A DNA stretch of 64,000 bases. Origin: Acinetobacter calcoaceticus. GTDB taxonomy: Bacteria > Pseudomonadota > Gammaproteobacteria > Pseudomonadales > Moraxellaceae. Numbering within the stretch: the stretch's first letter is position 1; every line of letters begins with the position of its first letter. Location of the stretch: NCBI RefSeq assembly GCF_900520355.1, contig NZ_LS999521.1, forward strand, positions 992,001 through 1,056,000, in the 5' to 3' direction. Shown here in pieces: positions 1 through 64,000 of this stretch. The notes beneath the pieces were generated by a model, which was not told where the DNA came from, made no database searches, and saw only the letters and a program-made list of their open reading frames with translations. A program made the position numbers and the translations under genes.

Positions 1-565
1 TTGCTGCTTCTTCTTCTTCAGTGCCTTGAGCTTCCATGAGGGGAATTAATTCACGAGCGACAAATGGAACAGTAATAAAAATAGTGGCTAAAACAATTGC
101 AGGTACGGCATATAAAATCTTAATGTCATGGTCCATCAACCATCCACCAAACCAGCCTTGCGCACCAAAAATTAATACAATCATTAAGCCGGCAATAACG
201 GGTGAAACCGAAAAAGGCATGTCAATGATGGTGGTTAAAATGGCTTTACCTTTAAATTGAAATTTGGAAACTGCCCATGCTGCTGCAACACCGAATACCA
301 CATTAATTGGAACGGCGATTGCTGCGGTTAACAGCGTTAATTTCACTGCCGATAGCGTGTCTGGATCAATCAACGCTTGAACATAGACTTCAAGTCCTTG
401 TTTAAATGCTTCTACAAAAACCAGAATGAGTGGCAACATTAGGCAGCTTAAGAAGAAAATCAAAGCAACCGTAATGAGCGTGTAACGGACCCAAACTGGT
501 TCACGGGTGGCGTCACGTGATTGCAATTTAAATGCAAGTGCATTGCTGTCGCTGTGTAGGTTCAT
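1..565 (-). CDS. cysW: Sulfate/thiosulfate ABC transporter permease CysW (partial, runs off left edge)
   Basis: Second inner-membrane permease subunit of the sulfate/thiosulfate importer; pairs with CysT, the CysA ATPase (expected just beyond the edge) and a periplasmic sulfate-binding protein. The visible N-terminal 188 or so residues hold about four hydrophobic segments and reach the start of the cytoplasmic EAA loop ([11 protein letters not shown]) that docks on the ATPase. The ATG overlaps the cysT stop as ATGA (565-562), so the two are translationally coupled. The C-terminus is outside the window, so only the 5' part is annotated. Confident because of the EAA loop and the operon context. 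Confidence 0.93.
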
Positions 566-1395
566 GTGATATTTCTCCCTGTACGACGGTTTGCCCAGAC
601 TTGAAGTAAATTAATGGAAAATAAAATGATAAAAGAGAGAACTAACATGACCGCAGCAATCGTTGTTGCACCCGCGTAATCATATTCTTCAAGACGTGAA
701 ATGATCATGAGTGGAGCAATTTCAGTTTTAAAAGGTTGGTTACCTGCAATAAAAATAACCGAACCATATTCACCAACGCCGCGGGCGAATGCTAAAGCAA
801 AGCCTGTAAATAGGGCTGGTAATAAAATAGGCAAAATGATTTTTGTAATGGTTTGCCAGCGATTTGCCCCAAGTGCCGATGCCGCTTCTTCTAACTCGGT
901 TTCAATATCACTCAAAACAGGTTGAACTGTTCGTACAATGAATGGAATACCAATAAATACTAAAGCTAGAGTAATCCCGATAGGCGTGTACGCAACCTCA
1001 ATACCCAGTGGCACTAAATATTGGCCAATCCAGCCGGTAGGAGCATAGAGTGAGGTAAGTGCAATACCTGCAACTGCGGTTGGTAATGCAAAAGGTAAAT
1101 CTACTAGGGCATCAACCAGACGTTTTCCGGGGAAGTTATAACGTACAAGGCACCAAGCCAGAAGCAAGCCAAATACAACATTAATAAAGGCTGCAATTAA
1201 TGCTGAACTAAAGCTGAGTTGAAGCGACTTTAAAATACGTTCAGAAGTTAAAATTTCCCACAATCCGTCCCATCCGATTCCAAATGATTTGATAAAGACT
1301 GCGGCTAATGGAATAAGCACAATAAAAGACACATAGGCGAGGGTAAAACCTAATGAAAGGCCAAACCCAGGCAGCACTCGGGATCGCTGCGACAT
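562..1395 (-). CDS. cysT: Sulfate/thiosulfate ABC transporter permease CysT (CysU)
   Basis: First permease subunit of the sulfate/thiosulfate ABC importer in the inner membrane. The 277 residues match the family length. About six hydrophobic helices are visible and the EAA loop ([16 protein letters not shown]) lies in the C-terminal half. It sits between a hydrolase gene upstream and cysW downstream with an ATGA overlap. Transcription with the upstream binding-protein gene is likely. In other Gammaproteobacteria such operons are induced by CysB under sulfur limitation; no CysB site could be proven here. Confidence 0.95.
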
Positions 1396-1475
1396 GATAT
1401 TTCCTCAAAGAGAAAAGCCTGCTGAAACCAGTAAGCGAATAAATAAAGATAAACAGTGCGATATAAAGATGGGTA

Positions 1476-2084
1476 TTAAGCAAATTTCAAAGAGAAATGA
1501 GTTTTTACCGGGTCGAAAGATGAGCGACTACACATCGAATTTTCTGGAATCAAATAATTCAGCAGGGCCGGAAAGGGACCAAAACCCGATGCAACATTAA
1601 TATGACCAACTTCCCCTAAGTTAATCGGTTCTAGACGCCAAGCTTTTGCAAGCTGTAAGGCATCTACAAAACCCAACCATGGGTCATTTTCACTAATGAG
1701 CAGCGTAGCTGGAATATCAATTCGCAAATGATAGAAATACTCTTTGTAGTCAGTCAGACTATGCCGAGCAAAGCCTGCTTCACCAAAACGTGCCGGATTG
1801 GCTGGAGCCACCAAAATAAGTTTTTTGACTTGGCTTTTTAATTCAGGGTGCTCAGCTAAAGCTGCGACACTGGTTAAGCAGCCAAAGCTATGTGCAACAA
1901 TTTGTACAGGAGCTTTTACTGCTTGAACTGTTTTAACGAACTGCTCAATCCATTCACTTAATACGGGTCTATCCCAGTTTTTTTGCTCAACACGAGAACT
2001 AGACACAAGTTGACGCTGCAACCAAGATTGCCAATGCTGATGTTCACTTCCACCTACGCCTGGAACAATTACAGTGTGAGTCAT
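1476..2084 (-). CDS. RBBP9/YdeN-family alpha/beta hydrolase
   Basis: Small serine hydrolase of 202 residues. The N-terminus MTHTVIVPGVGGSE and the nucleophile elbow AHSFG (Ser near residue 67) are characteristic of the RBBP9/YdeN family, and a late GEVGHIN provides the catalytic His; an Asp in SENDPW is the likely third residue. The substrate is unknown. The start has a clear GGAG site. It lies 30 bases after the sulfate-binding protein gene and about 80 bases before cysT, so it is embedded in the sulfate-uptake operon, which hints at but does not prove a sulfur-related role (for example on sulfate or thioesters). Confidence 0.88.
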   Translation of the reverse strand: MTHTVIVPGVGGSEHQHWQSWLQRQLVSSSRVEQKNWDRPVLSEWIEQFVKTVQAVKAPVQIVAHSFGCLTSVAALAEHPELKSQVKKLILVAPANPARFGEAGFARHSLTDYKEYFYHLRIDIPATLLISENDPWLGFVDALQLAKAWRLEPINLGEVGHINVASGFGPFPALLNYLIPENSMCSRSSFDPVKTHFSLKFA

Positions 2085-2114
2085 GTCTGTTCTCCTTGTC
2101 TTTAGTGCAAAGAA

Positions 2115-3122
2115 TTACTTCTCTGTACTATTGATTTTCACGATTTGATCGAAAACACCGCCGTTATCGAAGTGCTGTTTTTGCACCTTCGTCCAGCCAC
2201 CAAATTCTTTATCAATCGTAACCAATTTCAACGGCTTAAATACGTTGCTGTATTTTTTAAGCACGGCTGCATTACGTGGACGATAGAAGTTGCGTGCTGC
2301 AATTTCTTGACCTGCTGGAGAATACAAATAGTTGAGATAACCTTTAGCAATGGTTAAGTTGCCTTTTTTTGTTGCATTTTTCTCGACAATTGCTACAGGA
2401 GGTTCAGCTAAGATTGAAAGAGAGGGAGTAATGATTTCAAACTTGCCCGGTTGCTCACGAGTTGCTAAATGTGCTTCATTTTCCCAAGCCAGTAAGACAT
2501 CACCAATACCACGCTCAGCAAAAGTTGTAGTTGCACCACGCGCACCTGAGTCTAAAACTTTGGTATGTTTATAAATTTGACGAACAAACTCTTGAGCTTT
2601 TGCATCGTTACCACCTGCTTGATGTTTTGCCCATGCCCATGCAGCAAGATAGTTCCAACGAGCACCACCAGAAGTTTTCGGGTTTGGTGTAATAATTTCT
2701 ACACCTGGTTTGATTAAATCACCCCAGTCTTTAATTTGTTTAGGATTACCTTTACGCACTAAAAACACGATAGTTGATGTGTATGGAGTAGAATTCTGCG
2801 GTAACTTTTTCTGCCAGTCAGTTGGAAGTAATTTTGCTTTTTCAGCAATTTCATCAATATCTGCTGCAAGTGCTAAAGTCACTACATCTGCATTTAAGCC
2901 ATCAATAACAGCACGAGCCTGTTTACCAGAGCCGCCGTGTGATTGTTTAAACTCAATATCTTGACCAGTACGTTGTTTCCAGTAAGTACCGAACTGTTTA
3001 TTGAAATCTGTATATAACTCACGAGTAGGGTCGTAAGAGACGTTTAAAAATTCTTGAGCTGCAAATGATGAAACTGAAAGAAGTGCAGCGATAACCCCGA
3101 CTTTTAACTGAGAAAAACGCAT
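2115..3122 (-). CDS. sbp: Periplasmic sulfate-binding protein
   Basis: Substrate-binding component of the sulfate ABC importer. The 335-residue form chosen here starts at the ATG at 3122, preceded by GAGGA eight bases upstream; a longer frame starting at 3155 has no ribosome site. An N-terminal signal peptide ends near SSFAA, giving a mature protein beginning [15 protein letters not shown], typical of Sbp/CysP. Family motifs [21 protein letters not shown] and [11 protein letters not shown] are visible. First gene of the sbp-hydrolase-cysT-cysW operon. Sbp and CysP (thiosulfate) are hard to separate by eye. Confidence 0.93.
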
Positions 3123-3301
3123 GAGATAAGTCCTCAAAAAATATGAAATGTTCAAAACATGAACGAAGAATAGCGCTAGTCTTTATTCTAAAAAAATAAT
3201 AAAAAACGAATTTAATATGAAAAAAATAGAAATAGTAAAAACAGATAAGTTATTCTTAAATCTTGATATATAACAAGTTTCAAAAGTGGATACGAAATCG
3301 G

Positions 3302-3307
3302 TATAAT
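3302..3307 (+). promoter_or_regulatory. Candidate -10 box for pabC-mltG-tmk
   Basis: A perfect TATAAT lies about 80 bases before pabC in the A+T-rich divergent spacer with sbp. A weak -35 (TTTCAA) is 18 bases upstream. Box match only; the start site is not known. Confidence 0.4.
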
Positions 3308-3385
3308 TTTTAAAAATCAGTCATTTATTGTTTAAATGAAAGGTGTTGTATTGTTGGATCATTTTAAGCAGGGGGTGGATTAAAC

Positions 3386-4198
3386 ATGTGGTGTTTTAAA
3401 AATGGGCAACCTGTTGAAACCATTCCTTTACTCGATCGAGCATTTCATTATGGTGATGGATGCTTTACCACAATTCGTGTTTTTCAAAACCAGATTGAGC
3501 TTAAAGAAAGACATTGGGAACGGCTAAAACTTGCATGTCAAAAACTGTCTTTAACTGCAGATTTCGAATTAATAGAACAGAGTTTACAGCAACTACAAAA
3601 ACAGCATCTTGTGCTCAATGGCACTTTAAAAATTGTGATTAGTCGTGGGATAGGTGACCGTGGTTATAGTTTGCCAAAGCATAATGCTGATATTTATATC
3701 TGGTTTTATCCGAAAGCTTTAGAGCCATTTCAGCCAGACTCTATCCAGTGTGGCGTTTTAAATCAGGCCTTAGGTTTAACCATGCCAAGCTTAGTTGGGC
3801 TTAAATCTTTAAACCGTCTTGAACAAGTATTGCTAAAAAAAGAAGCAGATCAACTAAGGTGGGCTGAAGCATTAGTTACTGATGTACAAGGTTATATTGT
3901 TGAAGGGGTCAGTAGTAATTGTTTTATTCGTTTAAATGATGGATGGATTACTCCCGAACTTCGCTATAATGGCGTCCACGGTGTAATGCGGGCAGAAATT
4001 CTGGCGCGTATGCAGCACCATGGTATTGCCTGTGAAGTACGTGTGGTTGAATTAGATGAAGTATCTGAAATACAAAGTCTATTCTTCTGTAATGCTTTAC
4101 ACCCTATGCGAGTGGTCACTCATTTAGGTGAAAAAACGCTAGAAACACAGGCATGCATAGATTTATTTCATATCCTTAACTTGAATCAGATTCATTAA
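3386..4198 (+). CDS. pabC: Aminodeoxychorismate lyase
   Basis: PLP-dependent fold-type IV enzyme that converts 4-amino-4-deoxychorismate to p-aminobenzoate and pyruvate in folate synthesis; cytosolic. Length is 270 residues. Seen: DRAFHYGDGCFTTIR near the N-terminus (family signature), the Lys in LKSLNRLEQVL as the likely PLP lysine, and VEGVSSNCF in the C-terminal half. First of a pabC-mltG-tmk run, the same order as in E. coli. Branched-chain aminotransferases share the fold, but the length and neighbours favour PabC. Confidence 0.93.
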   Translation: MWCFKNGQPVETIPLLDRAFHYGDGCFTTIRVFQNQIELKERHWERLKLACQKLSLTADFELIEQSLQQLQKQHLVLNGTLKIVISRGIGDRGYSLPKHNADIYIWFYPKALEPFQPDSIQCGVLNQALGLTMPSLVGLKSLNRLEQVLLKKEADQLRWAEALVTDVQGYIVEGVSSNCFIRLNDGWITPELRYNGVHGVMRAEILARMQHHGIACEVRVVELDEVSEIQSLFFCNALHPMRVVTHLGEKTLETQACIDLFHILNLNQIH

Positions 4199-4199
4199 T

Positions 4200-5270
4200 A
4201 TGCCGAAGCCACCTGTGAATGCGAAAGCAAAAAACGCCAAGAAAAATAACAAGAAACAAGCTCCAAAATTTTCTAAGCCACTGGTTTTAATTGGCCTTTT
4301 TATTGTCTTAATTTCTACTTTTGCCATTTTATGGTCGAGTTTATTTAAAGCTTATCCTATTGAAGGCAAAAAACAGATGTTATCGATTACATCTGGTGAA
4401 ACCTATTCTGGTTTTATTGATCGGTTGGCGAAAGAAGGCCAAGTTAGCTTTCCAGTAGTATTGAAGCTTTATCAGAAATTTATGATTCATGACAGCATGA
4501 AAGCTGGTGTGTATGAAATTGAACAGGGAATGAGTGTAAGAGAAGTATTAGAGATGTTATCTGATGCGGATAATGCTCAGATGAACCGTGTTTTGGTCAT
4601 TGAAGGTACAACTTTTAAACAGCTTATTACTGCACTAAAAAATGATAAAAACGTAAAAAATACAATATTAGATTTACCTGACGATCAGCTCATGAAAGCA
4701 TTGGGCATTCCGTATGATCATCCTGAAGGTTTGTTTGCACCGAATACCTACTTTTTTGCTAAAGGCGAGACTGACAAGAAAATCCTTACCGATTTATATC
4801 ATCGCCAAAGGAAAGCATTGGATGCAGCTTGGGCAAATCGTGCACCAAATTTACCTTATAAAGATAAATATGAAGCATTAATTATGGCTTCTATTGTTGA
4901 AAAAGAAACGAGCTTAGACAGTGAACTCACACAGGTTTCGGGTGTTTTTGTACGCCGTTTAAAAATGGGTATGCGTCTACAAACTGATCCAACTGTGATT
5001 TACGGTATGGGTGAAACTTATCGAGGTAACATTACCCGAGAAGACCTTCGTACCCCAACAGCATATAATACCTATACCATTAATGGCTTACCGCCAACAC
5101 CAATTGCTTTGCCGAGCCAGAAAGCAATTGAAGCTGCGTTGCATCCAGATGATTCAAACAACATCTATTTTGTTGCAACCGGAAATGGTGGTCATAAATT
5201 TACGGCAAGCTTGCAAGCGCATAATCAAGCGGTGCAAGACTATTTATCCGTGTTGAGATCGAAGAAATAA
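4200..5270 (+). CDS. mltG: Endolytic murein transglycosylase MltG (YceG-like)
   Basis: Inner-membrane lytic transglycosylase that cuts nascent glycan strands and helps terminate peptidoglycan chains. The 356-residue protein has a Lys-rich N-terminus, one transmembrane helix (about residues 28-48), a LysM-like segment and the YceG catalytic domain, with ASIVEKET carrying the catalytic Glu and the following LQTDPTVIYG and GLPPTPI motifs. It begins one base after the pabC stop, so coupling is likely, and tmk follows after nine bases. Confidence 0.95.
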   Translation: MPKPPVNAKAKNAKKNNKKQAPKFSKPLVLIGLFIVLISTFAILWSSLFKAYPIEGKKQMLSITSGETYSGFIDRLAKEGQVSFPVVLKLYQKFMIHDSMKAGVYEIEQGMSVREVLEMLSDADNAQMNRVLVIEGTTFKQLITALKNDKNVKNTILDLPDDQLMKALGIPYDHPEGLFAPNTYFFAKGETDKKILTDLYHRQRKALDAAWANRAPNLPYKDKYEALIMASIVEKETSLDSELTQVSGVFVRRLKMGMRLQTDPTVIYGMGETYRGNITREDLRTPTAYNTYTINGLPPTPIALPSQKAIEAALHPDDSNNIYFVATGNGGHKFTASLQAHNQAVQDYLSVLRSKK

Positions 5271-5279
5271 GGAAAAAAG

Positions 5280-5879
5280 ATGTTTATTAGCTTTGAAGGC
5301 ACGGAAGGTGTAGGCAAAACTACGCTTATTCGAAAAATTCATCAGCATTTTGAAGAACAAGGTAAACAGGTTGTTTTAACACGTGAACCGGGTGGTACAC
5401 CGCTAGCTGAACAAATTCGCGCTATGCTTTTGGCGGTTAATCATGATGAAAATATGAGTCATGATACTGAGTTGCTTCTGATTTATGCTGCCCGTGCGCA
5501 ACATTTACAGCAAGTCATTGTACCTGCTTTAGAAGCCAAAAAAATTGTGCTAAGTGACCGTTTTACCGATGCAAGTTTTGCTTATCAATGTTCTGGTCGT
5601 GGTTTAAGCCAAGATAAATTACAGCTTTTAAATCAGAACTTTGTTTCACGCATGCCAGATATTACATTCTGGTTAGATGCACCGATTGAACTTGGTATGA
5701 ATCGAGCACGCGAACGCGGAGCTTTAGATCGATTTGAACAAGAAAAGCTAAGCTTCTTTACCAAGGTTCGTGAAGGTTATGAAACCTTGTGGAAAGCTGA
5801 ACCAGAACGGATTAAGCGATTAGATGCTACACAAAGTCCTGATCAGGTTTTTGAGCAAGCTTTGCAATATTTAGGATAG
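5280..5879 (+). CDS. tmk: Thymidylate kinase
   Basis: Phosphorylates dTMP to dTDP for DNA synthesis. The 199 residues contain the P-loop FEGTEGVGKTT at the N-terminus, the DR(F/Y) motif in LSDRFTDAS, and TREPGGTPLAEQIR for nucleotide binding. A ribosome site (AAGGAAAA) precedes the ATG. Third gene after pabC and mltG; in E. coli holB follows, but here it does not. Confidence 0.97.
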   Translation: MFISFEGTEGVGKTTLIRKIHQHFEEQGKQVVLTREPGGTPLAEQIRAMLLAVNHDENMSHDTELLLIYAARAQHLQQVIVPALEAKKIVLSDRFTDASFAYQCSGRGLSQDKLQLLNQNFVSRMPDITFWLDAPIELGMNRARERGALDRFEQEKLSFFTKVREGYETLWKAEPERIKRLDATQSPDQVFEQALQYLG

Positions 5880-5892
5880 ATAAGTGTATGAG

Positions 5893-5917
5893 CCACTCTC
5901 ATATTTTATGGGAGTGG
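5893..5917 (+). terminator. Hairpin after tmk, weak terminator
   Basis: Stem CCACTC/GAGTGG with an extended ATxxx pairing 13 bases after the tmk stop. Only a short TT follows before an A-run, so Rho-independent termination is uncertain. Confidence 0.4.
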
Positions 5918-6017
5918 TTAAAAATAACGACAATTCTGGTTTGAATCGTCATAGAAAATATTCTTCATTTTCTTATGCTATCTTACATATGATTTTATAG
6001 ATTGAAGAATAACAAGG

Positions 6018-6434
6018 ATGAAAAGTTCAAAAGAAGAAATCGTGGCATTTCTTGAAAAGGAATTTCCACCCAGTCTTGAACATTGCACGATTGAATCAGT
6101 CACACCCAAAGCAGCAGTAGTTTATTATCACGTTGATCAAAGACATCAACGTCCCGGTGGCACCATATCTGGCCCAACTATGATGACTTTGGCAGATTTT
6201 GCTTTATATATCGCGATATTAGGTGAGATCGGTATTGTTGGTTTAGCTGTGACGACCAACTTTAATATTAATTTTTTAAGAAAACCCGCGGGTGATCAAG
6301 ACTTACGTAGTGAATGTAAACTGATGAAAGTCGGGAAGAGCTTGGTTGTTGGTGAAGTTTGGATTTATTCAGTGGGATTAGATGAACCTGTGGCGCATGT
6401 TACCGCGACTTACTCAATTCCACCTCGATCATAA
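6018..6434 (+). CDS. PaaI-family hotdog thioesterase
   Basis: Predicted acyl-CoA thioesterase of 138 residues with the single hotdog fold of the PaaI/YdiI group. The helix segment RPGGTISGPTMMTLADFALY corresponds to the conserved HPGG/H-G-G...D region, although the usual leading His of that motif is replaced by Gln-Arg context, so activity is not certain. The strand VTTNFNINFLRKP is typical of the family. Single gene ended by a strong hairpin. Physiological substrate unknown. Confidence 0.82.
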   Translation: MKSSKEEIVAFLEKEFPPSLEHCTIESVTPKAAVVYYHVDQRHQRPGGTISGPTMMTLADFALYIAILGEIGIVGLAVTTNFNINFLRKPAGDQDLRSECKLMKVGKSLVVGEVWIYSVGLDEPVAHVTATYSIPPRS

Positions 6435-6447
6435 ATATTAAAGTAAT

Positions 6448-6476
6448 AAAAAGCACAGTCTGAACTGTGCTTTTTT
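6448..6476. terminator. Bidirectional terminator between thioesterase gene and nadB
   Basis: Stem AAAAGCACAG/CTGTGCTTTT with a six-base loop and T-runs on both strands, placed between converging genes. Confidence 0.9.
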
Positions 6477-6489
6477 GTAGAAAAACAGC

Positions 6490-8133
6490 TTAAATATCAG
6501 TATTAACCAATGGTTGTTCTACTGCAAAATTAGGCGGAGTCAAAACGGTCTTGCGTATTTCTTTAGAGGTTTCTGGATAATCTAGAGTGTAGTGCAAACC
6601 TCGAGACTCTTTACGTTGCATTGCACAACGAACAATCATCTCAGATACGAGAACAAGATTACGCAGTTCAATCAGATTCTTGCTCACACGATAGTCTTGA
6701 TAGTATTCAGTAATCTCACGCTTTAACATTTCAATACGGTGTAAAGCACGTTCTAAACGTTTCGTGGTTCTGACAATACCGACGTAATTCCACATGGTGG
6801 AACGTAACTCATCCCAGTTTTGTAAAATCACCACATCTTCATCGGGATTGGTAACTTGAGAGTCATCCCAAGACGGTACTTCTGGTAGTTTTAAATCTTC
6901 ATCAAATTTATTTTCGATGTCTTTTGCTGCGCTCATGCCATAGACGAAGCACTCAAGTAATGAGTTACTTGCCATACGGTTTGCACCATGTAAACCCGTA
7001 TAAGATGTTTCACCAATCGCATATAAGCCTTCAATATCGGTTTGGCTATTTGAGTCGACTACAACACCGCCACAGGTGTAATGAGCAGCAGGTACGACAG
7101 GAATCATATCTTTGGTAATGTCGATGCCGAGCTCTAATAAACGTGCATAAAGTGTAGGGAAGTGTTCTTTAATAAATTCAGGTGATTTGTGGGTAATGTC
7201 TAACCACACATGGCGAATACCGAGACGTTTGATTTCGTGGTCAATGGTACGTGCGACAATATCGCGTGGAGCTAATTCCGCACGCTCATCAAAACGAAGC
7301 ATGAAACGTTCACCATCAGGTAAGCGTAAATACGCACCTTCACCACGCATAGCTTCAGTAATTAAAAAAGAACGAGCTTGAGGGTGATAGAGACAAGTTG
7401 GATGGAATTGGTTAAATTCCATGTTCGCTACACGGCAACCCGCACGGTAAGCCATGGCAATGCCGTCACCTGTAGCAATATCTGGATTAGATGTGTATAG
7501 GTAAGCTTTCATTGCACCACCGCAAGCAAGCGCGGTAAATGGTGCAAGGACGGTATGCACCTTTTCTGTATTTTCATCTAATGCGTATAAACCAATAGCA
7601 CGATTCGCTTGTTCGGTATGGCCTAATTTATGTGTTGTAATTAAATCAATCGCAATATAATTTTCAAAAATAGTAATATTTTTTCGTTCTTTAGCGCGTT
7701 CAACTAAAGTGGTTGAAATAGCTTTGCCTGTTGCATCAGCAGAATGAATAATGCGGCGGTGTGAATGGCCACCTTCTCGGGTTAAATGAAGTTGTTCATC
7801 TTCATCTAGGGTAAACTGAACGCCTTGCTTTAATAGAAAATCTACAGAAGAGCGACCACCTTCTACAGTATGCTGAACCGCATCCATTTCACACAAATGA
7901 GCACCTGCAATCATAGTGTCATTAATGTGTTGTTGAATAGAGTCAGTCTCATCAAGAACAGCAGCAACACCACCTTGAGCGTAGAAGGTACTTGCTTCAG
8001 TTAAAGCAGCTTTGGCTAAAACTGCAATATTAAAATGATTTGGTAACGATAAAGCCAGACTTAAACCAGCGCCGCCGCTGCCCACAATAATCACGTCAAA
8101 GTGGTGAATTGTCTGTAAATTAGGCATGTCCAT
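6490..8133 (-). CDS. nadB: L-aspartate oxidase
   Basis: FAD enzyme oxidising L-aspartate to iminoaspartate, first step of de novo NAD synthesis with NadA. Length is 547 residues from the ATG chosen at 8133; ATG 8127 is an equal alternative and a longer TTG start (8142) is unlikely. Seen: the FAD Rossmann motif [14 protein letters not shown], the [13 protein letters not shown] flavin segment, HPTCLYHP, the active-site region GEGAYLRL, and [15 protein letters not shown]. Divergent from the protease gene at 8364. Confidence 0.95.
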
Positions 8134-8363
8134 TCGCAACAATTTAAAACGTCCGCTAATGACACCCCTTTTTATCTAAAAAGGCAAGAGCTTAAGCGCT
8201 CTAACTCACAGAAAAATTGCAATTGGCTTAAAAAGTTGCAATGCGTAAAATAATCATTGTGAGGATGTATTACAAATAAACATATTGTTACCCACAACTC
8301 CAAAGTGTTGTGATACAAAAGTTTTATTCTTTTTCTCGTAGACCAATTGTGGGTGAGCACCAA

Positions 8364-9740
8364 ATGAAAACTCGCTATTTACAACAAGGAATGTATGCAG
8401 CGGTATTTACAGTTGCTGCTGTTCAGACAAATGCTGCTGTTGATTTTTCAAACCTCGTTGAACAAGTTAGTCCAGCAGTAGTGAGTGTGAATGTCGTAAA
8501 AAAAATGACTCAGGATGAATTGCTGCAGCAACAAGTTCCTGAAATTTTAAAACGTTTCTTCGGAAATCAAGTCATCATTCCACAGCAACAAGGTCCACAA
8601 GAAAAGACCGCATATGGTAGTGCTTTCTTTATTAGTAAAGATGGTTATCTACTCACAAACCATCATGTGATTGAAAATGCTTCACGCATTAGTATTACTT
8701 TAAATGATCGACGTGAAATTGATGCAACAGTTGTTGGTAGCGATGAGCGTACAGACGTTGCATTGTTAAAGGTGACCGGAAATAGCTATCCAGCTTTACG
8801 AGTAGGGAACGTTGACCGCTTACGAGTAGGAGAGCCTGTTTTAGCAATTGGTTCTCCATTTGGTTTTGACTATTCAGCATCTGCGGGTATTGTCAGTGCT
8901 AAATCACGAAATATGATGGGCGAAACTTCAGTACCGTTTATTCAAACTGATGTTGCGCTAAATCCTGGTAACTCTGGTGGGCCACTATTTAACCAAAATG
9001 GTGAAGTGGTCGGAGTTAACTCTCGTATATTTAGCGGTACTGGCGGATATATGGGGTTATCTTTCTCTATCCCAATTGATGTAGCAATGGATGTAGCTGA
9101 TCAGCTTAAAACTAAAGGTAAGGTCACACGTTCTTATCTTGGCGTAATGATGCAAGATATTGATCGTAATCTTGCAGATGCTTACAAATTGCCTAAGCCT
9201 GAAGGCGCTTTAATTACTCAGATTTCTCCAAACTCACCTGCACAAAAAGCAGGACTTAGAGCTGGAGATGTCATCTTAAAATTAAATGGCGTCCCTGTAC
9301 TTCGTACTAGTGATTTACTCTATTCTTTGAATAAGGTACAACCAAATCAAACTGTTCAGTTTGAAGTATTACGTGATGATAAAACCCGTAATATTTCGGC
9401 GACTTTAAGTACTGCACCAGATGAGACTCCTGCTACAGGAGCACAAGCTGCGGTGTCTAAAGGTCCAGTTCTAGGAATGAGCATTCGTGATTTAGCTGAA
9501 CCAGAAAAAAGTGCTTTAAGTGTAAAAGGTGGTATCTATGTACAAGATGTTCGCCGTGGTGGCTTAGCGTCATTGTCAAATATCATTCCGGGTGATGTGA
9601 TTATTCAAGTCAACAATAACCAGATTTTAAATAGTCAGGATTTTGCAAAAGTTGTTTCTAACTTGCAAAAAAATACCGTAGCACGTGTCGCAATTATTCG
9701 TCAGGGACAACGCGCAATGCTTGGTTTACGTATTCAGTAA
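8364..9740 (+). CDS. DegP/MucD-type periplasmic serine protease with two PDZ domains
   Basis: HtrA-family protease that degrades misfolded envelope proteins. The ATG at 8364 gives 458 residues with a GGTGAG ribosome site; an upstream GTG start at 8310 would put 18 non-signal residues before the signal peptide. A signal peptide ends near TNA-AVDF. The catalytic triad is visible: His101 in TNHHV, Asp131 in RTDVALLK and Ser204 in NPGNSGGPL. Two PDZ domains follow (about 265-350 and 375-455). It is a stand-alone gene ended by a hairpin; in Pseudomonas the related gene lies with the algU cluster, which is not seen here. MucD, DegP and DegQ cannot be separated by eye. Confidence 0.93.
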   Translation: MKTRYLQQGMYAAVFTVAAVQTNAAVDFSNLVEQVSPAVVSVNVVKKMTQDELLQQQVPEILKRFFGNQVIIPQQQGPQEKTAYGSAFFISKDGYLLTNHHVIENASRISITLNDRREIDATVVGSDERTDVALLKVTGNSYPALRVGNVDRLRVGEPVLAIGSPFGFDYSASAGIVSAKSRNMMGETSVPFIQTDVALNPGNSGGPLFNQNGEVVGVNSRIFSGTGGYMGLSFSIPIDVAMDVADQLKTKGKVTRSYLGVMMQDIDRNLADAYKLPKPEGALITQISPNSPAQKAGLRAGDVILKLNGVPVLRTSDLLYSLNKVQPNQTVQFEVLRDDKTRNISATLSTAPDETPATGAQAAVSKGPVLGMSIRDLAEPEKSALSVKGGIYVQDVRRGGLASLSNIIPGDVIIQVNNNQILNSQDFAKVVSNLQKNTVARVAIIRQGQRAMLGLRIQ

Positions 9741-9759
9741 ACTTAAAAAAGAAACAATG

Positions 9760-9787
9760 AACCACCTTAAATATGGGTGGTTTTTTG
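9760..9787 (+). terminator. Terminator after the serine protease gene
   Basis: Stem AACCACC/GGTGGTT with a nine-base loop followed by TTTTTTG. Confidence 0.88.
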
Positions 9788-9864
9788 TTATTTATCTTGA
9801 GCGTATAGTGATATCTACCTACACTTATTTTAGTTTGAACGTTAATAAATAAGAGTGAACATTT

Positions 9865-10314
9865 GTGAGTAGTATTTTTGATTTACATATTCAGGTACAG
9901 CCACATCATATTGATGCGTTAGGACATGTGAATAATGTAATGTATGTACAGTGGATGCAAGATGTAGCTGCTGCTCATGTTGAAACATTAGGAGTAGGGG
10001 TCACTAAATATCTAGAGTTAAAACATGCAATGGTCGCTGTTGAGCATCATGTGCAATATCGTAAAGCTGCATTTGAAGGTGAACAAATTGTATTACGCAC
10101 ATGGTTAGATGATATCAATGCGCTTTATTCTTTCCGCCAGTATGTATTTTTCCGTCCATCAGATCAGGCTGTATTATTTGTTGGAAATACCAAATGGGCA
10201 TGTATTGAAATTGCCACAGGGCGCCCAAAACGAATGTCTCCAACTTTTACCCATGCATACAAGCCACTTGATTCAAGCATAAACCCTTATGATTTTACTG
10301 TTTCTTATACATGA
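9865..10314 (+). CDS. YbgC/FcbC-type acyl-CoA thioesterase
   Basis: Hotdog-fold thioesterase of 149 residues. The N-terminal QVQPHHIDALGHVNNVMYVQW region matches the 4-hydroxybenzoyl-CoA thioesterase signature (D-x-x-G-H-V-N-N-x-x-Y), with Asp as the catalytic residue. Starts at a GTG. It stands alone between the protease gene and lepA. Substrate cannot be assigned. Confidence 0.88.
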   Translation: MSSIFDLHIQVQPHHIDALGHVNNVMYVQWMQDVAAAHVETLGVGVTKYLELKHAMVAVEHHVQYRKAAFEGEQIVLRTWLDDINALYSFRQYVFFRPSDQAVLFVGNTKWACIEIATGRPKRMSPTFTHAYKPLDSSINPYDFTVSYT

Positions 10315-10403
10315 GGTTGCTTAAGAAGGAATTGGGCTGCATTGGCCTTTTAAAAACATAAGTAAAAGGTAATGATTATTTTGGATACTTTAAAATATCC
10401 ATC

Positions 10404-10412
10404 TGTTATAAT
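10404..10412 (+). promoter_or_regulatory. Extended -10 promoter element for lepA-lepB
   Basis: TGTTATAAT is an extended -10 (TGn plus TATAAT) 79 bases before lepA. No well-placed -35 is seen, which fits extended -10 promoters. Confidence 0.5.
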
Positions 10413-10490
10413 CGCACGCAATTAATTTAACTGCTTTGGCTGTGTATTAAAACAAGCTACATAGCACTCTATATTTTCTCAAGGTAACCC

Positions 10491-12308
10491 ATGGCGCAAG
10501 CTAAAAAATCCGTCGATATCAAAAATATACGAAATTTCTCGATTATTGCTCACATTGACCATGGTAAGTCTACATTGGCTGACCGTTTTATTCAGATGTG
10601 TGGTGGTCTACAAGATCGTGAAATGCAAGCCCAAGTCTTGGACTCAATGGAGCTTGAGCGTGAACGTGGGATTACCATTAAAGCCGCTTCTGTCACGCTG
10701 TATTACACTCATCCGAATGGTCAGGAATATCAACTTAACTTTATTGATACTCCTGGACACGTAGACTTCTCGTATGAAGTTTCTCGTTCTTTAGCCGCAT
10801 GTGAAGGTGCGCTATTGGTTGTAGATGCTGCGCAAGGCGTAGAAGCACAATCAGTTGCAAACTGTTATACCGCAATTGAACAAGGTCTCGAAGTTCTTCC
10901 TATTTTAAATAAAATTGATTTACCGCAGGCTGAACCTGAACGTGTAATTCATGAAATTGAAGAAATTATCGGAATTGAAGCAACCGACGCACCAACCTGT
11001 TCAGCAAAAACTGGTTTAGGTGTTGAAGGTGTTTTAGAGCGTTTAGTCGATGTTATTCCATCACCTGAAGGCAATCGTGATGCTCCATTGCAGGCATTAA
11101 TTATCGATTCATGGTTTGATAACTACCTAGGTGTAGTTTCTCTTGTACGTATTAAACAAGGTCGTATCCGTAAGGGCGACAAAATGTTGGTTAAATCGAC
11201 AGGACAAACTCATCCGGTAACTTCAGTGGGTGTATTTAATCCTAAGCATACTGAAACAGATATTCTTGAAGCTGGTGAAGTAGGTTTTGTTATTGCGGGT
11301 ATTAAAGATATTTTTGGTGCACCAGTAGGTGACACTATTACCCTTGCTGCTACACCTGATGTTGCTATTTTACCGGGTTTTAAAAAGGTTAAACCGCAGG
11401 TTTATGCTGGTCTTTTCCCGATTGATGCGAGTGATTTTGAGCCATTCCGTGAAGCACTACAAAAATTGCAGATCAACGACTCGGCTTTATTTTTTGAACC
11501 AGAAAGCTCAGATGCATTAGGTTTTGGTTTCCGTTGTGGCTTCTTAGGAATGCTACACATGGAGATTGTACAAGAGCGTTTAGAGCGTGAATATGACCTT
11601 GATCTAATCAGTTCTGCGCCTACCGTAATTTATGAAGCATTAACCAAGAAGGGCGAAACGATTTATATCGATAGTCCATCAAAAATGCCAGACGGATCTA
11701 CTGTAGAAGATTTGCGCGAGCCGATTGCAGAGTGTCATATCCTTGTTCCTCAAGAATACTTAGGGAATGTAATGACCCTATGTATTGAACGCCGTGGTGT
11801 TCAAAAAGATATGAAATTCTTGGGTAATCAAGTTTCTATTACCTTTGAAATCCCGATGGCTGAAGTCGTTATGGATTTCTTTGATAAATTAAAATCATGT
11901 TCTCGTGGTTTTGCATCGCTAGACTATAACTTTGTACGTTTCGAAAGTTCAGCTTTAGTTAAGGTTGATGTATTAATTAATAGTGACAAGGTTGATGCCT
12001 TGGCTATGATTTGTCACCGTAATGACGCACGTCATCGTGGTATTGCATTGGTTGAGAAAATGAAAGATTTGATTCCTCGCCAAATGTACGACGTTGCTAT
12101 TCAGGCGGCTATCGGTGCACAGATTATTGCTCGTTCTACTGTAAAAGCGATGCGTAAAAACGTATTAGCGAAATGTTATGGTGGTGACGTTTCACGTAAG
12201 AAAAAACTACTTTCTAAACAAAAAGAAGGTAAGAAACGTATGAAACAAGTGGGAAGTGTTGAAATTCCACAAGAAGCGTTCTTGGCTGTATTGAAAGTAG
12301 AAAGATAA
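10491..12308 (+). CDS. lepA: Elongation factor 4 (LepA)
   Basis: Ribosome-associated GTPase that affects translation initiation/elongation under stress. At 605 residues it has the usual length. Seen: G1 [10 protein letters not shown]2 within [10 protein letters not shown]3 DTPGHVDF, G4 NKID, and the LepA-specific C-terminal lysine-rich region ([19 protein letters not shown]). First gene of the lepA-lepB-DUF4845-rnc-era block, an arrangement conserved in many Gammaproteobacteria. Confidence 0.98.
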
Positions 12309-12317
12309 GAAATGAGG

Positions 12318-12349
12318 GTAGGGGGAAGCAAAATATTGCTTTTCCCTAC
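12318..12349 (+). other. Strong hairpin between lepA and lepB
   Basis: A long stem (GTAGGG..AAGCAA paired with TTGCTT..CCCTAC) lies in the 76-base gap. The 3' side is followed by TTTAAG rather than a T-run, so it looks more like a partial terminator or an mRNA-stability/processing element than a full stop. Confidence 0.6.
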
Positions 12350-12384
12350 TTTAAGACAAGCAGCTAGGCTGCGAGTGAGGTCGT

Positions 12385-13212
12385 GTGGATTTTGATTTTA
12401 ATTTAATTCTTGTTCCAGTTACGCTGATTCTATTTGCAGTGTGGTTGTTAGATAAACTTGTATTCAAACAGCGTGCAAATAAAGGGCGCGGGAACGAAAA
12501 TTTTGTTATTACCTGGGCCTATGACTTTTGGCCAGTTTTAGCTGTAGTACTTGTACTTCGTTCATTTCTTTATGAACCATTTAATATTCCATCAGACTCT
12601 ATGGTACCCACTTTAGAAACTGGTGATTTTATTCTGGTTAATAAATTTGATTATGGTGTGCGTTTACCTATCGTCAATAAGAAAATTATTGATGTGGGAG
12701 AACCCAAGCGTGGTGATGTGATTGTATTCCGTTATCCACCTCAACCTACCATTAGTTATATTAAACGTGTAATCGGTTTGCCGGGTGATCATCTTGTTTA
12801 TGATCATGGACAATTGATTATTAACGGACAAAAAGTACCGAAAGTATTAACACAGTTTAGTCGCGAAAAAGATGTGTTAGATACCCCAACGTCTATTTAT
12901 CATAAAGAGACGATAGGTGAGCACACCTTTACGATGCGTGAACTTGAAGGCGTAAATGTGGCGCGTCAAGCACCGTTTATCAACTATGTTGAAAATGGTA
13001 AATATGCAAACCAAGACGGTTTATATTGGGAAGTGACTGTTCCAAAAGGACATTACTTTGCAATGGGAGATAACCGTGATCAAAGTGCAGACAGTCGTTT
13101 CTGGGGCTTCGTTCCTGAAGAAAATTTAACAGGGCGAGCATTCTATGTGTGGATGCATAAAGAACCGGGTTTACATCTTCCTAACTTTGGCCGAAATGGA
13201 AAAATAGATTAA
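12385..13212 (+). CDS. lepB: Signal peptidase I
   Basis: Inner-membrane peptidase that removes Sec/Tat signal peptides. 275 residues, starting at a GTG with GTGAGG upstream. Two N-terminal transmembrane segments, then the catalytic Ser in the IPSDSMVPTL motif, the general-base Lys in YIKRVIGLPGD, and the MGDNRDQSADSRFWG box. Follows lepA as in most relatives. Confidence 0.97.
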   Translation: MDFDFNLILVPVTLILFAVWLLDKLVFKQRANKGRGNENFVITWAYDFWPVLAVVLVLRSFLYEPFNIPSDSMVPTLETGDFILVNKFDYGVRLPIVNKKIIDVGEPKRGDVIVFRYPPQPTISYIKRVIGLPGDHLVYDHGQLIINGQKVPKVLTQFSREKDVLDTPTSIYHKETIGEHTFTMRELEGVNVARQAPFINYVENGKYANQDGLYWEVTVPKGHYFAMGDNRDQSADSRFWGFVPEENLTGRAFYVWMHKEPGLHLPNFGRNGKID

Positions 13213-13236
13213 AAACAACCATTAGGAAAAAAAGAA

Positions 13237-13611
13237 ATGCGTAAGGCACAACAAGGTACTTCGTATTTAGCAATTTTATTTGGGGTGGTTATATTTGCAG
13301 TTGCAGTAAAAGCTGTACTTGCAGTTTGGCCAGCATATTGGGATGATCGCTTGATTAATAATCAGATAGAGGAGCTTTTACAAGAAAGCTCTTCTGAGAT
13401 CACACCACAGAAGTTTGCGACACAAATGGATCAGCGACTGGAAATGAACAATATTCGTGATCTCCACTTTAAAGAGATTGCGCAAGTGTTTAATCAGTCT
13501 GGTCTGATAGTCAAAAAGAAATATGAAGTAAGAAAACCTTTCTTATCAAATATTGATTTAGTTTTAACATTTGAGAAGAGTTTTGATAAAACATCAGTTC
13601 AAACTAAGTGA
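13237..13611 (+). CDS. DUF4845 membrane protein
   Basis: 124-residue protein with one N-terminal transmembrane helix (about residues 8-32) followed by a small periplasmic domain containing PAYWDDRLINNQIEEL. The position between lepB and rnc and the length fit the DUF4845 family found at this place in many Beta- and Gammaproteobacteria. Function is not known. The 3' end overlaps the start of rnc by about 29 bases, so expression is coupled. Confidence 0.88.
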   Translation: MRKAQQGTSYLAILFGVVIFAVAVKAVLAVWPAYWDDRLINNQIEELLQESSSEITPQKFATQMDQRLEMNNIRDLHFKEIAQVFNQSGLIVKKKYEVRKPFLSNIDLVLTFEKSFDKTSVQTK

Positions 13612-14275
13612 TCCTCGCTTATTGAGTCGAATCGGATATCAATTCAAGCAGCTTGAATTGTTACAGTTAGCTTTGACTCATCGTTCGGTGAGTCATAAAT
13701 ACAATTACGAGCGCTTGGAATTTTTAGGCGATTCATTATTAGGTATGATTGTTGCCAATTATCTATATCATGCCTATCCAAATGAAAACGAAGGTCGTCT
13801 AACGCGTATGCGAGCGACTTTAGTACGTCAGGAAGCTTTAGGTAAGATTGCAACCGATTTGCAACTTAGTCGGTGTTTAATATTAAGTACGGGTGAATTG
13901 AAATCTGGTGGTCATCATCGTGAGTCAATATTGGCTGACACGGTAGAAGCGATTATTGGTGCAATTTATATTGATAGTGGTGATCTCAACTTACTTACAG
14001 ATATTGTGCTAAAATGGTATGTACCCTATTTAGACCATATTGAACCTACGGATCAACTTAAAGACCCGAAATCACGTTTACAAGAGTATCTACAAGCACG
14101 TAAAAAACCTCTCCCTGTTTACGAGGTTGTAGATATTCAGGGTGATGCACCTCACCAGCACTTTAAAGTTGAATGTTTGATAGATGGTTTATCAAGGATT
14201 TATGGTGAGGGTTCAAGTCGTCGTTTTGCCGAGCAGGCAGCAGCGGCGGAAATTTTAAAGTTATTGGAGCAATAA
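13583..14275 (+). CDS. rnc: Ribonuclease III
   Basis: Double-strand-specific endoribonuclease for rRNA and mRNA processing. The 230-residue form starts at TTG 13583; another TTG lies at 13571 and no ATG fits, so the start is uncertain, and either one lies inside the DUF4845 gene. Seen: the RNase III signature YERLEFLGDSLLG near residue 40, the catalytic DTVEAIIGAIY box, and a C-terminal dsRNA-binding domain (about 155-228). Located before era as in E. coli. Confidence 0.96.
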   Translation: MIKHQFKLSDPRLLSRIGYQFKQLELLQLALTHRSVSHKYNYERLEFLGDSLLGMIVANYLYHAYPNENEGRLTRMRATLVRQEALGKIATDLQLSRCLILSTGELKSGGHHRESILADTVEAIIGAIYIDSGDLNLLTDIVLKWYVPYLDHIEPTDQLKDPKSRLQEYLQARKKPLPVYEVVDIQGDAPHQHFKVECLIDGLSRIYGEGSSRRFAEQAAAAEILKLLEQ

Positions 14276-14280
14276 CCTGC

Positions 14281-15309
14281 ATGTCGATGCATTCTGATCA
14301 AATCAATCCAGATTCAAATGATAACCAAGATCCTAATAATCTGATTGATCAATTTTTTAGTTCCAAAGGCGTGACAATTCCTTCGGATTTTAAGAGCGGA
14401 TTTGTGGCGATTGTAGGACGTCCAAATGTGGGTAAATCTACCCTCATGAACCATTTATTAGGTCAAAAGCTCTCTATTACTTCGCGTAAACCTCAAACAA
14501 CACGTCATAAAATTATTGGTATTGATTCGCGTGAAAAAATGCAGGCGGTATATGTAGATACCCCAGGTATGCATAAAAAAGAAGTACGCGCTATTAATAA
14601 AATGATGAACCGTGCAGCTCATTCTGCATTACGTGACGTCAATTTGGTCTTATTCGTTATTGATGCTTATAAGTGGACTCCAAATGACGACTTAGTGCTT
14701 GAAAAACTCAAAAATGCTGAAATGCCAGTAATTTTGGTGATTAACAAGGCTGATACTTTTGAAGATAAAAGAGATATTCTGCCTTTAATTCAAGAGCGTG
14801 CAAAGCTTATGAATTTTGCCGAGATTGTTCCTGTATCTGCATTACGTGGAGCAAATCTGGAACACTTGAGTGAAACGATTGAGAAGTATCTTCCTTATCA
14901 AGCGCCTTTGTATTCATTTGATCAGATTACTGACCGTTCTGAACGCTTTTTAGCTAGCGAAATTATTCGTGAAAAAATCATGCGCCAGTTAGGTGAAGAA
15001 CTACCTTATGATTTAACAGTACAAATCGAATCTTTCAAAACGGAAGAAGCTGCTGTTAGTGAAAAAACGGGTCGTTTAAAACCAGCTTGTACTTATATTG
15101 ATGCAACGATTTTTGTAGATCGTGCGGGCCAAAAAGCGATTGTAATTGGTGAAAAAGGTGCCAAGCTTAAAACAATCGGTATGGATGCCCGAAAAGACAT
15201 GGAAAAAATGTTTGAGCAAAAAATTATGCTCACACTTTGGGTGAAAGTGAAGGGTGGCTGGTCTGATGATGAGCGTGCCTTAAAAAGCTTAGGATATAGT
15301 GATATCTAA
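14281..15309 (+). CDS. era: GTPase Era
   Basis: GTPase needed for 16S rRNA maturation and 30S assembly. Seen: G1 GRPNVGKST, G2/G3 with DTPGMHKKEV, G4 NKAD, and a C-terminal KH domain with GEKGAKLKTIG. At 342 residues it carries an N-terminal extension of about 40 residues, rich in Asp and Asn, compared with the usual 300. Follows rnc after five bases; co-transcription is likely. Confidence 0.97.
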   Translation: MSMHSDQINPDSNDNQDPNNLIDQFFSSKGVTIPSDFKSGFVAIVGRPNVGKSTLMNHLLGQKLSITSRKPQTTRHKIIGIDSREKMQAVYVDTPGMHKKEVRAINKMMNRAAHSALRDVNLVLFVIDAYKWTPNDDLVLEKLKNAEMPVILVINKADTFEDKRDILPLIQERAKLMNFAEIVPVSALRGANLEHLSETIEKYLPYQAPLYSFDQITDRSERFLASEIIREKIMRQLGEELPYDLTVQIESFKTEEAAVSEKTGRLKPACTYIDATIFVDRAGQKAIVIGEKGAKLKTIGMDARKDMEKMFEQKIMLTLWVKVKGGWSDDERALKSLGYSDI

Positions 15310-15326
15310 AGGATAAGGATACTGGT

Positions 15327-15530
15327 ATGAAAACAATTACATCATTGGTGACTATAGTTGGATGTACATTGATGTTACAAGGTTGTGTATATAAGCTTGT
15401 AACCGTACCAGTAGGGATCGCCTATAAAACTACAAAAGGTGTTGTCAAAGGTACAGCGGCTGTTGTAGGTGCGGTGATTCCTGATGGTGATGATGAGGAT
15501 GACAAAAAAGAAAAAGAATCTGAGGAATAG
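15327..15530 (+). CDS. Small lipoprotein (67 residues)
   Basis: Starts with a signal sequence ending in the lipobox LQGC (Cys near residue 20), so it should be a lipid-anchored envelope protein. The mature part has a Gly/Ala/Val-rich hydrophobic stretch (TTKGVVKGTAAVVGAVIP) and a strongly acidic/basic tail (DDEDDKKEKESEE). No catalytic motif. A ribosome site (AAGGATA) precedes the ATG. Sits between era and recO in an otherwise ancient gene block. Function unknown. Confidence 0.85.
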   Translation: MKTITSLVTIVGCTLMLQGCVYKLVTVPVGIAYKTTKGVVKGTAAVVGAVIPDGDDEDDKKEKESEE

Positions 15531-15539
15531 TTTCTTTTT

Positions 15540-16253
15540 ATGATGCGCAATGAAGTCCTCCATGGATATATGATTCATCACCGTAAGTACCGTGAAAAAA
15601 GTCATATTGTGCATCTTTTTACTCAGGAATATGGGCGAGTCGATGGTATTTTAAGACAGACTCCGCCCCCTCAGTATCAACCTATCCGATTACAAGCGAC
15701 AGGTAAAAGTGAGCTAAAAAACTTTACCAAGTTAGAAATATTAAATCAGCCTGTTTTCTTTTTTGGTGACGCCTTTTTTGCCGGATTTTATTTAAGTGAA
15801 ATCATTCTTCGGCTATGTCCACTAGAAGAGGCAATGCCTCAATCTTTTGAGCAATATCAGTTAACTCTATTGCAGTTACAGCAGCTCGCTTCTAATGATC
15901 AGCCCGATCTTTTTTTAAGACAGATATTGCGTCAGTTCGAACATGTGCTTCTGCCTGAACTAGGGTACGCACTTGATTTTTCAATTGATACTCAGCAGCA
16001 GCCGATTCAATCTCATCAGTTTTATCAATTTCAAGTGACCGAAGGTTTTGCTCCCGTTGCGCAGGCGAGTCGTTCCTCTTTGTCAGGAAAAGCGATTTTG
16101 TCTATGGTGGATTATGAGCAAGGACAGGATTTTTCTCACGAACAACTGCAATTATTAGGTAAACTATACCGTCAAATGATTACATCGCTTTTAGGAGATC
16201 GTCCCCTAAAAAGTCGACAATTGTGGATTCAAAATACTCAAACTCAATCGTAA
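15540..16253 (+). CDS. recO: DNA repair protein RecO
   Basis: Recombination mediator acting with RecF and RecR to load RecA. 237 residues, with an N-terminal OB-fold (EVLHGYMIHHRKYREKSHIVHLFTQEYG) and a helical C-terminal domain. The zinc-binding Cys cluster of many RecO proteins is not obvious, as in other short gammaproteobacterial members. Lies between era and pdxJ, as in E. coli. Confidence 0.93.
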   Translation: MMRNEVLHGYMIHHRKYREKSHIVHLFTQEYGRVDGILRQTPPPQYQPIRLQATGKSELKNFTKLEILNQPVFFFGDAFFAGFYLSEIILRLCPLEEAMPQSFEQYQLTLLQLQQLASNDQPDLFLRQILRQFEHVLLPELGYALDFSIDTQQQPIQSHQFYQFQVTEGFAPVAQASRSSLSGKAILSMVDYEQGQDFSHEQLQLLGKLYRQMITSLLGDRPLKSRQLWIQNTQTQS

Positions 16254-16266
16254 TTAGGATTTATTT

Positions 16267-16992
16267 ATGGCTGCATTGCTTGGTGTAAACATAGACCATG
16301 TTGCTACTTTAAGACAGGCGCGCGGTACTACTTATCCAGACCCTGTAGAAGCTGCTCTCATTTGTGAACAAGCTGGTGCAGAAGGGATTACCTTGCATTT
16401 GCGTGAAGATCGTCGCCATATTCAGGATGATGACGTACGTCGTATGCGACCATTATTAAAAACACGCATGAATCTAGAAATGGCTGTTACTGATGAAATG
16501 GTTGAGTTTGCCAAAGAAATTCAGCCACAGCATGTATGCTTCGTGCCAGAAAGACGCCAAGAAGTAACAACTGAAGGTGGTTTAGATGTAGTAGGTAACT
16601 TTGATAAGGTTAAAGCTGCAACTCAGGCCTTGGCTGCTATTGGTTGTGATGTATCATTATTTATTGATGCCGATTTAGCTCAGATTGATGCAGCAATTGC
16701 TTGTGGAGCACCTACTATTGAATTACACACGGGGGCCTATGCAGACGCGATAACAGAACAAGAGCAGCAAGAAGAACTAGCACGTATTATAAAAGGTGTG
16801 GAATACGCAGCTTCAAAAGGTTTGGTGGTAAATGCGGGTCACGGACTTAATTTAAAGAATGTTGCTCCAATTGCTGCTATCTCACAAATTCACGAGTTAA
16901 ACATTGGGCACTCGATTATTGCTGACAGCATTTTTGTAGGTCTGGTTCAAGCTGTTAAAGATATGAAAGCGGCAATTCAGGTGGCAGGTTAA
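16267..16992 (+). CDS. pdxJ: Pyridoxine 5'-phosphate synthase
   Basis: TIM-barrel enzyme that condenses 1-deoxyxylulose 5-phosphate with aminoacetone phosphate in DXP-dependent vitamin B6 synthesis. 241 residues with [21 protein letters not shown] at the start, [14 protein letters not shown], and [11 protein letters not shown] near the end. Follows recO by 13 bases, the conserved recO-pdxJ pair. Confidence 0.97.
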
Positions 16993-16998
16993 TTGGTT

Positions 16999-17643
16999 AT
17001 GTCGAGTATCAATTACGATGAATTAATGCAACCTGTCTTGGCTTTTTTAGGATGCCAAACACCAAACGCGTGGTTAGATGAGGCAATTAATAATTTAGAT
17101 ATCTTGATGCAAGATCATGCTAATTGCGAAAAAAAAGCAGCTAGTACAGCAATGAACTTAATGTTCCGTTATAGCTTTTTTCCTGATTTGCAAGTAAAGC
17201 TTGCACAACTAGTACGGGAAGAAATGCTCCATTATGAACAGGTGCTTGAGCTTATGGCCAAGCGTGGTCAGAAATGGGATGGCTTAAGTGCAGGGCGCTA
17301 TGCGGGTGGCTTGCGTAAAGAGATTCGTACTTATGAACCCGAAGCTTTAATTGATGTACTAGTGGTAGGTGCTTTTGTTGAGGCTCGCTCATGCGAACGT
17401 TTCCATGCACTTGCTCCACGCGTAGATGAAGAGTTGGGGCGCTATTATCGCTACTTGCTTAAGTCGGAGTCTCGTCATTTTGAAGACTATTTGGCACTTG
17501 CACTTGATGCTGCAAAAAATGCAAAAATGAAAAATCCTAAAGAGGATATTCAACAGCGAATTGAGCATATTCGTGAGGTTGAAAAGAATCTGATTTTAAC
17601 GCCTGATGATACCTTCCGTTTTCACAGTGGCGTGCCTGCATAA
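16999..17643 (+). CDS. miaE: tRNA-(ms2io6A)37 hydroxylase MiaE
   Basis: Di-iron monooxygenase that hydroxylates 2-methylthio-N6-isopentenyl-adenosine at tRNA position 37. 214 residues from the ATG at 16999 (TTG at 16993 is the alternative). The carboxylate/His iron ligands expected of this ferritin-like family are visible in REEMLHYEQV and VEARSCERF with SESRHFEDY. The start lies within ten bases of the pdxJ stop; a strong hairpin ends the operon. Confidence 0.93.
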   Translation: MSSINYDELMQPVLAFLGCQTPNAWLDEAINNLDILMQDHANCEKKAASTAMNLMFRYSFFPDLQVKLAQLVREEMLHYEQVLELMAKRGQKWDGLSAGRYAGGLRKEIRTYEPEALIDVLVVGAFVEARSCERFHALAPRVDEELGRYYRYLLKSESRHFEDYLALALDAAKNAKMKNPKEDIQQRIEHIREVEKNLILTPDDTFRFHSGVPA

Positions 17644-17656
17644 TATTAAAAGTTTT

Positions 17657-17689
17657 AAAAAAGTTTATCTTATCTAGATAAACTTTTTT
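17657..17689 (+). terminator. Terminator of the lepA-miaE operon
   Basis: Near-perfect stem AAAAAAGTTTATCT/AGATAAACTTTTTT followed by T-runs. Confidence 0.92.
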
Positions 17690-17934
17690 TATTTTAACTC
17701 TTTAATTGTAAATTAATTTTTAAAATTGGTTAGCTTAGGATCTGCGCTGTTTATTACCTGTTAATCTTAATAAAATTATATTCCTACATTTTTAGTTTCT
17801 CGATTTTTATTATTCGTAATAAAATTTTCGAAAATTTTTATTTTTAAAGTAATAACGAATATTATGTAAATATACAGATAAGATTGTTCATAATCGGTTC
17901 AACTAAAGTAGTCAAATATTTTAAGGATATAAGA

Positions 17935-18693
17935 ATGTTAGCATTAGTTACAGGTGCCTCGGCGGGCTTTGGTTATAGCATTTCAAAAAAACTGATTGAG
18001 TTAGGTTATAAGGTTATTGGCTGTGGAAGACGGGCAGAAAAACTAAAAGAATTACAGCAAGAGCTTGGTGATACATTCTATCCGTTAGTATTTGATATGA
18101 CAGATACGGCAGAAAATATAAATAAAGCATTGGTTGATTTACCAGCTGAATTTCAAATCAGTCAAATTGATTTATTGGTTAATAATGCTGGTCTAGCATT
18201 AGGGCTAGAGTCAGCAGATAAATCAGATTTGGGTGATTGGTACACCATGGTCGATACCAATATTAAAGGGTTGATCACCGTTACACGGTTAATTTTACCG
18301 AATATGGTGAAGAAAAAATCAGGTTTAATTATCAATATGGGATCTATTGCAGGTACATATCCGTATCCGGGCGGTAATGTTTATGGTGCAACCAAAGCAT
18401 TTGTGGAGCAATTTAGTTTAAACCTTCGAGCTGATTTGTCTGGTACTGGCATTCGAGTGACTAATATTGAGCCGGGGCTTTGCGGTGGTACAGAATTTTC
18501 TTTAGTACGTTTTAAAGGCGATCAGGAGAAAGTAAACAATCTGTATGATAAAAAGAACCCAATTTTGCCTGAAGATATTGCAAATACGGTAGCGTGGGTT
18601 GCATCACAACCTTCACATATTAATATTAACCGTATTGAAATGATGCCTACTTCTCAGTCTTTTAATCCTTTAAAAGTTGTTGAGGTAGAGTAA
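17935..18693 (+). CDS. SDR-family NAD(P)-dependent oxidoreductase (YdfG-like)
   Basis: Short-chain dehydrogenase of 252 residues from the ATG at 17935, which has AAGGA eight bases upstream; the longer TTG frame at 17884 has none. Seen: TGASAGFGYSI (cofactor loop), the Arg in GCGRRAEKL suggesting NADP, NNAGLALGLES, and catalytic Ser..YGATK (GSIAGTYPYPGGNVYGATKA). Strong resemblance to E. coli YdfG, a 3-hydroxy acid/serine dehydrogenase; exact substrate inferred only. Confidence 0.88.
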   Translation: MLALVTGASAGFGYSISKKLIELGYKVIGCGRRAEKLKELQQELGDTFYPLVFDMTDTAENINKALVDLPAEFQISQIDLLVNNAGLALGLESADKSDLGDWYTMVDTNIKGLITVTRLILPNMVKKKSGLIINMGSIAGTYPYPGGNVYGATKAFVEQFSLNLRADLSGTGIRVTNIEPGLCGGTEFSLVRFKGDQEKVNNLYDKKNPILPEDIANTVAWVASQPSHININRIEMMPTSQSFNPLKVVEVE

Positions 18694-18785
18694 TAAGGTT
18701 CAGAATGAACCGATAGTGAGTTTATAGATGCTATGTCTTTTGAATTTTGATTCGGACATTGAATGAAATTAATAGATTAATCATT

Positions 18786-18816
18786 AAATCCTCTATGTTG
18801 TGATAGGGGATTTTTT
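18786..18816 (+). terminator. Terminator after the SDR gene
   Basis: Stem AAATCC.CTAT/ATAG.GGATTT followed by TTTTTT. Confidence 0.82.
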
Positions 18817-18838
18817 ATGGTTATTGATAAATTTATGG

Positions 18839-18873
18839 CAAAAAAAAGCCCGCTTTAATGCTGCGGGCTTTTT
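18839..18873 (-). terminator. Terminator of the tRNA-Asn gene
   Basis: On the minus strand the hairpin AAAAGCCCGC/GCGGGCTTTT lies a few bases after the tRNA 3' end and is followed by a run of T. Confidence 0.9.
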
Positions 18874-18879
18874 AGTATT

Positions 18880-18955
18880 TGGCTCTCCCACCTGGGCTCG
18901 AACCAGGGACCTGCGGATTAACAGTCCGTCGCTCTACCGACTGAGCTATGGGAGA
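18880..18955 (-). tRNA. tRNA-Asn (anticodon GTT)
   Basis: A 76-base cloverleaf read on the minus strand: acceptor TCTCCCA/TGGGAGA, D-arm with AGCTCAGTCGGTAGAGC, anticodon loop CTGTTAA (GTT), T-loop GGTTCGAGCC and an encoded CCA end. It has its own promoter and terminator. No attachment-site duplication or integrase is seen next to it. Confidence 0.98.
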
Positions 18956-18966
18956 ATCTGCATGCG

Positions 18967-18994
18967 ATTATAAGGAGATTTTGAGAAGGGTCAA
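18967..18994 (-). promoter_or_regulatory. Promoter of tRNA-Asn
   Basis: Minus-strand TTGACC and TATAAT separated by 16 bases, just upstream of the tRNA 5' end; a near-consensus sigma-70 promoter. A short reading frame across this region is therefore not credible. Confidence 0.85.
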
Positions 18995-19190
18995 GTGTAA
19001 ATTGCCATGTTTACTTTATTTTTGTGCTGTATGCTTTTTATTTGATCAGTTAAGGGGTGAGCTAAGAAATTACTTGCACTTTAAAAAATCAATTGCTAAA
19101 TTCGGAACAGAACAAGCGTTTGAAGAAATTCAAACAGTGTGGATTTAAAACCAACTTGCCAGCACTAAAATGGCTAAATCGGAGATAAGT

Positions 19191-19622
19191 ATGAAAACAC
19201 TTACTGTTGCCTCTATTTTTTCTAATTTTGATTTTTATCAACGTAATTATCTCAATATTTTAAGTCAACCAGAATCTTATTACACGCCTGTAGAGGGTGC
19301 GTCGATTGATGCTTATCCTTTTAAAAAGCAGGACTTGTATTTAGGTGATTTATTGCAGCTTTGGTTTAGTTCCAAATGGAATGTGCATAGTTCACTAAAA
19401 GTTTTAAAAAGTTCAAAACTATTAAACCCTTCTAAAGCTTTATATATTTTTCAATTAGAAGGAGAGTTGCTGCTGGGCAAAAATAAAGTTCTAGCTTGGT
19501 CTGTTGAACATCAAGAGGTGGTAGAGCTTCAACTTAAAAATATTTGGGCCTCTTATGTCGTGGCACAAACCTGTGACCGTCCAGATAATTCAGATTACTC
19601 AATAAAAAAGGCAGCGGTTTAA
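19191..19622 (+). CDS. Uncharacterised protein (143 residues)
   Basis: Not recognised. The ATG at 19191 has a GGAG site; an upstream in-frame ATG at 19170 has none. The sequence looks like a soluble alpha/beta protein with no signal peptide or membrane helix; LYIFQLEGELLLGKNK and LKNIWASYVVAQTCDRPDN are the most distinctive parts. It stands alone between tRNA-Asn and a convergent thioesterase gene and ends inside a shared hairpin. Function unknown. Confidence 0.75.
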   Translation: MKTLTVASIFSNFDFYQRNYLNILSQPESYYTPVEGASIDAYPFKKQDLYLGDLLQLWFSSKWNVHSSLKVLKSSKLLNPSKALYIFQLEGELLLGKNKVLAWSVEHQEVVELQLKNIWASYVVAQTCDRPDNSDYSIKKAAV

Positions 19623-19632
19623 AGCTGCCTTT
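19607..19632. terminator. Bidirectional hairpin at convergent gene ends
   Basis: Stem AAAGGCAGC/GCTGCCTTT that includes the last codons and stop of the 19191 gene. Short T/A tails on each strand. Confidence 0.7.
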
Positions 19633-19637
19633 AATGA

Positions 19638-20075
19638 TTATGGGCGAATAATCATGCAGGTCGCTGTTGCATAAGCATACAGTTTACCTTCCTCATCAAT
19701 AACCTTTCCTTCGGAAATTCCTAAGTTTTTACTTAAATTAATGACTTTACCTATCGCAATTAAAGGGTGGTTCTTTGGAATAGGGCGACACATTTTTACG
19801 TTAAGATCGATTGTTCCGTAGCCTACACCCGCAGGTAACATCGTATGTACTGCACAGCCAGTCACAGAGTCTAAAACTGTAGCAGCAAAGCCACCATGTA
19901 CGCCGCCTAGCGGATTTAGATGATTATGATCTGCTTGGGCTTTAAAAGTAACAGACCCTTCTGAAATTTCAGTAGGTTGCATAGGTATGGTTTTACTAAT
20001 ACTTGCTGCTGGAATATGGCCATCAATCATCGCTTGTAAAAATTCAAGACCAGTCATTTCCATCGGATTTTTCAT
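19638..20075 (-). CDS. PaaI-family thioesterase
   Basis: Hotdog-fold acyl-CoA thioesterase of 145 residues. The core NPLGGVHGGFAATVLDSVTG contains the His-Gly-Gly and downstream Asp of the PaaI group; YGTIDLNVKMCRPIP is the matching strand. Not near phenylacetate genes, so the substrate is open. Starts at an ATG with an AAAGGACT ribosome site. Confidence 0.88.
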   Translation of the reverse strand: MKNPMEMTGLEFLQAMIDGHIPAASISKTIPMQPTEISEGSVTFKAQADHNHLNPLGGVHGGFAATVLDSVTGCAVHTMLPAGVGYGTIDLNVKMCRPIPKNHPLIAIGKVINLSKNLGISEGKVIDEEGKLYAYATATCMIIRP

Positions 20076-20314
20076 TTTTGAGTCCTTTAATTATATAAGT
20101 TCTTAAATGGAACTTGTTGTTAGCCTATTATTAAGTCATCGATATGTCAATTCCATGAGTTAAAGATTGAACTGATGAGTTGAAGATTTAAAGCTTATTT
20201 ACGGAGCATAAAACATCTTTATTCTAAAAAGTGGAATAAATTAGTTGCATAATGAATTAGATAGATAAGAGATTCTTCTTATACACTATAAAAAATAGCA
20301 GGAGCATAAGGATA

Positions 20315-21154
20315 ATGCTTTTAAAAATTGCACTTGTAATGGTGGCTTTTGCGGCAAATTCTGTGTTGTGCCGTTTGGCTTTAACAGAGCATCATATCGA
20401 CCCAATGAGTTTTAGCTTAATACGAGTAGTGAGTGGTGCAGTTGTTTTATTGGGAATATTTTTATATTCAAAAACGTCTCAAACTCATGTTCAATGGAAT
20501 TTTAAGAACGCATTTTTTCTAGCAGTTTATGTTTTAGCATTTTCTTGTGCCTATCTTCAAATAGATGCAGGTATAGGCGCTTTACTATTATTTGGTGTCG
20601 TGCAACTTACCATGGTGCTCTACGGTTATTGGCATGGCGAACAAATTGGCATGTACCGTGGTATTGGTTTATGCATAGCTTTAGCAGGCATGATTGTTTT
20701 GCTATTACCTGGTACTCACGCACCTCATTGGAAGTATGCTTTGCTTATGATGCTGTCTGGTTTGGCATGGGCTGGATACAGCATTGCTGGCCGTAACATG
20801 ACACAACCTGTTGGCAGCACATTGGCAAATTTTATATTGGCTGTACCAATCGTTTTGTTGGCAAATATATTGCTTAATCAAGAGCGGTATATTGATTTGC
20901 AGGGTTGGGTGTTAGCAATTTTGTCTGGTGGTGTGACTTCAAGCGGGGCTTATGTAGTTTGGTATGCAATTTTGAAGCATATTGATCGAGTGACGGCCAG
21001 TACCGTGCAGTTGAGTGTGCCATGTTTGGCAATTTTAGGTGGAAATCTATTTGTGAATGAAGCTGTAACAGGGCGAGTTATTTTGTCTAGTTTTATGGTT
21101 TTGTTTGGAATTTTTCTGGTTATTTATATGATGCCCAAGAAAGGCAAAGTATAG
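20315..21154 (+). CDS. EamA/DMT-family transporter
   Basis: Inner-membrane protein of 279 residues with about ten hydrophobic helices arranged as two EamA repeats, as in the drug/metabolite transporter superfamily. A conserved Glu in the final helices (NEAVTGR) fits the family. It stands alone with its own terminator. Substrate unknown; amino-acid or metabolite export is the usual guess for the family. Confidence 0.88.
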   Translation: MLLKIALVMVAFAANSVLCRLALTEHHIDPMSFSLIRVVSGAVVLLGIFLYSKTSQTHVQWNFKNAFFLAVYVLAFSCAYLQIDAGIGALLLFGVVQLTMVLYGYWHGEQIGMYRGIGLCIALAGMIVLLLPGTHAPHWKYALLMMLSGLAWAGYSIAGRNMTQPVGSTLANFILAVPIVLLANILLNQERYIDLQGWVLAILSGGVTSSGAYVVWYAILKHIDRVTASTVQLSVPCLAILGGNLFVNEAVTGRVILSSFMVLFGIFLVIYMMPKKGKV

Positions 21155-21161
21155 ATCAATA

Positions 21162-21192
21162 AAAAAAGGGTTCTCTAAAGAGAACCCTTTTT
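21162..21192. terminator. Bidirectional terminator between EamA gene and aspartate aminotransferase
   Basis: Perfect stem AAAAAGGGTTCTCT/AGAGAACCCTTTTT with a two-base loop and T/A tails. Confidence 0.93.
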
Positions 21193-21206
21193 ACGCAAAA
21201 TGCAGA

Positions 21207-22442
21207 TTATTTTGCAGCTTTTTCAGCTTCAATAGAAGCAATTGCAGCGTCTACACCTTCAATTGAGTCAGCAGCTTTTTTGATACGTGCTAACGCATCA
21301 ACAAGTACTTCATCAGCAGTTGCATATGAAATACGCATAAAACCGCCTAGACCAAATGCATCACCAGGAACTACTGCTACACCAGTTTCTTCTAGTAACC
21401 ATTCAGAGAACTCTGTGCAAGACTTTAAGCCTTTTGCACGAATAAGAGGACGAATGTTTGCATAGGCATAGAAAGCACCATCAGCAGGTAAACAAGAGAT
21501 ACCTTTGATGTCATTTAAGCCATTTACAACTAAGTCATGACGGCGTTTGAACGCTTTAATCATTGGTTGAAGTACGTCTTGAGGACCATTCAATGCAGCT
21601 TCAGCAGCAACTTGTGAAATAGAAGTTGGGTTTGAAGTTGATTGAGACTGGATTTTTTTCATTGCGCCAATAATTTTTGCTGGGCCGGCTGCATAGCCAA
21701 TACGCCAACCTGTCATCGCATATGCTTTAGACACACCATTTAAAACAATCGTACGATCATATAAATCTGGAGCAACAGTTGCGATGTTGTAGAACTCATC
21801 TTCCCAACGAATTGGTTCATACATATCGTCAGATGCAACAAATACTTGTGGATGACGACGTAATACTTCAGCTAAAGCTTCTAATTCAGCTTTGCTATAG
21901 ATCATACCTGTCGGGTTAGATGGGCTGTTTAGTACAACTAAACGAGTGTTAGGAGTAATAGCCGCTTCTAATTGTTCAGGAGTAATTTTGAAACGTTGGT
22001 CTTCACCACATTTCACAATGACTGGAGTACCTTCAGCAATAATGACCATATCTGGATAGCTTACCCAGAACGGTGCTGGAATGATAACTTCATCGCCTTT
22101 GTTTAATAGAGCAAGTGCCAAGTTAAAGAAGCTTTGCTTACCACCACATGAAACCAAAATCTGATTCGCTTGATAATCAAGATTATTATCACGTTTAAAT
22201 TTAGCAATAATTGCTTTTTTTAACCCAGGAGTACCATCTACAGCCGTATATTTGGTGAAACCATTATTAATCGCTTCAATTGCAGCATCTTTGATGTGTT
22301 GAGGGGTATCAAAGTCTGGTTCGCCAGCACCTAAACCAATCACGTTCTTGCCAGCAGCTTTAAGTTCAGCAGCTTTGTTGGTTACAGCAAGTGTAGGGGA
22401 CGGTTTGATAGCATTGACACGATCAGAAAGACGTACGTCCAC
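21207..22442 (-). CDS. Class I aspartate aminotransferase
   Basis: PLP enzyme transferring the amino group between aspartate and 2-oxoglutarate. 411 residues with GTG start and GAGGAA upstream. Seen: GLGAGEPDFDTP near the N-terminus, NSPSNPTG, the PLP lysine in NGVSKAYAMTGWRIGY, and the Arg in GFMRISYA that binds the substrate carboxylate. It belongs to the subgroup Ib (thermophile/AspB-like) rather than E. coli AspC. Possibly broader specificity, for example prephenate. Confidence 0.92.
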   Translation of the reverse strand: MDVRLSDRVNAIKPSPTLAVTNKAAELKAAGKNVIGLGAGEPDFDTPQHIKDAAIEAINNGFTKYTAVDGTPGLKKAIIAKFKRDNNLDYQANQILVSCGGKQSFFNLALALLNKGDEVIIPAPFWVSYPDMVIIAEGTPVIVKCGEDQRFKITPEQLEAAITPNTRLVVLNSPSNPTGMIYSKAELEALAEVLRRHPQVFVASDDMYEPIRWEDEFYNIATVAPDLYDRTIVLNGVSKAYAMTGWRIGYAAGPAKIIGAMKKIQSQSTSNPTSISQVAAEAALNGPQDVLQPMIKAFKRRHDLVVNGLNDIKGISCLPADGAFYAYANIRPLIRAKGLKSCTEFSEWLLEETGVAVVPGDAFGLGGFMRISYATADEVLVDALARIKKAADSIEGVDAAIASIEAEKAAK

Positions 22443-22649
22443 GGCAATATTCCTCTTATGGGATTAAAAAATAAAAAGCATACTATCTTATCGCAAAAAT
22501 TAAGTAATTTGCGGATGTGAACCTTTTCAGATGTAAAAAAGTTTAGTTTAGTAATCATCTTAAGCAATATTTATTCAATTGAAGCTTTTTTAGAAAGAAA
22601 TGAGAAAATCATTTATAATAAGCCGCAATCGAAATTTCGAGAATGAATC

Positions 22650-22829
22650 ATGACTGAGCAACAGCCAAAACAGAAAAAGGCTTTGGTGAAATTGCCATTC
22701 CCAATGCCGAATGATAGCAATGAAGCCGACGACGCGGTACACAACCAAGTGCGTCCAAAACCAGAGCAATACGCAGATAGAACATGGATGCCTCCACGTG
22801 GTACTCGTCGTTCTATGGGAAAACGTTAA
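22650..22829 (+). CDS. Small basic protein (59 residues)
   Basis: Not recognised. Starts MTEQQPKQKKALVKLPFP and ends PPRGTRRSMGKR; rich in Lys/Arg, Pro and Gln, with no hydrophobic segment, so probably cytosolic and partly disordered. A weak GAGAAT ribosome site and a strong terminator immediately after the stop support it as a real gene rather than a chance frame. The basic C-terminus could bind nucleic acid, but this is speculation. Confidence 0.65.
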   Translation: MTEQQPKQKKALVKLPFPMPNDSNEADDAVHNQVRPKPEQYADRTWMPPRGTRRSMGKR

Positions 22830-22833
22830 GTTC

Positions 22834-22859
22834 AAAAACAGGCAATATGCCTGTTTTTT
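22834..22859. terminator. Terminator shared by the 59-residue gene and the GGDEF gene
   Basis: Stem AAAAACAGGC/GCCTGTTTTT with a four-base loop. It touches the stop codon of the convergent diguanylate cyclase gene. Confidence 0.9.
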
Positions 22860-24349
22860 TATTGATTAAATAAAATTTCCTGATAATAGCTTTTTTTCTT
22901 TTGGTACATGTGATGGTCAGCTCGCTTCAACATGTCCTCAATTTGTTCATTTGCTTGAGTTGTTGCATGTCCAATTGCAATGCTAACTGGGTGGCTTGAA
23001 TAATATTGATTGTCGATATTAAAAAGCTCCTGAATAGTTTGAAGCATAATTAGAACATTCGCTTCATCTGCCCCCGGCATTAAAATTACGAACTCATCGC
23101 CACCTATTCTAGAGGCTGTATAGGGCGTATTTATAATGGTCTGATTTAAAATATTTCCGACGCGACGCAATAAGCCGTCCCCAATATCATGACCAAACTG
23201 ATCATTTGTTTCTTTTAATCCATTCATATCTAAGAAAATTGAAGAAACAGGCCGAATAATACTTCGGTTTAAACGATTAAGTTCTTCTGTAAAAAAAGCA
23301 CGATTATATAGTTTGGTAAGAACATCGTGTTGTCCCAGATATTCAAGATAGTTTTCTGCTTTTTTTCGTGCGGTAATATCTGTAAGTGCAACCTGTACCA
23401 GCCCCCAAGTCTCTTCATAACCAGGGAAAACGGTAAATTGAAGCAATACATTTCTTATTTGCCCATCTAAGGCATAATTGATGGCTTCACGTTTATGATG
23501 AATATTACCCTGCCAAAGTTCGATAAGTTGTTCCCGAAAGGTTTCAATCATCTCTTGTGCAAAAATTTTATGTGTATTTCTCAAGAGTGTCGTTTTATCA
23601 GGTGCTTTAAATAAGTCTAAAGTTGCCTGATTAACATCTAAAATTAAAATATCTTCAATGCATTGACGGACAAATTCAGGATGCACATCTAAAAACGTTC
23701 TAAAGTCCTCAATACCCAATAGCCTAAGTTGATCAATTCTATTTTTAATACGGCTGAAATCTTCGACCCAAAGAGAGGTAGGTGAATAAATAAACATAGA
23801 CTCAGCTAGGCGGCGATTTTTTTCTTCCTCACGAAGTGCATTCTGATAAGGTGTAATATCTTCGGTCGTGATTAATACACGCTCAAAGGTCGATTCAGAG
23901 CCGGGTAAAATAGAACCTCTTAGCTGAACATCAATACGTTTGCCTGATAAGGTGTAATTTACAGTCGTACTTGAAAAGTGAGTTTTACCCTTCCATAGTT
24001 CTTCAAGTTCATGAATATGTGATTCGAACATTTCTTTTTTAAAAATAAGATTTAAATTCGAATAGAGTTCTTCGTGAGTTTTTGCTTCAAAAAGTTCTAA
24101 TGTTTTTTGATTAACGCGAACGATTTTAATTTTATGTGCGCATTCAATAATTAAATTTTTATTTTGACTTAAAAACTCATGGAGGTTTTCAATACCTTGA
24201 TTTCTCCATAAGTCAAATTGTTGTTTAACTTCACTGAAATCTTCAATCCACATTGGAATTGGGCTAAGGTCAAAAATTGAAGAATCTAAAGTTTCCATAT
24301 GTTTCTTTAAGTATTCAGTTTGCCTTAAAGTATAATGAGAAAAGCTCAT
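22859..24349 (-). CDS. Diguanylate cyclase with two PAS-like sensor domains
   Basis: 496 residues. Two tandem homologous PAS-type segments (about 25-160 and 185-325), each starting with SIFDLSPIPMWIEDFS- or MFIYSPTSLWVEDFS-like text, precede a GGDEF domain whose active-site motif GGDEF lies at residues 416-420, so it should make c-di-GMP from two GTP. An RxxD inhibitory site was not found at the usual position. No transmembrane segment, so it is cytosolic. The input signal is unknown. An alternative start is the ATG at 24298. It is the only clear c-di-GMP synthase in the window. Confidence 0.92.
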   Translation of the reverse strand: MSFSHYTLRQTEYLKKHMETLDSSIFDLSPIPMWIEDFSEVKQQFDLWRNQGIENLHEFLSQNKNLIIECAHKIKIVRVNQKTLELFEAKTHEELYSNLNLIFKKEMFESHIHELEELWKGKTHFSSTTVNYTLSGKRIDVQLRGSILPGSESTFERVLITTEDITPYQNALREEEKNRRLAESMFIYSPTSLWVEDFSRIKNRIDQLRLLGIEDFRTFLDVHPEFVRQCIEDILILDVNQATLDLFKAPDKTTLLRNTHKIFAQEMIETFREQLIELWQGNIHHKREAINYALDGQIRNVLLQFTVFPGYEETWGLVQVALTDITARKKAENYLEYLGQHDVLTKLYNRAFFTEELNRLNRSIIRPVSSIFLDMNGLKETNDQFGHDIGDGLLRRVGNILNQTIINTPYTASRIGGDEFVILMPGADEANVLIMLQTIQELFNIDNQYYSSHPVSIAIGHATTQANEQIEDMLKRADHHMYQKKKSYYQEILFNQ

Positions 24350-24416
24350 ATTTGAAAAGATAAAGATTTTAAATTTATTAGAATAATTAAATAGTAGTAA
24401 TTGAAAATAGAATAAT

Positions 24417-24443
24417 AAAAAAGCAGAAATTAATCTGCTTTTT
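24417..24443 (-). terminator. Terminator of the macro-domain gene
   Basis: Minus-strand stem AAAAAGCAGA/TCTGCTTTTT with a six-base loop and T-rich tail. Confidence 0.85.
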
Positions 24444-24462
24444 GAGAATGTTATAAAATAAA

Positions 24463-25254
24463 TTATCGATTAATAGGGTGATCAATATTTTTTTCACCAC
24501 GCCATAATTTGATAAAGTCTTGCTCGTCAAAATCGTAAAGTTCCATGAGGGCAACGACTGCACTCACAAAAATCATGGCACCCTCAGAATTTCCATGAAG
24601 ATCAAATATCTTGCCGTTGAGCTTACCTAAAATATCACTCAGCTCATGATCACGGCCTCGTCCATAACGATCCCGAGGGTAAAGCTCTTCATTTAAAACA
24701 ATTAGAGCAATGGCTTTTTCGGCACTTGATAAATCTGTTTTATCTAAGGCTTCTTCAAAAGATTCACTTCCATGATTGAAGTAAAAAATAACCTCATCAT
24801 TAATGAAACTTTTCACCATCTTTTGAGTTAATGTCGGAAATTGAGAAACTGCATTGTCTTCAACATAAGGTTTAAAAGATTCTGGAAAGATAACGTTGTG
24901 ATGAATATCTTTAAACAGTGGTGCAATTTCAGAAACTTTATAACCCGCGATGCCACAACCTAAAGCAGTGACAAAATATTTCATTTTAGGATGGTTTTTT
25001 GCATATATTTTAAAATCTTCAACATAGTGCCCAATTTGTGAAAGAGGCATTTGTTGAATATGTTCATTTAAGGTGGGAATTGCAAAGCTTTGACCAGCCC
25101 AGCCACGACCTACACCTTCAACTGCTCCGAAGTGTTGGCGGGCAACGCGTGCTGCACCGCTACCGTGCTGTCCAGCAAGGTTACTTCCAAATACAAAAAC
25201 GGTATCTTCGGGAAGTTCGGTTACAATACTTTCATCATGATATTGGTAGGTCAT
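24463..25254 (-). CDS. Macro-domain-like (ADP-ribose-binding) protein
   Basis: 263 residues. The N-terminal half (about 18-125) resembles the macro/A1pp fold: VFVFGSNLAGQHGSGAARVA, GRGWAGQSFAIPT and the glycine-rich YFVTALGCGIAGYKVSEIAP. Such domains bind or hydrolyse ADP-ribose derivatives; phage-type members are known. The C-terminal half (about 130-263), with SAEKAIALIVLNEELYPRDRYGRGRDHEL, is not recognised. Single gene, promoter region divergent from uvrB. Enzyme activity is inferred only. Confidence 0.72.
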   Translation of the reverse strand: MTYQYHDESIVTELPEDTVFVFGSNLAGQHGSGAARVARQHFGAVEGVGRGWAGQSFAIPTLNEHIQQMPLSQIGHYVEDFKIYAKNHPKMKYFVTALGCGIAGYKVSEIAPLFKDIHHNVIFPESFKPYVEDNAVSQFPTLTQKMVKSFINDEVIFYFNHGSESFEEALDKTDLSSAEKAIALIVLNEELYPRDRYGRGRDHELSDILGKLNGKIFDLHGNSEGAMIFVSAVVALMELYDFDEQDFIKLWRGEKNIDHPINR

Positions 25255-25434
25255 GGTTATGCTTTTTATTTAATGGATAGGTCCATGTTGCAACTGATTA
25301 TGGTATTGGTCAAGTGTTAAGATGCTTATTCTTTTGCATAGAATTTTCAACGCAATTTGGACTTTAAATTAAAAGAAAAATCCCCATTAATGAGGAAGAC
25401 GTTAAATTCAATTTTTTAATAAAGAGAGATAACT

Positions 25435-27456
25435 TTGAACGAAAATCAACCTTTTGATTTGGTCACTCATTATCAGCCAGCAGGTGATCAGCCACAGGCA
25501 ATTGAAAAGCTGGTCAGTGGTATCGAACATGGTTTTCGTAATCAGTTATTGCTAGGGGTAACAGGTTCGGGTAAGACCTATACCATGGCAAATGTGATCG
25601 CCCAAACACAGCGACCTACAATTGTGATGGCCCATAACAAAACTTTGGCTGCCCAGCTTTATGGTGAGTTTAAATCTTTCTTCCCCAATAATGCGGTTGA
25701 ATATTTTGTAAGTTATTACGATTACTACCAGCCAGAAGCTTACGTTCCATCTTCGGATACGTTTATTGAAAAAGATTCAGCCATTAATGATCACATTGAT
25801 CAGATGCGATTATCGGCAACACGAGCTTTATTAGAACGTCGTGATGCAATTATTGTGGCATCAGTGTCTGCAATTTATGGTTTGGGTGACCCGAATGCCT
25901 ATATGCAAATGTTGCTGCATGTGGTTGAGGGCGACCGAGTAAGTCGTGATGAAATCATCCGCCGATTGGTTGAAATGCAATATACGCGTAATGAACTTGA
26001 ATTTTTACGTGGTACTTATCGAATTCGTGGCGAAATTATTGATATTTTCCCAGCAGAATCCGATCAACATGCAATTCGTATTGAACTATTTGATGATGAG
26101 GTCGACTCAATCCGTTGGTTTGACCCGCTAACAGGTAAAATGGTTCGTAAAGTTTCTCGGATAACGATTTATCCGAAAAGCCATTATGTAACACCAAAAG
26201 ATCATTTAACCCGTGCCATCGATACAATTAAAGATGAATTACAAGATCAGCTCAAATTCTTCCGTGAACATGACAAATTGCTCGAAGCACAGCGCATTGA
26301 ACAACGGACACGCTACGATTTAGAAATGATGCAACAGTTGGGCTATACCAATGGTATCGAAAACTATTCACGTCATTTGTCTGGACGTCCATCTGGTGAA
26401 GCGCCGCCGACTTTATTTGACTATATTCCAGAAGATGCTTTACTGATTATTGACGAATCACACGTTACTGTTCCGCAAATTGGAGCGATGTATAAAGGTG
26501 ACCGATCACGTAAAGAAAACTTAGTGAATTATGGGTTCCGTTTACCAAGTGCGCTTGATAACCGTCCTATGAAATTTGAAGAATGGGAGCGTATTGTACC
26601 GACGACCATTTTTGTAAGTGCAACACCTGCTAAATATGAATTAGAAAAGTCAGACCAAATCGTTGAACAGGTGGTACGTCCAACAGGTCTCATCGATCCT
26701 GAGATTGAAATTCGTCCTGTCTTAACCCAAGTAGATGATGTTCTTTCTGAAATTAATATTCGTAAAAACTTGAATGAAAGGGTATTAATTACCACTTTAA
26801 CAAAGCGTATGGCAGAAGACCTGACTTCTTATTTAAAAGAATATGGCGTTAAGGTTGCTTATCTCCACTCAGATATTGATACGGTTGAACGTGTCAAAAT
26901 TATTCATGAACTACGTACAGGTGTATTTGATGTTTTAGTCGGTATTAACCTATTACGTGAAGGTCTGGATATGCCTGAAGTTTCTTTGGTTGCTATTTTA
27001 GATGCAGATAAAGAGGGCTTTTTACGTTCTGAACGTTCACTTATTCAAACAATTGGTCGTGCTGCACGTAATGTGAAAGGTAAAGCAATTTTATATGCTG
27101 ACCGAATTACCGATTCTATGCAAAAAGCAATAGATGAAACTGATCGCCGTAGAGCTAAACAAATTGAGTTTAATGAGCTGCATGGTATTACGCCACGTAG
27201 TGCTGTCCGTCAGGTTATCAAAGAAATTGACTCTGGTGAGGTACTTTCAGATGATGAGATTGATGAAAAAGTACTTGAACAAGCACAAGCATTGAGTGCC
27301 GACGAAAGACATATTCTTTCAGATCCAAAATTGTTTAGTAAACATATTACTAAGCTTGAAAAAGATATGTTAAAGGCCTCGAAAGATCTACAGTTCGAAC
27401 AAGCAGCGCGGATACGTGATGATATCATTCGATTAAAAGCGCAGATGTTGCAATAA
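25435..27456 (+). CDS. uvrB: Excinuclease ABC subunit B
   Basis: DNA-damage recognition helicase of nucleotide excision repair. 673 residues, TTG start with AAAGAGAG upstream. Seen: Walker A GVTGSGKT, the damage-binding beta-hairpin [12 protein letters not shown], helicase motifs DESH and QTIGRAARN, and the C-terminal UVR motif ([22 protein letters not shown]) that contacts UvrC. No LexA box was found; Acinetobacter lacks a classical LexA. Confidence 0.98.
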
Positions 27457-27549
27457 ACGAATACATAACGCTACATAATGTGTTTAAAAAACAAGCTACT
27501 GTAGATGTTTGAGTTCTTTTGTATTCACAACTAATCGTTGAGGGCAACA

Positions 27550-28137
27550 ATGGCATTTCGAAATAATGTTCCGCAAGCCAGTTGGCGTTTGGGTAAAATT
27601 GCGTTGGGCGGCATCGTTTTGGCTGGTTTAGCTGTTGGAACGTATGTCTATGCTCAACCAAAACCCTTGCAAACTGTTTATAAAGTTGAACTGGACCGAT
27701 ATTTAGGTGTCTGGTATGAAGTTGCCCGTAAGCCTGCATTTTTTCAAAAAAAATGTGCTTACAACGTATCTGCAACTTACACCTTAAATGAAAATGGCAA
27801 TGTGGTTGTAGATAATCGCTGTTATGACAATAGAAAACAATTACAGCAATCTATTGGTGAAGCCTTTGTGGTAAATCCGCCATATAACACGAAATTGAAG
27901 GTGAGTTTCTTACCCGAAGCTGTGAGATGGATTCCCGTTATTCGTGGAGATTACTGGATTTTAAAAATAGATGAAGACTATCAAACTGTTTTAGTCGGAG
28001 AACCTTCTCGTAAATATCTGTGGGTATTATCAAGAACACCTCATCCTGAACAAGAAGTGGTTGATGAATATCTAAATTATGCAAAAACCTTAGGTTTTGA
28101 TATTCGCGATGTTATCCGTACAGAACATCAAGAATAA
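27550..28137 (+). CDS. blc: Lipocalin (Blc-like)
   Basis: 195-residue lipocalin from the ATG at 27550 (GAGGG site; the TTG at 27538 is unlikely). One N-terminal hydrophobic segment (about 15-38) anchors or exports it; unlike E. coli Blc there is no clear lipobox Cys. The first lipocalin motif is visible as LGVWYEVAR, followed by the barrel strands YNVSATYTLNENGNVVVDNRC and WVLSRTPHP. Predicted envelope carrier of lysolipids or similar ligands. Name is by homology. Confidence 0.87.
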   Translation: MAFRNNVPQASWRLGKIALGGIVLAGLAVGTYVYAQPKPLQTVYKVELDRYLGVWYEVARKPAFFQKKCAYNVSATYTLNENGNVVVDNRCYDNRKQLQQSIGEAFVVNPPYNTKLKVSFLPEAVRWIPVIRGDYWILKIDEDYQTVLVGEPSRKYLWVLSRTPHPEQEVVDEYLNYAKTLGFDIRDVIRTEHQE

Positions 28138-28156
28138 CAGTAGATGTCTGATTAAT

Positions 28157-28190
28157 AAAAAACCATGTTTTTACATGGTTTTTTCTTTTT
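28157..28190 (+). terminator. Terminator of the lipocalin gene
   Basis: Stem AAAAAACCATGT/ACATGGTTTTTT with a four-base loop and a long T-run. Confidence 0.93.
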
Positions 28191-28250
28191 TATAGTGGAT
28201 AAATCAAGTATTGTGGTGAGCTGTTTTTACTAAAGTCTAAGAGGGTGATG

Positions 28251-29195
28251 ATGTTTAAAGGCGTGAGCTTGTCTGTCATGGCATCTATCACTTTTGGTGT
28301 ACTTTATTTTTATACTCAATTATTAAGTCAGCTGGATAGTGAACAGACTTTTGGATGGCGGATTATTGCAACATTACCAGTTCTCACTTTGTTTATGTGG
28401 TGGAGTGGTGATTTAGGATATATAAAAAATATCTACCAGCGTATTTTGGCTAAGCCATCTTTATTATTGTTGTTAATCACAACCTCCGTTTTAACTTCGG
28501 TACAGCTTTGGCTTTTTTTATGGGGGCCAATGCACGGGCGTGGCTTACAAGTATCTTTAGGCTACTTTCTATTGCCACTTGTTCTTGTCTTGGCTGGAAG
28601 TGTGCTGTATGGCGAAAAAATATCAAAATTTCAATGGGTCGCAATTATTCTTGCCGTCATTGGCGTAGGCCATGAGATCTGGCGTTTAGGAAGTATCGCT
28701 TGGGAAACTGCATTGGTTGCGGTTGGCTATTCTGCCTATTTTTTATTACGTAAGACCATTAAAACAGACAATTTAGGCGGTTTTTGGTGGGACTTAGTTA
28801 TTATTCTACCAATTGCAATTTATTTGACCCATACAGGTTTACTTCCTTATAGCAAATTTATAGACCAGCCAAGTCTTGCTTTGGTCATTGTTGGGCTTGG
28901 AATTTTAAGTGCTATTGGTTTAGGAAGCTATATTCTGGCAAGTCGCTTTTTACCATTAGTTGTGTTTGGACTTTTAGGATATTTAGAACCTGTATTACTT
29001 GCTCTAGCTTCTTTAGTTTTAGGGGAGAGTATTGGCCAAGAAGAATGGTTCACTTATATTCCGATCTGGTGCGCGGTATTTGTGTTGGTTTTAGAAGGTG
29101 CAGTACACCTTTATCAGCAACGTCAAAAAGCCAAAAATTTGCAGCTCAACATCGCGAAATATCAAAAAAGATTAAAAAATGATGAGTTTGATTAG
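28251..29195 (+). CDS. rarD: EamA-family transporter RarD
   Basis: Inner-membrane DMT transporter of 314 residues with about ten helices. RarD features are seen: the opening KGVSLSVMASITFGVLYFYTQ, LLVLAGSVLYGE motif and LVVFGLLGYLEPVLLALASL. ATG 28251 has GAGGG five bases upstream; ATG 28248 is equal. In other bacteria RarD/CmlA-like proteins have been linked to chloramphenicol tolerance, but the native substrate is unknown. Confidence 0.85.
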   Translation: MFKGVSLSVMASITFGVLYFYTQLLSQLDSEQTFGWRIIATLPVLTLFMWWSGDLGYIKNIYQRILAKPSLLLLLITTSVLTSVQLWLFLWGPMHGRGLQVSLGYFLLPLVLVLAGSVLYGEKISKFQWVAIILAVIGVGHEIWRLGSIAWETALVAVGYSAYFLLRKTIKTDNLGGFWWDLVIILPIAIYLTHTGLLPYSKFIDQPSLALVIVGLGILSAIGLGSYILASRFLPLVVFGLLGYLEPVLLALASLVLGESIGQEEWFTYIPIWCAVFVLVLEGAVHLYQQRQKAKNLQLNIAKYQKRLKNDEFD

Positions 29196-29411
29196 AGACT
29201 CAGAATATAAAAAGTAAGAAAAAGCAAAAATTTAGCTGCTTTAAACAATAAAATAATAAAAAATAATTATAGGTATTTTATGAATTTATGATGAATTTTA
29301 GGAAAATCTAATCACTAACGTCAGCTTTTGATTCATTCTTGCCAATAATTCCATTACAATTACGGGGTTTAAAAAATCACGCCTAGATATAATTAATTAG
29401 AGGACGTATCT

Positions 29412-30869
29412 GTGAGCAAAGACACTATCATCGCCCTGCATGCTGAACACCAAGGCCGTTGGAAAAACCGTGAAGAAATCGCGGAACGTATGATTGCATT
29501 AATCGGACAATTATACCGTGAAAAAAATATTGTCGTATCTGTTTACGGTCGCTCTTTAATTAACCGTTCTGTTATCCAAATTTTGAAAACTCACCGCCGT
29601 ACACGTGTTGTAGACGTTGAGCTTTCTGTTGTAAATACATTCCCAATTTTAGAAGCTTTAGCTAAGCTTGAAAATATTGGCTCTGCAGAAGTTGATATCG
29701 GTAAACTTGCTGTTGAATATAAAGAAAAAGGCGGTGATGTTGATGCTTTTGTTGCTCAAGCAGTTGAGTCAATCAAAGGTAGCGCAACTTCTGAACAACC
29801 TAAAGATGTCGTTCTTTATGGTTTTGGTCGTATTGGCCGTATCTTGGCTCGTTTAATCATTAGCCAATCAGGTTTAGGTCGTGGTTTAAGCCTTAAAGCA
29901 ATTGTTGTGCGTAAATCCTCTGATGGCGATTTAGCAAAACGTGCTTCTTTACTTCGTCGTGACTCTATTCACGGTACTTTTGCTGGTACAATCGCTGTTG
30001 ATGAAGAAAACGAAGCAATCATTGCGAATGGTAACTTCATTAAAGTGATTTATGCGTCTAGCCCAAGTGAAGTTGACTATACTGAATACGGTATTTCAAA
30101 TGCACTTTTAATTGACAATACTGGTAAATGGCGTGATGCTGAAGGTCTAAGCCAACACTTAAAATGCCCAGGCGTTGCACGTGTTGTATTGACTGCACCA
30201 AGTAAAGGCGAAATGAAAAACGTTGTATTTGGCGTAAACAACACAGACATCTTGGATGAAGACAAAATCATCTCTGCTGCAAGTTGTACAACAAATGCAA
30301 TTACTCCAATTCTTAAAGTATTGGATGACAAATATAAAGTTCTTAATGGTCATGTTGAAACTGTTCACTCATTTACAAATGACCAGAACTTGATCGACAA
30401 CTACCATAAAGCAGATCGTCGTGGCCGTGCTGCTACTTTGAACATGGTAATTACAGAAACTGGTGCAGCTAAAGCAGTTGCTAAAGCATTACCTGCATTA
30501 AAAGGTAAGTTAACTGGTAACTCTGTACGTGTTCCTACACCAAACGTATCTCTTGCTATCTTGAACTTAACGCTTGATAAAGAAATTGATCGTGAAGAAG
30601 TGAACGAATACATTCGTCAAATTTCAATTAACTCTAGCCTTCAAGGTCAAATTGGTTATACCAACTCGACTGAAGTTGTATCGAGTGACTTTATCGGTTC
30701 TCGTACTGCTGGTGTATATGATGCTCAAGCAACGATTACTTCTGGTAACCGTTTAACTGCTTATGTTTGGTACGATAACGAAGTAGGTTATAGCTGTCAG
30801 GTATTACGTATCGCAGAACAAATGTGCGGCGTAAGCTACAAGAAAATCCCAGCAGAATTGAATGCTTAA
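29412..30869 (+). CDS. gap: Glyceraldehyde-3-phosphate dehydrogenase, long form
   Basis: NAD-dependent oxidation of glyceraldehyde 3-phosphate in glycolysis/gluconeogenesis. At 485 residues it is about 150 longer than classical GAPDH; the extra N-terminal domain (about 1-130, HAEHQGRWKNREEIAERMIAL) is typical of the long variant in some Gammaproteobacteria including Acinetobacter. Seen: Rossmann GFGRIGRILARL and the catalytic Cys292 in SCTTNAITP, plus WYDNEVGYSCQ. GTG start with AGAGGA upstream. Single gene ended by a hairpin. Confidence 0.95.
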   Translation: MSKDTIIALHAEHQGRWKNREEIAERMIALIGQLYREKNIVVSVYGRSLINRSVIQILKTHRRTRVVDVELSVVNTFPILEALAKLENIGSAEVDIGKLAVEYKEKGGDVDAFVAQAVESIKGSATSEQPKDVVLYGFGRIGRILARLIISQSGLGRGLSLKAIVVRKSSDGDLAKRASLLRRDSIHGTFAGTIAVDEENEAIIANGNFIKVIYASSPSEVDYTEYGISNALLIDNTGKWRDAEGLSQHLKCPGVARVVLTAPSKGEMKNVVFGVNNTDILDEDKIISAASCTTNAITPILKVLDDKYKVLNGHVETVHSFTNDQNLIDNYHKADRRGRAATLNMVITETGAAKAVAKALPALKGKLTGNSVRVPTPNVSLAILNLTLDKEIDREEVNEYIRQISINSSLQGQIGYTNSTEVVSSDFIGSRTAGVYDAQATITSGNRLTAYVWYDNEVGYSCQVLRIAEQMCGVSYKKIPAELNA

Positions 30870-30898
30870 GATCATTTAACGATCTATAAAAGATTTTC

Positions 30899-30930
30899 AC
30901 AAAAAGACCCAGTTTAGACTGGGTTTTTTT
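30899..30930 (+). terminator. Terminator of gap
   Basis: Stem ACCCAGT/ACTGGGT region flanked by A5 and T7 just after gap. Confidence 0.9.
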
Positions 30931-31018
30931 ACAACCGTACAAAATATATGCTGACTATTTTTTGTAAATAAATGAGAATATGAATTAAGGAAAAAAAGAA
31001 AATAGTAAGGGATAGGAA

Positions 31019-31744
31019 TTGTCGCAGTTTAAACGTTTGTTGGTCGTTTTTATATTCATCATTATTGCCAATTTATGTGGTGTGCTCATTGCAATATGGG
31101 TGTTTAAGCATTTTAATATTTATATTCCATTGAAGAATCAAGCAGTTGCTATTGACTTGCAAGAACCTCTACAAGTTAAGGTTAAAGTACAAGATGCTTT
31201 AAACGTTGATGTGAAAGGGCGGGTAAATGCCAGTATTCCAATTGATGAGCAATTGAATATTCCTTTAACGCAAACTTTAACTCCGCGTGTCTATTTCGAT
31301 AATATGGTTCCTATTAGTACAACAATTCCTGTTAAAGAAGTATTAAAGGTTGAGCAAAATTTACCAATTGATACGAAGGTTCAGGTTAGAGTTTTGGGGC
31401 GTGATATTACACTGCCATTAAAAGGAACAATTCCATTAAAACTAGATGTTCCAATTGATATTAATGTTCCTCTTGAGCAAAAGGTCCATTTGAAATTTGA
31501 TGCACCAGTGCGGACAGTATTAAAAGAAAATTTACATATCCCTCTAAAAGCAAGATTGGATACTAATATTCCAATTGAGGGTAATTTGAGTGTCCCTGTT
31601 AAAACAGCATTAAATGCTTCGGTCGATGTAAAAAATACATTGCCTGTGAAGATTGCAAATGGTGAGTTAAAAATTCCTCTGTCCAGTATGCGATTAAATC
31701 GGGTAGTAGGTTCAGAAACATTGCAGACGACAGCTGATCAATAG
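31019..31744 (+). CDS. Membrane-anchored repeat protein, paralog A
   Basis: Not recognised by name. 241 residues: one N-terminal transmembrane helix (about 7-32), then an outside domain built of short beta-type repeats with the pattern I-P-[ILV]-x-x-x-[ILV] (for example NIPLTQTL, TIPVKEVLK, TLPLKGTIPLKL, VPIDINVPLEQKV, HIPLKARL, IPIEGNLSVPVK). Starts at TTG with a GGATAGGA site. The downstream gene is a paralog and the six-base gap implies an operon. Likely a periplasmic beta-solenoid or lipid-binding-like fold; no enzyme motif. Confidence 0.75.
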   Translation: MSQFKRLLVVFIFIIIANLCGVLIAIWVFKHFNIYIPLKNQAVAIDLQEPLQVKVKVQDALNVDVKGRVNASIPIDEQLNIPLTQTLTPRVYFDNMVPISTTIPVKEVLKVEQNLPIDTKVQVRVLGRDITLPLKGTIPLKLDVPIDINVPLEQKVHLKFDAPVRTVLKENLHIPLKARLDTNIPIEGNLSVPVKTALNASVDVKNTLPVKIANGELKIPLSSMRLNRVVGSETLQTTADQ

Positions 31745-31755
31745 GGTGGATGGTA

Positions 31756-32430
31756 ATGTTTCGTTCACTCAAGAGTATGCTCATCAGTTTTATTTTAATG
31801 ATGATACTTGCCGCGGTTATGTTTTGGGTATACCTCAATATTCAAGCAAACTTAGTTGTTTCGGCTCATAATGCCGATATTAGTTTACCTGACTCTTTAG
31901 AAACAAAGATTCAAGTTGGTAATACATTGCAAGTTCAGTCTATTGGTAAACTTGATACAACCTTAGATATAAATCGCCAACTGACTCTACCGCTAAAAGG
32001 GAGATATTTAGCAGATATAGGTTTTGCTGTAGAAACACCTGTTACAGTAAGTGTTGACTACACAACAACTCTAAAAATTGATCAGGTTATGCCGCTTGAA
32101 ACAACTACAGATCTAATTTATCAAAATAAGTTTTTACCTAAATTTCCACTTAAACTTGATATTCCCATAAAGTTAGATGTGCCTTTTCAGTTAAAGCGTA
32201 GTTATACCATTCCGATTAAAATTGTTTTTGATGGTCCTGTTTATTTTGAATTTGATGAGCCAGTAAATTTATCGGTTAAACATCAGTTTAAACCAAGTTT
32301 AGAGGTGAATGACCCTATGGAAATGGGGAATATCTCTTCATTTAATGCCATTATGTATAATTCGGTTCCAAAAACAAAAGCCAATCTTGATATGCAAATG
32401 ACCTTACCTTTACGCAATGTTCATCCTTAA
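31756..32430 (+). CDS. Membrane-anchored repeat protein, paralog B
   Basis: Paralog of the gene just upstream: 224 residues, N-terminal helix (about 7-30), then repeats of the same kind (LTLPLKGRYL, PLKLDIPIKLDVPFQLKRSYTIPIKI), and a DGPVYFEFDEPVNL segment that matches KFDAPV in the partner. ATG 31756 has AGGG nine bases upstream; ATG 31750 is too close to it. The two genes were probably produced by tandem duplication. Function unknown. Confidence 0.75.
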   Translation: MFRSLKSMLISFILMMILAAVMFWVYLNIQANLVVSAHNADISLPDSLETKIQVGNTLQVQSIGKLDTTLDINRQLTLPLKGRYLADIGFAVETPVTVSVDYTTTLKIDQVMPLETTTDLIYQNKFLPKFPLKLDIPIKLDVPFQLKRSYTIPIKIVFDGPVYFEFDEPVNLSVKHQFKPSLEVNDPMEMGNISSFNAIMYNSVPKTKANLDMQMTLPLRNVHP

Positions 32431-32582
32431 AAATTAAATAGGCATCCTGCATTTTATTTTGGATAAAGCCCATATTTGTGAATCTAAAATGCTTTTGATG
32501 ACTTAAAGATAAAAACAGATCGTTATAAATGGGATTTGTCCCATTTTCTATTCGAGAATTTTATGAAAATATGGCAGAATAG

Positions 32583-33833
<1,251 letters not shown>

Positions 33834-33848
33834 AAAACCGAGGAAAAC

Positions 33849-34982
33849 ATGATAGAAGTGGTCGATGGGCAACGTCAGCTCAGTGAGTGTAAACGAATCG
33901 TTGTTAAAATCGGATCATCTTTACTCACAGCCAATGGGCAAGGTTTAGATTTGGATGCTATTTCGCATTGGGCGAAACAAATTGCAGATCTACACAATGC
34001 CGGACACGAAATTATTTTAGTGTCTTCTGGAGCCGTGGCTGAAGGTATGGTTCGTATGAAGTTTGCGAGTCGACCCACCGATTTACCCAGTCTACAAGCC
34101 TGTGCTGCAATTGGGCAGATGGGTTTAATTCATACTTGGTCTAGTGTGCTTGAAGAACATGGCATTCGTACTGCTCAGGTTTTACTGACACATGATGATC
34201 TGGCGGACCGCCGTCGTTATTTAAACTCATGTGATGCTTTGCAAAATTTGATTGATTGGCATGTAATTCCAGTCATTAATGAAAATGATACGGTATCTAC
34301 CGATGAGATCCGCTTTGGTGATAACGATACTTTAGCTGCGATGGTTGCAGGTCAGGTTCATGCAGAATTGCTGATCATTTTAACGGATCAGCAGGGTATG
34401 TTTGACTCAGATCCACGTCATAACCCTGATGCTAAACTACTCTCTACTGTTCGTGCCATGGACGATGTTTTATTTGAAATGGCTGGCGGTGGCGGTGTAC
34501 TCGGCAGAGGTGGTATGGTGACTAAGGTCCGTGCCGCACGTTTAGCTGCTAAGTCGGGTTGTCCAACGCTCATTGCGAGTGGCGAAAGTGATAATGTCTT
34601 GTCACGTGCCATGGCAGGTGAAATGCTAGGTACGTTGTTTACTACAGATAAAGACCGTATGACTGCTCATCAACAATGGCTCGCTGCTCATTTACAAACA
34701 GCAGGCCGTCTTGTAATTGATGATGGTGCTGTTGAAGCGATTAAATTGAAACATCGCAGTTTACTCCCTGTTGGAGTTAAAACTGTTGAAGGACATTTTG
34801 ATCGTGGCGATGTGGTTGAATGTGTCGATAAACAAGGTAAACGTATTGCAGTGGGGCGAGTGAATTTTAGTTCGCGATCTGCTGAAATTATTAAAGGCTT
34901 AGCTTCTGATAAGGTTTATCAAGTACTTGGTGAAGCTCGTTCACTTGAAATGATTCATCGTGATCATATGGCGATTTACTAG
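33849..34982 (+). CDS. proB: Glutamate 5-kinase
   Basis: First step of proline synthesis: phosphorylates glutamate at the gamma-carboxyl. 377 residues with the amino-acid kinase domain ([44 protein letters not shown]) and a C-terminal PUA domain (about 280-370). Directly follows cgtA, a common arrangement. proA is not in the window. Feedback inhibition by proline is usual for the family. Confidence 0.97.
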
Positions 34983-34992
34983 ATTATTGTAA

Positions 34993-35027
34993 AATTAAAA
35001 AAGCTCGCTTTATGCGAGCTTTTTTTC
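34993..35027. terminator. Bidirectional terminator between proB and the HAD gene
   Basis: Stem AAAAAAGCTCGC/GCGAGCTTTTTT with loop TTTAT. The last codons and stop (35010-35012) of the convergent HAD gene lie inside it. Confidence 0.93.
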
Positions 35028-35666
35028 TGGCGCTAAACGGGGTAGAACACGATCTTCACCCACCATATACGGATGTGTGGCGAGACTCAACATATCTAGG
35101 TCTTCTGAGCTATTACCATAAGCATAAATTTGATGGTAATGCTGTAGCTTATATTGTTGATGAATACGCAACTTCTTTTGTTCGCTACTACAATCTGGGG
35201 TGGAGTAGTAACCCGTCACCATGCCGTTTTTAATTTGTGTTTCGGTACAAATTAATTCGATATCGAGTAACTTGCAAAGTGGAGCAAGGTAGACATCAAT
35301 TGAGGCAGAAACCAGTACCACCTGATCACCACGTAACTGGTGGTGTTGTAACTGTGCGAAAAGTTCAGGTGAAAGTGCAGAGACTAACTCTTGTGCATAT
35401 TCTTCACCTAATCTTTGCAATTCAATTGCGGAGGTATCTTTGAACATGCTGCGAAATAACTTGGCGCGCATGGCATGGGCTGGATAAAAGTTAAGATAGT
35501 AGGCTTGAATCCATGGCAGGATTTTTAAGCTTTGTTTAACAATGTGGCGCTTAGACAAAGCATAAAAGATGAACCCTGTAAAACTGTCTTTGCTACACAA
35601 GGTTCCATCAAAATCGAACAGGGCGAGACTTTTTATAGTCTTATTCGTTTCGCTCGTTGCATACAT
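35010..35666 (-). CDS. HAD-IB family phosphatase
   Basis: 218 residues of the HAD superfamily. Motif I is DFDGT with the nucleophile Asp18 and Asp20; motif II VVLVSASID, motif III Lys in SSEQKKLRIH, and motif IV GNSSEDLDML. Such proteins dephosphorylate phosphoserine, phosphatidylglycerol phosphate or similar; the substrate is not defined here. The start overlaps the DUF1615 gene by 34 bases and the stop sits in the terminator hairpin shared with proB. Confidence 0.88.
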   Translation of the reverse strand: MYATSETNKTIKSLALFDFDGTLCSKDSFTGFIFYALSKRHIVKQSLKILPWIQAYYLNFYPAHAMRAKLFRSMFKDTSAIELQRLGEEYAQELVSALSPELFAQLQHHQLRGDQVVLVSASIDVYLAPLCKLLDIELICTETQIKNGMVTGYYSTPDCSSEQKKLRIHQQYKLQHYHQIYAYGNSSEDLDMLSLATHPYMVGEDRVLPRLAPEKKLA

Positions 35667-36841
35667 GTTTCATATCGTCCGTTTACTCGGGTTGCAAACC
35701 AGTTGGTATTATAATCACGACTTAATTTTGGTCCAGAAATAACAACTTGCGGCATAACCGCATAGATAGGTTCTTTATCTGTCTTTGCTTTATAAAGTTT
35801 AGTCAGAGCAATATAGGTTTGTGTACTTTCAAACTTTTTCTCTTTTTCTAATTTAAGATCATCACGAATTTGTCTTGGTGTAACTAAAATATTATTTTTT
35901 GCAAATACAGTAATGAGTTCTTTTTCTGATTGGCTTTGAGTCGGACGTGGATCACCATCTTTTGTGTAAAGAAGTAGATCACCATCTAAACTTACTTCTG
36001 AGTCGGTCAGATCATTGAGCATACTTTGGAAAGCAGCATTACGGCTTGAATACATACCTGAGTTATAGTCTGCAAATCGATAAATAGCTTTATCATAATT
36101 TGCTGGATAAACCATTAAACGGTGGATGCCGTAATATAAACCGCCGTATTCTGTATATAAGTCATTACGAAGCTCAGCGATATTCATGCTGGAGCGTTTG
36201 TTGGCTTTCGCGTAGTTAATGTGTACTTGCATAGAACCCAAAGTGGTAATTGGGTTCATTTTTTCACCAATATCTTGTCCGACCAGTTTGGCTGCACCTG
36301 TTAGAGCGCTGACATGATAATGCTTCGCCATGAAATCGAAAATTTCTCTATAGAGTAAGTCTAGTTCACGTTCAGTTTTAACTTTACGCATCCGACTCAT
36401 ATAATTATCATCTGGTGAAGGTTGTGTTTTAAGAACTTCTTCGAAGTAACCAGCAACTGTCCCACCAATTTTTTGGCCCAGTTTTGCTTCAAATTTTTCT
36501 TGTAAGCGTGTATTTACTTCTTGAACTGCTTTCGTGCCTAGTCCAGGAACTGATGGGTCAGCTACAAAATTTGATTCCTGATCGACCACAGCAATAATAC
36601 TGCATGCATTTGTTTTAGTTTTAGCTATATCTAGCTCTTGCATAATATCATCAATATCTTTTGCCCAAGACTCACGGTTATGTACACGCGATGGGATTAG
36701 ACGTTTAATCTGTTGGCTTTCTAGTTCAGGCTCATCACTATTTGACCACCAAGCTTTATCACCACAAGCAGCTAAACTCATGCACACGGTGACCATACCG
36801 AATGATTTTAATAAAAAACGGGAAGACAACGGTTTGTTCAT
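35633..36841 (-). CDS. DUF1615 lipoprotein
   Basis: 402 residues from the ATG at 36841. The signal peptide ends in a lipobox (SLAAC), so a lipid-anchored envelope protein is expected. The body matches DUF1615 as I know it: IIAVVDQESNFVADPSVPGLG near the N-terminus resembles a lysozyme-like/SLT catalytic Glu region, and TLGSMQVHINYA with YGGLYYGIHRLM follows. A murein-lytic role is possible but not shown. Overlaps the HAD gene downstream, so co-expression is likely. No strong ribosome site; an upstream start (36880) would spoil the signal peptide. Confidence 0.8.
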   Translation of the reverse strand: MNKPLSSRFLLKSFGMVTVCMSLAACGDKAWWSNSDEPELESQQIKRLIPSRVHNRESWAKDIDDIMQELDIAKTKTNACSIIAVVDQESNFVADPSVPGLGTKAVQEVNTRLQEKFEAKLGQKIGGTVAGYFEEVLKTQPSPDDNYMSRMRKVKTERELDLLYREIFDFMAKHYHVSALTGAAKLVGQDIGEKMNPITTLGSMQVHINYAKANKRSSMNIAELRNDLYTEYGGLYYGIHRLMVYPANYDKAIYRFADYNSGMYSSRNAAFQSMLNDLTDSEVSLDGDLLLYTKDGDPRPTQSQSEKELITVFAKNNILVTPRQIRDDLKLEKEKKFESTQTYIALTKLYKAKTDKEPIYAVMPQVVISGPKLSRDYNTNWFATRVNGRYETCMQRAKRIRL

Positions 36842-36925
36842 GGCGAGGAAAGCACCTGCATAAAAAGATGAGCCGATCAAGCGGATTGAAGTATACTATG
36901 TTGATCATCAATTGTATGAATATAT

Positions 36926-37951
36926 ATGTATATTGGTCCCTATCAACTGTCAAATAATTTAATCGTTGCTCCTATGGCTGGGGTCACTGACCGCCCATTT
37001 AGAACGCTCTGTAAGTATTTTGGTGCAGGCCATGCAGTCAGTGAAATGATGACTGCCGATAAGACTTTGCAGATGAGCAAGAAAAGCCTCTACCGTGCAA
37101 ATTTTGATGGGGAACTTGCTCCAATCTCTGCACAAATTGCCGGTTCTGATCCTGAGCAGTTAGCTGAGGCTGCACGTCATCAAGTGGCGAATGGCGCTCA
37201 AATTGTTGATATCAATATGGGATGTCCTGCCAAAAAAGTATGTAATAAACTCGCAGGTTCAGCTTTATTACAAGATGAAGACTTGGTGGCAAGAATTCTT
37301 GATACGGTGGTCGCTGCTGTTGATGTTCCTGTTACATTGAAAACCCGATTGGGATTTTTAAATGGTCAAGAAAATATTTTAAGGGTAGCGAAAAGGGCAG
37401 AAGAGGCTGGTATTGCAGCGTTAGCTTTACATGGTCGTACCCGTGAAGACATGTATTTAAATACAGCGCGCTATGACCTGATAAAACATGTCAAAGAATT
37501 AATCAATATTCCACTTATTGCGAACGGTGATATCGATAGCCCTGAAAAAGCAAAATATGTGCTCGACTATACAGGGGCTGACGCGATTATGATTGGTCGT
37601 GCCGCACAAGGCCGTCCATGGATTTTTCGTGAAATTGCTCATTATTTAAAAACTGGAGAGCACTTAGCCGCACCTAATATTGAAGAAGTGAAGCAGGTGC
37701 TACTTGGACATTTATCAGAACTTTATCAATTTTATGGTGAATATTCTGGATGCCGTATTGCCCGAAAACACATTGCTTGGTACACAAAAGGATTACGTTC
37801 AAGTAATGAGTTCCGCCAAAATATGTATAAAGTTGAAAGTACAGCTGAGCAAGCATTAGTGGTCGAAAAATATTTTAATCAGTTATTGGCTGAAGGAAAT
37901 TTGATGAGTGATGTACAAGTTGAGCAAGTCAATTTATTGCAGACCCATTAA
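36926..37951 (+). CDS. dusB: tRNA-dihydrouridine synthase B
   Basis: FMN enzyme that reduces uridine in the tRNA D-loop. 341 residues: N-terminal IGPYQLSNNLIVAPMAGVTDRPFR (flavin TIM barrel), catalytic Cys in NMGCPAKKVCNKLAGSALL, LHGRTREDMY, and IGRAAQGRPWIFREI. The C-terminal helical domain is intact. In E. coli dusB-fis form an operon; here no fis follows, only a terminator. Confidence 0.95.
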   Translation: MYIGPYQLSNNLIVAPMAGVTDRPFRTLCKYFGAGHAVSEMMTADKTLQMSKKSLYRANFDGELAPISAQIAGSDPEQLAEAARHQVANGAQIVDINMGCPAKKVCNKLAGSALLQDEDLVARILDTVVAAVDVPVTLKTRLGFLNGQENILRVAKRAEEAGIAALALHGRTREDMYLNTARYDLIKHVKELINIPLIANGDIDSPEKAKYVLDYTGADAIMIGRAAQGRPWIFREIAHYLKTGEHLAAPNIEEVKQVLLGHLSELYQFYGEYSGCRIARKHIAWYTKGLRSSNEFRQNMYKVESTAEQALVVEKYFNQLLAEGNLMSDVQVEQVNLLQTH

Positions 37952-37954
37952 ATT

Positions 37955-37983
37955 AAAAAGCCAGTATGATGACTGGCTTTTTA
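37955..37983. terminator. Bidirectional terminator between dusB and the flavin oxidoreductase gene
   Basis: Stem AAAAAGCCAGT/ACTGGCTTTTT with loop ATGATG. Confidence 0.92.
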
Positions 37984-37987
37984 AGAT

Positions 37988-39034
37988 TTATTCATCTTCT
38001 AACATTTCTACGACTAACTGATTAACTAAATCGGCAGCATTTAATTCTCGTATTTGTGAGACATTGCTACCTGCCCAAAAAGCACCAAAGCCATAGTCTT
38101 TATGTTTACTTGCAATCGTATTTAATTGCTTGGCTAAATCATAGGTATATGGATATGCAGGTTGAGGCGGTCGATTCGGTAAATCAATTTGTGTGTGCCA
38201 ATGGTTGAGCAGACCACGGGCTGGACGACCAGAAAGACTCGCACTGATTTGTGTTACTGGTTCATTAAATAAAGCTTTACGATATTCAGTAGATGCATTG
38301 GATGATGGGCATTGAACGAAAGCGGTTCCCAGTTGAACAGCTGTAGCACCTAAACTTAACATATGTCTTGCTTGTGCACCGTTCATAATACCACCAGCAG
38401 CTACTACAGGTGGTGCGCAATGTTTCACAATAAGGTGTACTAAATCGCTCGTTTTAATCGCTGCATCAAAAGTCTTATTAAAGATTCCTCTATGTCCACC
38501 AGCTTCAATACCTTGGGCAATAATAATATCAATGCCAGCTGCTTCAATAGTTTGTGCTTCAACCAAATTGGTAGCAGAAACCATTGTTAGAATTCCGGCA
38601 TCTTTTAATGCCTGAATTTGATGTGGATGGGGAATACCAAAATGAAAACTGACAGCTTTAGGTTTGGTTTCTAATACAACCTTTAAAAAGTCATCATTAT
38701 CAAGAAAACTTGGATAAATGCAGTCCAAATTTTGAGGAGGTTGCTCACCAAACTTCTCAAATTGTGGGCGTAAATATTCAATCCATTGTGCTGAAATTTG
38801 AGGATTAAGTTGCTCAGGTTGATGGCAGAAAAAATTAACCTGAAAAGAACTTTCTGTAAGTGTTTGGGTTTTTAAAATCTGCTCACGGGCACTTTGAGCC
38901 GTATTTGCTCCTAGGCCTAGTGCCCCTAGTCCACCTTGATTAGAAACTTCCGCGGCAAGTTCGGGAGTAGACACACCTGCCATGGGGGCAAGAAAAATTG
39001 GATGTTTAATTTCAAGTTGTTGTAACAGGGTCAT
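37988..39034 (-). CDS. NAD(P)H-dependent flavin oxidoreductase, nitronate monooxygenase-like
   Basis: 348 residues from the ATG at 39034 (GAGGTG six bases upstream; GTG 39043 rejected). A YrpB/2-nitropropane dioxygenase-type TIM barrel: HPIFLAPMAGVSTPELAAEVSNQGGLGALGLG at the N-terminus binds FMN, IIAQGIEAGGHRG is the family phosphate-binding motif, and PVVAAGGIMNGAQARHMLSLGATAVQLGTAF ends the barrel. Possible substrates are nitronates or enoyl compounds. The FabK subgroup is an alternative. Confidence 0.86.
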   Translation of the reverse strand: MTLLQQLEIKHPIFLAPMAGVSTPELAAEVSNQGGLGALGLGANTAQSAREQILKTQTLTESSFQVNFFCHQPEQLNPQISAQWIEYLRPQFEKFGEQPPQNLDCIYPSFLDNDDFLKVVLETKPKAVSFHFGIPHPHQIQALKDAGILTMVSATNLVEAQTIEAAGIDIIIAQGIEAGGHRGIFNKTFDAAIKTSDLVHLIVKHCAPPVVAAGGIMNGAQARHMLSLGATAVQLGTAFVQCPSSNASTEYRKALFNEPVTQISASLSGRPARGLLNHWHTQIDLPNRPPQPAYPYTYDLAKQLNTIASKHKDYGFGAFWAGSNVSQIRELNAADLVNQLVVEMLEDE

Positions 39035-39148
39035 TTTATTCACCTCATTTCTTTATGTTCACCATAACGTGGAATCTGAATCAAGAGCAAATAATATTGG
39101 CTATTTAGTTTTTAAATATTTGGGGAAGTCCTCTTTAAAAAATATGTT

Positions 39149-39850
39149 TTATAAAGGAGTAACATTAAACAATGAGCCAATCCAACTTGAAAAAGCCATT
39201 GCCAGAATCCCCCACAATGTAATACGTAAACTGCCTTTAAGTTTAGATGTGCCTGCAAAATAACTTGCAAGTGCACCTAAGATAGCTAAAGCAACAATTC
39301 CTGTAACGAGAACACTTTGCATAATTAAATGTTCAGGAGTGAATAAGATGGCGAGCATTGGAAAAAAAGCGCCAAAAGTAAATGATGCAGCGGATGAAAG
39401 AGCGGCTTGAATTGGATTTGCAGCTGTATTTTCATGAATACCAATTTCATCACGGGCATGCGCACCTAAAGCATCATGTGTTGTGAGCTGTATCGCAACC
39501 TCTTTTGCTAATTCACTAGAAAGCCCTCTAGCGATATAAATTTGAGTTAACTCATCTAATTCTTTCTGAGGATATTTTTTTAATTCTTTTTCTTCAATTG
39601 CTAAATCTGATTTTTCAATATCTTCTTGAGATTTAACGGAAATATATTCTCCAGCAGCCATTGAGGTTGCACCAGAAATTAAACCAGCAATACATGTAAT
39701 TAACAGAGTATGAGAAGCAGCTCCACTTGCAGCCATTCCCATAATTAAGCTAGTCACAGAAATAATTCCATCATTGGCCCCTAATACGGAAGCCCTTAAC
39801 CAGCCTGAACGGTGAATAGCATGATGTTCTACATGATGTGGAAAAGCCAT
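39149..39850 (-). CDS. VIT1/CCC1-family metal transporter
   Basis: 233 residues with about five membrane helices: HRSGWLRASVLGANDGIISVTSLIMGMAASG (helix 1, family signature), AGLISGATSMAAGEYISVKSQEDIEKSD, and the last three helices from residue 150 on. The long soluble Glu/Lys-rich segment between helices 2 and 3 is the metal-binding region in plant VIT1. Predicted exporter of Fe2+ or Mn2+. No Fur box recognised upstream. Divergent from the NfrA-like gene. Confidence 0.87.
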   Translation of the reverse strand: MAFPHHVEHHAIHRSGWLRASVLGANDGIISVTSLIMGMAASGAASHTLLITCIAGLISGATSMAAGEYISVKSQEDIEKSDLAIEEKELKKYPQKELDELTQIYIARGLSSELAKEVAIQLTTHDALGAHARDEIGIHENTAANPIQAALSSAASFTFGAFFPMLAILFTPEHLIMQSVLVTGIVALAILGALASYFAGTSKLKGSLRITLWGILAMAFSSWIGSLFNVTPL

Positions 39851-40101
39851 AATTTTTCCTTATAAATTCTTTATATATGCTATGAAATTTTACAATTTAT
39901 TGATTAAAAAATATGTCATTATTATAGGGAATTTAGGGATAAGACAGAATAGATCAATAACAAAAGAGGGAGACTAAATAATTCATTTTAAATACCCTTA
40001 ACCTAACTTAACGATGTAAATTATTCTTTCTAATTATAATATTATTGGTGATTTCAAGAATTTGCCTTCCCTAATAATTCTAATTTACTGTAGAGGTGAA
40101 A

Positions 40102-41322
40102 ATGAAAAATAGCAAAACAATAAATTCTATAACGCATTCAATATTAATTATGGGAGCAGTGATTTCTAGTGTAGGCGTACTAAGCATTAGCTCGGCTTTT
40201 GCACAAGATCAACTAAATGCTGAATATAAGCCTGGCAATATCATTTATGATAAATGGGATAGATTTTATAAGATCGAACAATCTCAACCAGCAGAAGCTG
40301 AGAAAATATTAATCGAGCTAAGCAAGCTGACACCAACAGATATTAAAGTCTGGAAAAGCCTAACTTATTTACAAATTCGGCTTGAAAAGAGAGAAGAGGC
40401 TTTACAAAGCTTAAAACAAGCAAGAAATTTGGCTCCTCAAGATGATACCTTAAAACTACAAGAAGCTTATTTGCTTAATCAGCAAAAAAAGAATCGCGAA
40501 GCATTAGTTTTATTTAAAGAGTTAACGTCATCTTCAGATCCTGCAATTGCTGATAAAGCCAATCAGGCAGTTAAAAATTTAAGTGGTGGAGAGGTCAAAA
40601 CTTATTTCCGTGATGTTTATTTTGCACCTTCATATGAGTCACGTTACGACGATGTAATTTTTCCACTCAAAGCCCGTTATGGTAAGAACTTTGATAATGG
40701 CCGAGCACAAGTATATGGCTTTTTAAACCTAAACCGTGACACTCAATCTCAAGGCGGTGTACGACCAGAAATTATTGATGAAAACGCGGTAACTTTAGGG
40801 ATAGGGGCTAATTATCAACCTTGGACTTCAATCCCTGTGCGTGCATATCTAGAAGTTGGTGGAAGTTACGATCTGATTGATCGAAATAGAGATAAATTTC
40901 GTGAAAGTGTTGTCGGTGGGGTCACTGGTTATCAAGAGTGGTATTCTCAAAATAATTGTAATCATTCACTTTGCTTTAATGATTACTTCACTGATTTATA
41001 TGGCAATGCAGCGACTTATTCTAGAGAAGATTATAACGTTATTGGGGATTTGCGCTTACGTACAGGCTTAAATGTCTATAAAGGTGAGAATGGAACTGTG
41101 CAGGCTTATGTGAAATTGCATGGCTTAGCCGATAGTAAAGATGAATATTACAATAATTTATTTGAATATGGCCCTGGTATTTCGTGGCAGCCTTTTAATT
41201 ATCAACCTATAAAATTACGTGTTGAACGACTCTACGGCAATTACTTTAAAGATGTACCAATAGATACAAAAGATCATTACAACAATACGCGAGTAGAACT
41301 CGTATTTTATAAGGATTTCTAA
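40102..41322 (+). CDS. TPR and beta-barrel outer-membrane protein, NfrA/BcsC/PgaA-like
   Basis: 406 residues from the ATG at 40102 (GAGGTG four bases before; GTG 40096 rejected). Signal peptide ends near SSAFA. The region about 45-165 is a helical TPR-like domain (WKSLTYLQIRLEKREEALQSLKQARNLAPQDDTLKLQEAYL). From about residue 175 it becomes a beta-barrel with aromatic-rich strands and ends KDF, a typical outer-membrane terminal Phe. The C-terminal part resembles the barrel of the phage N4 receptor NfrA. Predicted to export the polymer made by the genes to its right. wecB begins two bases after the stop. Confidence 0.82.
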   Translation: MKNSKTINSITHSILIMGAVISSVGVLSISSAFAQDQLNAEYKPGNIIYDKWDRFYKIEQSQPAEAEKILIELSKLTPTDIKVWKSLTYLQIRLEKREEALQSLKQARNLAPQDDTLKLQEAYLLNQQKKNREALVLFKELTSSSDPAIADKANQAVKNLSGGEVKTYFRDVYFAPSYESRYDDVIFPLKARYGKNFDNGRAQVYGFLNLNRDTQSQGGVRPEIIDENAVTLGIGANYQPWTSIPVRAYLEVGGSYDLIDRNRDKFRESVVGGVTGYQEWYSQNNCNHSLCFNDYFTDLYGNAATYSREDYNVIGDLRLRTGLNVYKGENGTVQAYVKLHGLADSKDEYYNNLFEYGPGISWQPFNYQPIKLRVERLYGNYFKDVPIDTKDHYNNTRVELVFYKDF

Positions 41323-41323
41323 A

Positions 41324-42466
41324 ATGAAGAAAATTTTTATATCTATTGTATTTGGAACCCGTCCTGAATTAATCAAACTTGCTCCTGTTATTTTATTGGC
41401 AAAACAGGATTCACGTTTTCAAGTTGAAGTCATTTTTACTGGACAACATGATGAATTGGTCAGGGATGCGATAGATTTCTTTGGGGTTGAAATTGACCAC
41501 CGCCTTAAAATTATGAATGCTGGACAAAGTCTAAATCAATTATTAATACATGGTTTAAGTCAAATCGAACAAGTATATACCGATGGTCAAAAAAGAGATG
41601 CTATCGTTATTCAGGGTGATACAACGACTGTTTTAGCGGCAGGGTTAGTCGCGTTCTCAATGAAAGTTCCTGTTGCGCATGTCGAAGCAGGTTTGCGTTC
41701 TTATGATTTAGATCATCCTTTTCCAGAAGAAGGAAATCGTCAGTTAGTTTCTCGTATTACTAAATGGCATTTTGCTCCGACTGAACAATCAAAAAGAAAT
41801 CTACTCAATGAACAAATTTCACCAGAGCTTATTACTGTTACAGGCAATACCGTTGTTGATGCTGTGTATTTAGGACGTAAATTAATTTCTGAAAAATCAG
41901 GTTTGAAAAATCAGCTAGAACCTTATGGAATTCAATTAAAGCAAGATGATAAAGTTGTGCTTATTACGGCCCACCGCCGTGAAAATTTTGGAGATGGAAT
42001 TCAAAATATTTGTAATGCAGTTGAGCATTTAGCGAATGGACATCCTAATTTACATTTTATTTGGCCAGTCCATTTAAACCCTGCCGTACATGATGTTGTC
42101 CATAATAAGTTTAAAGATCATTCCCAAATTCATCTTGTTAAACCATTAGACTACCCAAGTCTATTGGCAGTCATAGACCGATCTACTTTTATTTTGACAG
42201 ATTCGGGTGGCCTGCAAGAAGAGAGTCCATCATTTAATAAGCCAGTTTTGATCCTGCGAGACACCACAGAACGACCTGAAGTTGTTGAAGTGGGGGCAGG
42301 TGTTTTAGTCGGTACAAACCAACAAAAAATTATTGAAGAAGCTGAAAAGCTAATTAATAACCAACAGCATTATGAAAAAATGGCCCATGTAGAAAATCCA
42401 TTTGGTGACGGACAAGCTGCTCAGCGTATTCTTGACCAAATTGCGCAATCTTATGAATTAGCATAA
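41324..42466 (+). CDS. wecB: UDP-N-acetylglucosamine 2-epimerase (non-hydrolysing)
   Basis: Converts UDP-GlcNAc to UDP-ManNAc. 380 residues: VFGTRPELIKLAPVI at the N-terminus, VIQGDTTTVLAAGLVAF, VEAGLRSYD, the catalytic/allosteric motif AHRRENFGDG and DSGGLQEESP. In E. coli WecB is NfrC, needed for phage N4 entry because it supplies the ManNAc polysaccharide NGR. Here it lies directly after an NfrA-like gene rather than in an ECA cluster, which supports a dedicated role in making the polymer. Its 3' end overlaps the convergent gene by 16 bases. Confidence 0.95.
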   Translation: MKKIFISIVFGTRPELIKLAPVILLAKQDSRFQVEVIFTGQHDELVRDAIDFFGVEIDHRLKIMNAGQSLNQLLIHGLSQIEQVYTDGQKRDAIVIQGDTTTVLAAGLVAFSMKVPVAHVEAGLRSYDLDHPFPEEGNRQLVSRITKWHFAPTEQSKRNLLNEQISPELITVTGNTVVDAVYLGRKLISEKSGLKNQLEPYGIQLKQDDKVVLITAHRRENFGDGIQNICNAVEHLANGHPNLHFIWPVHLNPAVHDVVHNKFKDHSQIHLVKPLDYPSLLAVIDRSTFILTDSGGLQEESPSFNKPVLILRDTTERPEVVEVGAGVLVGTNQQKIIEEAEKLINNQQHYEKMAHVENPFGDGQAAQRILDQIAQSYELA

Positions 42467-43374
42467 TGATGAGTTAAAGATTTATTCTCACTTATGGAAG
42501 TGTTGTTGGTATCGCCATAAGTGAGGCGATACCACAAGCTAACAATATTGACGGACCAACGATTCATATAGTGAGGTCCATCAAAAATATAGACAGTTTT
42601 TCCTTCATATGCTTTTAATTGAGAAATAATTTCCCAAGGATATGCGGCTCTAAATTGCCCATTCTTTTTAACTCTAAAGGCTTCTAGTACTATAATTACT
42701 TTATCTTTCCCAAGCTTTTGTTCAAGTTGGTCTAAAATATGTTTGGCTTGCTGAGGAGATCGTACACCTACGCCAACTCCGTCTTGGAAGAAAACACCGT
42801 TATGTTCTGGTAGCCAGCTTTTAACCCATAAATCATAATGTTCAGGTTCGCGTTCACCACTATAAATACTCACCCAAACTGGTACTGGAAGTTTATTTAA
42901 AACCTGACCTAAAGCACTTACTCTTAACCAAGTAGGATCTGCTTCCACTGGAAAATAATAACCTTTAGGCACCGTTTTTTGCTCTTTTATAATTTCGGCA
43001 GATTTTTCACCTAACTCAGTTACATTTGCGCGAGCTTTGGGTTCATTATATTCGCCGGCTAAGCCCAATATTAGATTTTTAGCCCATGGCTCTTGTCTAA
43101 TTTTCTCTAAACTAATTGCTTTTTCCCATTGAGGAAAGTTCGACTCTTTCCACCATGATTTAGACTCAACAACAGACCATTGGGGAACAAATGTATTAAC
43201 GCCCAAGTAGTGCCAGTTTCCCTCTGGTGGGGTCGTGTTATTGTCGGGCTGCCAGAAAATTCCTTCAATGTGAGGGGCTTGTCCTTGATGCTTGAACAAC
43301 CCCGCATAAGCTATAAAACTACATATAATTAAAATAATAAAAGCAGCTATTTTAATTGGTATCTGTTTTCTCAT
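42451..43374 (-). CDS. Periplasmic TIM-barrel-like protein, glycoside-hydrolase-like
   Basis: 307 residues with an N-terminal membrane anchor/signal helix (about 8-26) and an exported domain: GIFWQPDNNTTPPEGNWHYLGVNTF, GYYFPVEADPTWLR, PVPVWVSIYSGER, GVFFQDGVGVGVRSPQQAKHIL and IIVLEAFR. The pattern of strand-ending Trp/Glu/Asp residues looks like a TIM barrel similar to DUF4434/GH-like domains; this is a resemblance, not a proven family. It overlaps the BcsB-like gene by 23 bases and is the last gene of the five-gene operon. It may trim or release the polysaccharide. Confidence 0.65.
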   Translation of the reverse strand: MRKQIPIKIAAFIILIICSFIAYAGLFKHQGQAPHIEGIFWQPDNNTTPPEGNWHYLGVNTFVPQWSVVESKSWWKESNFPQWEKAISLEKIRQEPWAKNLILGLAGEYNEPKARANVTELGEKSAEIIKEQKTVPKGYYFPVEADPTWLRVSALGQVLNKLPVPVWVSIYSGEREPEHYDLWVKSWLPEHNGVFFQDGVGVGVRSPQQAKHILDQLEQKLGKDKVIIVLEAFRVKKNGQFRAAYPWEIISQLKAYEGKTVYIFDGPHYMNRWSVNIVSLWYRLTYGDTNNTSISENKSLTHHYANS

Positions 43375-45196
43375 TATTTCGTCTTAACCAGTACCACAAG
43401 AAGATAATTATTATCATAATTGCAGAGATAATCACAACTAATAAGAAGAAAGATGATTGTTGGACTAAAGGTGCTTTTTGATTTCCGACAATGAGCTTTT
43501 GTAGAACATAAATATTTCCATTTTCTGAAACCAACATTTTGGTGACATTATTTGGAATTTTATGCTGTATTTTCCCCCATAAATGCATAAAGGTTTGTGC
43601 GCCACCTTCTGAATCGGTAATAACATCGAAACGGTTGTTGTCATAACTCACAATAAAACCATTAACAGCAGCAGGTGAATAAATAATATCTTGATGCATT
43701 AAGACTTGTTGCTGGTAGATGTCTTTATTCACTCGGACATTTATTGACTGTGGCGTGCTGGGGGTATAACGGACTAGATTTAAAGGCATGGGTGCTTGTG
43801 TTAAAAGCATCTTTTTTGCAACTTGACCTAGAACAATAGCAATATTTAATGCCCCAGATTGATCATCAATTGCAATCGTCGGGGTCGTTGCTAAAGTCAT
43901 GGAAATTGCAGCTACTCCATTTTTGAGTTTATGGGGGAGTTTTACAGTAGATTTAGCTGTATCAATCCAGAGTGAACCATGGGCATTGGGTAGACATTGA
44001 GAGTTGGCAATTACGGAGTTTTCAAGTTTTAAGCTGAAATTTGTTGTATTTGAAATATTTTTAGCAAAAATATTAAATTGCCTATTTACTGGATCTGAAG
44101 CAAGATCAGCCGTTTTCATGCTTCCTGCTAGTCCACCATCAATCCATGCCGTAATATTTGAACCTTGTAATAGCCCACTTTGAATACGAAGAGCAATTTG
44201 CCCTTGTAAGATATCTGTTGGTTGCCACACCGCAGGGAAGTCAAGAAATAGATTCTTTTCAGCATGGTTTAATCTAAAATCTTCAATTCCTAAGTCTGAA
44301 AGTGTTTCAATTTTTTTAAATTGGGCCCATGTCGGGTTTGAAATAGTAGTGGGGAAAATTGCACTGCTAGTATTTAATTGTTGGACATACAATGGGTTAA
44401 TTAGTCCATTTATGGCAGCAGTGAGTTCTTGTTGACTGTGATAGGTAATTGATAGGGTTGCTACTCCTTCATTTGGTTTTGCAATCTGTACTAAAGCTCC
44501 ACCTTTAAGTGGAGTGGATGAATGAATAACTTCAATAATAAAATTCGTTTCAGGATTTAAGTTAGTTTGCCCAGAGTCAACCCACTCAATTGGAGTTACA
44601 GAACCCCATGAGCTTGCTAATCTAGCGAGCATGGAGGCTTCTATAATTTCTTTACGGTTATATTTTAAAATTCCAACAAAAGAGGTAGGTCGTCTAGCTT
44701 GCGGATTAAATAAAGCATCTGGTAAGTATTTTAGCTGATAGTCCTTTCGAATGGGTACAAAGTCGATTTGGGAATTATTGAAGTAGGTTAAGTGATCAAT
44801 ATCTTCAGAACAGAAAGATTCCTTTGTTCTGTTAAGTGTTGATGGTTTAGCATATTGTTGAATAATAAAATCTAATCGATGAAAACCGCTTTGACTTTTA
44901 GGAATATCAAACTTTAATTGGCCATCACCATTTAAGGTAGTGTTATAGATGAGTTTGTCATCATATTTAACCAATAAAGTTGTATCATTTTCAGTAGAGT
45001 AGTTACTTGAAAATTGAATATTTTCCCATTCTGCACCTTTCCCAATATAGAAGAAATGAGGCTCGACCGTATATTTGGTGGAGGTACTAATATCGTCTAG
45101 TTCCCAAGTATATGCATGAGCAGACATGGCTAACATTAGACTGGTGCTGGCAAGGAGCACTTGTACCGTTTGGTAAAGGTCAAAAGTCTTTTTCAT
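43352..45196 (-). CDS. BcsB-like periplasmic polysaccharide synthase subunit
   Basis: 614 residues: signal peptide (ending near AHA), a long periplasmic region of alternating carbohydrate-binding-like and ferredoxin-like domains, and a C-terminal transmembrane tail (about 585-608) before a basic tail. The overall plan and phrases such as YTVEPHFFYIGKGAEW and SKSQSGFHRLDF fit the BcsB family, which guides cellulose through the periplasm and stabilises BcsA. Start overlaps the GT gene stop as ATGA, matching the co-translated BcsA-BcsB logic. Other BcsB homologs exist outside cellulose loci. Confidence 0.82.
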   Translation of the reverse strand: MKKTFDLYQTVQVLLASTSLMLAMSAHAYTWELDDISTSTKYTVEPHFFYIGKGAEWENIQFSSNYSTENDTTLLVKYDDKLIYNTTLNGDGQLKFDIPKSQSGFHRLDFIIQQYAKPSTLNRTKESFCSEDIDHLTYFNNSQIDFVPIRKDYQLKYLPDALFNPQARRPTSFVGILKYNRKEIIEASMLARLASSWGSVTPIEWVDSGQTNLNPETNFIIEVIHSSTPLKGGALVQIAKPNEGVATLSITYHSQQELTAAINGLINPLYVQQLNTSSAIFPTTISNPTWAQFKKIETLSDLGIEDFRLNHAEKNLFLDFPAVWQPTDILQGQIALRIQSGLLQGSNITAWIDGGLAGSMKTADLASDPVNRQFNIFAKNISNTTNFSLKLENSVIANSQCLPNAHGSLWIDTAKSTVKLPHKLKNGVAAISMTLATTPTIAIDDQSGALNIAIVLGQVAKKMLLTQAPMPLNLVRYTPSTPQSINVRVNKDIYQQQVLMHQDIIYSPAAVNGFIVSYDNNRFDVITDSEGGAQTFMHLWGKIQHKIPNNVTKMLVSENGNIYVLQKLIVGNQKAPLVQQSSFFLLVVIISAIMIIIIFLWYWLRRNNEKTDTN

Positions 45197-46446
45197 TTGT
45201 TTTTCTCCTTGCTACGTTCCGTTTTGTACCATTGAAGGGAGTTACCCTGTATTTTATTTTTAAGCATGTCATATGCGGCTTTAAATACAATAAATAGAAA
45301 AATTTGTGAGTAACTTACATAAGACAAAACAGAGTAAAAATAGAGTTCTGCTTTAACTTTTTCTAAAGAAAGGGTAAACCACATTTGTGCTACATATAAG
45401 CAAAATGAAAGACCCCACAAAGTGGTAAATGGCCCCGGAACTGAAATACCTGCAATACCAAGTAAGCCCAAAGTTAAGGTGATATGGCTCCAGAATAACG
45501 CGGGTACGAAAAGTACGTAGCACATAATGTTATTCAGAATTTCAATTCCGATGGGAAAAGGTGTTCTTAACGCTACAGGTAGATATTTACGGGTCACATA
45601 AAAATTACCTTGAGTCCAACGTGAGCGTTGTTTAACAAATACGCTTAAAGAGGGTGGATCTTGTTGCCAGCCAATTGCATAGGGTACCCATTTAATTCGT
45701 TTCTGGCCGATAAAAATCCGGAAGCTCATTTCAGTGTCATCAACCAATGACTTCTCATCAAAACCGCCCAAGGTTTCTAACGCATCACGCCAAATAACAT
45801 AGTTAGTACCCATGAGCGTGGATAGTTGGAAACGTTGCCAACGTCCGCCTTGAAAAATCCATTGGAAAAAGATGAACTCAATGGCAATAAAGCGAGTCAA
45901 AATACTATCTTGCCAATTACGGGTTCTTACTTTGCCATTTACAGCCACTAATTTTTTATCGGCAATGAGGGTCTGAGCTAATAACCGTACGCAATTGGGT
46001 TCGGGTGTACTGTCCGCATCATAGACAACAATGAGTTCACCTTTGGCATGGGGTAGGCCATTATTAAGTGTTCTAGATTTACCTTTGCCTCCCATTCCTT
46101 TCGGAACATTTACAATTTTTATGCAAGGATAAATCTGCGCTAGATTTTCGGCAATTTCTAGGGTGTTATCTTTAGAGCCGTCATTAATGAGCAAAACTTC
46201 ATATGCTTCGGCTGGATAATCCTGTTGAGCGATGGCATGTAAAGTATCTTCAATCACTACGCCTTCATTATAGGCAGGAATCAGAACACTCAAAACGGGC
46301 CATCTATCTGGCACAGGCAGGTTCTGCAACTCTTTTTCTGCTGTTTTTGAATATTTCCAAGCCTGATAACTTAACCATGCCCAAAATGCTTGAGGAATCC
46401 AGATGCCTAAGAAACCGAATAGGAAGAGAATATCAATGGGAGCCAT
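45193..46446 (-). CDS. Processive GT2 glycosyltransferase (polysaccharide synthase)
   Basis: 417 residues. One N-terminal helix, a GT2 catalytic domain with Asp89 (NDG), DAD at 143-145, acidic DDTE at 236-239 and QRSRW at 273-277, then three or four membrane helices to about residue 390. This is the layout of BcsA/PgaC/NfrB-type synthases that polymerise and secrete sugar through the membrane. No PilZ domain or MshEN domain is present, so c-di-GMP binding, if any, must come from another protein. Overlaps both neighbours; operon third gene. Confidence 0.92.
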   Translation of the reverse strand: MAPIDILFLFGFLGIWIPQAFWAWLSYQAWKYSKTAEKELQNLPVPDRWPVLSVLIPAYNEGVVIEDTLHAIAQQDYPAEAYEVLLINDGSKDNTLEIAENLAQIYPCIKIVNVPKGMGGKGKSRTLNNGLPHAKGELIVVYDADSTPEPNCVRLLAQTLIADKKLVAVNGKVRTRNWQDSILTRFIAIEFIFFQWIFQGGRWQRFQLSTLMGTNYVIWRDALETLGGFDEKSLVDDTEMSFRIFIGQKRIKWVPYAIGWQQDPPSLSVFVKQRSRWTQGNFYVTRKYLPVALRTPFPIGIEILNNIMCYVLFVPALFWSHITLTLGLLGIAGISVPGPFTTLWGLSFCLYVAQMWFTLSLEKVKAELYFYSVLSYVSYSQIFLFIVFKAAYDMLKNKIQGNSLQWYKTERSKEKNK

Positions 46447-47329
46447 TTGATTTAACCCTCCTAATAATAGACGAGATCAGCAATAACAATAAAATCACCC
46501 CGATCACCAAGGAGATCCATGAAATATAGCTGCCGAAGGTGCCAAGAAGGTCTGGATAGGTAGTGGTTAAAATAAGATCAAGTGGAACTACGACTGTGCT
46601 TAAACCAATAAAAATATACCCAAGGAAACTAGTGTTTATATGTTCAGGAGTGCTTATGTATTTAATATTATTAAATTTCCATGAAATTCCGAGTTGAGGA
46701 TATCGAATATTTGTGGTCGGTAGATCTGAAGGAGGGTTAATGATAATTTCATAACCCGAAACATGACCATTAAAACTTTTAGCTGAATAGAATAAATGCT
46801 GCTTTTGTCTAATTTCTCTAGAAGGCAGAGGGAGTTCTTGTGAATTAAACTGAACAATATAGCTGCCAGCAGTTTGTGAAATTAAGTTTTCATCCCAGCC
46901 TGTTGAAACAAAAGCAGCCATAGGCCGTAAACCAATTGCAGTCGAAAATGTAGCTTTGGCGGCAAAATATTGAGGTTGTTCTGATTTAAAAATTGCAATG
47001 GGAATAGCACCTTGGCTCACTGCTTCTTTTAATAAGAAATAGTGAGAAAAGCTAAAAACCTCATCTGGTAATATGATGCCTGGCTTTATTCCTTTTTGAA
47101 TAAGACCTTGAAAACTATCCGAACTGATTTGGTCAATTGTAAAAATAGGCCACCACGTATCCTGTGATGGGAAAAACATAGAAAGGTCATTAATATTCTG
47201 AATTTCGGTTTTTGTTTGTTCAGCTTTAACTTCACAGTGATAATATTGACGATAAAACTGCTGTAAAGTGCCATCTGGATATTGACTAGAGGCGATAATA
47301 ATTCCACAAATATTAAGAAGATTAGTCAT
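46433..47329 (-). CDS. Membrane protein of the exopolysaccharide operon, unknown
   Basis: Not recognised. 298 residues: a soluble alpha/beta N-terminal region (about 1-225) with ICGIIIASSQYPDG, RPMAAFVSTGWDEN and FNGHVSGYEIIINPP, then two C-terminal membrane helices (about 228-250 and 262-287) and a basic end. No sugar-enzyme motif was found. The start shares a base with the upstream stop (TAATG), and the 3' end overlaps the GT gene by 14 bases, so it is translated together with both. Possibly a partner of the synthase. Function unknown. Confidence 0.75.
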   Translation of the reverse strand: MTNLLNICGIIIASSQYPDGTLQQFYRQYYHCEVKAEQTKTEIQNINDLSMFFPSQDTWWPIFTIDQISSDSFQGLIQKGIKPGIILPDEVFSFSHYFLLKEAVSQGAIPIAIFKSEQPQYFAAKATFSTAIGLRPMAAFVSTGWDENLISQTAGSYIVQFNSQELPLPSREIRQKQHLFYSAKSFNGHVSGYEIIINPPSDLPTTNIRYPQLGISWKFNNIKYISTPEHINTSFLGYIFIGLSTVVVPLDLILTTTYPDLLGTFGSYISWISLVIGVILLLLLISSIIRRVKSNGSH

Positions 47330-48072
47330 TAAGTAATCTCCTCTTCAGGTGGAATTTGAATAATTTGATATTCCACTTCAAGCCGCAACGTCATAATTTC
47401 TTTTAGCTTTTTTATAAAATCTGGTTCTTCAACCGTTTTTTGCTTACGAATTACAATACTGTATATATTCTCCAGATCATCGTCGGCAAATTGAAAAATA
47501 ATTTCTTGTGGTTGATGTTGACTCAAAATTTTAATCATTTCATTTTGAGTGGTTTTCCATACATCATCGCCTAACATTTCTTTAATTAAGCTTCGGTTTA
47601 GAATCTTGATTTTAAAGACTTCATAGTCTTTTAAATGGTGATGATCAAGAAGTTTAAAAAAACTACGTTGAAAATATTTGAGGGCGCTAAGCGGGAAAAT
47701 ATCACGGCGATAATTTCGATCATAACTTTGAATGTCACGGTATTTTTGAACATTAATTTCAATATTGTGGCGTACAGCACTAAGAAAAAGAGGAATCAGA
47801 GGAATAATAAAAAGTAAAAGGAGCTGACGTTCAATATGTGTTTGTGCTCCTAGGTCGAGTAGGAAATATACTGCCACGCCTACGAAAGCGATTAAACCAA
47901 CAATTAAAGATGCACCGACTTCTAAAAAAGCACCAGAAATTAAAAGAATAAGAATAAAAATCCAGCTTCCTCTAAAGCTTACAGGCAACCACTCATATGC
48001 CACCATTCCCATAAAGAGGTGAGCTGCGATAATCCATAAGACGAGTGTTCTTCCTGGGTTCTTTTGTTGCAT
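47329..48072 (-). CDS. Membrane protein with possible degenerate GGDEF domain (PelD-like)
   Basis: 247 residues, first gene of the five-gene operon. Three or four membrane helices in the first 105 residues, then a cytosolic alpha/beta region (about 115-247) with FPLSALKYFQRSFFKLLDHHHLKDYEVFKIKILN, VWKTTQNEMIKIL and EIIFQFADDDLENIYSIVI. Its strand/helix order is like a degenerate GGDEF domain lacking the active site, as in the c-di-GMP receptor PelD, but no I-site RxxD is apparent. The assignment is tentative. It shares a base with the next gene. Confidence 0.62.
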   Translation of the reverse strand: MQQKNPGRTLVLWIIAAHLFMGMVAYEWLPVSFRGSWIFILILLISGAFLEVGASLIVGLIAFVGVAVYFLLDLGAQTHIERQLLLLFIIPLIPLFLSAVRHNIEINVQKYRDIQSYDRNYRRDIFPLSALKYFQRSFFKLLDHHHLKDYEVFKIKILNRSLIKEMLGDDVWKTTQNEMIKILSQHQPQEIIFQFADDDLENIYSIVIRKQKTVEEPDFIKKLKEIMTLRLEVEYQIIQIPPEEEIT

Positions 48073-48190
48073 GCGAGCTCTGGCTACCTTTTTTGTAATG
48101 TTAATTTTTATACTTTTATAATGAACTGTGATTGTGATGCTTTTTGAATTTATTGTTGTGTTTATCCTTTTATAAATCCCTTTAGTATTA

Positions 48191-48219
48191 TTTTTAGAGT
48201 AAAGTCACACTATAGTCAA
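48191..48219 (-). promoter_or_regulatory. Candidate promoter for the exopolysaccharide operon
   Basis: Minus-strand TTGACT and TAAAAA separated by 17 bases, about 120 bases before the 48072 start. The -10 match is poor. Confidence 0.38.
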
Positions 48220-48270
48220 ATTTCTCGTTTTTTTTTAATTAAAAGTAAACATAAAAGACTGAATGGACGT

Positions 48271-49713
48271 CTAAATACTCTTAAATGTTTCAATTGCCTT
48301 TGTTCGGGTTTCCTTTAAATCAACAATTGGTTTTGGATAATTTAATTGAAGATTAGCTTTAGTTGAGTAGGGTTCATGAATCATTTTATTGTCTAGATGA
48401 GCTAATTCCTCCACCCATTGACGAATATAGTCTCCGTTTGGATCAAATTTCTTAGATTGAGCAATAGGGTTAAAAATTCTAAAGTAAGGTACAGCATCAG
48501 TTCCAGTGGAAGCGCACCATTGCCAGCCACCATTATTGGCTGCTAAATCGCCATCGATTAAGTGCTCCATAAACCATTTTTCACCTATACGCCAGTCGAT
48601 GAGTAGGTTTTTACACAAAAACATAGCAGTAATCATGCGCACTCGATTATGCATCCATCCTGTTTTTTGTAGCTGGCGCATGCCTGCATCAATAATCGGT
48701 ATACCAGTTTGACCAGTTTGCCAAGCTACCAAATGCTCTTGATTATTTTCCCACTTAATATTTTGAGTATTTTGCTTAAACGGGAAGTGTTTAGAGACAT
48801 GTGGAAAATCAAATAAAATATGTTGATAAAATTCGCGCCAAAGCAATTCATCTAACCATGTTTGCTGGCCTTCGTCTGCCAGATGAAAGTTGCCATGTTC
48901 AGCACGAAAGAGAGCCTGTAAACATTGTCGAATAGATAAAATTCCAAGATTTAAATATGGAGAAAGTTGGCTAGTGCCTTTTACATTTGGAAAGTCACGT
49001 TCTAATTTATAATGAGATAAATGATCTTCAATAAATAAATCGAGCTGTTCCAGAGCAAAATCTTCTCCGGTCGGCCATAAGTCTTGTCGCTCTTTAGAAA
49101 TTGATGAGTCAAAAAAAGCTTCAATTTCTTCTAAATCTAAACTTTTTATATTTGAAAAAGACTGCGGATAGGCATTTTGTTTCTCAGGAACTGGATAGCA
49201 CTGAGGCAAACCACTTATATCTAGTTTCGAATAACAGGCTTTTTTGAATGCACTGAAAACTTGATACGGTTGCTGCGACTGATTACGAATGGAACATAAA
49301 GGGAAAATTGTACGGTCATGAAATAAAAAAAGTTCTTTATTCTGCTGATTTAAAGCTTGTTGTACAGTTTTATCTCTTTTCAACTCATTCACGCCTACTT
49401 CTATATTCGAGTAAACATTTTCGATATGGAGTTGATGTGTGAGTTCACAAATATAATCTGCAATATCTTTCCAGTGGGGAATGACTTGAATGATAAGTGG
49501 AATATTAAGCTGTTCTAATTCTTTTTTTAATTGTTGAAGCTGAAGTAAATAGAAATTAATTTTTATAGGTGCATCGTGATGTATTTTCCATTGCTCAGGC
49601 GACAATATAATTAACCCAATCGAAGGTCCTTGTTGGCAGGCATGCCATAACGCAGCATGATCCCGAACTCTCAAATCCTGACGAAACCAAATAAGCTGAT
49701 TTACGTTTGACAT
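48271..49713 (-). CDS. phrB: Deoxyribodipyrimidine photolyase
   Basis: Light-dependent repair of cyclobutane pyrimidine dimers. 480 residues: N-terminal antenna domain (LIWFRQDLRVRDHAAL) and the FAD domain with ELLWREFYQHILF, GIPIIDAGMRQLQKTGWMHNRVRM and WMEHLIDGDLAANNGGWQWCASTGTDAVPYFRIFNP. The class I CPD type is the best fit. Lies upstream of the exopolysaccharide operon in the same direction but 199 bases away, so probably separate. Confidence 0.96.
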   Translation of the reverse strand: MSNVNQLIWFRQDLRVRDHAALWHACQQGPSIGLIILSPEQWKIHHDAPIKINFYLLQLQQLKKELEQLNIPLIIQVIPHWKDIADYICELTHQLHIENVYSNIEVGVNELKRDKTVQQALNQQNKELFLFHDRTIFPLCSIRNQSQQPYQVFSAFKKACYSKLDISGLPQCYPVPEKQNAYPQSFSNIKSLDLEEIEAFFDSSISKERQDLWPTGEDFALEQLDLFIEDHLSHYKLERDFPNVKGTSQLSPYLNLGILSIRQCLQALFRAEHGNFHLADEGQQTWLDELLWREFYQHILFDFPHVSKHFPFKQNTQNIKWENNQEHLVAWQTGQTGIPIIDAGMRQLQKTGWMHNRVRMITAMFLCKNLLIDWRIGEKWFMEHLIDGDLAANNGGWQWCASTGTDAVPYFRIFNPIAQSKKFDPNGDYIRQWVEELAHLDNKMIHEPYSTKANLQLNYPKPIVDLKETRTKAIETFKSI

Positions 49714-49783
49714 GAAAGATACCCTTATAAAGTTGAGTGAGTTAGAGGTTTGTTATTCAGATAGTATATAAAAATAAATACAT

Positions 49784-49810
49784 AAAAAAAGCAAAGCCGA
49801 AGCTTTGCTC
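49784..49810 (-). terminator. Terminator of the SlyD-like gene
   Basis: Minus-strand stem AGCAAAGC/GCTTTGCT with a TTCG tetraloop and a long T-run. Confidence 0.92.
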
Positions 49811-49830
49811 TTATCATCTTTACAGATGAA

Positions 49831-50313
49831 TTAGTGGTGATGACCACCAGCACCGTGTACGTGACCGTGATCTAATTCTTCTTCAGAAGCTTCACGGATT
49901 TCTACGATTTCAACTTCAAAAGTTAAATCTTGACCAGCAAGTGGGAAGTTTGCATCAACAACAATGTTGTCACCTTCAACTGCTTTAACAGTAACGATCT
50001 GTACGCCGTCGTCTGTTTGAGCTTGGAATTGCATACCAGGTTGAATGTTCTCAACACCTTGGAACATTTGAGCTGGAACTTCTTGAACTAGGTCTGGGTT
50101 GTATTCGCCATAACCTTCAGCTGCTGGTACGTTAACAGTAAATTTTTCACCAACAGTTTTACCTGTTAATGCATTTTCTAAACCAGGAATGATATTGCCT
50201 GCACCGTGCAAATAGGCAAGTGGTTCACCTTGAGATTGATCAAGTGTTTCACCCTCAGCGTTTGTTAATTTGTAGTGGAATGAAACCACGTGGTTATTTG
50301 CAATAGCAGTCAT
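49831..50313 (-). CDS. FKBP-type peptidyl-prolyl isomerase, SlyD-like
   Basis: 160 residues from the ATG at 50313 (GGAT eight bases upstream; a start seven codons earlier at 50334 lacks a site). It has the split FKBP plus insert-in-flap organisation: FHYKLTNAEGETLDQSQGEPLAYLHGAGNIIPGLENAL, GEKFTVNVPAAEGYGEYNPDL and the His-containing tail HGHVHGAGGHHH, which can bind Ni2+ or Zn2+ as in SlyD. Cytosolic chaperone and metallochaperone in the family. Confidence 0.92.
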   Translation of the reverse strand: MTAIANNHVVSFHYKLTNAEGETLDQSQGEPLAYLHGAGNIIPGLENALTGKTVGEKFTVNVPAAEGYGEYNPDLVQEVPAQMFQGVENIQPGMQFQAQTDDGVQIVTVKAVEGDNIVVDANFPLAGQDLTFEVEIVEIREASEEELDHGHVHGAGGHHH

Positions 50314-50449
50314 GTTTTTGATCCATTCAATCAATTAAAGCGTACATCATAAAGTGAAAAATAAATTTTGTAGACTACAAAATTTGAATCTTTAACACTT
50401 TTATATAATGCGTTTTTATCTAAATAGGGATGAACTTAAAAAATTCAAC

Positions 50450-51736
50450 TCAATATAGTTTAATTTTTGGACGTACACGTCTTGTAAGTAAATCTTTCAT
50501 TGTGAGTAGTCCAGCCTGAGTGTATCCATGAATTGTTGCTTGGTGTAAACGATACAAAGATACATACATGGTTTTGGCAATATAGCCTTGCACACTTACA
50601 TCGCCAAGTAATTCTCCAACGGCTTTATTACGGCTTAAAGACACGAGTGAACCTTTGTCGTTAAATCTAAACATAGGTTGTGAACGATTGTTTAATCGAG
50701 CTGCCATAGCATCGACTAAAAAGCTCGCTTGTTGGCTCGCAACCTGAGCACGTGGCCCAAGAGGAGGATGTCTTGCATCAAGTTGGCAATGTGCACAATC
50801 ACCAAATGCAAATACATTTGGGTCTGAATAGGTTTGTAATGTTGCGTAGACCATGAGGCGGTTAATATTGTCGCGTTCAAAATCGTTAAAGTTTTCTAAA
50901 ACCTTGGGTGCTTTTACACCTGCTGCCCAGACGGTAATATCACTATTTAACTGGCTACCATTACTGAAATAGATGCAATGCTCATCAATTTTTTCAACGC
51001 GATGTTTGGTTAAAACTTCAATGCCCATTTTTTCGAGCTGTTTTGCACTATGCTCAGCTGTTTTTTCGCTGAGGGCAGGTAAAATACGTTCGGATGCCTC
51101 AATAAGCGTAATTTTGACTTGGTTTGGATGAATCTTTTTTAAACCATATCGATAAAAGTTTTTAGTTGTTTCAATGAGTTCGGCAGCAAGTTCTACACCT
51201 GTTGCACCAGCACCCACAATCCCAATATTTAAAGTACACTGATTTGGCTGGTTTTGAGCTTCAATATATAGATGTAATAAATCTTGCTGAAAAATATCGG
51301 CTTGTTTTCTGCTGTCGAGGAAATGGCAGTTTTCACGCACGCCTGCTGTATTAAAGTCATTTGACACCGAACCAAGCGCTAAAATAAGCGTGTCATAACT
51401 CAATTGCTGCACATCGGTGTTCTGCTCTTTAGAGACTTGAGGAGGAATTAACTCAATTATTTTTTGATCTTTGTTAACCCCAACTAATGTTCCAAGCACA
51501 AATTCATAGTGATGTTTTTCTGCATGGGCAAAATAGTTAGTTTGTTCTTCGTGTGGATTTAAAGATCCAGCAGCAATTTCATGAAGCAAAGGTTTCCAGA
51601 TATGCGTCAGGTTTTGGTCAATTAACGTAATCTTCGCTTTATGAGTTTTCCCAAAAGTTTCACCGAGTTGTGTCGCAAGCTCTAAGCCTCCAGCACCACC
51701 ACCAACAATTACAATATGATGTAAATTTTGGGTCAT
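50450..51736 (-). CDS. ndh: Type II NADH dehydrogenase
   Basis: Single-subunit FAD enzyme passing electrons from NADH to quinone without pumping protons. 428 residues from the ATG at 51736 (AGGTGA upstream). Two dinucleotide motifs are seen: IVIVGGGAGGLELATQLG (FAD) and IGIVGAGATGVELAAELIE (NADH), with VFAFGDCAHCQ near residue 310. The C-terminal RRVRPKIKLY is the membrane-contact region. Monocistronic, between the SlyD-like and carboxypeptidase genes. Confidence 0.92.
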   Translation of the reverse strand: MTQNLHHIVIVGGGAGGLELATQLGETFGKTHKAKITLIDQNLTHIWKPLLHEIAAGSLNPHEEQTNYFAHAEKHHYEFVLGTLVGVNKDQKIIELIPPQVSKEQNTDVQQLSYDTLILALGSVSNDFNTAGVRENCHFLDSRKQADIFQQDLLHLYIEAQNQPNQCTLNIGIVGAGATGVELAAELIETTKNFYRYGLKKIHPNQVKITLIEASERILPALSEKTAEHSAKQLEKMGIEVLTKHRVEKIDEHCIYFSNGSQLNSDITVWAAGVKAPKVLENFNDFERDNINRLMVYATLQTYSDPNVFAFGDCAHCQLDARHPPLGPRAQVASQQASFLVDAMAARLNNRSQPMFRFNDKGSLVSLSRNKAVGELLGDVSVQGYIAKTMYVSLYRLHQATIHGYTQAGLLTMKDLLTRRVRPKIKLY

Positions 51737-51761
51737 TTTTATCACCTAATTATTTTTCTGT

Positions 51762-51798
51762 AAAAAAAAGATGGCTGAATTATGCCATCTTTTTTTTA
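51762..51798 (-). terminator. Terminator of the D-Ala-D-Ala carboxypeptidase gene
   Basis: Minus-strand stem AAAAAAGATGGC/GCCATCTTTTTT with a seven-base loop and T-run. Confidence 0.92.
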
Positions 51799-51835
51799 TA
51801 AAATTTATTGTGCATCTGTGCACAATTTGATGTTT

Positions 51836-53155
51836 TTAGTGCGAATCTAGTGGATAGAGTTTTGCAGCACTGTGTTCACTTGATGAAAAAATAGAGAAGA
51901 GACTAGAAAACCACATCATGATTTTTTGGAAAATATTGGCTTCTTCAATATGCACGTTATCTTCAATTTGAAGACTACGGATAAGTTGATTGTTTTGGTA
52001 AATAGATACTGTTGCCAAACTCATGACTTTCATTAATGGCGCAGTGAGTTGTTTTTCATTTAATTCAATATTTACGTGTGTTTGAGTCGTTTCGAGTGGA
52101 GCAATAACTTTGGGTTGCAAATTATTATCAAGTACCTGAACGCGCTGAGTCACATTATCAAAATTATTTAAGTCAATCGGTGCTGGGTCCGCATATAAAG
52201 AAGTAGTCACAATCGTGGGTTGCTTTGTTGCGACCTTAAACATTTTTAAAGTTGACTTCACAACAGGCAGCTCGGCAATTAATTTCTGCTCAGGAATAAT
52301 GACTTCATCGCGTGTATAGGTATAAGCAAGATTCATTAATTTATCTGCAATTTCAGCGCGTTTTACTGCACTCGGGGTACCTAAAACAATAACCAATAAA
52401 CGTCTTTGAGCTAAGTCAGATGAAAATGAAGGGCGAGACGCCGTTAATGCCAAATTATAACCAGCTGCTTTCGTATAACCAGTTTTTAAACCATCAACAG
52501 ATGGTTCATATTTCAAAGCAAGGTTAGTCGCATGATGAAAACGTTGGTTGTAACTAAAGCTTGGCATTTTTGAATAATGCAAATATTCAGGTGTTTGTTT
52601 AACGACAGCCTGACCTAATAAGCTTAAATCATGAGCGGTGGTGTAATGATCAGACATGGTAATACCAGCAGGATTACTAAAATGCGTATGTTTCATACCC
52701 AAAGCCTGAGCTTCCTGATTCATGCGTTGTACAAAATGAGGAACATCACCCGAAATTTTTTCAGCTAAAGTCACGGCTGCATCATTAGCAGACATCACAA
52801 TTAAACCTGCCAATAACTGATCAACTGAAATTTGTTCACCAGCTTTAAGATACATTTGTGATTCATCCCATTGCACTACACCAACCACTGGTGTTGCAGT
52901 AATGATTTCTTCTTTTTTCAGCTTTCCAGCTTTAATCTCTTTTAAGGCAATATAAGCAACCATCATTTTGGTTAAAGATGCTGGTGCGCGTTGCACATGG
53001 CTATTATGCTCGGCAATAATTTGACCCGATTGAGTATCCACAATAGTCCATGCAGCGGCTTCAACACTTTCAGGTGCAATATTGAGTAGCGAAGCATTCG
53101 CTAGCGTGGTGCAGAAAATACTGAATAGGGTAAAAAGAGATAGAAAAAATTTCAC
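51836..53155 (-). CDS. D-alanyl-D-alanine carboxypeptidase (PBP5/6 type)
   Basis: Removes the terminal D-Ala from peptidoglycan stem peptides. 439 residues with a signal peptide ending near ANA. Penicillin-binding motifs are all present: SLTK (Ser60-Lys63), SAN (Ser122-Asn124) and KTG (Lys224). The C-terminal segment IFQKIMMWFSSLFSIF is an amphipathic helix for membrane attachment. It is longer than E. coli DacA (about 400); of the two Acinetobacter PBP5/6 genes, I cannot be sure which this is, so no symbol is given. Confidence 0.94.
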   Translation of the reverse strand: MKFFLSLFTLFSIFCTTLANASLLNIAPESVEAAAWTIVDTQSGQIIAEHNSHVQRAPASLTKMMVAYIALKEIKAGKLKKEEIITATPVVGVVQWDESQMYLKAGEQISVDQLLAGLIVMSANDAAVTLAEKISGDVPHFVQRMNQEAQALGMKHTHFSNPAGITMSDHYTTAHDLSLLGQAVVKQTPEYLHYSKMPSFSYNQRFHHATNLALKYEPSVDGLKTGYTKAAGYNLALTASRPSFSSDLAQRRLLVIVLGTPSAVKRAEIADKLMNLAYTYTRDEVIIPEQKLIAELPVVKSTLKMFKVATKQPTIVTTSLYADPAPIDLNNFDNVTQRVQVLDNNLQPKVIAPLETTQTHVNIELNEKQLTAPLMKVMSLATVSIYQNNQLIRSLQIEDNVHIEEANIFQKIMMWFSSLFSIFSSSEHSAAKLYPLDSH

Positions 53156-53325
53156 GGATAACCTTAACGTTTACTGGTAAATACTGAACACAGATGCACA
53201 GCATGCTATGCCTTTTTTTTATAGAAGGCTAGTGTGAATTGTTGCCAAAAAATACATCTACGCAAGACGATACAAAAAAGTGATAATCTAATGTGAAACC
53301 GTTCTTATTTTAAATTGAAAAATTT

Positions 53326-55029
53326 ATGTTGCATTATCAAATTGAATTCGATGATTACAAACAGCACCTTGTTCACGTAACAATTCGTTTTTTAGCCAAT
53401 CCGAATCAGGAACTTTGGCTGCCAACGTGGATTCCGGGTAGTTATCTAATTCGAGAGTTCTCAAAACATATTGAATCCGTTAAAGCTTACGATGAAGCTG
53501 GACGTATGTTGGATATTAAAAAAACCAGCAAAAATCGTTGGCGTTTATTTAATACAGATCATGAATTAATGACGATTGAATATGATGTCTACGCATATGA
53601 TTTGTCTGTACGTGGCGCATATGTAGACCAGACTCGTCTATATATTAATCCAGCGTGTGTATGTTTAGGTTTGGAAGGACAAGAACAATCTGCTTGCGAG
53701 TTGGAAATTTTCTTGCCAGATGAATTAAAGCATTTTCAGTTGGCGACAGGTTTAAATTCTAAGAGTTTAGTTAAAGGTCGTTTCACTTTAAAAGCTGATC
53801 ATTATGATCAACTCATTGATAGTCCGTTCGAACTGGCTGATCAAACGCGCTTTAACTTCGAAACACATGGCATTGAACATGAGTTTGTAATTTCTGGTTC
53901 GCACAATACCAATCTTGATCGCTTAAAAGCCGATATTGAAAAGATTTGTGCGACTGAAATAAATATGTTCGGTTCAGCGCCATTTAAAAACTATACCTTT
54001 ATGACTATGGCAACAGGGAATAGTTATGGTGGATTAGAACATTGCAATAGCACAAGCCTTATTACACCACGCGACGATTTGCCAAAATTAAATGAACCAA
54101 CTGAACCTTCTAAAGACTATCAACGCTTTTTAGGATTATGTAGTCATGAATATTTTCATTCATGGTTAGTAAAGTTTATCCGCCCAGAAAACTTTGCAAA
54201 TTATAATTTACACCAAGAAGGCTACACTTCTTTATTGTGGATATTTGAAGGCTTTACTTCATATTATGATGACTTGATTTTATTGCGCAGCGGTGTGATT
54301 TCTCAGAAATCTTATCTTGATTTACTCAAAGCACAAATTGATCGCTATTTGCAAAATCCAGGTCGTCTTATCCAGTCTGTTTCTGAATCAAGTTTTGATG
54401 CTTGGATTAAATTTTATCGTCAAGATGAAAACTCAAATAATGCGGGTACCAGTTACTACAACAAGGGTTCATTGGTTGCGCTTTGTCTAGATTTAGGTTT
54501 ACGTTTACGTGGTTCTAGCCTTGATGCTTTAATGCGCCGTTTATATGAAAATACTCAAAATGGTCTTCAAGTAAATGAGCGAACCATTTTTGACTTATGT
54601 AAAGAGCTGACTGGCGATAGCTGGATTGAACAAATCAATCACTTGATTAATACAACCGACGAATTGCCACTTGATCAGTTACTGCCAGAGTTTGGCTTAA
54701 GCTACAGAGTTAAAACTGACAAATCTTTACCTTTGGGCTTGAAACTTGTCGATAAGCCAGAAGGTGTGCTTGTGCAAAGTGCTCGCCGTGAGGGCGCTGG
54801 AGCAAAAGCAGGTATTTCTGCTCTTGATGTGATTATTGCAATTGATGGTTTAAAAGCGTCCACTAAGCTTATCGAGAAGTATGCAAAACAGGGTGGCCCT
54901 TATACCGTATTTGCTTTCCGTCGTGATGAGTTAATATCTTTTGAAGTCGATTGTGCTACATCTGATTTAACCGAAGTTGAACTTGTCGTTGAAGATCAAG
55001 CTAAAACTGAAAAATGGTTAAAAGCTTAG
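53326..55029 (+). CDS. M61-family peptidase with PDZ domain
   Basis: 567 residues of the glycyl-aminopeptidase (M61) family. The zinc motif HEYFH lies at 274-278 in LCSHEYFHSWLVKFIRPENF, with the third ligand Glu in WIFEGFTSYYDD. The N-terminal part is a beta-rich domain, and a PDZ domain with GAKAGISALDVIIAIDGL lies at about 470-545. No signal peptide is seen, so cytosolic. Family members cleave Gly or Ala from peptides. Single gene, own terminator. Confidence 0.92.
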   Translation: MLHYQIEFDDYKQHLVHVTIRFLANPNQELWLPTWIPGSYLIREFSKHIESVKAYDEAGRMLDIKKTSKNRWRLFNTDHELMTIEYDVYAYDLSVRGAYVDQTRLYINPACVCLGLEGQEQSACELEIFLPDELKHFQLATGLNSKSLVKGRFTLKADHYDQLIDSPFELADQTRFNFETHGIEHEFVISGSHNTNLDRLKADIEKICATEINMFGSAPFKNYTFMTMATGNSYGGLEHCNSTSLITPRDDLPKLNEPTEPSKDYQRFLGLCSHEYFHSWLVKFIRPENFANYNLHQEGYTSLLWIFEGFTSYYDDLILLRSGVISQKSYLDLLKAQIDRYLQNPGRLIQSVSESSFDAWIKFYRQDENSNNAGTSYYNKGSLVALCLDLGLRLRGSSLDALMRRLYENTQNGLQVNERTIFDLCKELTGDSWIEQINHLINTTDELPLDQLLPEFGLSYRVKTDKSLPLGLKLVDKPEGVLVQSARREGAGAKAGISALDVIIAIDGLKASTKLIEKYAKQGGPYTVFAFRRDELISFEVDCATSDLTEVELVVEDQAKTEKWLKA

Positions 55030-55050
55030 ATTAAAGCTAAATAGTTTATA

Positions 55051-55079
55051 AAAAACCGATGTTTTGCACATCGGTTTTT
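55051..55079 (+). terminator. Terminator of the M61 peptidase gene
   Basis: Stem AAAAACCGATGT/ACATCGGTTTTT followed by T-rich sequence. Confidence 0.92.
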
Positions 55080-55326
55080 ACTTTTAAGTACGTTCAAATG
55101 GTGAAATCCGTTTTACCTTTGAGTTTATTTTGAATGAAAAGTATAATAATTGTCAGAACACTGAAAGATATCTCATGTAATTTAATGATGTTTAATGCCT
55201 GAAAAGTGATCGGAATGTGTATATTACAATGACTTAGATATCAGAAAATTATCTATATATTTGAATTATGTATTATTTCGCCACGAAATGTCGTTATCAC
55301 TGGATATTTCGTTGACTGAAAGGCAA

Positions 55327-55344
55327 TGAGAGTCGATACTCTCA
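55327..55344. other. Hairpin in the leader of the monomeric IDH gene
   Basis: Perfect TGAGAGT/ACTCTCA stem with CGAT loop, followed by GGGTTTTATTTA. It sits 84 bases before the gene. Together with the 398-base spacer 55030-55427 it is the only long gene-free stretch in the window; apart from the upstream terminator and this hairpin I see nothing there. Could be an attenuator or a leader structure. Confidence 0.5.
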
Positions 55345-55427
55345 GGGTTTTATTTAAGTATATCGGTTCGTAGGCACTGGGCCAAAAGCTCGGTCCTCAA
55401 CACTCAATCAAACGGAAGGGGCTATAT

Positions 55428-57665
55428 ATGGCTGGTGAAAAGTCAACTATTATTTACACACTGACTGACGAGGCGCCACTATTGGCGACCTATTCGCTAC
55501 TGCCGATCATTGAGACCTTTACTAAGCCAGCTGGCATCGAGATTATTAAAAGTGACATCTCTGTAGCTGCACGTGTGCTCGCAGAATTCGCTGAATACCT
55601 AAGTGAAGAGCAAAAGGTAACTGACAACCTTGCAGAGCTAGGTCGTCTTACACAAGATCCAGATACTAATATTATCAAACTCCCGAATATCAGTGCGTCT
55701 GTTGCGCAATTAACTGCATGTATCAAAGAGCTCCAATCAAAAGGTTATGCAATTCCTGATTATCCGGAAAATCCTGCAAACGAAGAAGAAAAATCAATCA
55801 AAGCTCGTTATGGTAAGTGCCTTGGTTCAGCAGTAAATCCTGTCCTTCGTGAAGGTAACTCTGACCGTCGTGCTCCAGCAGCAGTTAAAAATTACGCAAA
55901 AAAACACCCTCATTCAATGAGCGAGTGGAAACAGTGGTCACAAACTCATGTTTCACATATGGAAGAAGGTGACTTCTACCATGGCGAAAAATCAATGACA
56001 CTTGATCGCGCACGTAATGTGAAAATGGAACTTATCACGAACAGTGGTAAGAGCATTGTTCTTAAGCCAAAAGTTGCGCTACAAGACGGCGAAATCATTG
56101 ATTCAATGTTCATGAGCAAGAAAGCACTTTGTGATTTCTATGAAAAAGAACTTGATGATTGTAAAGAAGCGGGGATTTTGTTCTCTTTACACGTAAAAGC
56201 GACAATGATGAAAGTTTCACACCCGATCGTTTTTGGTCACTGTGTGAAAATCTATTACAAAGAAGCTTTCGAAAAACACGGTAAGTTATTTGACGAATTA
56301 GGTATTAACGTCAATAACGGTATGGCTGGGTTATACGAGAAAATCGAAACTCTTCCAACGTCATTACGTGAAGAAATCATTGAAGATTTACATGCTTGTC
56401 AAGAACACCGTCCTGCACTTGCTATGGTTGACTCAGCAAAAGGTATCACAAACTTCCACTCACCAAACGACATCATCGTTGATGCTTCAATGCCAGCTAT
56501 GATCCGTGCGGGTGGTAAAATGTGGGGTGCTGATGGTAAGCAATATGATGCTAAAGCTGTTATGCCAGAATCAACATTTGCCCGTATTTACCAAGAAATG
56601 ATCAATTTCTGTAAATGGCATGGTAATTTTGACCCAAAAACTATGGGTACAGTACCTAACGTTGGCTTGATGGCACAAAAAGCTGAAGAATACGGTTCTC
56701 ACGATAAAACTTTTGAAATTCCAGAAGCTGGTATTGCAAATATTACCGACCTTGAAACTGGTGAAGTTTTATTAACTCAAAACGTTGAGGAAGGTGATAT
56801 CTGGCGTATGTGTCAGGTTAAAGATGCACCGATTCGTGATTGGGTTAAACTTGCTGTGACTCGTGCACGTAACTCAGGCATGCCTGCGATTTTCTGGCTT
56901 GACCCGTACCGTCCACACGAAAATGAATTGATCAAGAAAGTACAAACGTATTTAAAAGATTATGACACGACTGGCCTTGATATTGAGATCATGTCGCAAG
57001 TTCGTGCAATGCGTTACACACTTGAACGTGTAGTACGTGGTCTAGATACTATTTCTGTGACTGGTAACATCTTACGTGACTACTTAACAGACTTGTTCCC
57101 AATTATGGAACTTGGTACTTCTGCGAAAATGTTGTCTATCGTTCCGCTTATGGCGGGTGGTGGTATGTACGAGACTGGTGCGGGTGGTTCAGCGCCGAAA
57201 CACGTACAACAACTTGTTGAAGAAAACCATTTACGCTGGGATTCGCTTGGTGAGTTCCTTGCCCTAGCTGCTTCTTTGGAAGAGATGGGTATTAAAGAAA
57301 ATAATGCTCGTGCTAAGTTACTTGCTAAGACTCTTGATGAAGCGACTGACAAATTGCTTGATAATGGTAAGTCTCCATCACGCCGTACCGGTGAGATTGA
57401 CAACCGTGGTAGCCATTTCTACTTGTCACTTTACTGGGCTGAAGCACTTGCTGCACAGAACGAAGATGCTGAGTTAAAAGCTAAATTTGCTTCACTTGCA
57501 AAAACTTTAGCTCAAGACGAACCGAAGATTGTTGCTGAACTTGCTCAAGTACAAGGTAAACCAGCTGACATCGGTGGTTACTATGCAATTGATAAAGCAA
57601 AAGTAGATGCTGTAATGCGTCCAAGTGCTACATTCAATGCAGTTCTTGCAACTGTTAATGCTTAA
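55428..57665 (+). CDS. icd2: Monomeric NADP-dependent isocitrate dehydrogenase
   Basis: Decarboxylates isocitrate to 2-oxoglutarate with NADP in the TCA cycle. 745 residues and a sequence pattern ([26 protein letters not shown] at the start, [65 protein letters not shown]) typical of the monomeric IDH-II type. Ribosome site GGAAGGGG. The dimeric enzyme is encoded about 1.1 kb downstream. The symbol is only a label for the second IDH gene. Confidence 0.96.
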
Positions 57666-57691
57666 TTACTAATTCGTTAGTAAATAGCTTA

Positions 57692-57722
57692 AGGGCCGGT
57701 GCATATGCACCGGCTTTTTTAT
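57692..57722 (+). terminator. Terminator of the monomeric IDH gene
   Basis: Perfect palindrome AGGGCCGGTGCATATGCACCGGC followed by TTTTTT. Confidence 0.95.
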
Positions 57723-57744
57723 TTTTAGAAAAATAAAAGTCATT

Positions 57745-57770
57745 AAAAAAGCCCACCTAGGTGAGCTTTG
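57745..57770 (-). terminator. Terminator of rluE
   Basis: Minus-strand stem AAGCTCACC/GGTGGGCTT region ending in TTTTTT. Confidence 0.85.
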
Positions 57771-57782
57771 AAAGCTTACATC

Positions 57783-58571
57783 TTATCGATCATTGCGGCC
57801 ACGACCACGGGGTGCTTTAGCATTTGGACGAGTTGTACCATTGGTCTTGCGACGTGGTTTTTCACCGTCATCCATCTGCCAAATGCGTTTTGTACCAGAC
57901 TTCTTCGTAGAACCGTCTTTATTTTTACGAACCATTGGCTTGCCGCCAGTGCCGCCTGGTTTTTTCACATATGAACGTGAACGATAAGGTTCTTCAGCAG
58001 GCACATCTTTAAAATCAGGGTAAAGCAAAGGCTCAATTTCTTTAACATCCCCAGGTTTTAAGCCGAGTTGAACTAAATCAATTGAACCAATTTTGGTACG
58101 AATTAAACGTAAAGTTGGAAAACCTACCGCAGAAGTCATACGACGTACTTGACGGTTACGGCCTTCACAAATTGAAATTTCGATCCAAGATGTTGGAATA
58201 TTTGCACGAAAACGTACAGGTGGGTTACGTTCCCATAACCATTCTGGCTCGCTTACCTTAATGGCGGTGGCAGGAAGCGTTATACCATCATTAAGTTCTA
58301 CACCTTTACGAAGCTGCTCAAGCGCTTCTTCAGTTACATCGCCATCAACTTGAACTAAATACGTTTTGTATTTTTTATTCGCAGGGTTAGTAATGAACTG
58401 ATTCAAACCACCATGATCAGTTAAAAAAACTAAACCCTCAGAGTCCATATCAAGACGGCCTGCCAAACGCAAAGTCGGGTCATCAACAAAGTCAGAGACG
58501 GTCATATGCGCTTCGTCTTTACGAAACTGGGAGAGAACGTCATATGGTTTGTTGAGAATGACAATTTTCAT
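57783..58571 (-). CDS. rluE: 23S rRNA pseudouridine synthase RluE
   Basis: 262 residues. RsuA/RluE-type pseudouridine synthase without an S4 domain; the catalytic Asp lies in LAGRLDMDSEGLVFLTDHGGLNQF, and a GRNRQVRRMTSAVGFPTLRLIR motif follows. A long basic tail (about 195-262) rich in Lys, Arg and Gly, with RNKDGSTKKSGTKR and PRGRGRNDR, extends beyond the family core. Located next to icd genes as in E. coli. Modifies U2457 in E. coli; the site here is inferred by homology. Confidence 0.88.
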   Translation of the reverse strand: MKIVILNKPYDVLSQFRKDEAHMTVSDFVDDPTLRLAGRLDMDSEGLVFLTDHGGLNQFITNPANKKYKTYLVQVDGDVTEEALEQLRKGVELNDGITLPATAIKVSEPEWLWERNPPVRFRANIPTSWIEISICEGRNRQVRRMTSAVGFPTLRLIRTKIGSIDLVQLGLKPGDVKEIEPLLYPDFKDVPAEEPYRSRSYVKKPGGTGGKPMVRKNKDGSTKKSGTKRIWQMDDGEKPRRKTNGTTRPNAKAPRGRGRNDR

Positions 58572-58767
58572 AAAAAATGACTTCTTCTTTCAAATAACTA
58601 GAGAAAACATTGAGGTTTATTTAAGTGAGAAATCTGATTATTTCTCATATAAATCCCAAAAATGATTAATTTCAATTAAGCTATTATGCGTTAAGAAGAG
58701 TTGAAAGTATTGTGTATCGATAATTATTTTTAGTTAATTAAGTATTATAAAAGGGAGAATTCACACA

Positions 58768-60024
58768 ATGGGTTATCAGAAGATTGTGGTTCCTGCAGAT
58801 GGTGACAAAATTAAGGTAAATGCAGACCTGTCACTGAATGTACCAAATCATCCAATTATTCCTTTTATTGAGGGTGATGGTATTGGTGTGGATATTACAC
58901 CAACCATGAAAGCAGTCGTAGATGCTGCTATTTTAAAAGCTTACGGTGGCAAACGCTCAATCGAATGGATGGAAGTGTATTGCGGCGAAAAAGCCAATAA
59001 AATTTATGGCAGCTATATGCCGGAAGAAACTTTTGAAGCACTTCGTGAGTTTGTTGTCTCAATTAAAGGTCCTTTAACGACACCAGTCGGTGGTGGCATT
59101 CGTTCACTCAACGTTGCCTTACGCCAAGAATTGGATTTATATGTTTGCGTACGTCCAGTGCGTTGGTTTGAAGGTGTTCCTTCACCTGTTCAACACCCAG
59201 AATTAACCGACATGGTCATTTTCCGTGAAAATTCGGAAGATATTTATGCGGGCATTGAATGGAAAGCCGATTCTGAAGAAGCTAAAAAAGTCATTAGATT
59301 CCTTCAAGAAGAAATGGGTGTGACAAAGATCCGTTTTCCAGAAGGCTGTGGTATCGGAATTAAACCTGTATCGAAAGAAGGTTCACAGCGTTTAGTACGC
59401 AAAGCCATTCAGTTTGCAATTGAAAATGATAAGCCTTCGGTGACCCTTGTTCATAAGGGTAATATCATGAAATATACCGAAGGGGCGTTCAAAGAGTGGG
59501 GCTATGAGCTCGCTCTCGATCGTTTCGGTGGGGAACTCATTGATGGTGGTCCATGGGTTAAAATTCAGAACCCTAGGACTGGTAAAGACATCATCATTAA
59601 AGATGTGATTGCGGATGCATTCTTACAGCAAATTTTAATGCGTCCCGCTGATTACTCTGTTATTGCAACCCTTAATTTAAATGGTGATTATATCTCTGAT
59701 GCTTTGGCAGCGGAAGTAGGTGGCATTGGTATTGCACCAGGTGCGAATATTGGCGGGGCAATTGCAGTTTATGAAGCTACTCATGGCACTGCGCCTAAGT
59801 ATGCAGGTCAAGATAAAGTAAACCCCGGTTCAATCATTCTTTCTGCTGAAATGATGCTACGTGATATGGGCTGGACAGAAGCTGCTGATCTGATCATTAA
59901 AGGAATTTCAGGAGCGATTGCCGCTAAAACCGTAACTTACGATTTTGAGCGTTTAATGCCAGATGCAACCTTGTTACGTTGCTCTGAATTTGGTGACGCG
60001 ATTATAAAACATATGGGAGAGTAA
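58768..60024 (+). CDS. icd: Dimeric NADP-dependent isocitrate dehydrogenase
   Basis: 418 residues of the prokaryotic homodimeric IDH-I type. Seen: [15 protein letters not shown] at the start, [41 protein letters not shown] (with the Ser of the phosphorylation site region GGGIRSLN), [24 protein letters not shown] and [21 protein letters not shown]. Divergent from rluE. A kinase/phosphatase AceK gene is not visible in this window, so regulation by phosphorylation cannot be judged. Confidence 0.97.
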
Positions 60025-60033
60025 TCTTCTATT

Positions 60034-60063
60034 AAAAAAGCCCTCGGTTGAGGGCTTTTTTTA
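60034..60063. terminator. Bidirectional terminator between icd and the MFS operon
   Basis: Stem AAAAAAGCCCTC/GAGGGCTTTTTT with loop GGTT. Confidence 0.93.
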
Positions 60064-60186
60064 TTGCAAAAATTCAGGGTATTTAGTGGTCTTCGTGATG
60101 CCGACTTTCTTTTGATAACTCTGGTCTAAAGCCTGAATAATAAGAACAAAGGCAATTAAAAATAGCGGCAAGAACAGAGATTTCAT
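60061..60186 (-). CDS. 41-residue single-helix membrane peptide
   Basis: Not recognised. MKSLFLPLFLIAFVLIIQALDQSYQKK and a short polar tail: one membrane helix, Lys-rich after it. The ATG overlaps the MFS stop as ATGA, with GGAG ten bases upstream in the MFS 3' end, which is good evidence of translation. A longer frame from 60243 starts inside the MFS gene and is less likely. It may be a small partner of the transporter; no homolog identified. Confidence 0.68.
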   Translation of the reverse strand: MKSLFLPLFLIAFVLIIQALDQSYQKKVGITKTTKYPEFLQ

Positions 60187-61361
60187 AATTCGGTTTCTCC
60201 GAGAGTTGAGATGTAAGTAGGCCGTACAGGAAATAAAAGGCAAACTGCAAAGAGTAGAACGATTCCACCCAAAAGGAAGAGATGTGCATAAGACCAGTGC
60301 AAATGATGCAAAGTACTAATGACGACACCGCCTAAAAGCTGAGTGCTAGCAAACCCAATCGTGGCAAGGCTCCATAGCTTTTGATAACGTTGCTCATAAA
60401 TTTGTAAGAGGCTATAAGAGCTAATAAACACCGTAGCGGGGGTTAGTAATCCTGTAAAAAAGGAGGATAAAGCGAGCAAAGAAGTGGTCTGGGAAAAGAA
60501 AGGTAAAACAACAGCTAGACAGTAAATGGCATATAACCATTTAATGGTGTGTAAATATCCTATTATTCGGCTTAAGCAATAAGCGACAAATGCACCAATG
60601 CAGCTTCCTGCTCCATAGAGAACCCAAAATAAATTCCTTTGTTCTAATGAAAAATGCAAAGTTCCAGATAAATAATCCATCCAGAATAGAGAGTGAGGAA
60701 TATAAGCAAAGGCACTGCACATGTAGGCAATAATAATGACTAGGCCTAAACGTGATTTTTGCGAGGCTTGCAGGTTTGTAGAATGCGGCTTAATCATCTG
60801 AGCTGTATTAGTTCTTAGTAATTGATAAAGCAGTACGCTTCCTAATATAGAAATGCTTGCAAAAATATCCCAAACATATTGAACAGACATATTTTTAAGT
60901 ACAGGAATAATAATGGTGGCAGATAAGACACCCACACCAATCCCGCTAAATCCTAAAAAATTAACTTTTAATCTTTGCGTGGTGGGAATGTATTTCATGG
61001 CAAAGCTCGGGGCTAAAATCATAAGCAAGCCGCCAGCAATACCAGAAACCGTACGCCAGAAAATGAACCATGCCAGAGGCATATCCATGAATGAGCAGCC
61101 TAGGAGGCTGAGGCTCCCGGCAATAGTTGAGAGTACGATCATGGATGGGATGTACTTTTCTTTAATACTCAATAATGCCAATAAGGCACCAATGAGATAT
61201 CCCAATAAATTTGCACTCCCTAAGAAGCTGGCAAAATCATGGGTCCAGTGATATTGCTCAATCATGATCGGCATGAGCGCAGTATATGAAAATCTGAACA
61301 CTCCAATACCCAAACAAGTTGCCAAAAAGACAAGTAAGCTCATTCGATAAAACGTAGACAT
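60183..61361 (-). CDS. YbfB/YjiJ-family MFS transporter
   Basis: 392 residues from the ATG at 61361; a longer start at 61409 adds 16 hydrophilic residues and has no ribosome site. About twelve membrane helices; CLGIGVFRFSYTALMPIMIEQYHW and NLLGYLIGALLAL are hallmarks of the YbfB/YjiJ group. Substrate unknown. Divergent from a LysR gene and directly coupled to a 41-residue peptide gene downstream. Confidence 0.87.
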   Translation of the reverse strand: MSTFYRMSLLVFLATCLGIGVFRFSYTALMPIMIEQYHWTHDFASFLGSANLLGYLIGALLALLSIKEKYIPSMIVLSTIAGSLSLLGCSFMDMPLAWFIFWRTVSGIAGGLLMILAPSFAMKYIPTTQRLKVNFLGFSGIGVGVLSATIIIPVLKNMSVQYVWDIFASISILGSVLLYQLLRTNTAQMIKPHSTNLQASQKSRLGLVIIIAYMCSAFAYIPHSLFWMDYLSGTLHFSLEQRNLFWVLYGAGSCIGAFVAYCLSRIIGYLHTIKWLYAIYCLAVVLPFFSQTTSLLALSSFFTGLLTPATVFISSYSLLQIYEQRYQKLWSLATIGFASTQLLGGVVISTLHHLHWSYAHLFLLGGIVLLFAVCLLFPVRPTYISTLGETEL

Positions 61362-61427
61362 GAGAAGACGCTCAATTTTTTTATTATTAAAAGCTAGTTT
61401 TGTGATCATTAAAAATGATTTAATAAG

Positions 61428-61454
61428 ATGATAGTTATCTTATTTTGAGATAGT
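61428..61454. promoter_or_regulatory. Candidate LysR operator
   Basis: ATAGTTATC..TTTGAGATAGT is an imperfect inverted repeat in the MFS/LysR divergent spacer, at the place where such regulators bind. Not a strong T-N11-A match. Confidence 0.35.
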
Positions 61455-61457
61455 GTA

Positions 61458-62363
61458 ATGTTATTAAAGTCACTAGAGTTTTTCTTGGCGGTCGCAGAGA
61501 GTGGGAGTTTTTCATTGGCTGCACAAAAAATGTATACCGTTCAATCGAATATCACCAGCCATATAAAAAAACTTGAAGAAGAGTTGGGTGTGATTTTATT
61601 AAATCGCCATAACCCAGTGACGCTAACCAATGCAGGACAACAGCTACATAGTTATGCTGTTCAAATGCTTGCACTACACCATAAAGCTAAAAGAATCTTT
61701 CAAGAAGGTGGAATTGATCCTGCTGAATCAATTCGACTTGGAAGTATGGAGACCACTGCTGCGATACGTTTGCCACAGTTACTCAATCAATGTATGCAGC
61801 AATATCCCACTTTACCTATAGAGCTACAAACTCATCCGACACGTTATTTATTAAATGCTGTACATCAGGGTGAATTGGACTGTGCTTTTGTGGCATCTAA
61901 ACATTCCATTCCTGAGTTATATAGTTTTCCTGTGTGGCATGAAGAACTGGTTCTGGTTTGTTCTAAGCAGCAACATAGCTTTCCAGAAAAAGAGGTTCTT
62001 GCAAAAACCAGATTTATAGCATTTCGGCAAGGTTGTTCATATCGACATGCAATAGAGCTTTTCTTGAATGACTTTAGTATCCCACCTTCGCAAATTATGG
62101 AAATGGGCAGTCTGGACGGAATTGTGAGTTGTGTAGAGTTAGGTGTTGGTTTTGCTTTATTACCTAAGTCATATCTCTCAAAAGTTGCGGATAAAGTTTC
62201 AGTCAATTGTTTTGGACTAAATACGGAATCTGCTTTTTTCACTACATATTTAGTTGCCCAGTTACCCGAAACATGGGGAACTAATTTAAAGCAATTTATT
62301 TATTTTATTGAGCAACAATTTGAATTAAAGGTTGCTTATGTGGAGGCTGATTTTTATACATAA
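61458..62363 (+). CDS. LysR-type transcriptional regulator
   Basis: 301 residues: N-terminal winged helix (FFLAVAESGSFSLAAQKMYTVQSNITSHIKKLEEELGVILLNRHNPVTLTNAG, written only to note the LysR layout) followed by a substrate-binding domain starting near residue 90. LysR proteins usually control the gene divergent to them, here the MFS transporter. The ligand is unknown. The 49-97 base spacer holds an imperfect palindrome. Confidence 0.92.
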   Translation: MLLKSLEFFLAVAESGSFSLAAQKMYTVQSNITSHIKKLEEELGVILLNRHNPVTLTNAGQQLHSYAVQMLALHHKAKRIFQEGGIDPAESIRLGSMETTAAIRLPQLLNQCMQQYPTLPIELQTHPTRYLLNAVHQGELDCAFVASKHSIPELYSFPVWHEELVLVCSKQQHSFPEKEVLAKTRFIAFRQGCSYRHAIELFLNDFSIPPSQIMEMGSLDGIVSCVELGVGFALLPKSYLSKVADKVSVNCFGLNTESAFFTTYLVAQLPETWGTNLKQFIYFIEQQFELKVAYVEADFYT

Positions 62364-62547
62364 ATATCTCACTTAATTTATAAATTAAAAGTGATATATA
62401 TGTATTTAAAAGTCATTTTATATTCTCACGCAGGTTTGTAATCATCTTGATGCTATAAAATTGTTGAAAAGGGTAGTTTATATAGGCCGGCTATGGTCAA
62501 ATATGCCCCCTTGAAAGATGACACAAGCAATAATTTGGAGTCTGGGA

Positions 62548-63939
62548 ATGAATATACCCTTAATCATCAATATTGTGGTTTTTGTCGGGTTAATATTTTT
62601 ACTCGCCCAAACACGTAAAACAGACTGGAGCTTATCAAAAAAAGTTCTGGCTGGCTTAATTCTAGGTGTGGTGTTTGGCTTAGGACTACATTTGATTTAT
62701 GGCGGTGGCCATCCGATTCTTGCTGAATCTATTAGCTGGTTTAATATCGTTGGAAACGGCTATGTAAAACTTTTACAAATGGTTGTTATGCCTTTGGTGT
62801 TTGTGTCTATTTTGGGAGCGGTTGCAAAATTACACCAAGCCTCATCTTTAGGCAAAATCAGTTTTTATACGATTGGTACTTTACTCTTCACAACGCTGAT
62901 TGCTGCGCTCGTAGGGGTGTTTGTTACTAATCTGTTTGGCTTAACAGCAAAAGGTTTGGTGCAAGGTGCTGCCGAAACTGCACGCTTAACTGCCATTAAT
63001 ACAGACTATGTGGACAAAGTTACCGATTTAAGTGTACCGCAATTTATTCTTTCCTTTATTCCAAGTAATCCATTTGCTGAATTGACTGGTGCAAACCCCA
63101 CTTCAATTATTAGTGTGGTTATCTTTGCCGTCTTCTTAGGGATAGCAGCGCTAAACTTAATGAAAGATGATGAAGAAAAAGGTCAGCGTATTTTAACGGC
63201 TATCCAGACTTTACAGTCTTGGGTGATGAAGCTGGTTCGTTTGGTGATGACCTTAACGCCTTATGGTGTTTTTGCACTCATGACCAAAGTTGTGGCAAGT
63301 TCGAATGTTGCAGATATCTTAAACTTAGGCGGTTTCTTGGTGGCGTCTTATTTAGGCTTGGCGATTATGTTTGTCGTACATGCCATTATTTTGACGCTTA
63401 CAGGTGTTTCTCCGCTTAAATTCTTTAAGAAAGTTGCTCCTGTTTTAACGTTTGCATTTACCAGCCGTTCAAGCGCTGCAAGTATTCCACTGAGCATTGA
63501 AGCACAAACTCGTCGTTTAGGTATTCCTGAATCTATTGCAAGTTTCTCTGCTTCATTTGGTGCAACAATTGGCCAAAATGGTTGTGCTGGTTTATATCCA
63601 GCAATGCTAGCGGTAATGGTTGCGCCAACGATGGGAATTAACACGCTAGACCCAATGTGGATTGCATCGTTAGTTGGTATTGTGACTTTAAGTTCAATTG
63701 GTGTGGCTGGAGTAGGTGGCGGTGCGACTTTTGCTGCACTGATCGTACTTCCTGCAATGGGCTTACCTGTAACTTTGGTTGCGCTTCTTATTTCAATTGA
63801 ACCTTTAATTGATATGGGACGTACTGCGTTAAATGTAAATGGTTCAATGACTGCGGGTGTTGTTACCAGTCAATTGATGGGCCAGACAGATAAAGAAATC
63901 TTAAACAGTGAAGATGAAATTGAACTAACACATCATTAA
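62548..63939 (+). CDS. tcyP: L-cystine transporter TcyP (SLC1/dicarboxylate symporter family)
   Basis: Inner-membrane symporter of 463 residues from the ATG at 62548 (TTGGAG seven bases upstream; ATG 62518 rejected), the same length as E. coli TcyP (YdjN). Seen: [28 protein letters not shown] opening, [44 protein letters not shown] and [20 protein letters not shown]. Imports cystine or other sulfur compounds in E. coli. Own terminator follows. Confidence 0.92.
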
Positions 63940-63950
63940 TAAACTGTAAG

Positions 63951-63987
63951 AGACGACTCAATCTCATTGGATTGGGTCGTTTTTTTA
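63951..63987 (+). terminator. Terminator of tcyP
   Basis: Stem ACGACTCAATC/GGATTGGGTCGT followed by TTTTTTT. Confidence 0.9.
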
Positions 63988-64000
63988 TGTGTGAATCATA

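Follow-up and report, generated by a model that had tools for sequence, protein, structure and literature searches.

A phage glycan receptor locus of Acinetobacter calcoaceticus looks like a Pss-type synthase inside Nfr-type envelope parts

Seven genes at 40102-48072 of the window (the whole 64,000-nucleotide stretch of DNA analysed) are pgrA-G, which McCalla et al. (2025; PMC12507263) described as the PGR ("phage glycan receptor") locus. Comparison of their products indicates that this locus looks like a Pss-type synthase set inside Nfr-type envelope parts, and we hold with considerable confidence that such a machine makes a ManNAc chain that acts as a phage receptor. The gene set, the phage-receptor role and the proposed ManNAc polymer were already known from the main text of PMC12507263, so the novelty implied in an earlier note, made from the sequence alone, falls away; its expectation of a ManNAc-containing surface polymer, likely to be a phage receptor, agrees with both the genetics described there and our comparisons. 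What we add is the Pss kinship of PgrC, the missing I-site of PgrA, the finding that loss of wecB goes with another copy elsewhere in the genome, and a locus in Lampropedia.

RESULTS AND DISCUSSION

Layout and conservation of the locus

All seven gene products as published were found here (a pseudo-GGDEF protein, PgrB, a GT2, a BcsB-like protein, a TIM-barrel protein, WecB and an outer membrane porin; Table 1), and we found no structural difference from the published locus, which belongs to the same genus; PgrC is 96.6% identical to four A. baumannii records. The open reading frame list of the window reproduces the two convergent units seen earlier. One base separates the plus-strand genes, with pgrF starting two bases past the end of pgrG (41322 to 41324), as had been noted, and an alternative GTG start for pgrG lies at 40096. 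The minus-strand neighbours overlap by 1, 14, 4 and 23 bases, which matches the range of 1-23 given before, and the 3' ends of the two units share 16 bases (42451-42466), a feature absent from the earlier note. There were 23 promoter-like sites versus 29.5 in shuffles and 7 terminator-like sites versus 5.3, from which we claim no signal. An Rfam scan gave a single match, a tRNA.

Table 1. Genes of the PGR locus in the window
Gene	Coordinates	Strand	Product and features
pgrA	47329..48072	-	membrane helices and pseudo-GGDEF domain, without GGDEF motif or I-site
pgrB	46433..47329	-	soluble domain and C-terminal pair of membrane segments
pgrC	45193..46446	-	processive GT2 polymerase/translocator, PF13641 1.2e-31
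pgrD	43352..45196	-	BcsB-like, C-terminal membrane anchor, hydrophobic 582-600
pgrE	42451..43374	-	TIM-barrel-like, N-terminal membrane anchor, hydrophobic 9-27
pgrF	41324..42466	+	wecB, non-hydrolysing UDP-GlcNAc 2-epimerase, giving UDP-ManNAc
pgrG	40102..41322	+	N-terminal hydrophobic segment 14-32, TPR repeats, presumed C-terminal beta-barrel

According to the main text of PMC12507263, adsorption of phage StAb3 requires the PGR locus. Insertions in pgrD or its deletion block the phage, as does a single nucleotide change (SNP) in pgrF, and complementation reverses the block; deletion of pgrD abolishes adsorption. A further 39 clinical isolates were examined, of which 31 were infected, the remaining 8 having a missing or disrupted locus. 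The product is proposed there to be a ManNAc polymer, the glycan being called uncharacterised. That main text describes the products of pgrA, C, D, E, F and G, names PgrD a BcsB homologue, does not name PgrB and does not contain the words "Listeria," "pssE" or "deacetylase"; its sections 11, 12 and 33 make no mention of a replacement of pgrF by a capsule wecB.

The GT2 gene was present in 54 of 175 Acinetobacter genomes. The seven-gene set goes beyond chance, because 53 of these 54 genomes keep pgrA-E in the order of the window with pgrG convergent; the exception (G156) has only pgrA, pgrB and a truncated pgrC, lacks pgrD-G and holds a wecB scoring >500 bits. The earlier note had allowed that homologues might never lie together; across Acinetobacter they are co-located. 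All seven genes are also collinear in a Lampropedia locus, and samples of 369 (class) and 398 (phylum) yielded only the genome of the window at 1e-45.

The synthase and its nearest relatives

The label of processive GT2 synthase is borne out by the Pfam match of PgrC (Table 1), a protein of 417 amino acids whose DxD (143-145), DDTE (236-239) and QRSRW (273-277) motifs are invariant in 12 orthologues. In PLSDB, the single collection behind this comparison, which included no dedicated set of Firmicutes genomes, its closest relatives outside PGR loci are PssC of Listeria (39% identity over 99%, E about 1e-76) and a protein of E. faecalis (41%). A reverse search of PLSDB from PssC returned Listeria and E. 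faecalis first and the Acinetobacter PGR synthases next. In a glycosyltransferase tree, which left out 7 of 13 paralogues, the enzymes of Listeria, E. faecalis and Priestia form a group with PgrC (89/97, not starred) that is separate from PgaC and from the paralogues; NfrB and BcsA sit on very long branches, which makes the deep part of the tree unsure. These results suggest that, in the collection searched, the Listeria Pss synthase is the nearest kin of PgrC outside PGR loci and that this kinship is strong.

It is also conceivable that the locus makes a polymer of GlcNAc or glucose, like PNAG or cellulose, and that the adjoining wecB serves another glycan. PgrC does score on the PgaC/IcaA (143.9 bits) and cellulose synthase (CelA, 74.6 bits) profiles, its partner is BcsB-like, and WecB is no subunit of the machine. 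However, the PgaC equivalog cut-off of 422.3 bits lies far above the PgrC score, the CelA cut-off is 699.1 bits, and PgrC is closer to Pss than to PgaC (27%) or BcsA (23%). Phage infection is abolished by the pgrF SNP described in the main text of PMC12507263, all 54 PGR genomes hold a wecB above the family cut-off, and loss of pgrF tracks a second wecB, as described below. We regard this alternative as improbable and retain a ManNAc chain as the favored product.

Comparison with Pss, NGR, cellulose and PNAG systems

The Listeria pss operon runs in the order membrane protein, DUF2334 protein, GT2, BcsB and diguanylate cyclase. Its DUF2334 protein (PssB) is one that we take to be of NodB type. 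The likeness to PGR lies in the nearest GT2, a BcsB-like partner, a degenerate GGDEF membrane protein and a ManNAc chain in the known product, which has been described as beta-1,4 ManNAc with alpha-1,6 Gal. PssD, PssE and PssB would be paralleled by PgrD, PgrA and PgrB, the last by fold only, whereas no PGR relative of PssA was detected. PGR has outer membrane parts and wecB, both absent from the stretch of the pss operon examined. The E. coli NGR system (nfrBA-ybcH with wecB) shares with PGR a TPR/barrel exporter, a YbcH-like protein, the need for WecB and use as a phage receptor. However, its synthase NfrB joins a GT2 to an MshEN domain that binds c-di-GMP and is only 22% identical to PgrC, in which no MshEN was found by Pfam or among the best 25 of 31 NCBIfam matches listed (the NfrB control gave 66.4 bits), and the nfrBA-ybcH operon lacks BcsB-like, pgrA and pgrB genes. 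The Bcs and Pga systems are alike by analogy, with a GT2, a BcsB-like partner (Bcs), a TPR/barrel porin and a TIM-barrel periplasmic part (PgaB), but PgrC has no PilZ match in Pfam, falls short of the PgaC cut-off and is closer to PssC than to either BcsA or PgaC. The earlier statement that the partners of the synthase differ from those of NGR and cellulose holds, yet they resemble those of a third known system. The possibility, raised with it, that the GT2 and BcsB-like proteins match a described pathway with another product is answered by a similar pathway whose product is of the same kind.

PgrA and PgrB

The two minus-strand membrane proteins that had been called unknown had no Pfam match up to an E value of 1. 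PgrA has four membrane helices in a structure model, which keeps the GGDEF fold, and three by hydropathy. An RxxD motif was found at the place of the I-site in none of 14 diverse members, and elsewhere after residue 105 in 2 of 14 and 1 of 27, whereas Listeria PssE carries RTSD at residue 199. With these motifs absent, we reject the readings of PgrA as a diguanylate cyclase and as a receptor acting through an I-site. PgrA could still sense c-di-GMP through another site and switch the synthase in the manner of Listeria PssE, since a GGDEF fold beside a Pss-type synthase has been kept despite loss of the GGDEF motif and the I-site. The lack of RxxD in the diverse members argues against such a role, as does the I-site motif of B. 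subtilis YdaK, which has been called indispensable for EPS production; the E. faecalis PssE-like protein, too, lacks RxxD at that place. We consider a sensor of this kind unlikely, and a machine independent of c-di-GMP remains our preferred reading.

PgrB is probably a divergent pseudo-deacetylase of the NodB/CE4 fold: CE4 folds top its list of PDB structures, and there is no sequence match to PssB. No significant sequence kinship was found for PgrA with PssE (E 0.032, prob. 1.6), for PgrB with PssB (E 0.47) or for either with PssA; neither family significantly matches PssA (491 amino acids), and the unit holds no further gene that could be its counterpart. Nor do PgrA and PgrB look like widespread families, with 209 and 71 matches, respectively, at 1e-3 among 5.8 billion proteins. 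Most rows are nameless, and the named matches among those listed (for PgrA the best 120 of 209) are Acinetobacter or one Moraxellaceae metagenome-assembled genome. A PgrA profile search gave 216 matches at an E value of 1, scoring being confined to the 8000 candidates with the most words in common.

PgrD, PgrE and PgrG

The BcsB-like label for PgrD is plausible but remote, and the protein of the window itself has no BcsB match. Among 14 family members, one matches PF03170 (BcsB) at 0.0017. By hhalign, the family aligns with Listeria PssD (BcsB) at an E value of 1.1e-5 (prob. 82, 387 columns; BLASTP E 8.9) and with E. coli BcsB at 0.04 (prob. 1.3), which points to a moderate kinship with PssD. 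PDB sequences gave no match to PgrD up to an E value of 1, and its profile found two weak macroglobulin rows and no BcsB.

PgrE is, on profile evidence, a relative of E. coli YbcH (DUF4434), and this kinship appears strong: its family aligns with YbcH at an E value of 7.1e-9 (hhalign, prob. 95.8), and 11 of 13 members match DUF4434 at E <= 0.1. The protein of the window matches NF007404 at 1.8e-5, short of the equivalog cut-off of 344 bits (YbcH itself scores 520 bits), and DUF4434 and PRK09936 fall below their cut-offs on it. The PgrE profile found only three unrelated weak rows among PDB sequences. PgrG is a putative outer membrane export porin. Its best TPR match is TPR_19 (4.8e-5, under the curated cut-offs), the PgaA profile matches the TPR part at 1.2e-4, and the C-terminal residue is F in 14 orthologues. 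It has an architecture in common with NfrA, but the BLASTP match is not significant (E 0.28).

Loss of pgrF and a second wecB

The wecB label of pgrF was confirmed by TIGR00236 (430.8 bits against a cut-off of 210.15) and PF02350 (5.9e-113). Counts of wecB were drawn from hand-compiled genome lists and, like the tree, exclude G156. In the 53 comparable loci pgrF is present, between pgrA-E and pgrG, in 39, once with a stop codon and once as a remnant, and absent from 14, so that it is lost or broken in 16; A. courvalinii (L165) is also without pgrF. The environmental strain A. venetianus RAG-1 (G056/L167) has no pgrF but a wecB in its capsule locus, and the A. baylyi genome in the set (G100/L173) carries the complete locus, pgrF included. 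A second wecB lies elsewhere, mostly in the capsule locus, in all 16 genomes with lost pgrF (>500 bits) versus 6 of 37 with intact pgrF (>400 bits; Fisher 5e-9). On the locus tree there are 9 pgrF changes and 9 independent pairs, in 8-9 of which the second wecB changes the same way and in none the opposite way (sign test, p 0.004-0.008). A flank-gene tree covering 42 of 53 loci gave p values of 0.016-0.063, or 0.031-0.25 at a looser cut-off, and the direction was never reversed.

Because loss of pgrF goes with a second wecB, the pattern supports UDP-ManNAc as the probable substrate and suggests that the capsule-locus wecB may supply the precursor in some species. The same argument, from wecB nearby or elsewhere, was made for nfrB in the paper of Junkermeier and Hengge (PMC8669469). 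The earlier concern that wecB might be needed only for another glycan is countered by this replacement elsewhere in the genome. The link could instead be historical, with lineages sharing both traits and no functional replacement. The pgrF losses are indeed concentrated in a part of the tree, the outcome of the sign test shifts with the choice of tree and of cut-off (median p between 0.004 and 0.0625), and such a wecB also occurs in 26 of 121 PGR-negative genomes as well as in the few with intact pgrF. However, the changes are separate, and one of them (G131) falls within a clade of 17 rows in which pgrF is otherwise kept; opposite pairs number 0 in four settings; and the wecB remnant and the stop codon represent decay under way beside a second copy. 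A purely historical link thus seems doubtful to us, and we favor functional replacement of pgrF.

Proposed mechanism and significance

In the machine that we propose, PgrF would convert UDP-GlcNAc to UDP-ManNAc, and PgrC in the inner membrane would polymerise ManNAc and push the chain across that membrane, held by the BcsB-like PgrD together with two membrane proteins, the pseudo-GGDEF PgrA and the NodB-like PgrB. The chain would then pass the YbcH-like PgrE in the periplasm, exit through the TPR/barrel of PgrG and serve at the surface as the receptor for StAb3-type phages. What we infer is that the polymer contains ManNAc, that its linkage is beta-1,4, that the machine does not depend on c-di-GMP and that PgrA, PgrB, PgrE and PgrG act as described. 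Of the kinships behind this scheme, those of PgrC and PgrE look strong and that of PgrD moderate, those of PgrA and PgrB extend to the fold only, and beyond PgrC the kinship with Pss looks thin. We lean, by a small measure, toward a further reading in which PGR is a Gram-negative form of Pss in an Nfr-type envelope, freed from c-di-GMP, with an epimerase exchangeable for that of the capsule, and in which the K locus would provide UDP-ManNAc where pgrF has been dropped.

StAb3, an A. baumannii phage with a broad host range, uses PGR as its receptor, and its relatives probably do so too. The kinship with Listeria Pss offers a concrete structural hypothesis for PGR, a beta-1,4 ManNAc backbone, together with an enzyme tool, the Pss-specific glycosidase PssZ. 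If capsule loci do supply the precursor in some species, the receptor there would depend on capsule type, a K-locus deletion that leaves cells acapsular would take the receptor away as well, and capsule switching or loss would alter susceptibility to capsule-independent phages. Such an effect would bear on phage cocktails that pair both receptors and on experiments with acapsular mutants. NGR, Pss and PGR would stand as three ManNAc-polymer machines built from different parts.

The PGR locus in the window

The convergent exopolysaccharide locus is the phage glycan receptor (PGR) locus of McCalla et al. 2025 (PMC12507263) and has already been described, contrary to an earlier note that knew of no published account of this gene set. 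All seven reading frames that the note had called are present; minus-strand neighbours overlap by 1, 14, 4 and 23 bases and the plus and minus units by 16 bases, tail to tail. The window spans positions 992001-1056000 of the host genome, a single contig of 3.93 Mb, and the PgrC synthase is 97-98% identical to copies from A. calcoaceticus and relatives.

Positions of the PGR genes in the window
Gene	Position	Strand	Basis
pgrG	40102-41322	+	ORF call
pgrF (wecB)	41324-42466	+	ORF call
pgrE	42451-43374	-	ORF call
pgrD	43352-45196	-	ORF call
pgrC	45193-46446	-	ORF call
pgrB	46433-47329	-	ORF call
pgrA	47329-48072	-	ORF call

McCalla et al. report that mutants escaping phage StAb3 carried pgrD insertions or a pgrF SNP, with infection regained on complementation, and that a pgrD deletion abolished adsorption. 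At least part of the locus was present in 958 of the 994 complete A. baumannii genomes that they examined; 31 of 39 further isolates were infected, and in the remaining 8 the locus was missing or disrupted. They proposed a ManNAc-containing polymer, as yet uncharacterised, and remarked that PgrA resembles diguanylate cyclases with the catalytic motif missing. With these genetics, the earlier observation and its reading as a ManNAc surface polymer and phage receptor both hold. The main text of the paper contains none of the terms 'Listeria', 'pssE' and 'deacetylase'. Among the matches listed in the open literature, the phrase 'phage glycan receptor' occurred in this paper and one 2026 review (PMC13018119), and none of the open-access papers listed joined PGR or Acinetobacter with the Listeria Pss exopolysaccharide system in its title or the start of its abstract.

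Conservation and spread

PgrC (E <= 1e-100) was present in 54 of 175 Acinetobacter genomes. The note had suggested comparing the gene set across the genus: the genes are co-located, with the order A-B-C-D-E kept in 53 of the 54 loci and pgrG, plus pgrF if present, convergent. Among 95 genomes of relatives, the same 17 had PgrB and a PgrC of >=74%. At 1e-45 the source genome alone matched in a class-level sample of 369 genomes and a phylum-level sample of 398. Scanning 84,980 species genomes with two peptide patterns, which reach close relatives only, yielded 45 loci: 41 from Acinetobacter, one from Lampropedia hyalina (74%), two from one Moraxellaceae MAG and one weak match (23%). Because all seven genes are collinear in Lampropedia (one strand, order G-F-A-B-C-D-E), the convergent pair of units in Acinetobacter acts as a single module. 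The Lampropedia pgrC frame is interrupted in the draft sequence. In the Moraxellaceae MAG the two PGR loci lie ~16 kb apart, with pgrE undetectable in one. The synthase was also found on three Acinetobacter plasmid records of 159-258 kb (among 72,556 plasmid records); the one that was read, from A. variabilis, has the neighbouring PGR genes too, adjoining biotin genes.

Several loci are altered. A TAG lies in frame at residue 178 of pgrC in G053, whose locus is probably inactive. In G205, a wecB remnant (10% of length) lies between pgrG and pgrE, and the best aligned piece of pgrD covers just 74%. In A. genomosp. 15BJ (G156), pgrC is truncated and pgrD-G were not found in the fetched stretch. 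The pgrF of G044 has an in-frame TAA, with an intact wecB copy in the capsule locus, and in G208 the gap from pgrG to pgrE is longer by ~850 bases (2010 vs ~1150), with pgrF otherwise complete.

Kinship of PgrC with the Listeria Pss synthase

In the 72,556 plasmid records, some of them chromosome-sized, the best non-PGR matches to PgrC came from Listeria innocua and L. monocytogenes (39% over 99% of the query length, E ~1e-76), E. faecalis (41%) and Priestia (35%). The reverse search with the Listeria protein returned Listeria, E. faecalis and then the Acinetobacter PGR synthases (39%, E 2e-71), which ranked above lactobacilli (31%). The annotated Listeria neighbourhood (membrane protein, DUF2334, GT2, BcsB, diguanylate cyclase) fits pssA-E as given in PMC4125290. 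BLASTP identities of PgrC to E. coli PgaC, BcsA and NfrB were 27%, 23% and 22%; a tree placed PgrC in one group with the proteins from Listeria, E. faecalis and Priestia (support 89/97, not starred), with the caveat that NfrB and BcsA form long branches. The Pss polymer is reported as a beta-1,4 ManNAc chain bearing alpha-1,6 galactose on alternate residues (PMC11439720, PMC5422440).

One E. faecalis plasmid record carries a Pss-like gene group with a PssC relative at 69.5%. Listeria PssE has an I-site at a place where the PssE-like protein of this record (27%, 1e-38) lacks RxxD; its sole RxxD, looked for after the search, is at 223, away from that place.

Loss of pgrF and a second wecB

The locus was read in 54 genomes and 53 were counted, G156 (without pgrD-G) being set aside. 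pgrF was intact in 37, cleanly absent in 14 (where the aligned pgrG and pgrE end 6-62 bp apart) and broken in two more, G205 (10% remnant) and G044 (stop in frame). All 16 genomes with lost or broken pgrF encode another protein of the wecB family (TIGR00236, >500 bits) elsewhere; 6 of 37 pgrF-intact genomes had such a second wecB (>400 bits; Fisher 5e-9 for 16 of 16 vs 6 of 37), and 26 of 121 PGR-negative genomes had such a wecB. The lineages are related, and the association was therefore counted on trees, with 9 pgrF changes. On the locus tree, the second wecB ran in the same direction as pgrF loss in 8-9 of 9 independent pairs and in the opposite one in 0 (sign p 0.004-0.008). The p value was 0.008-0.031 when every wecB above the family cut-off was counted (10/37, one with stops), 0.016-0.063 when the tree was built from flanking genes (42 loci), and 0.031-0.25 with both changes, again with 0 opposite pairs. 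The direction is thus firm, as no pair opposes it, and the strength moderate, as p varies with tree and cut-off. Junkermeier and Hengge applied equal reasoning to nfrB and wecB (PMC8669469).

In 13 of the 16 genomes the second wecB had capsule-locus markers in the fetched stretch, assigned from one representative per cluster (FKBP, Poly_export and Wzz-kinase; or nucleotidyl transferase, UDP-sugar dehydrogenase and initiating sugar transferase). In the other three (G158, G189, G139) it belonged to a different cluster that includes a Poly_export protein.

Discussion

Published genetics show that pgrD and pgrF are needed for the phage, and pgrD for adsorption (PMC12507263); the present analysis gives the kinships, the absent I-site of PgrA and the pattern of wecB replacement. 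We propose that PgrC polymerises ManNAc and that the polymer may be exported past PgrD, PgrE and PgrG. PgrA and PgrB would be structural parts, neither signalling nor deacetylating.

Loci without pgrF would draw UDP-ManNAc from the capsule pathway, and in such genomes PGR would compete for it with UDP-ManNAc dehydrogenase. A gene for this enzyme adjoins the second wecB in 10 of the 16 genomes (cluster c5; one representative scored 694.7 bits vs a cut-off of 459). In E. coli, a wecC deletion is reported to worsen the Nfr-linked motility defect, which its authors explain by more UDP-ManNAc. The PGR locus itself was already known; what is new here is its kinship with Pss and its link to the capsule, both of which are testable.
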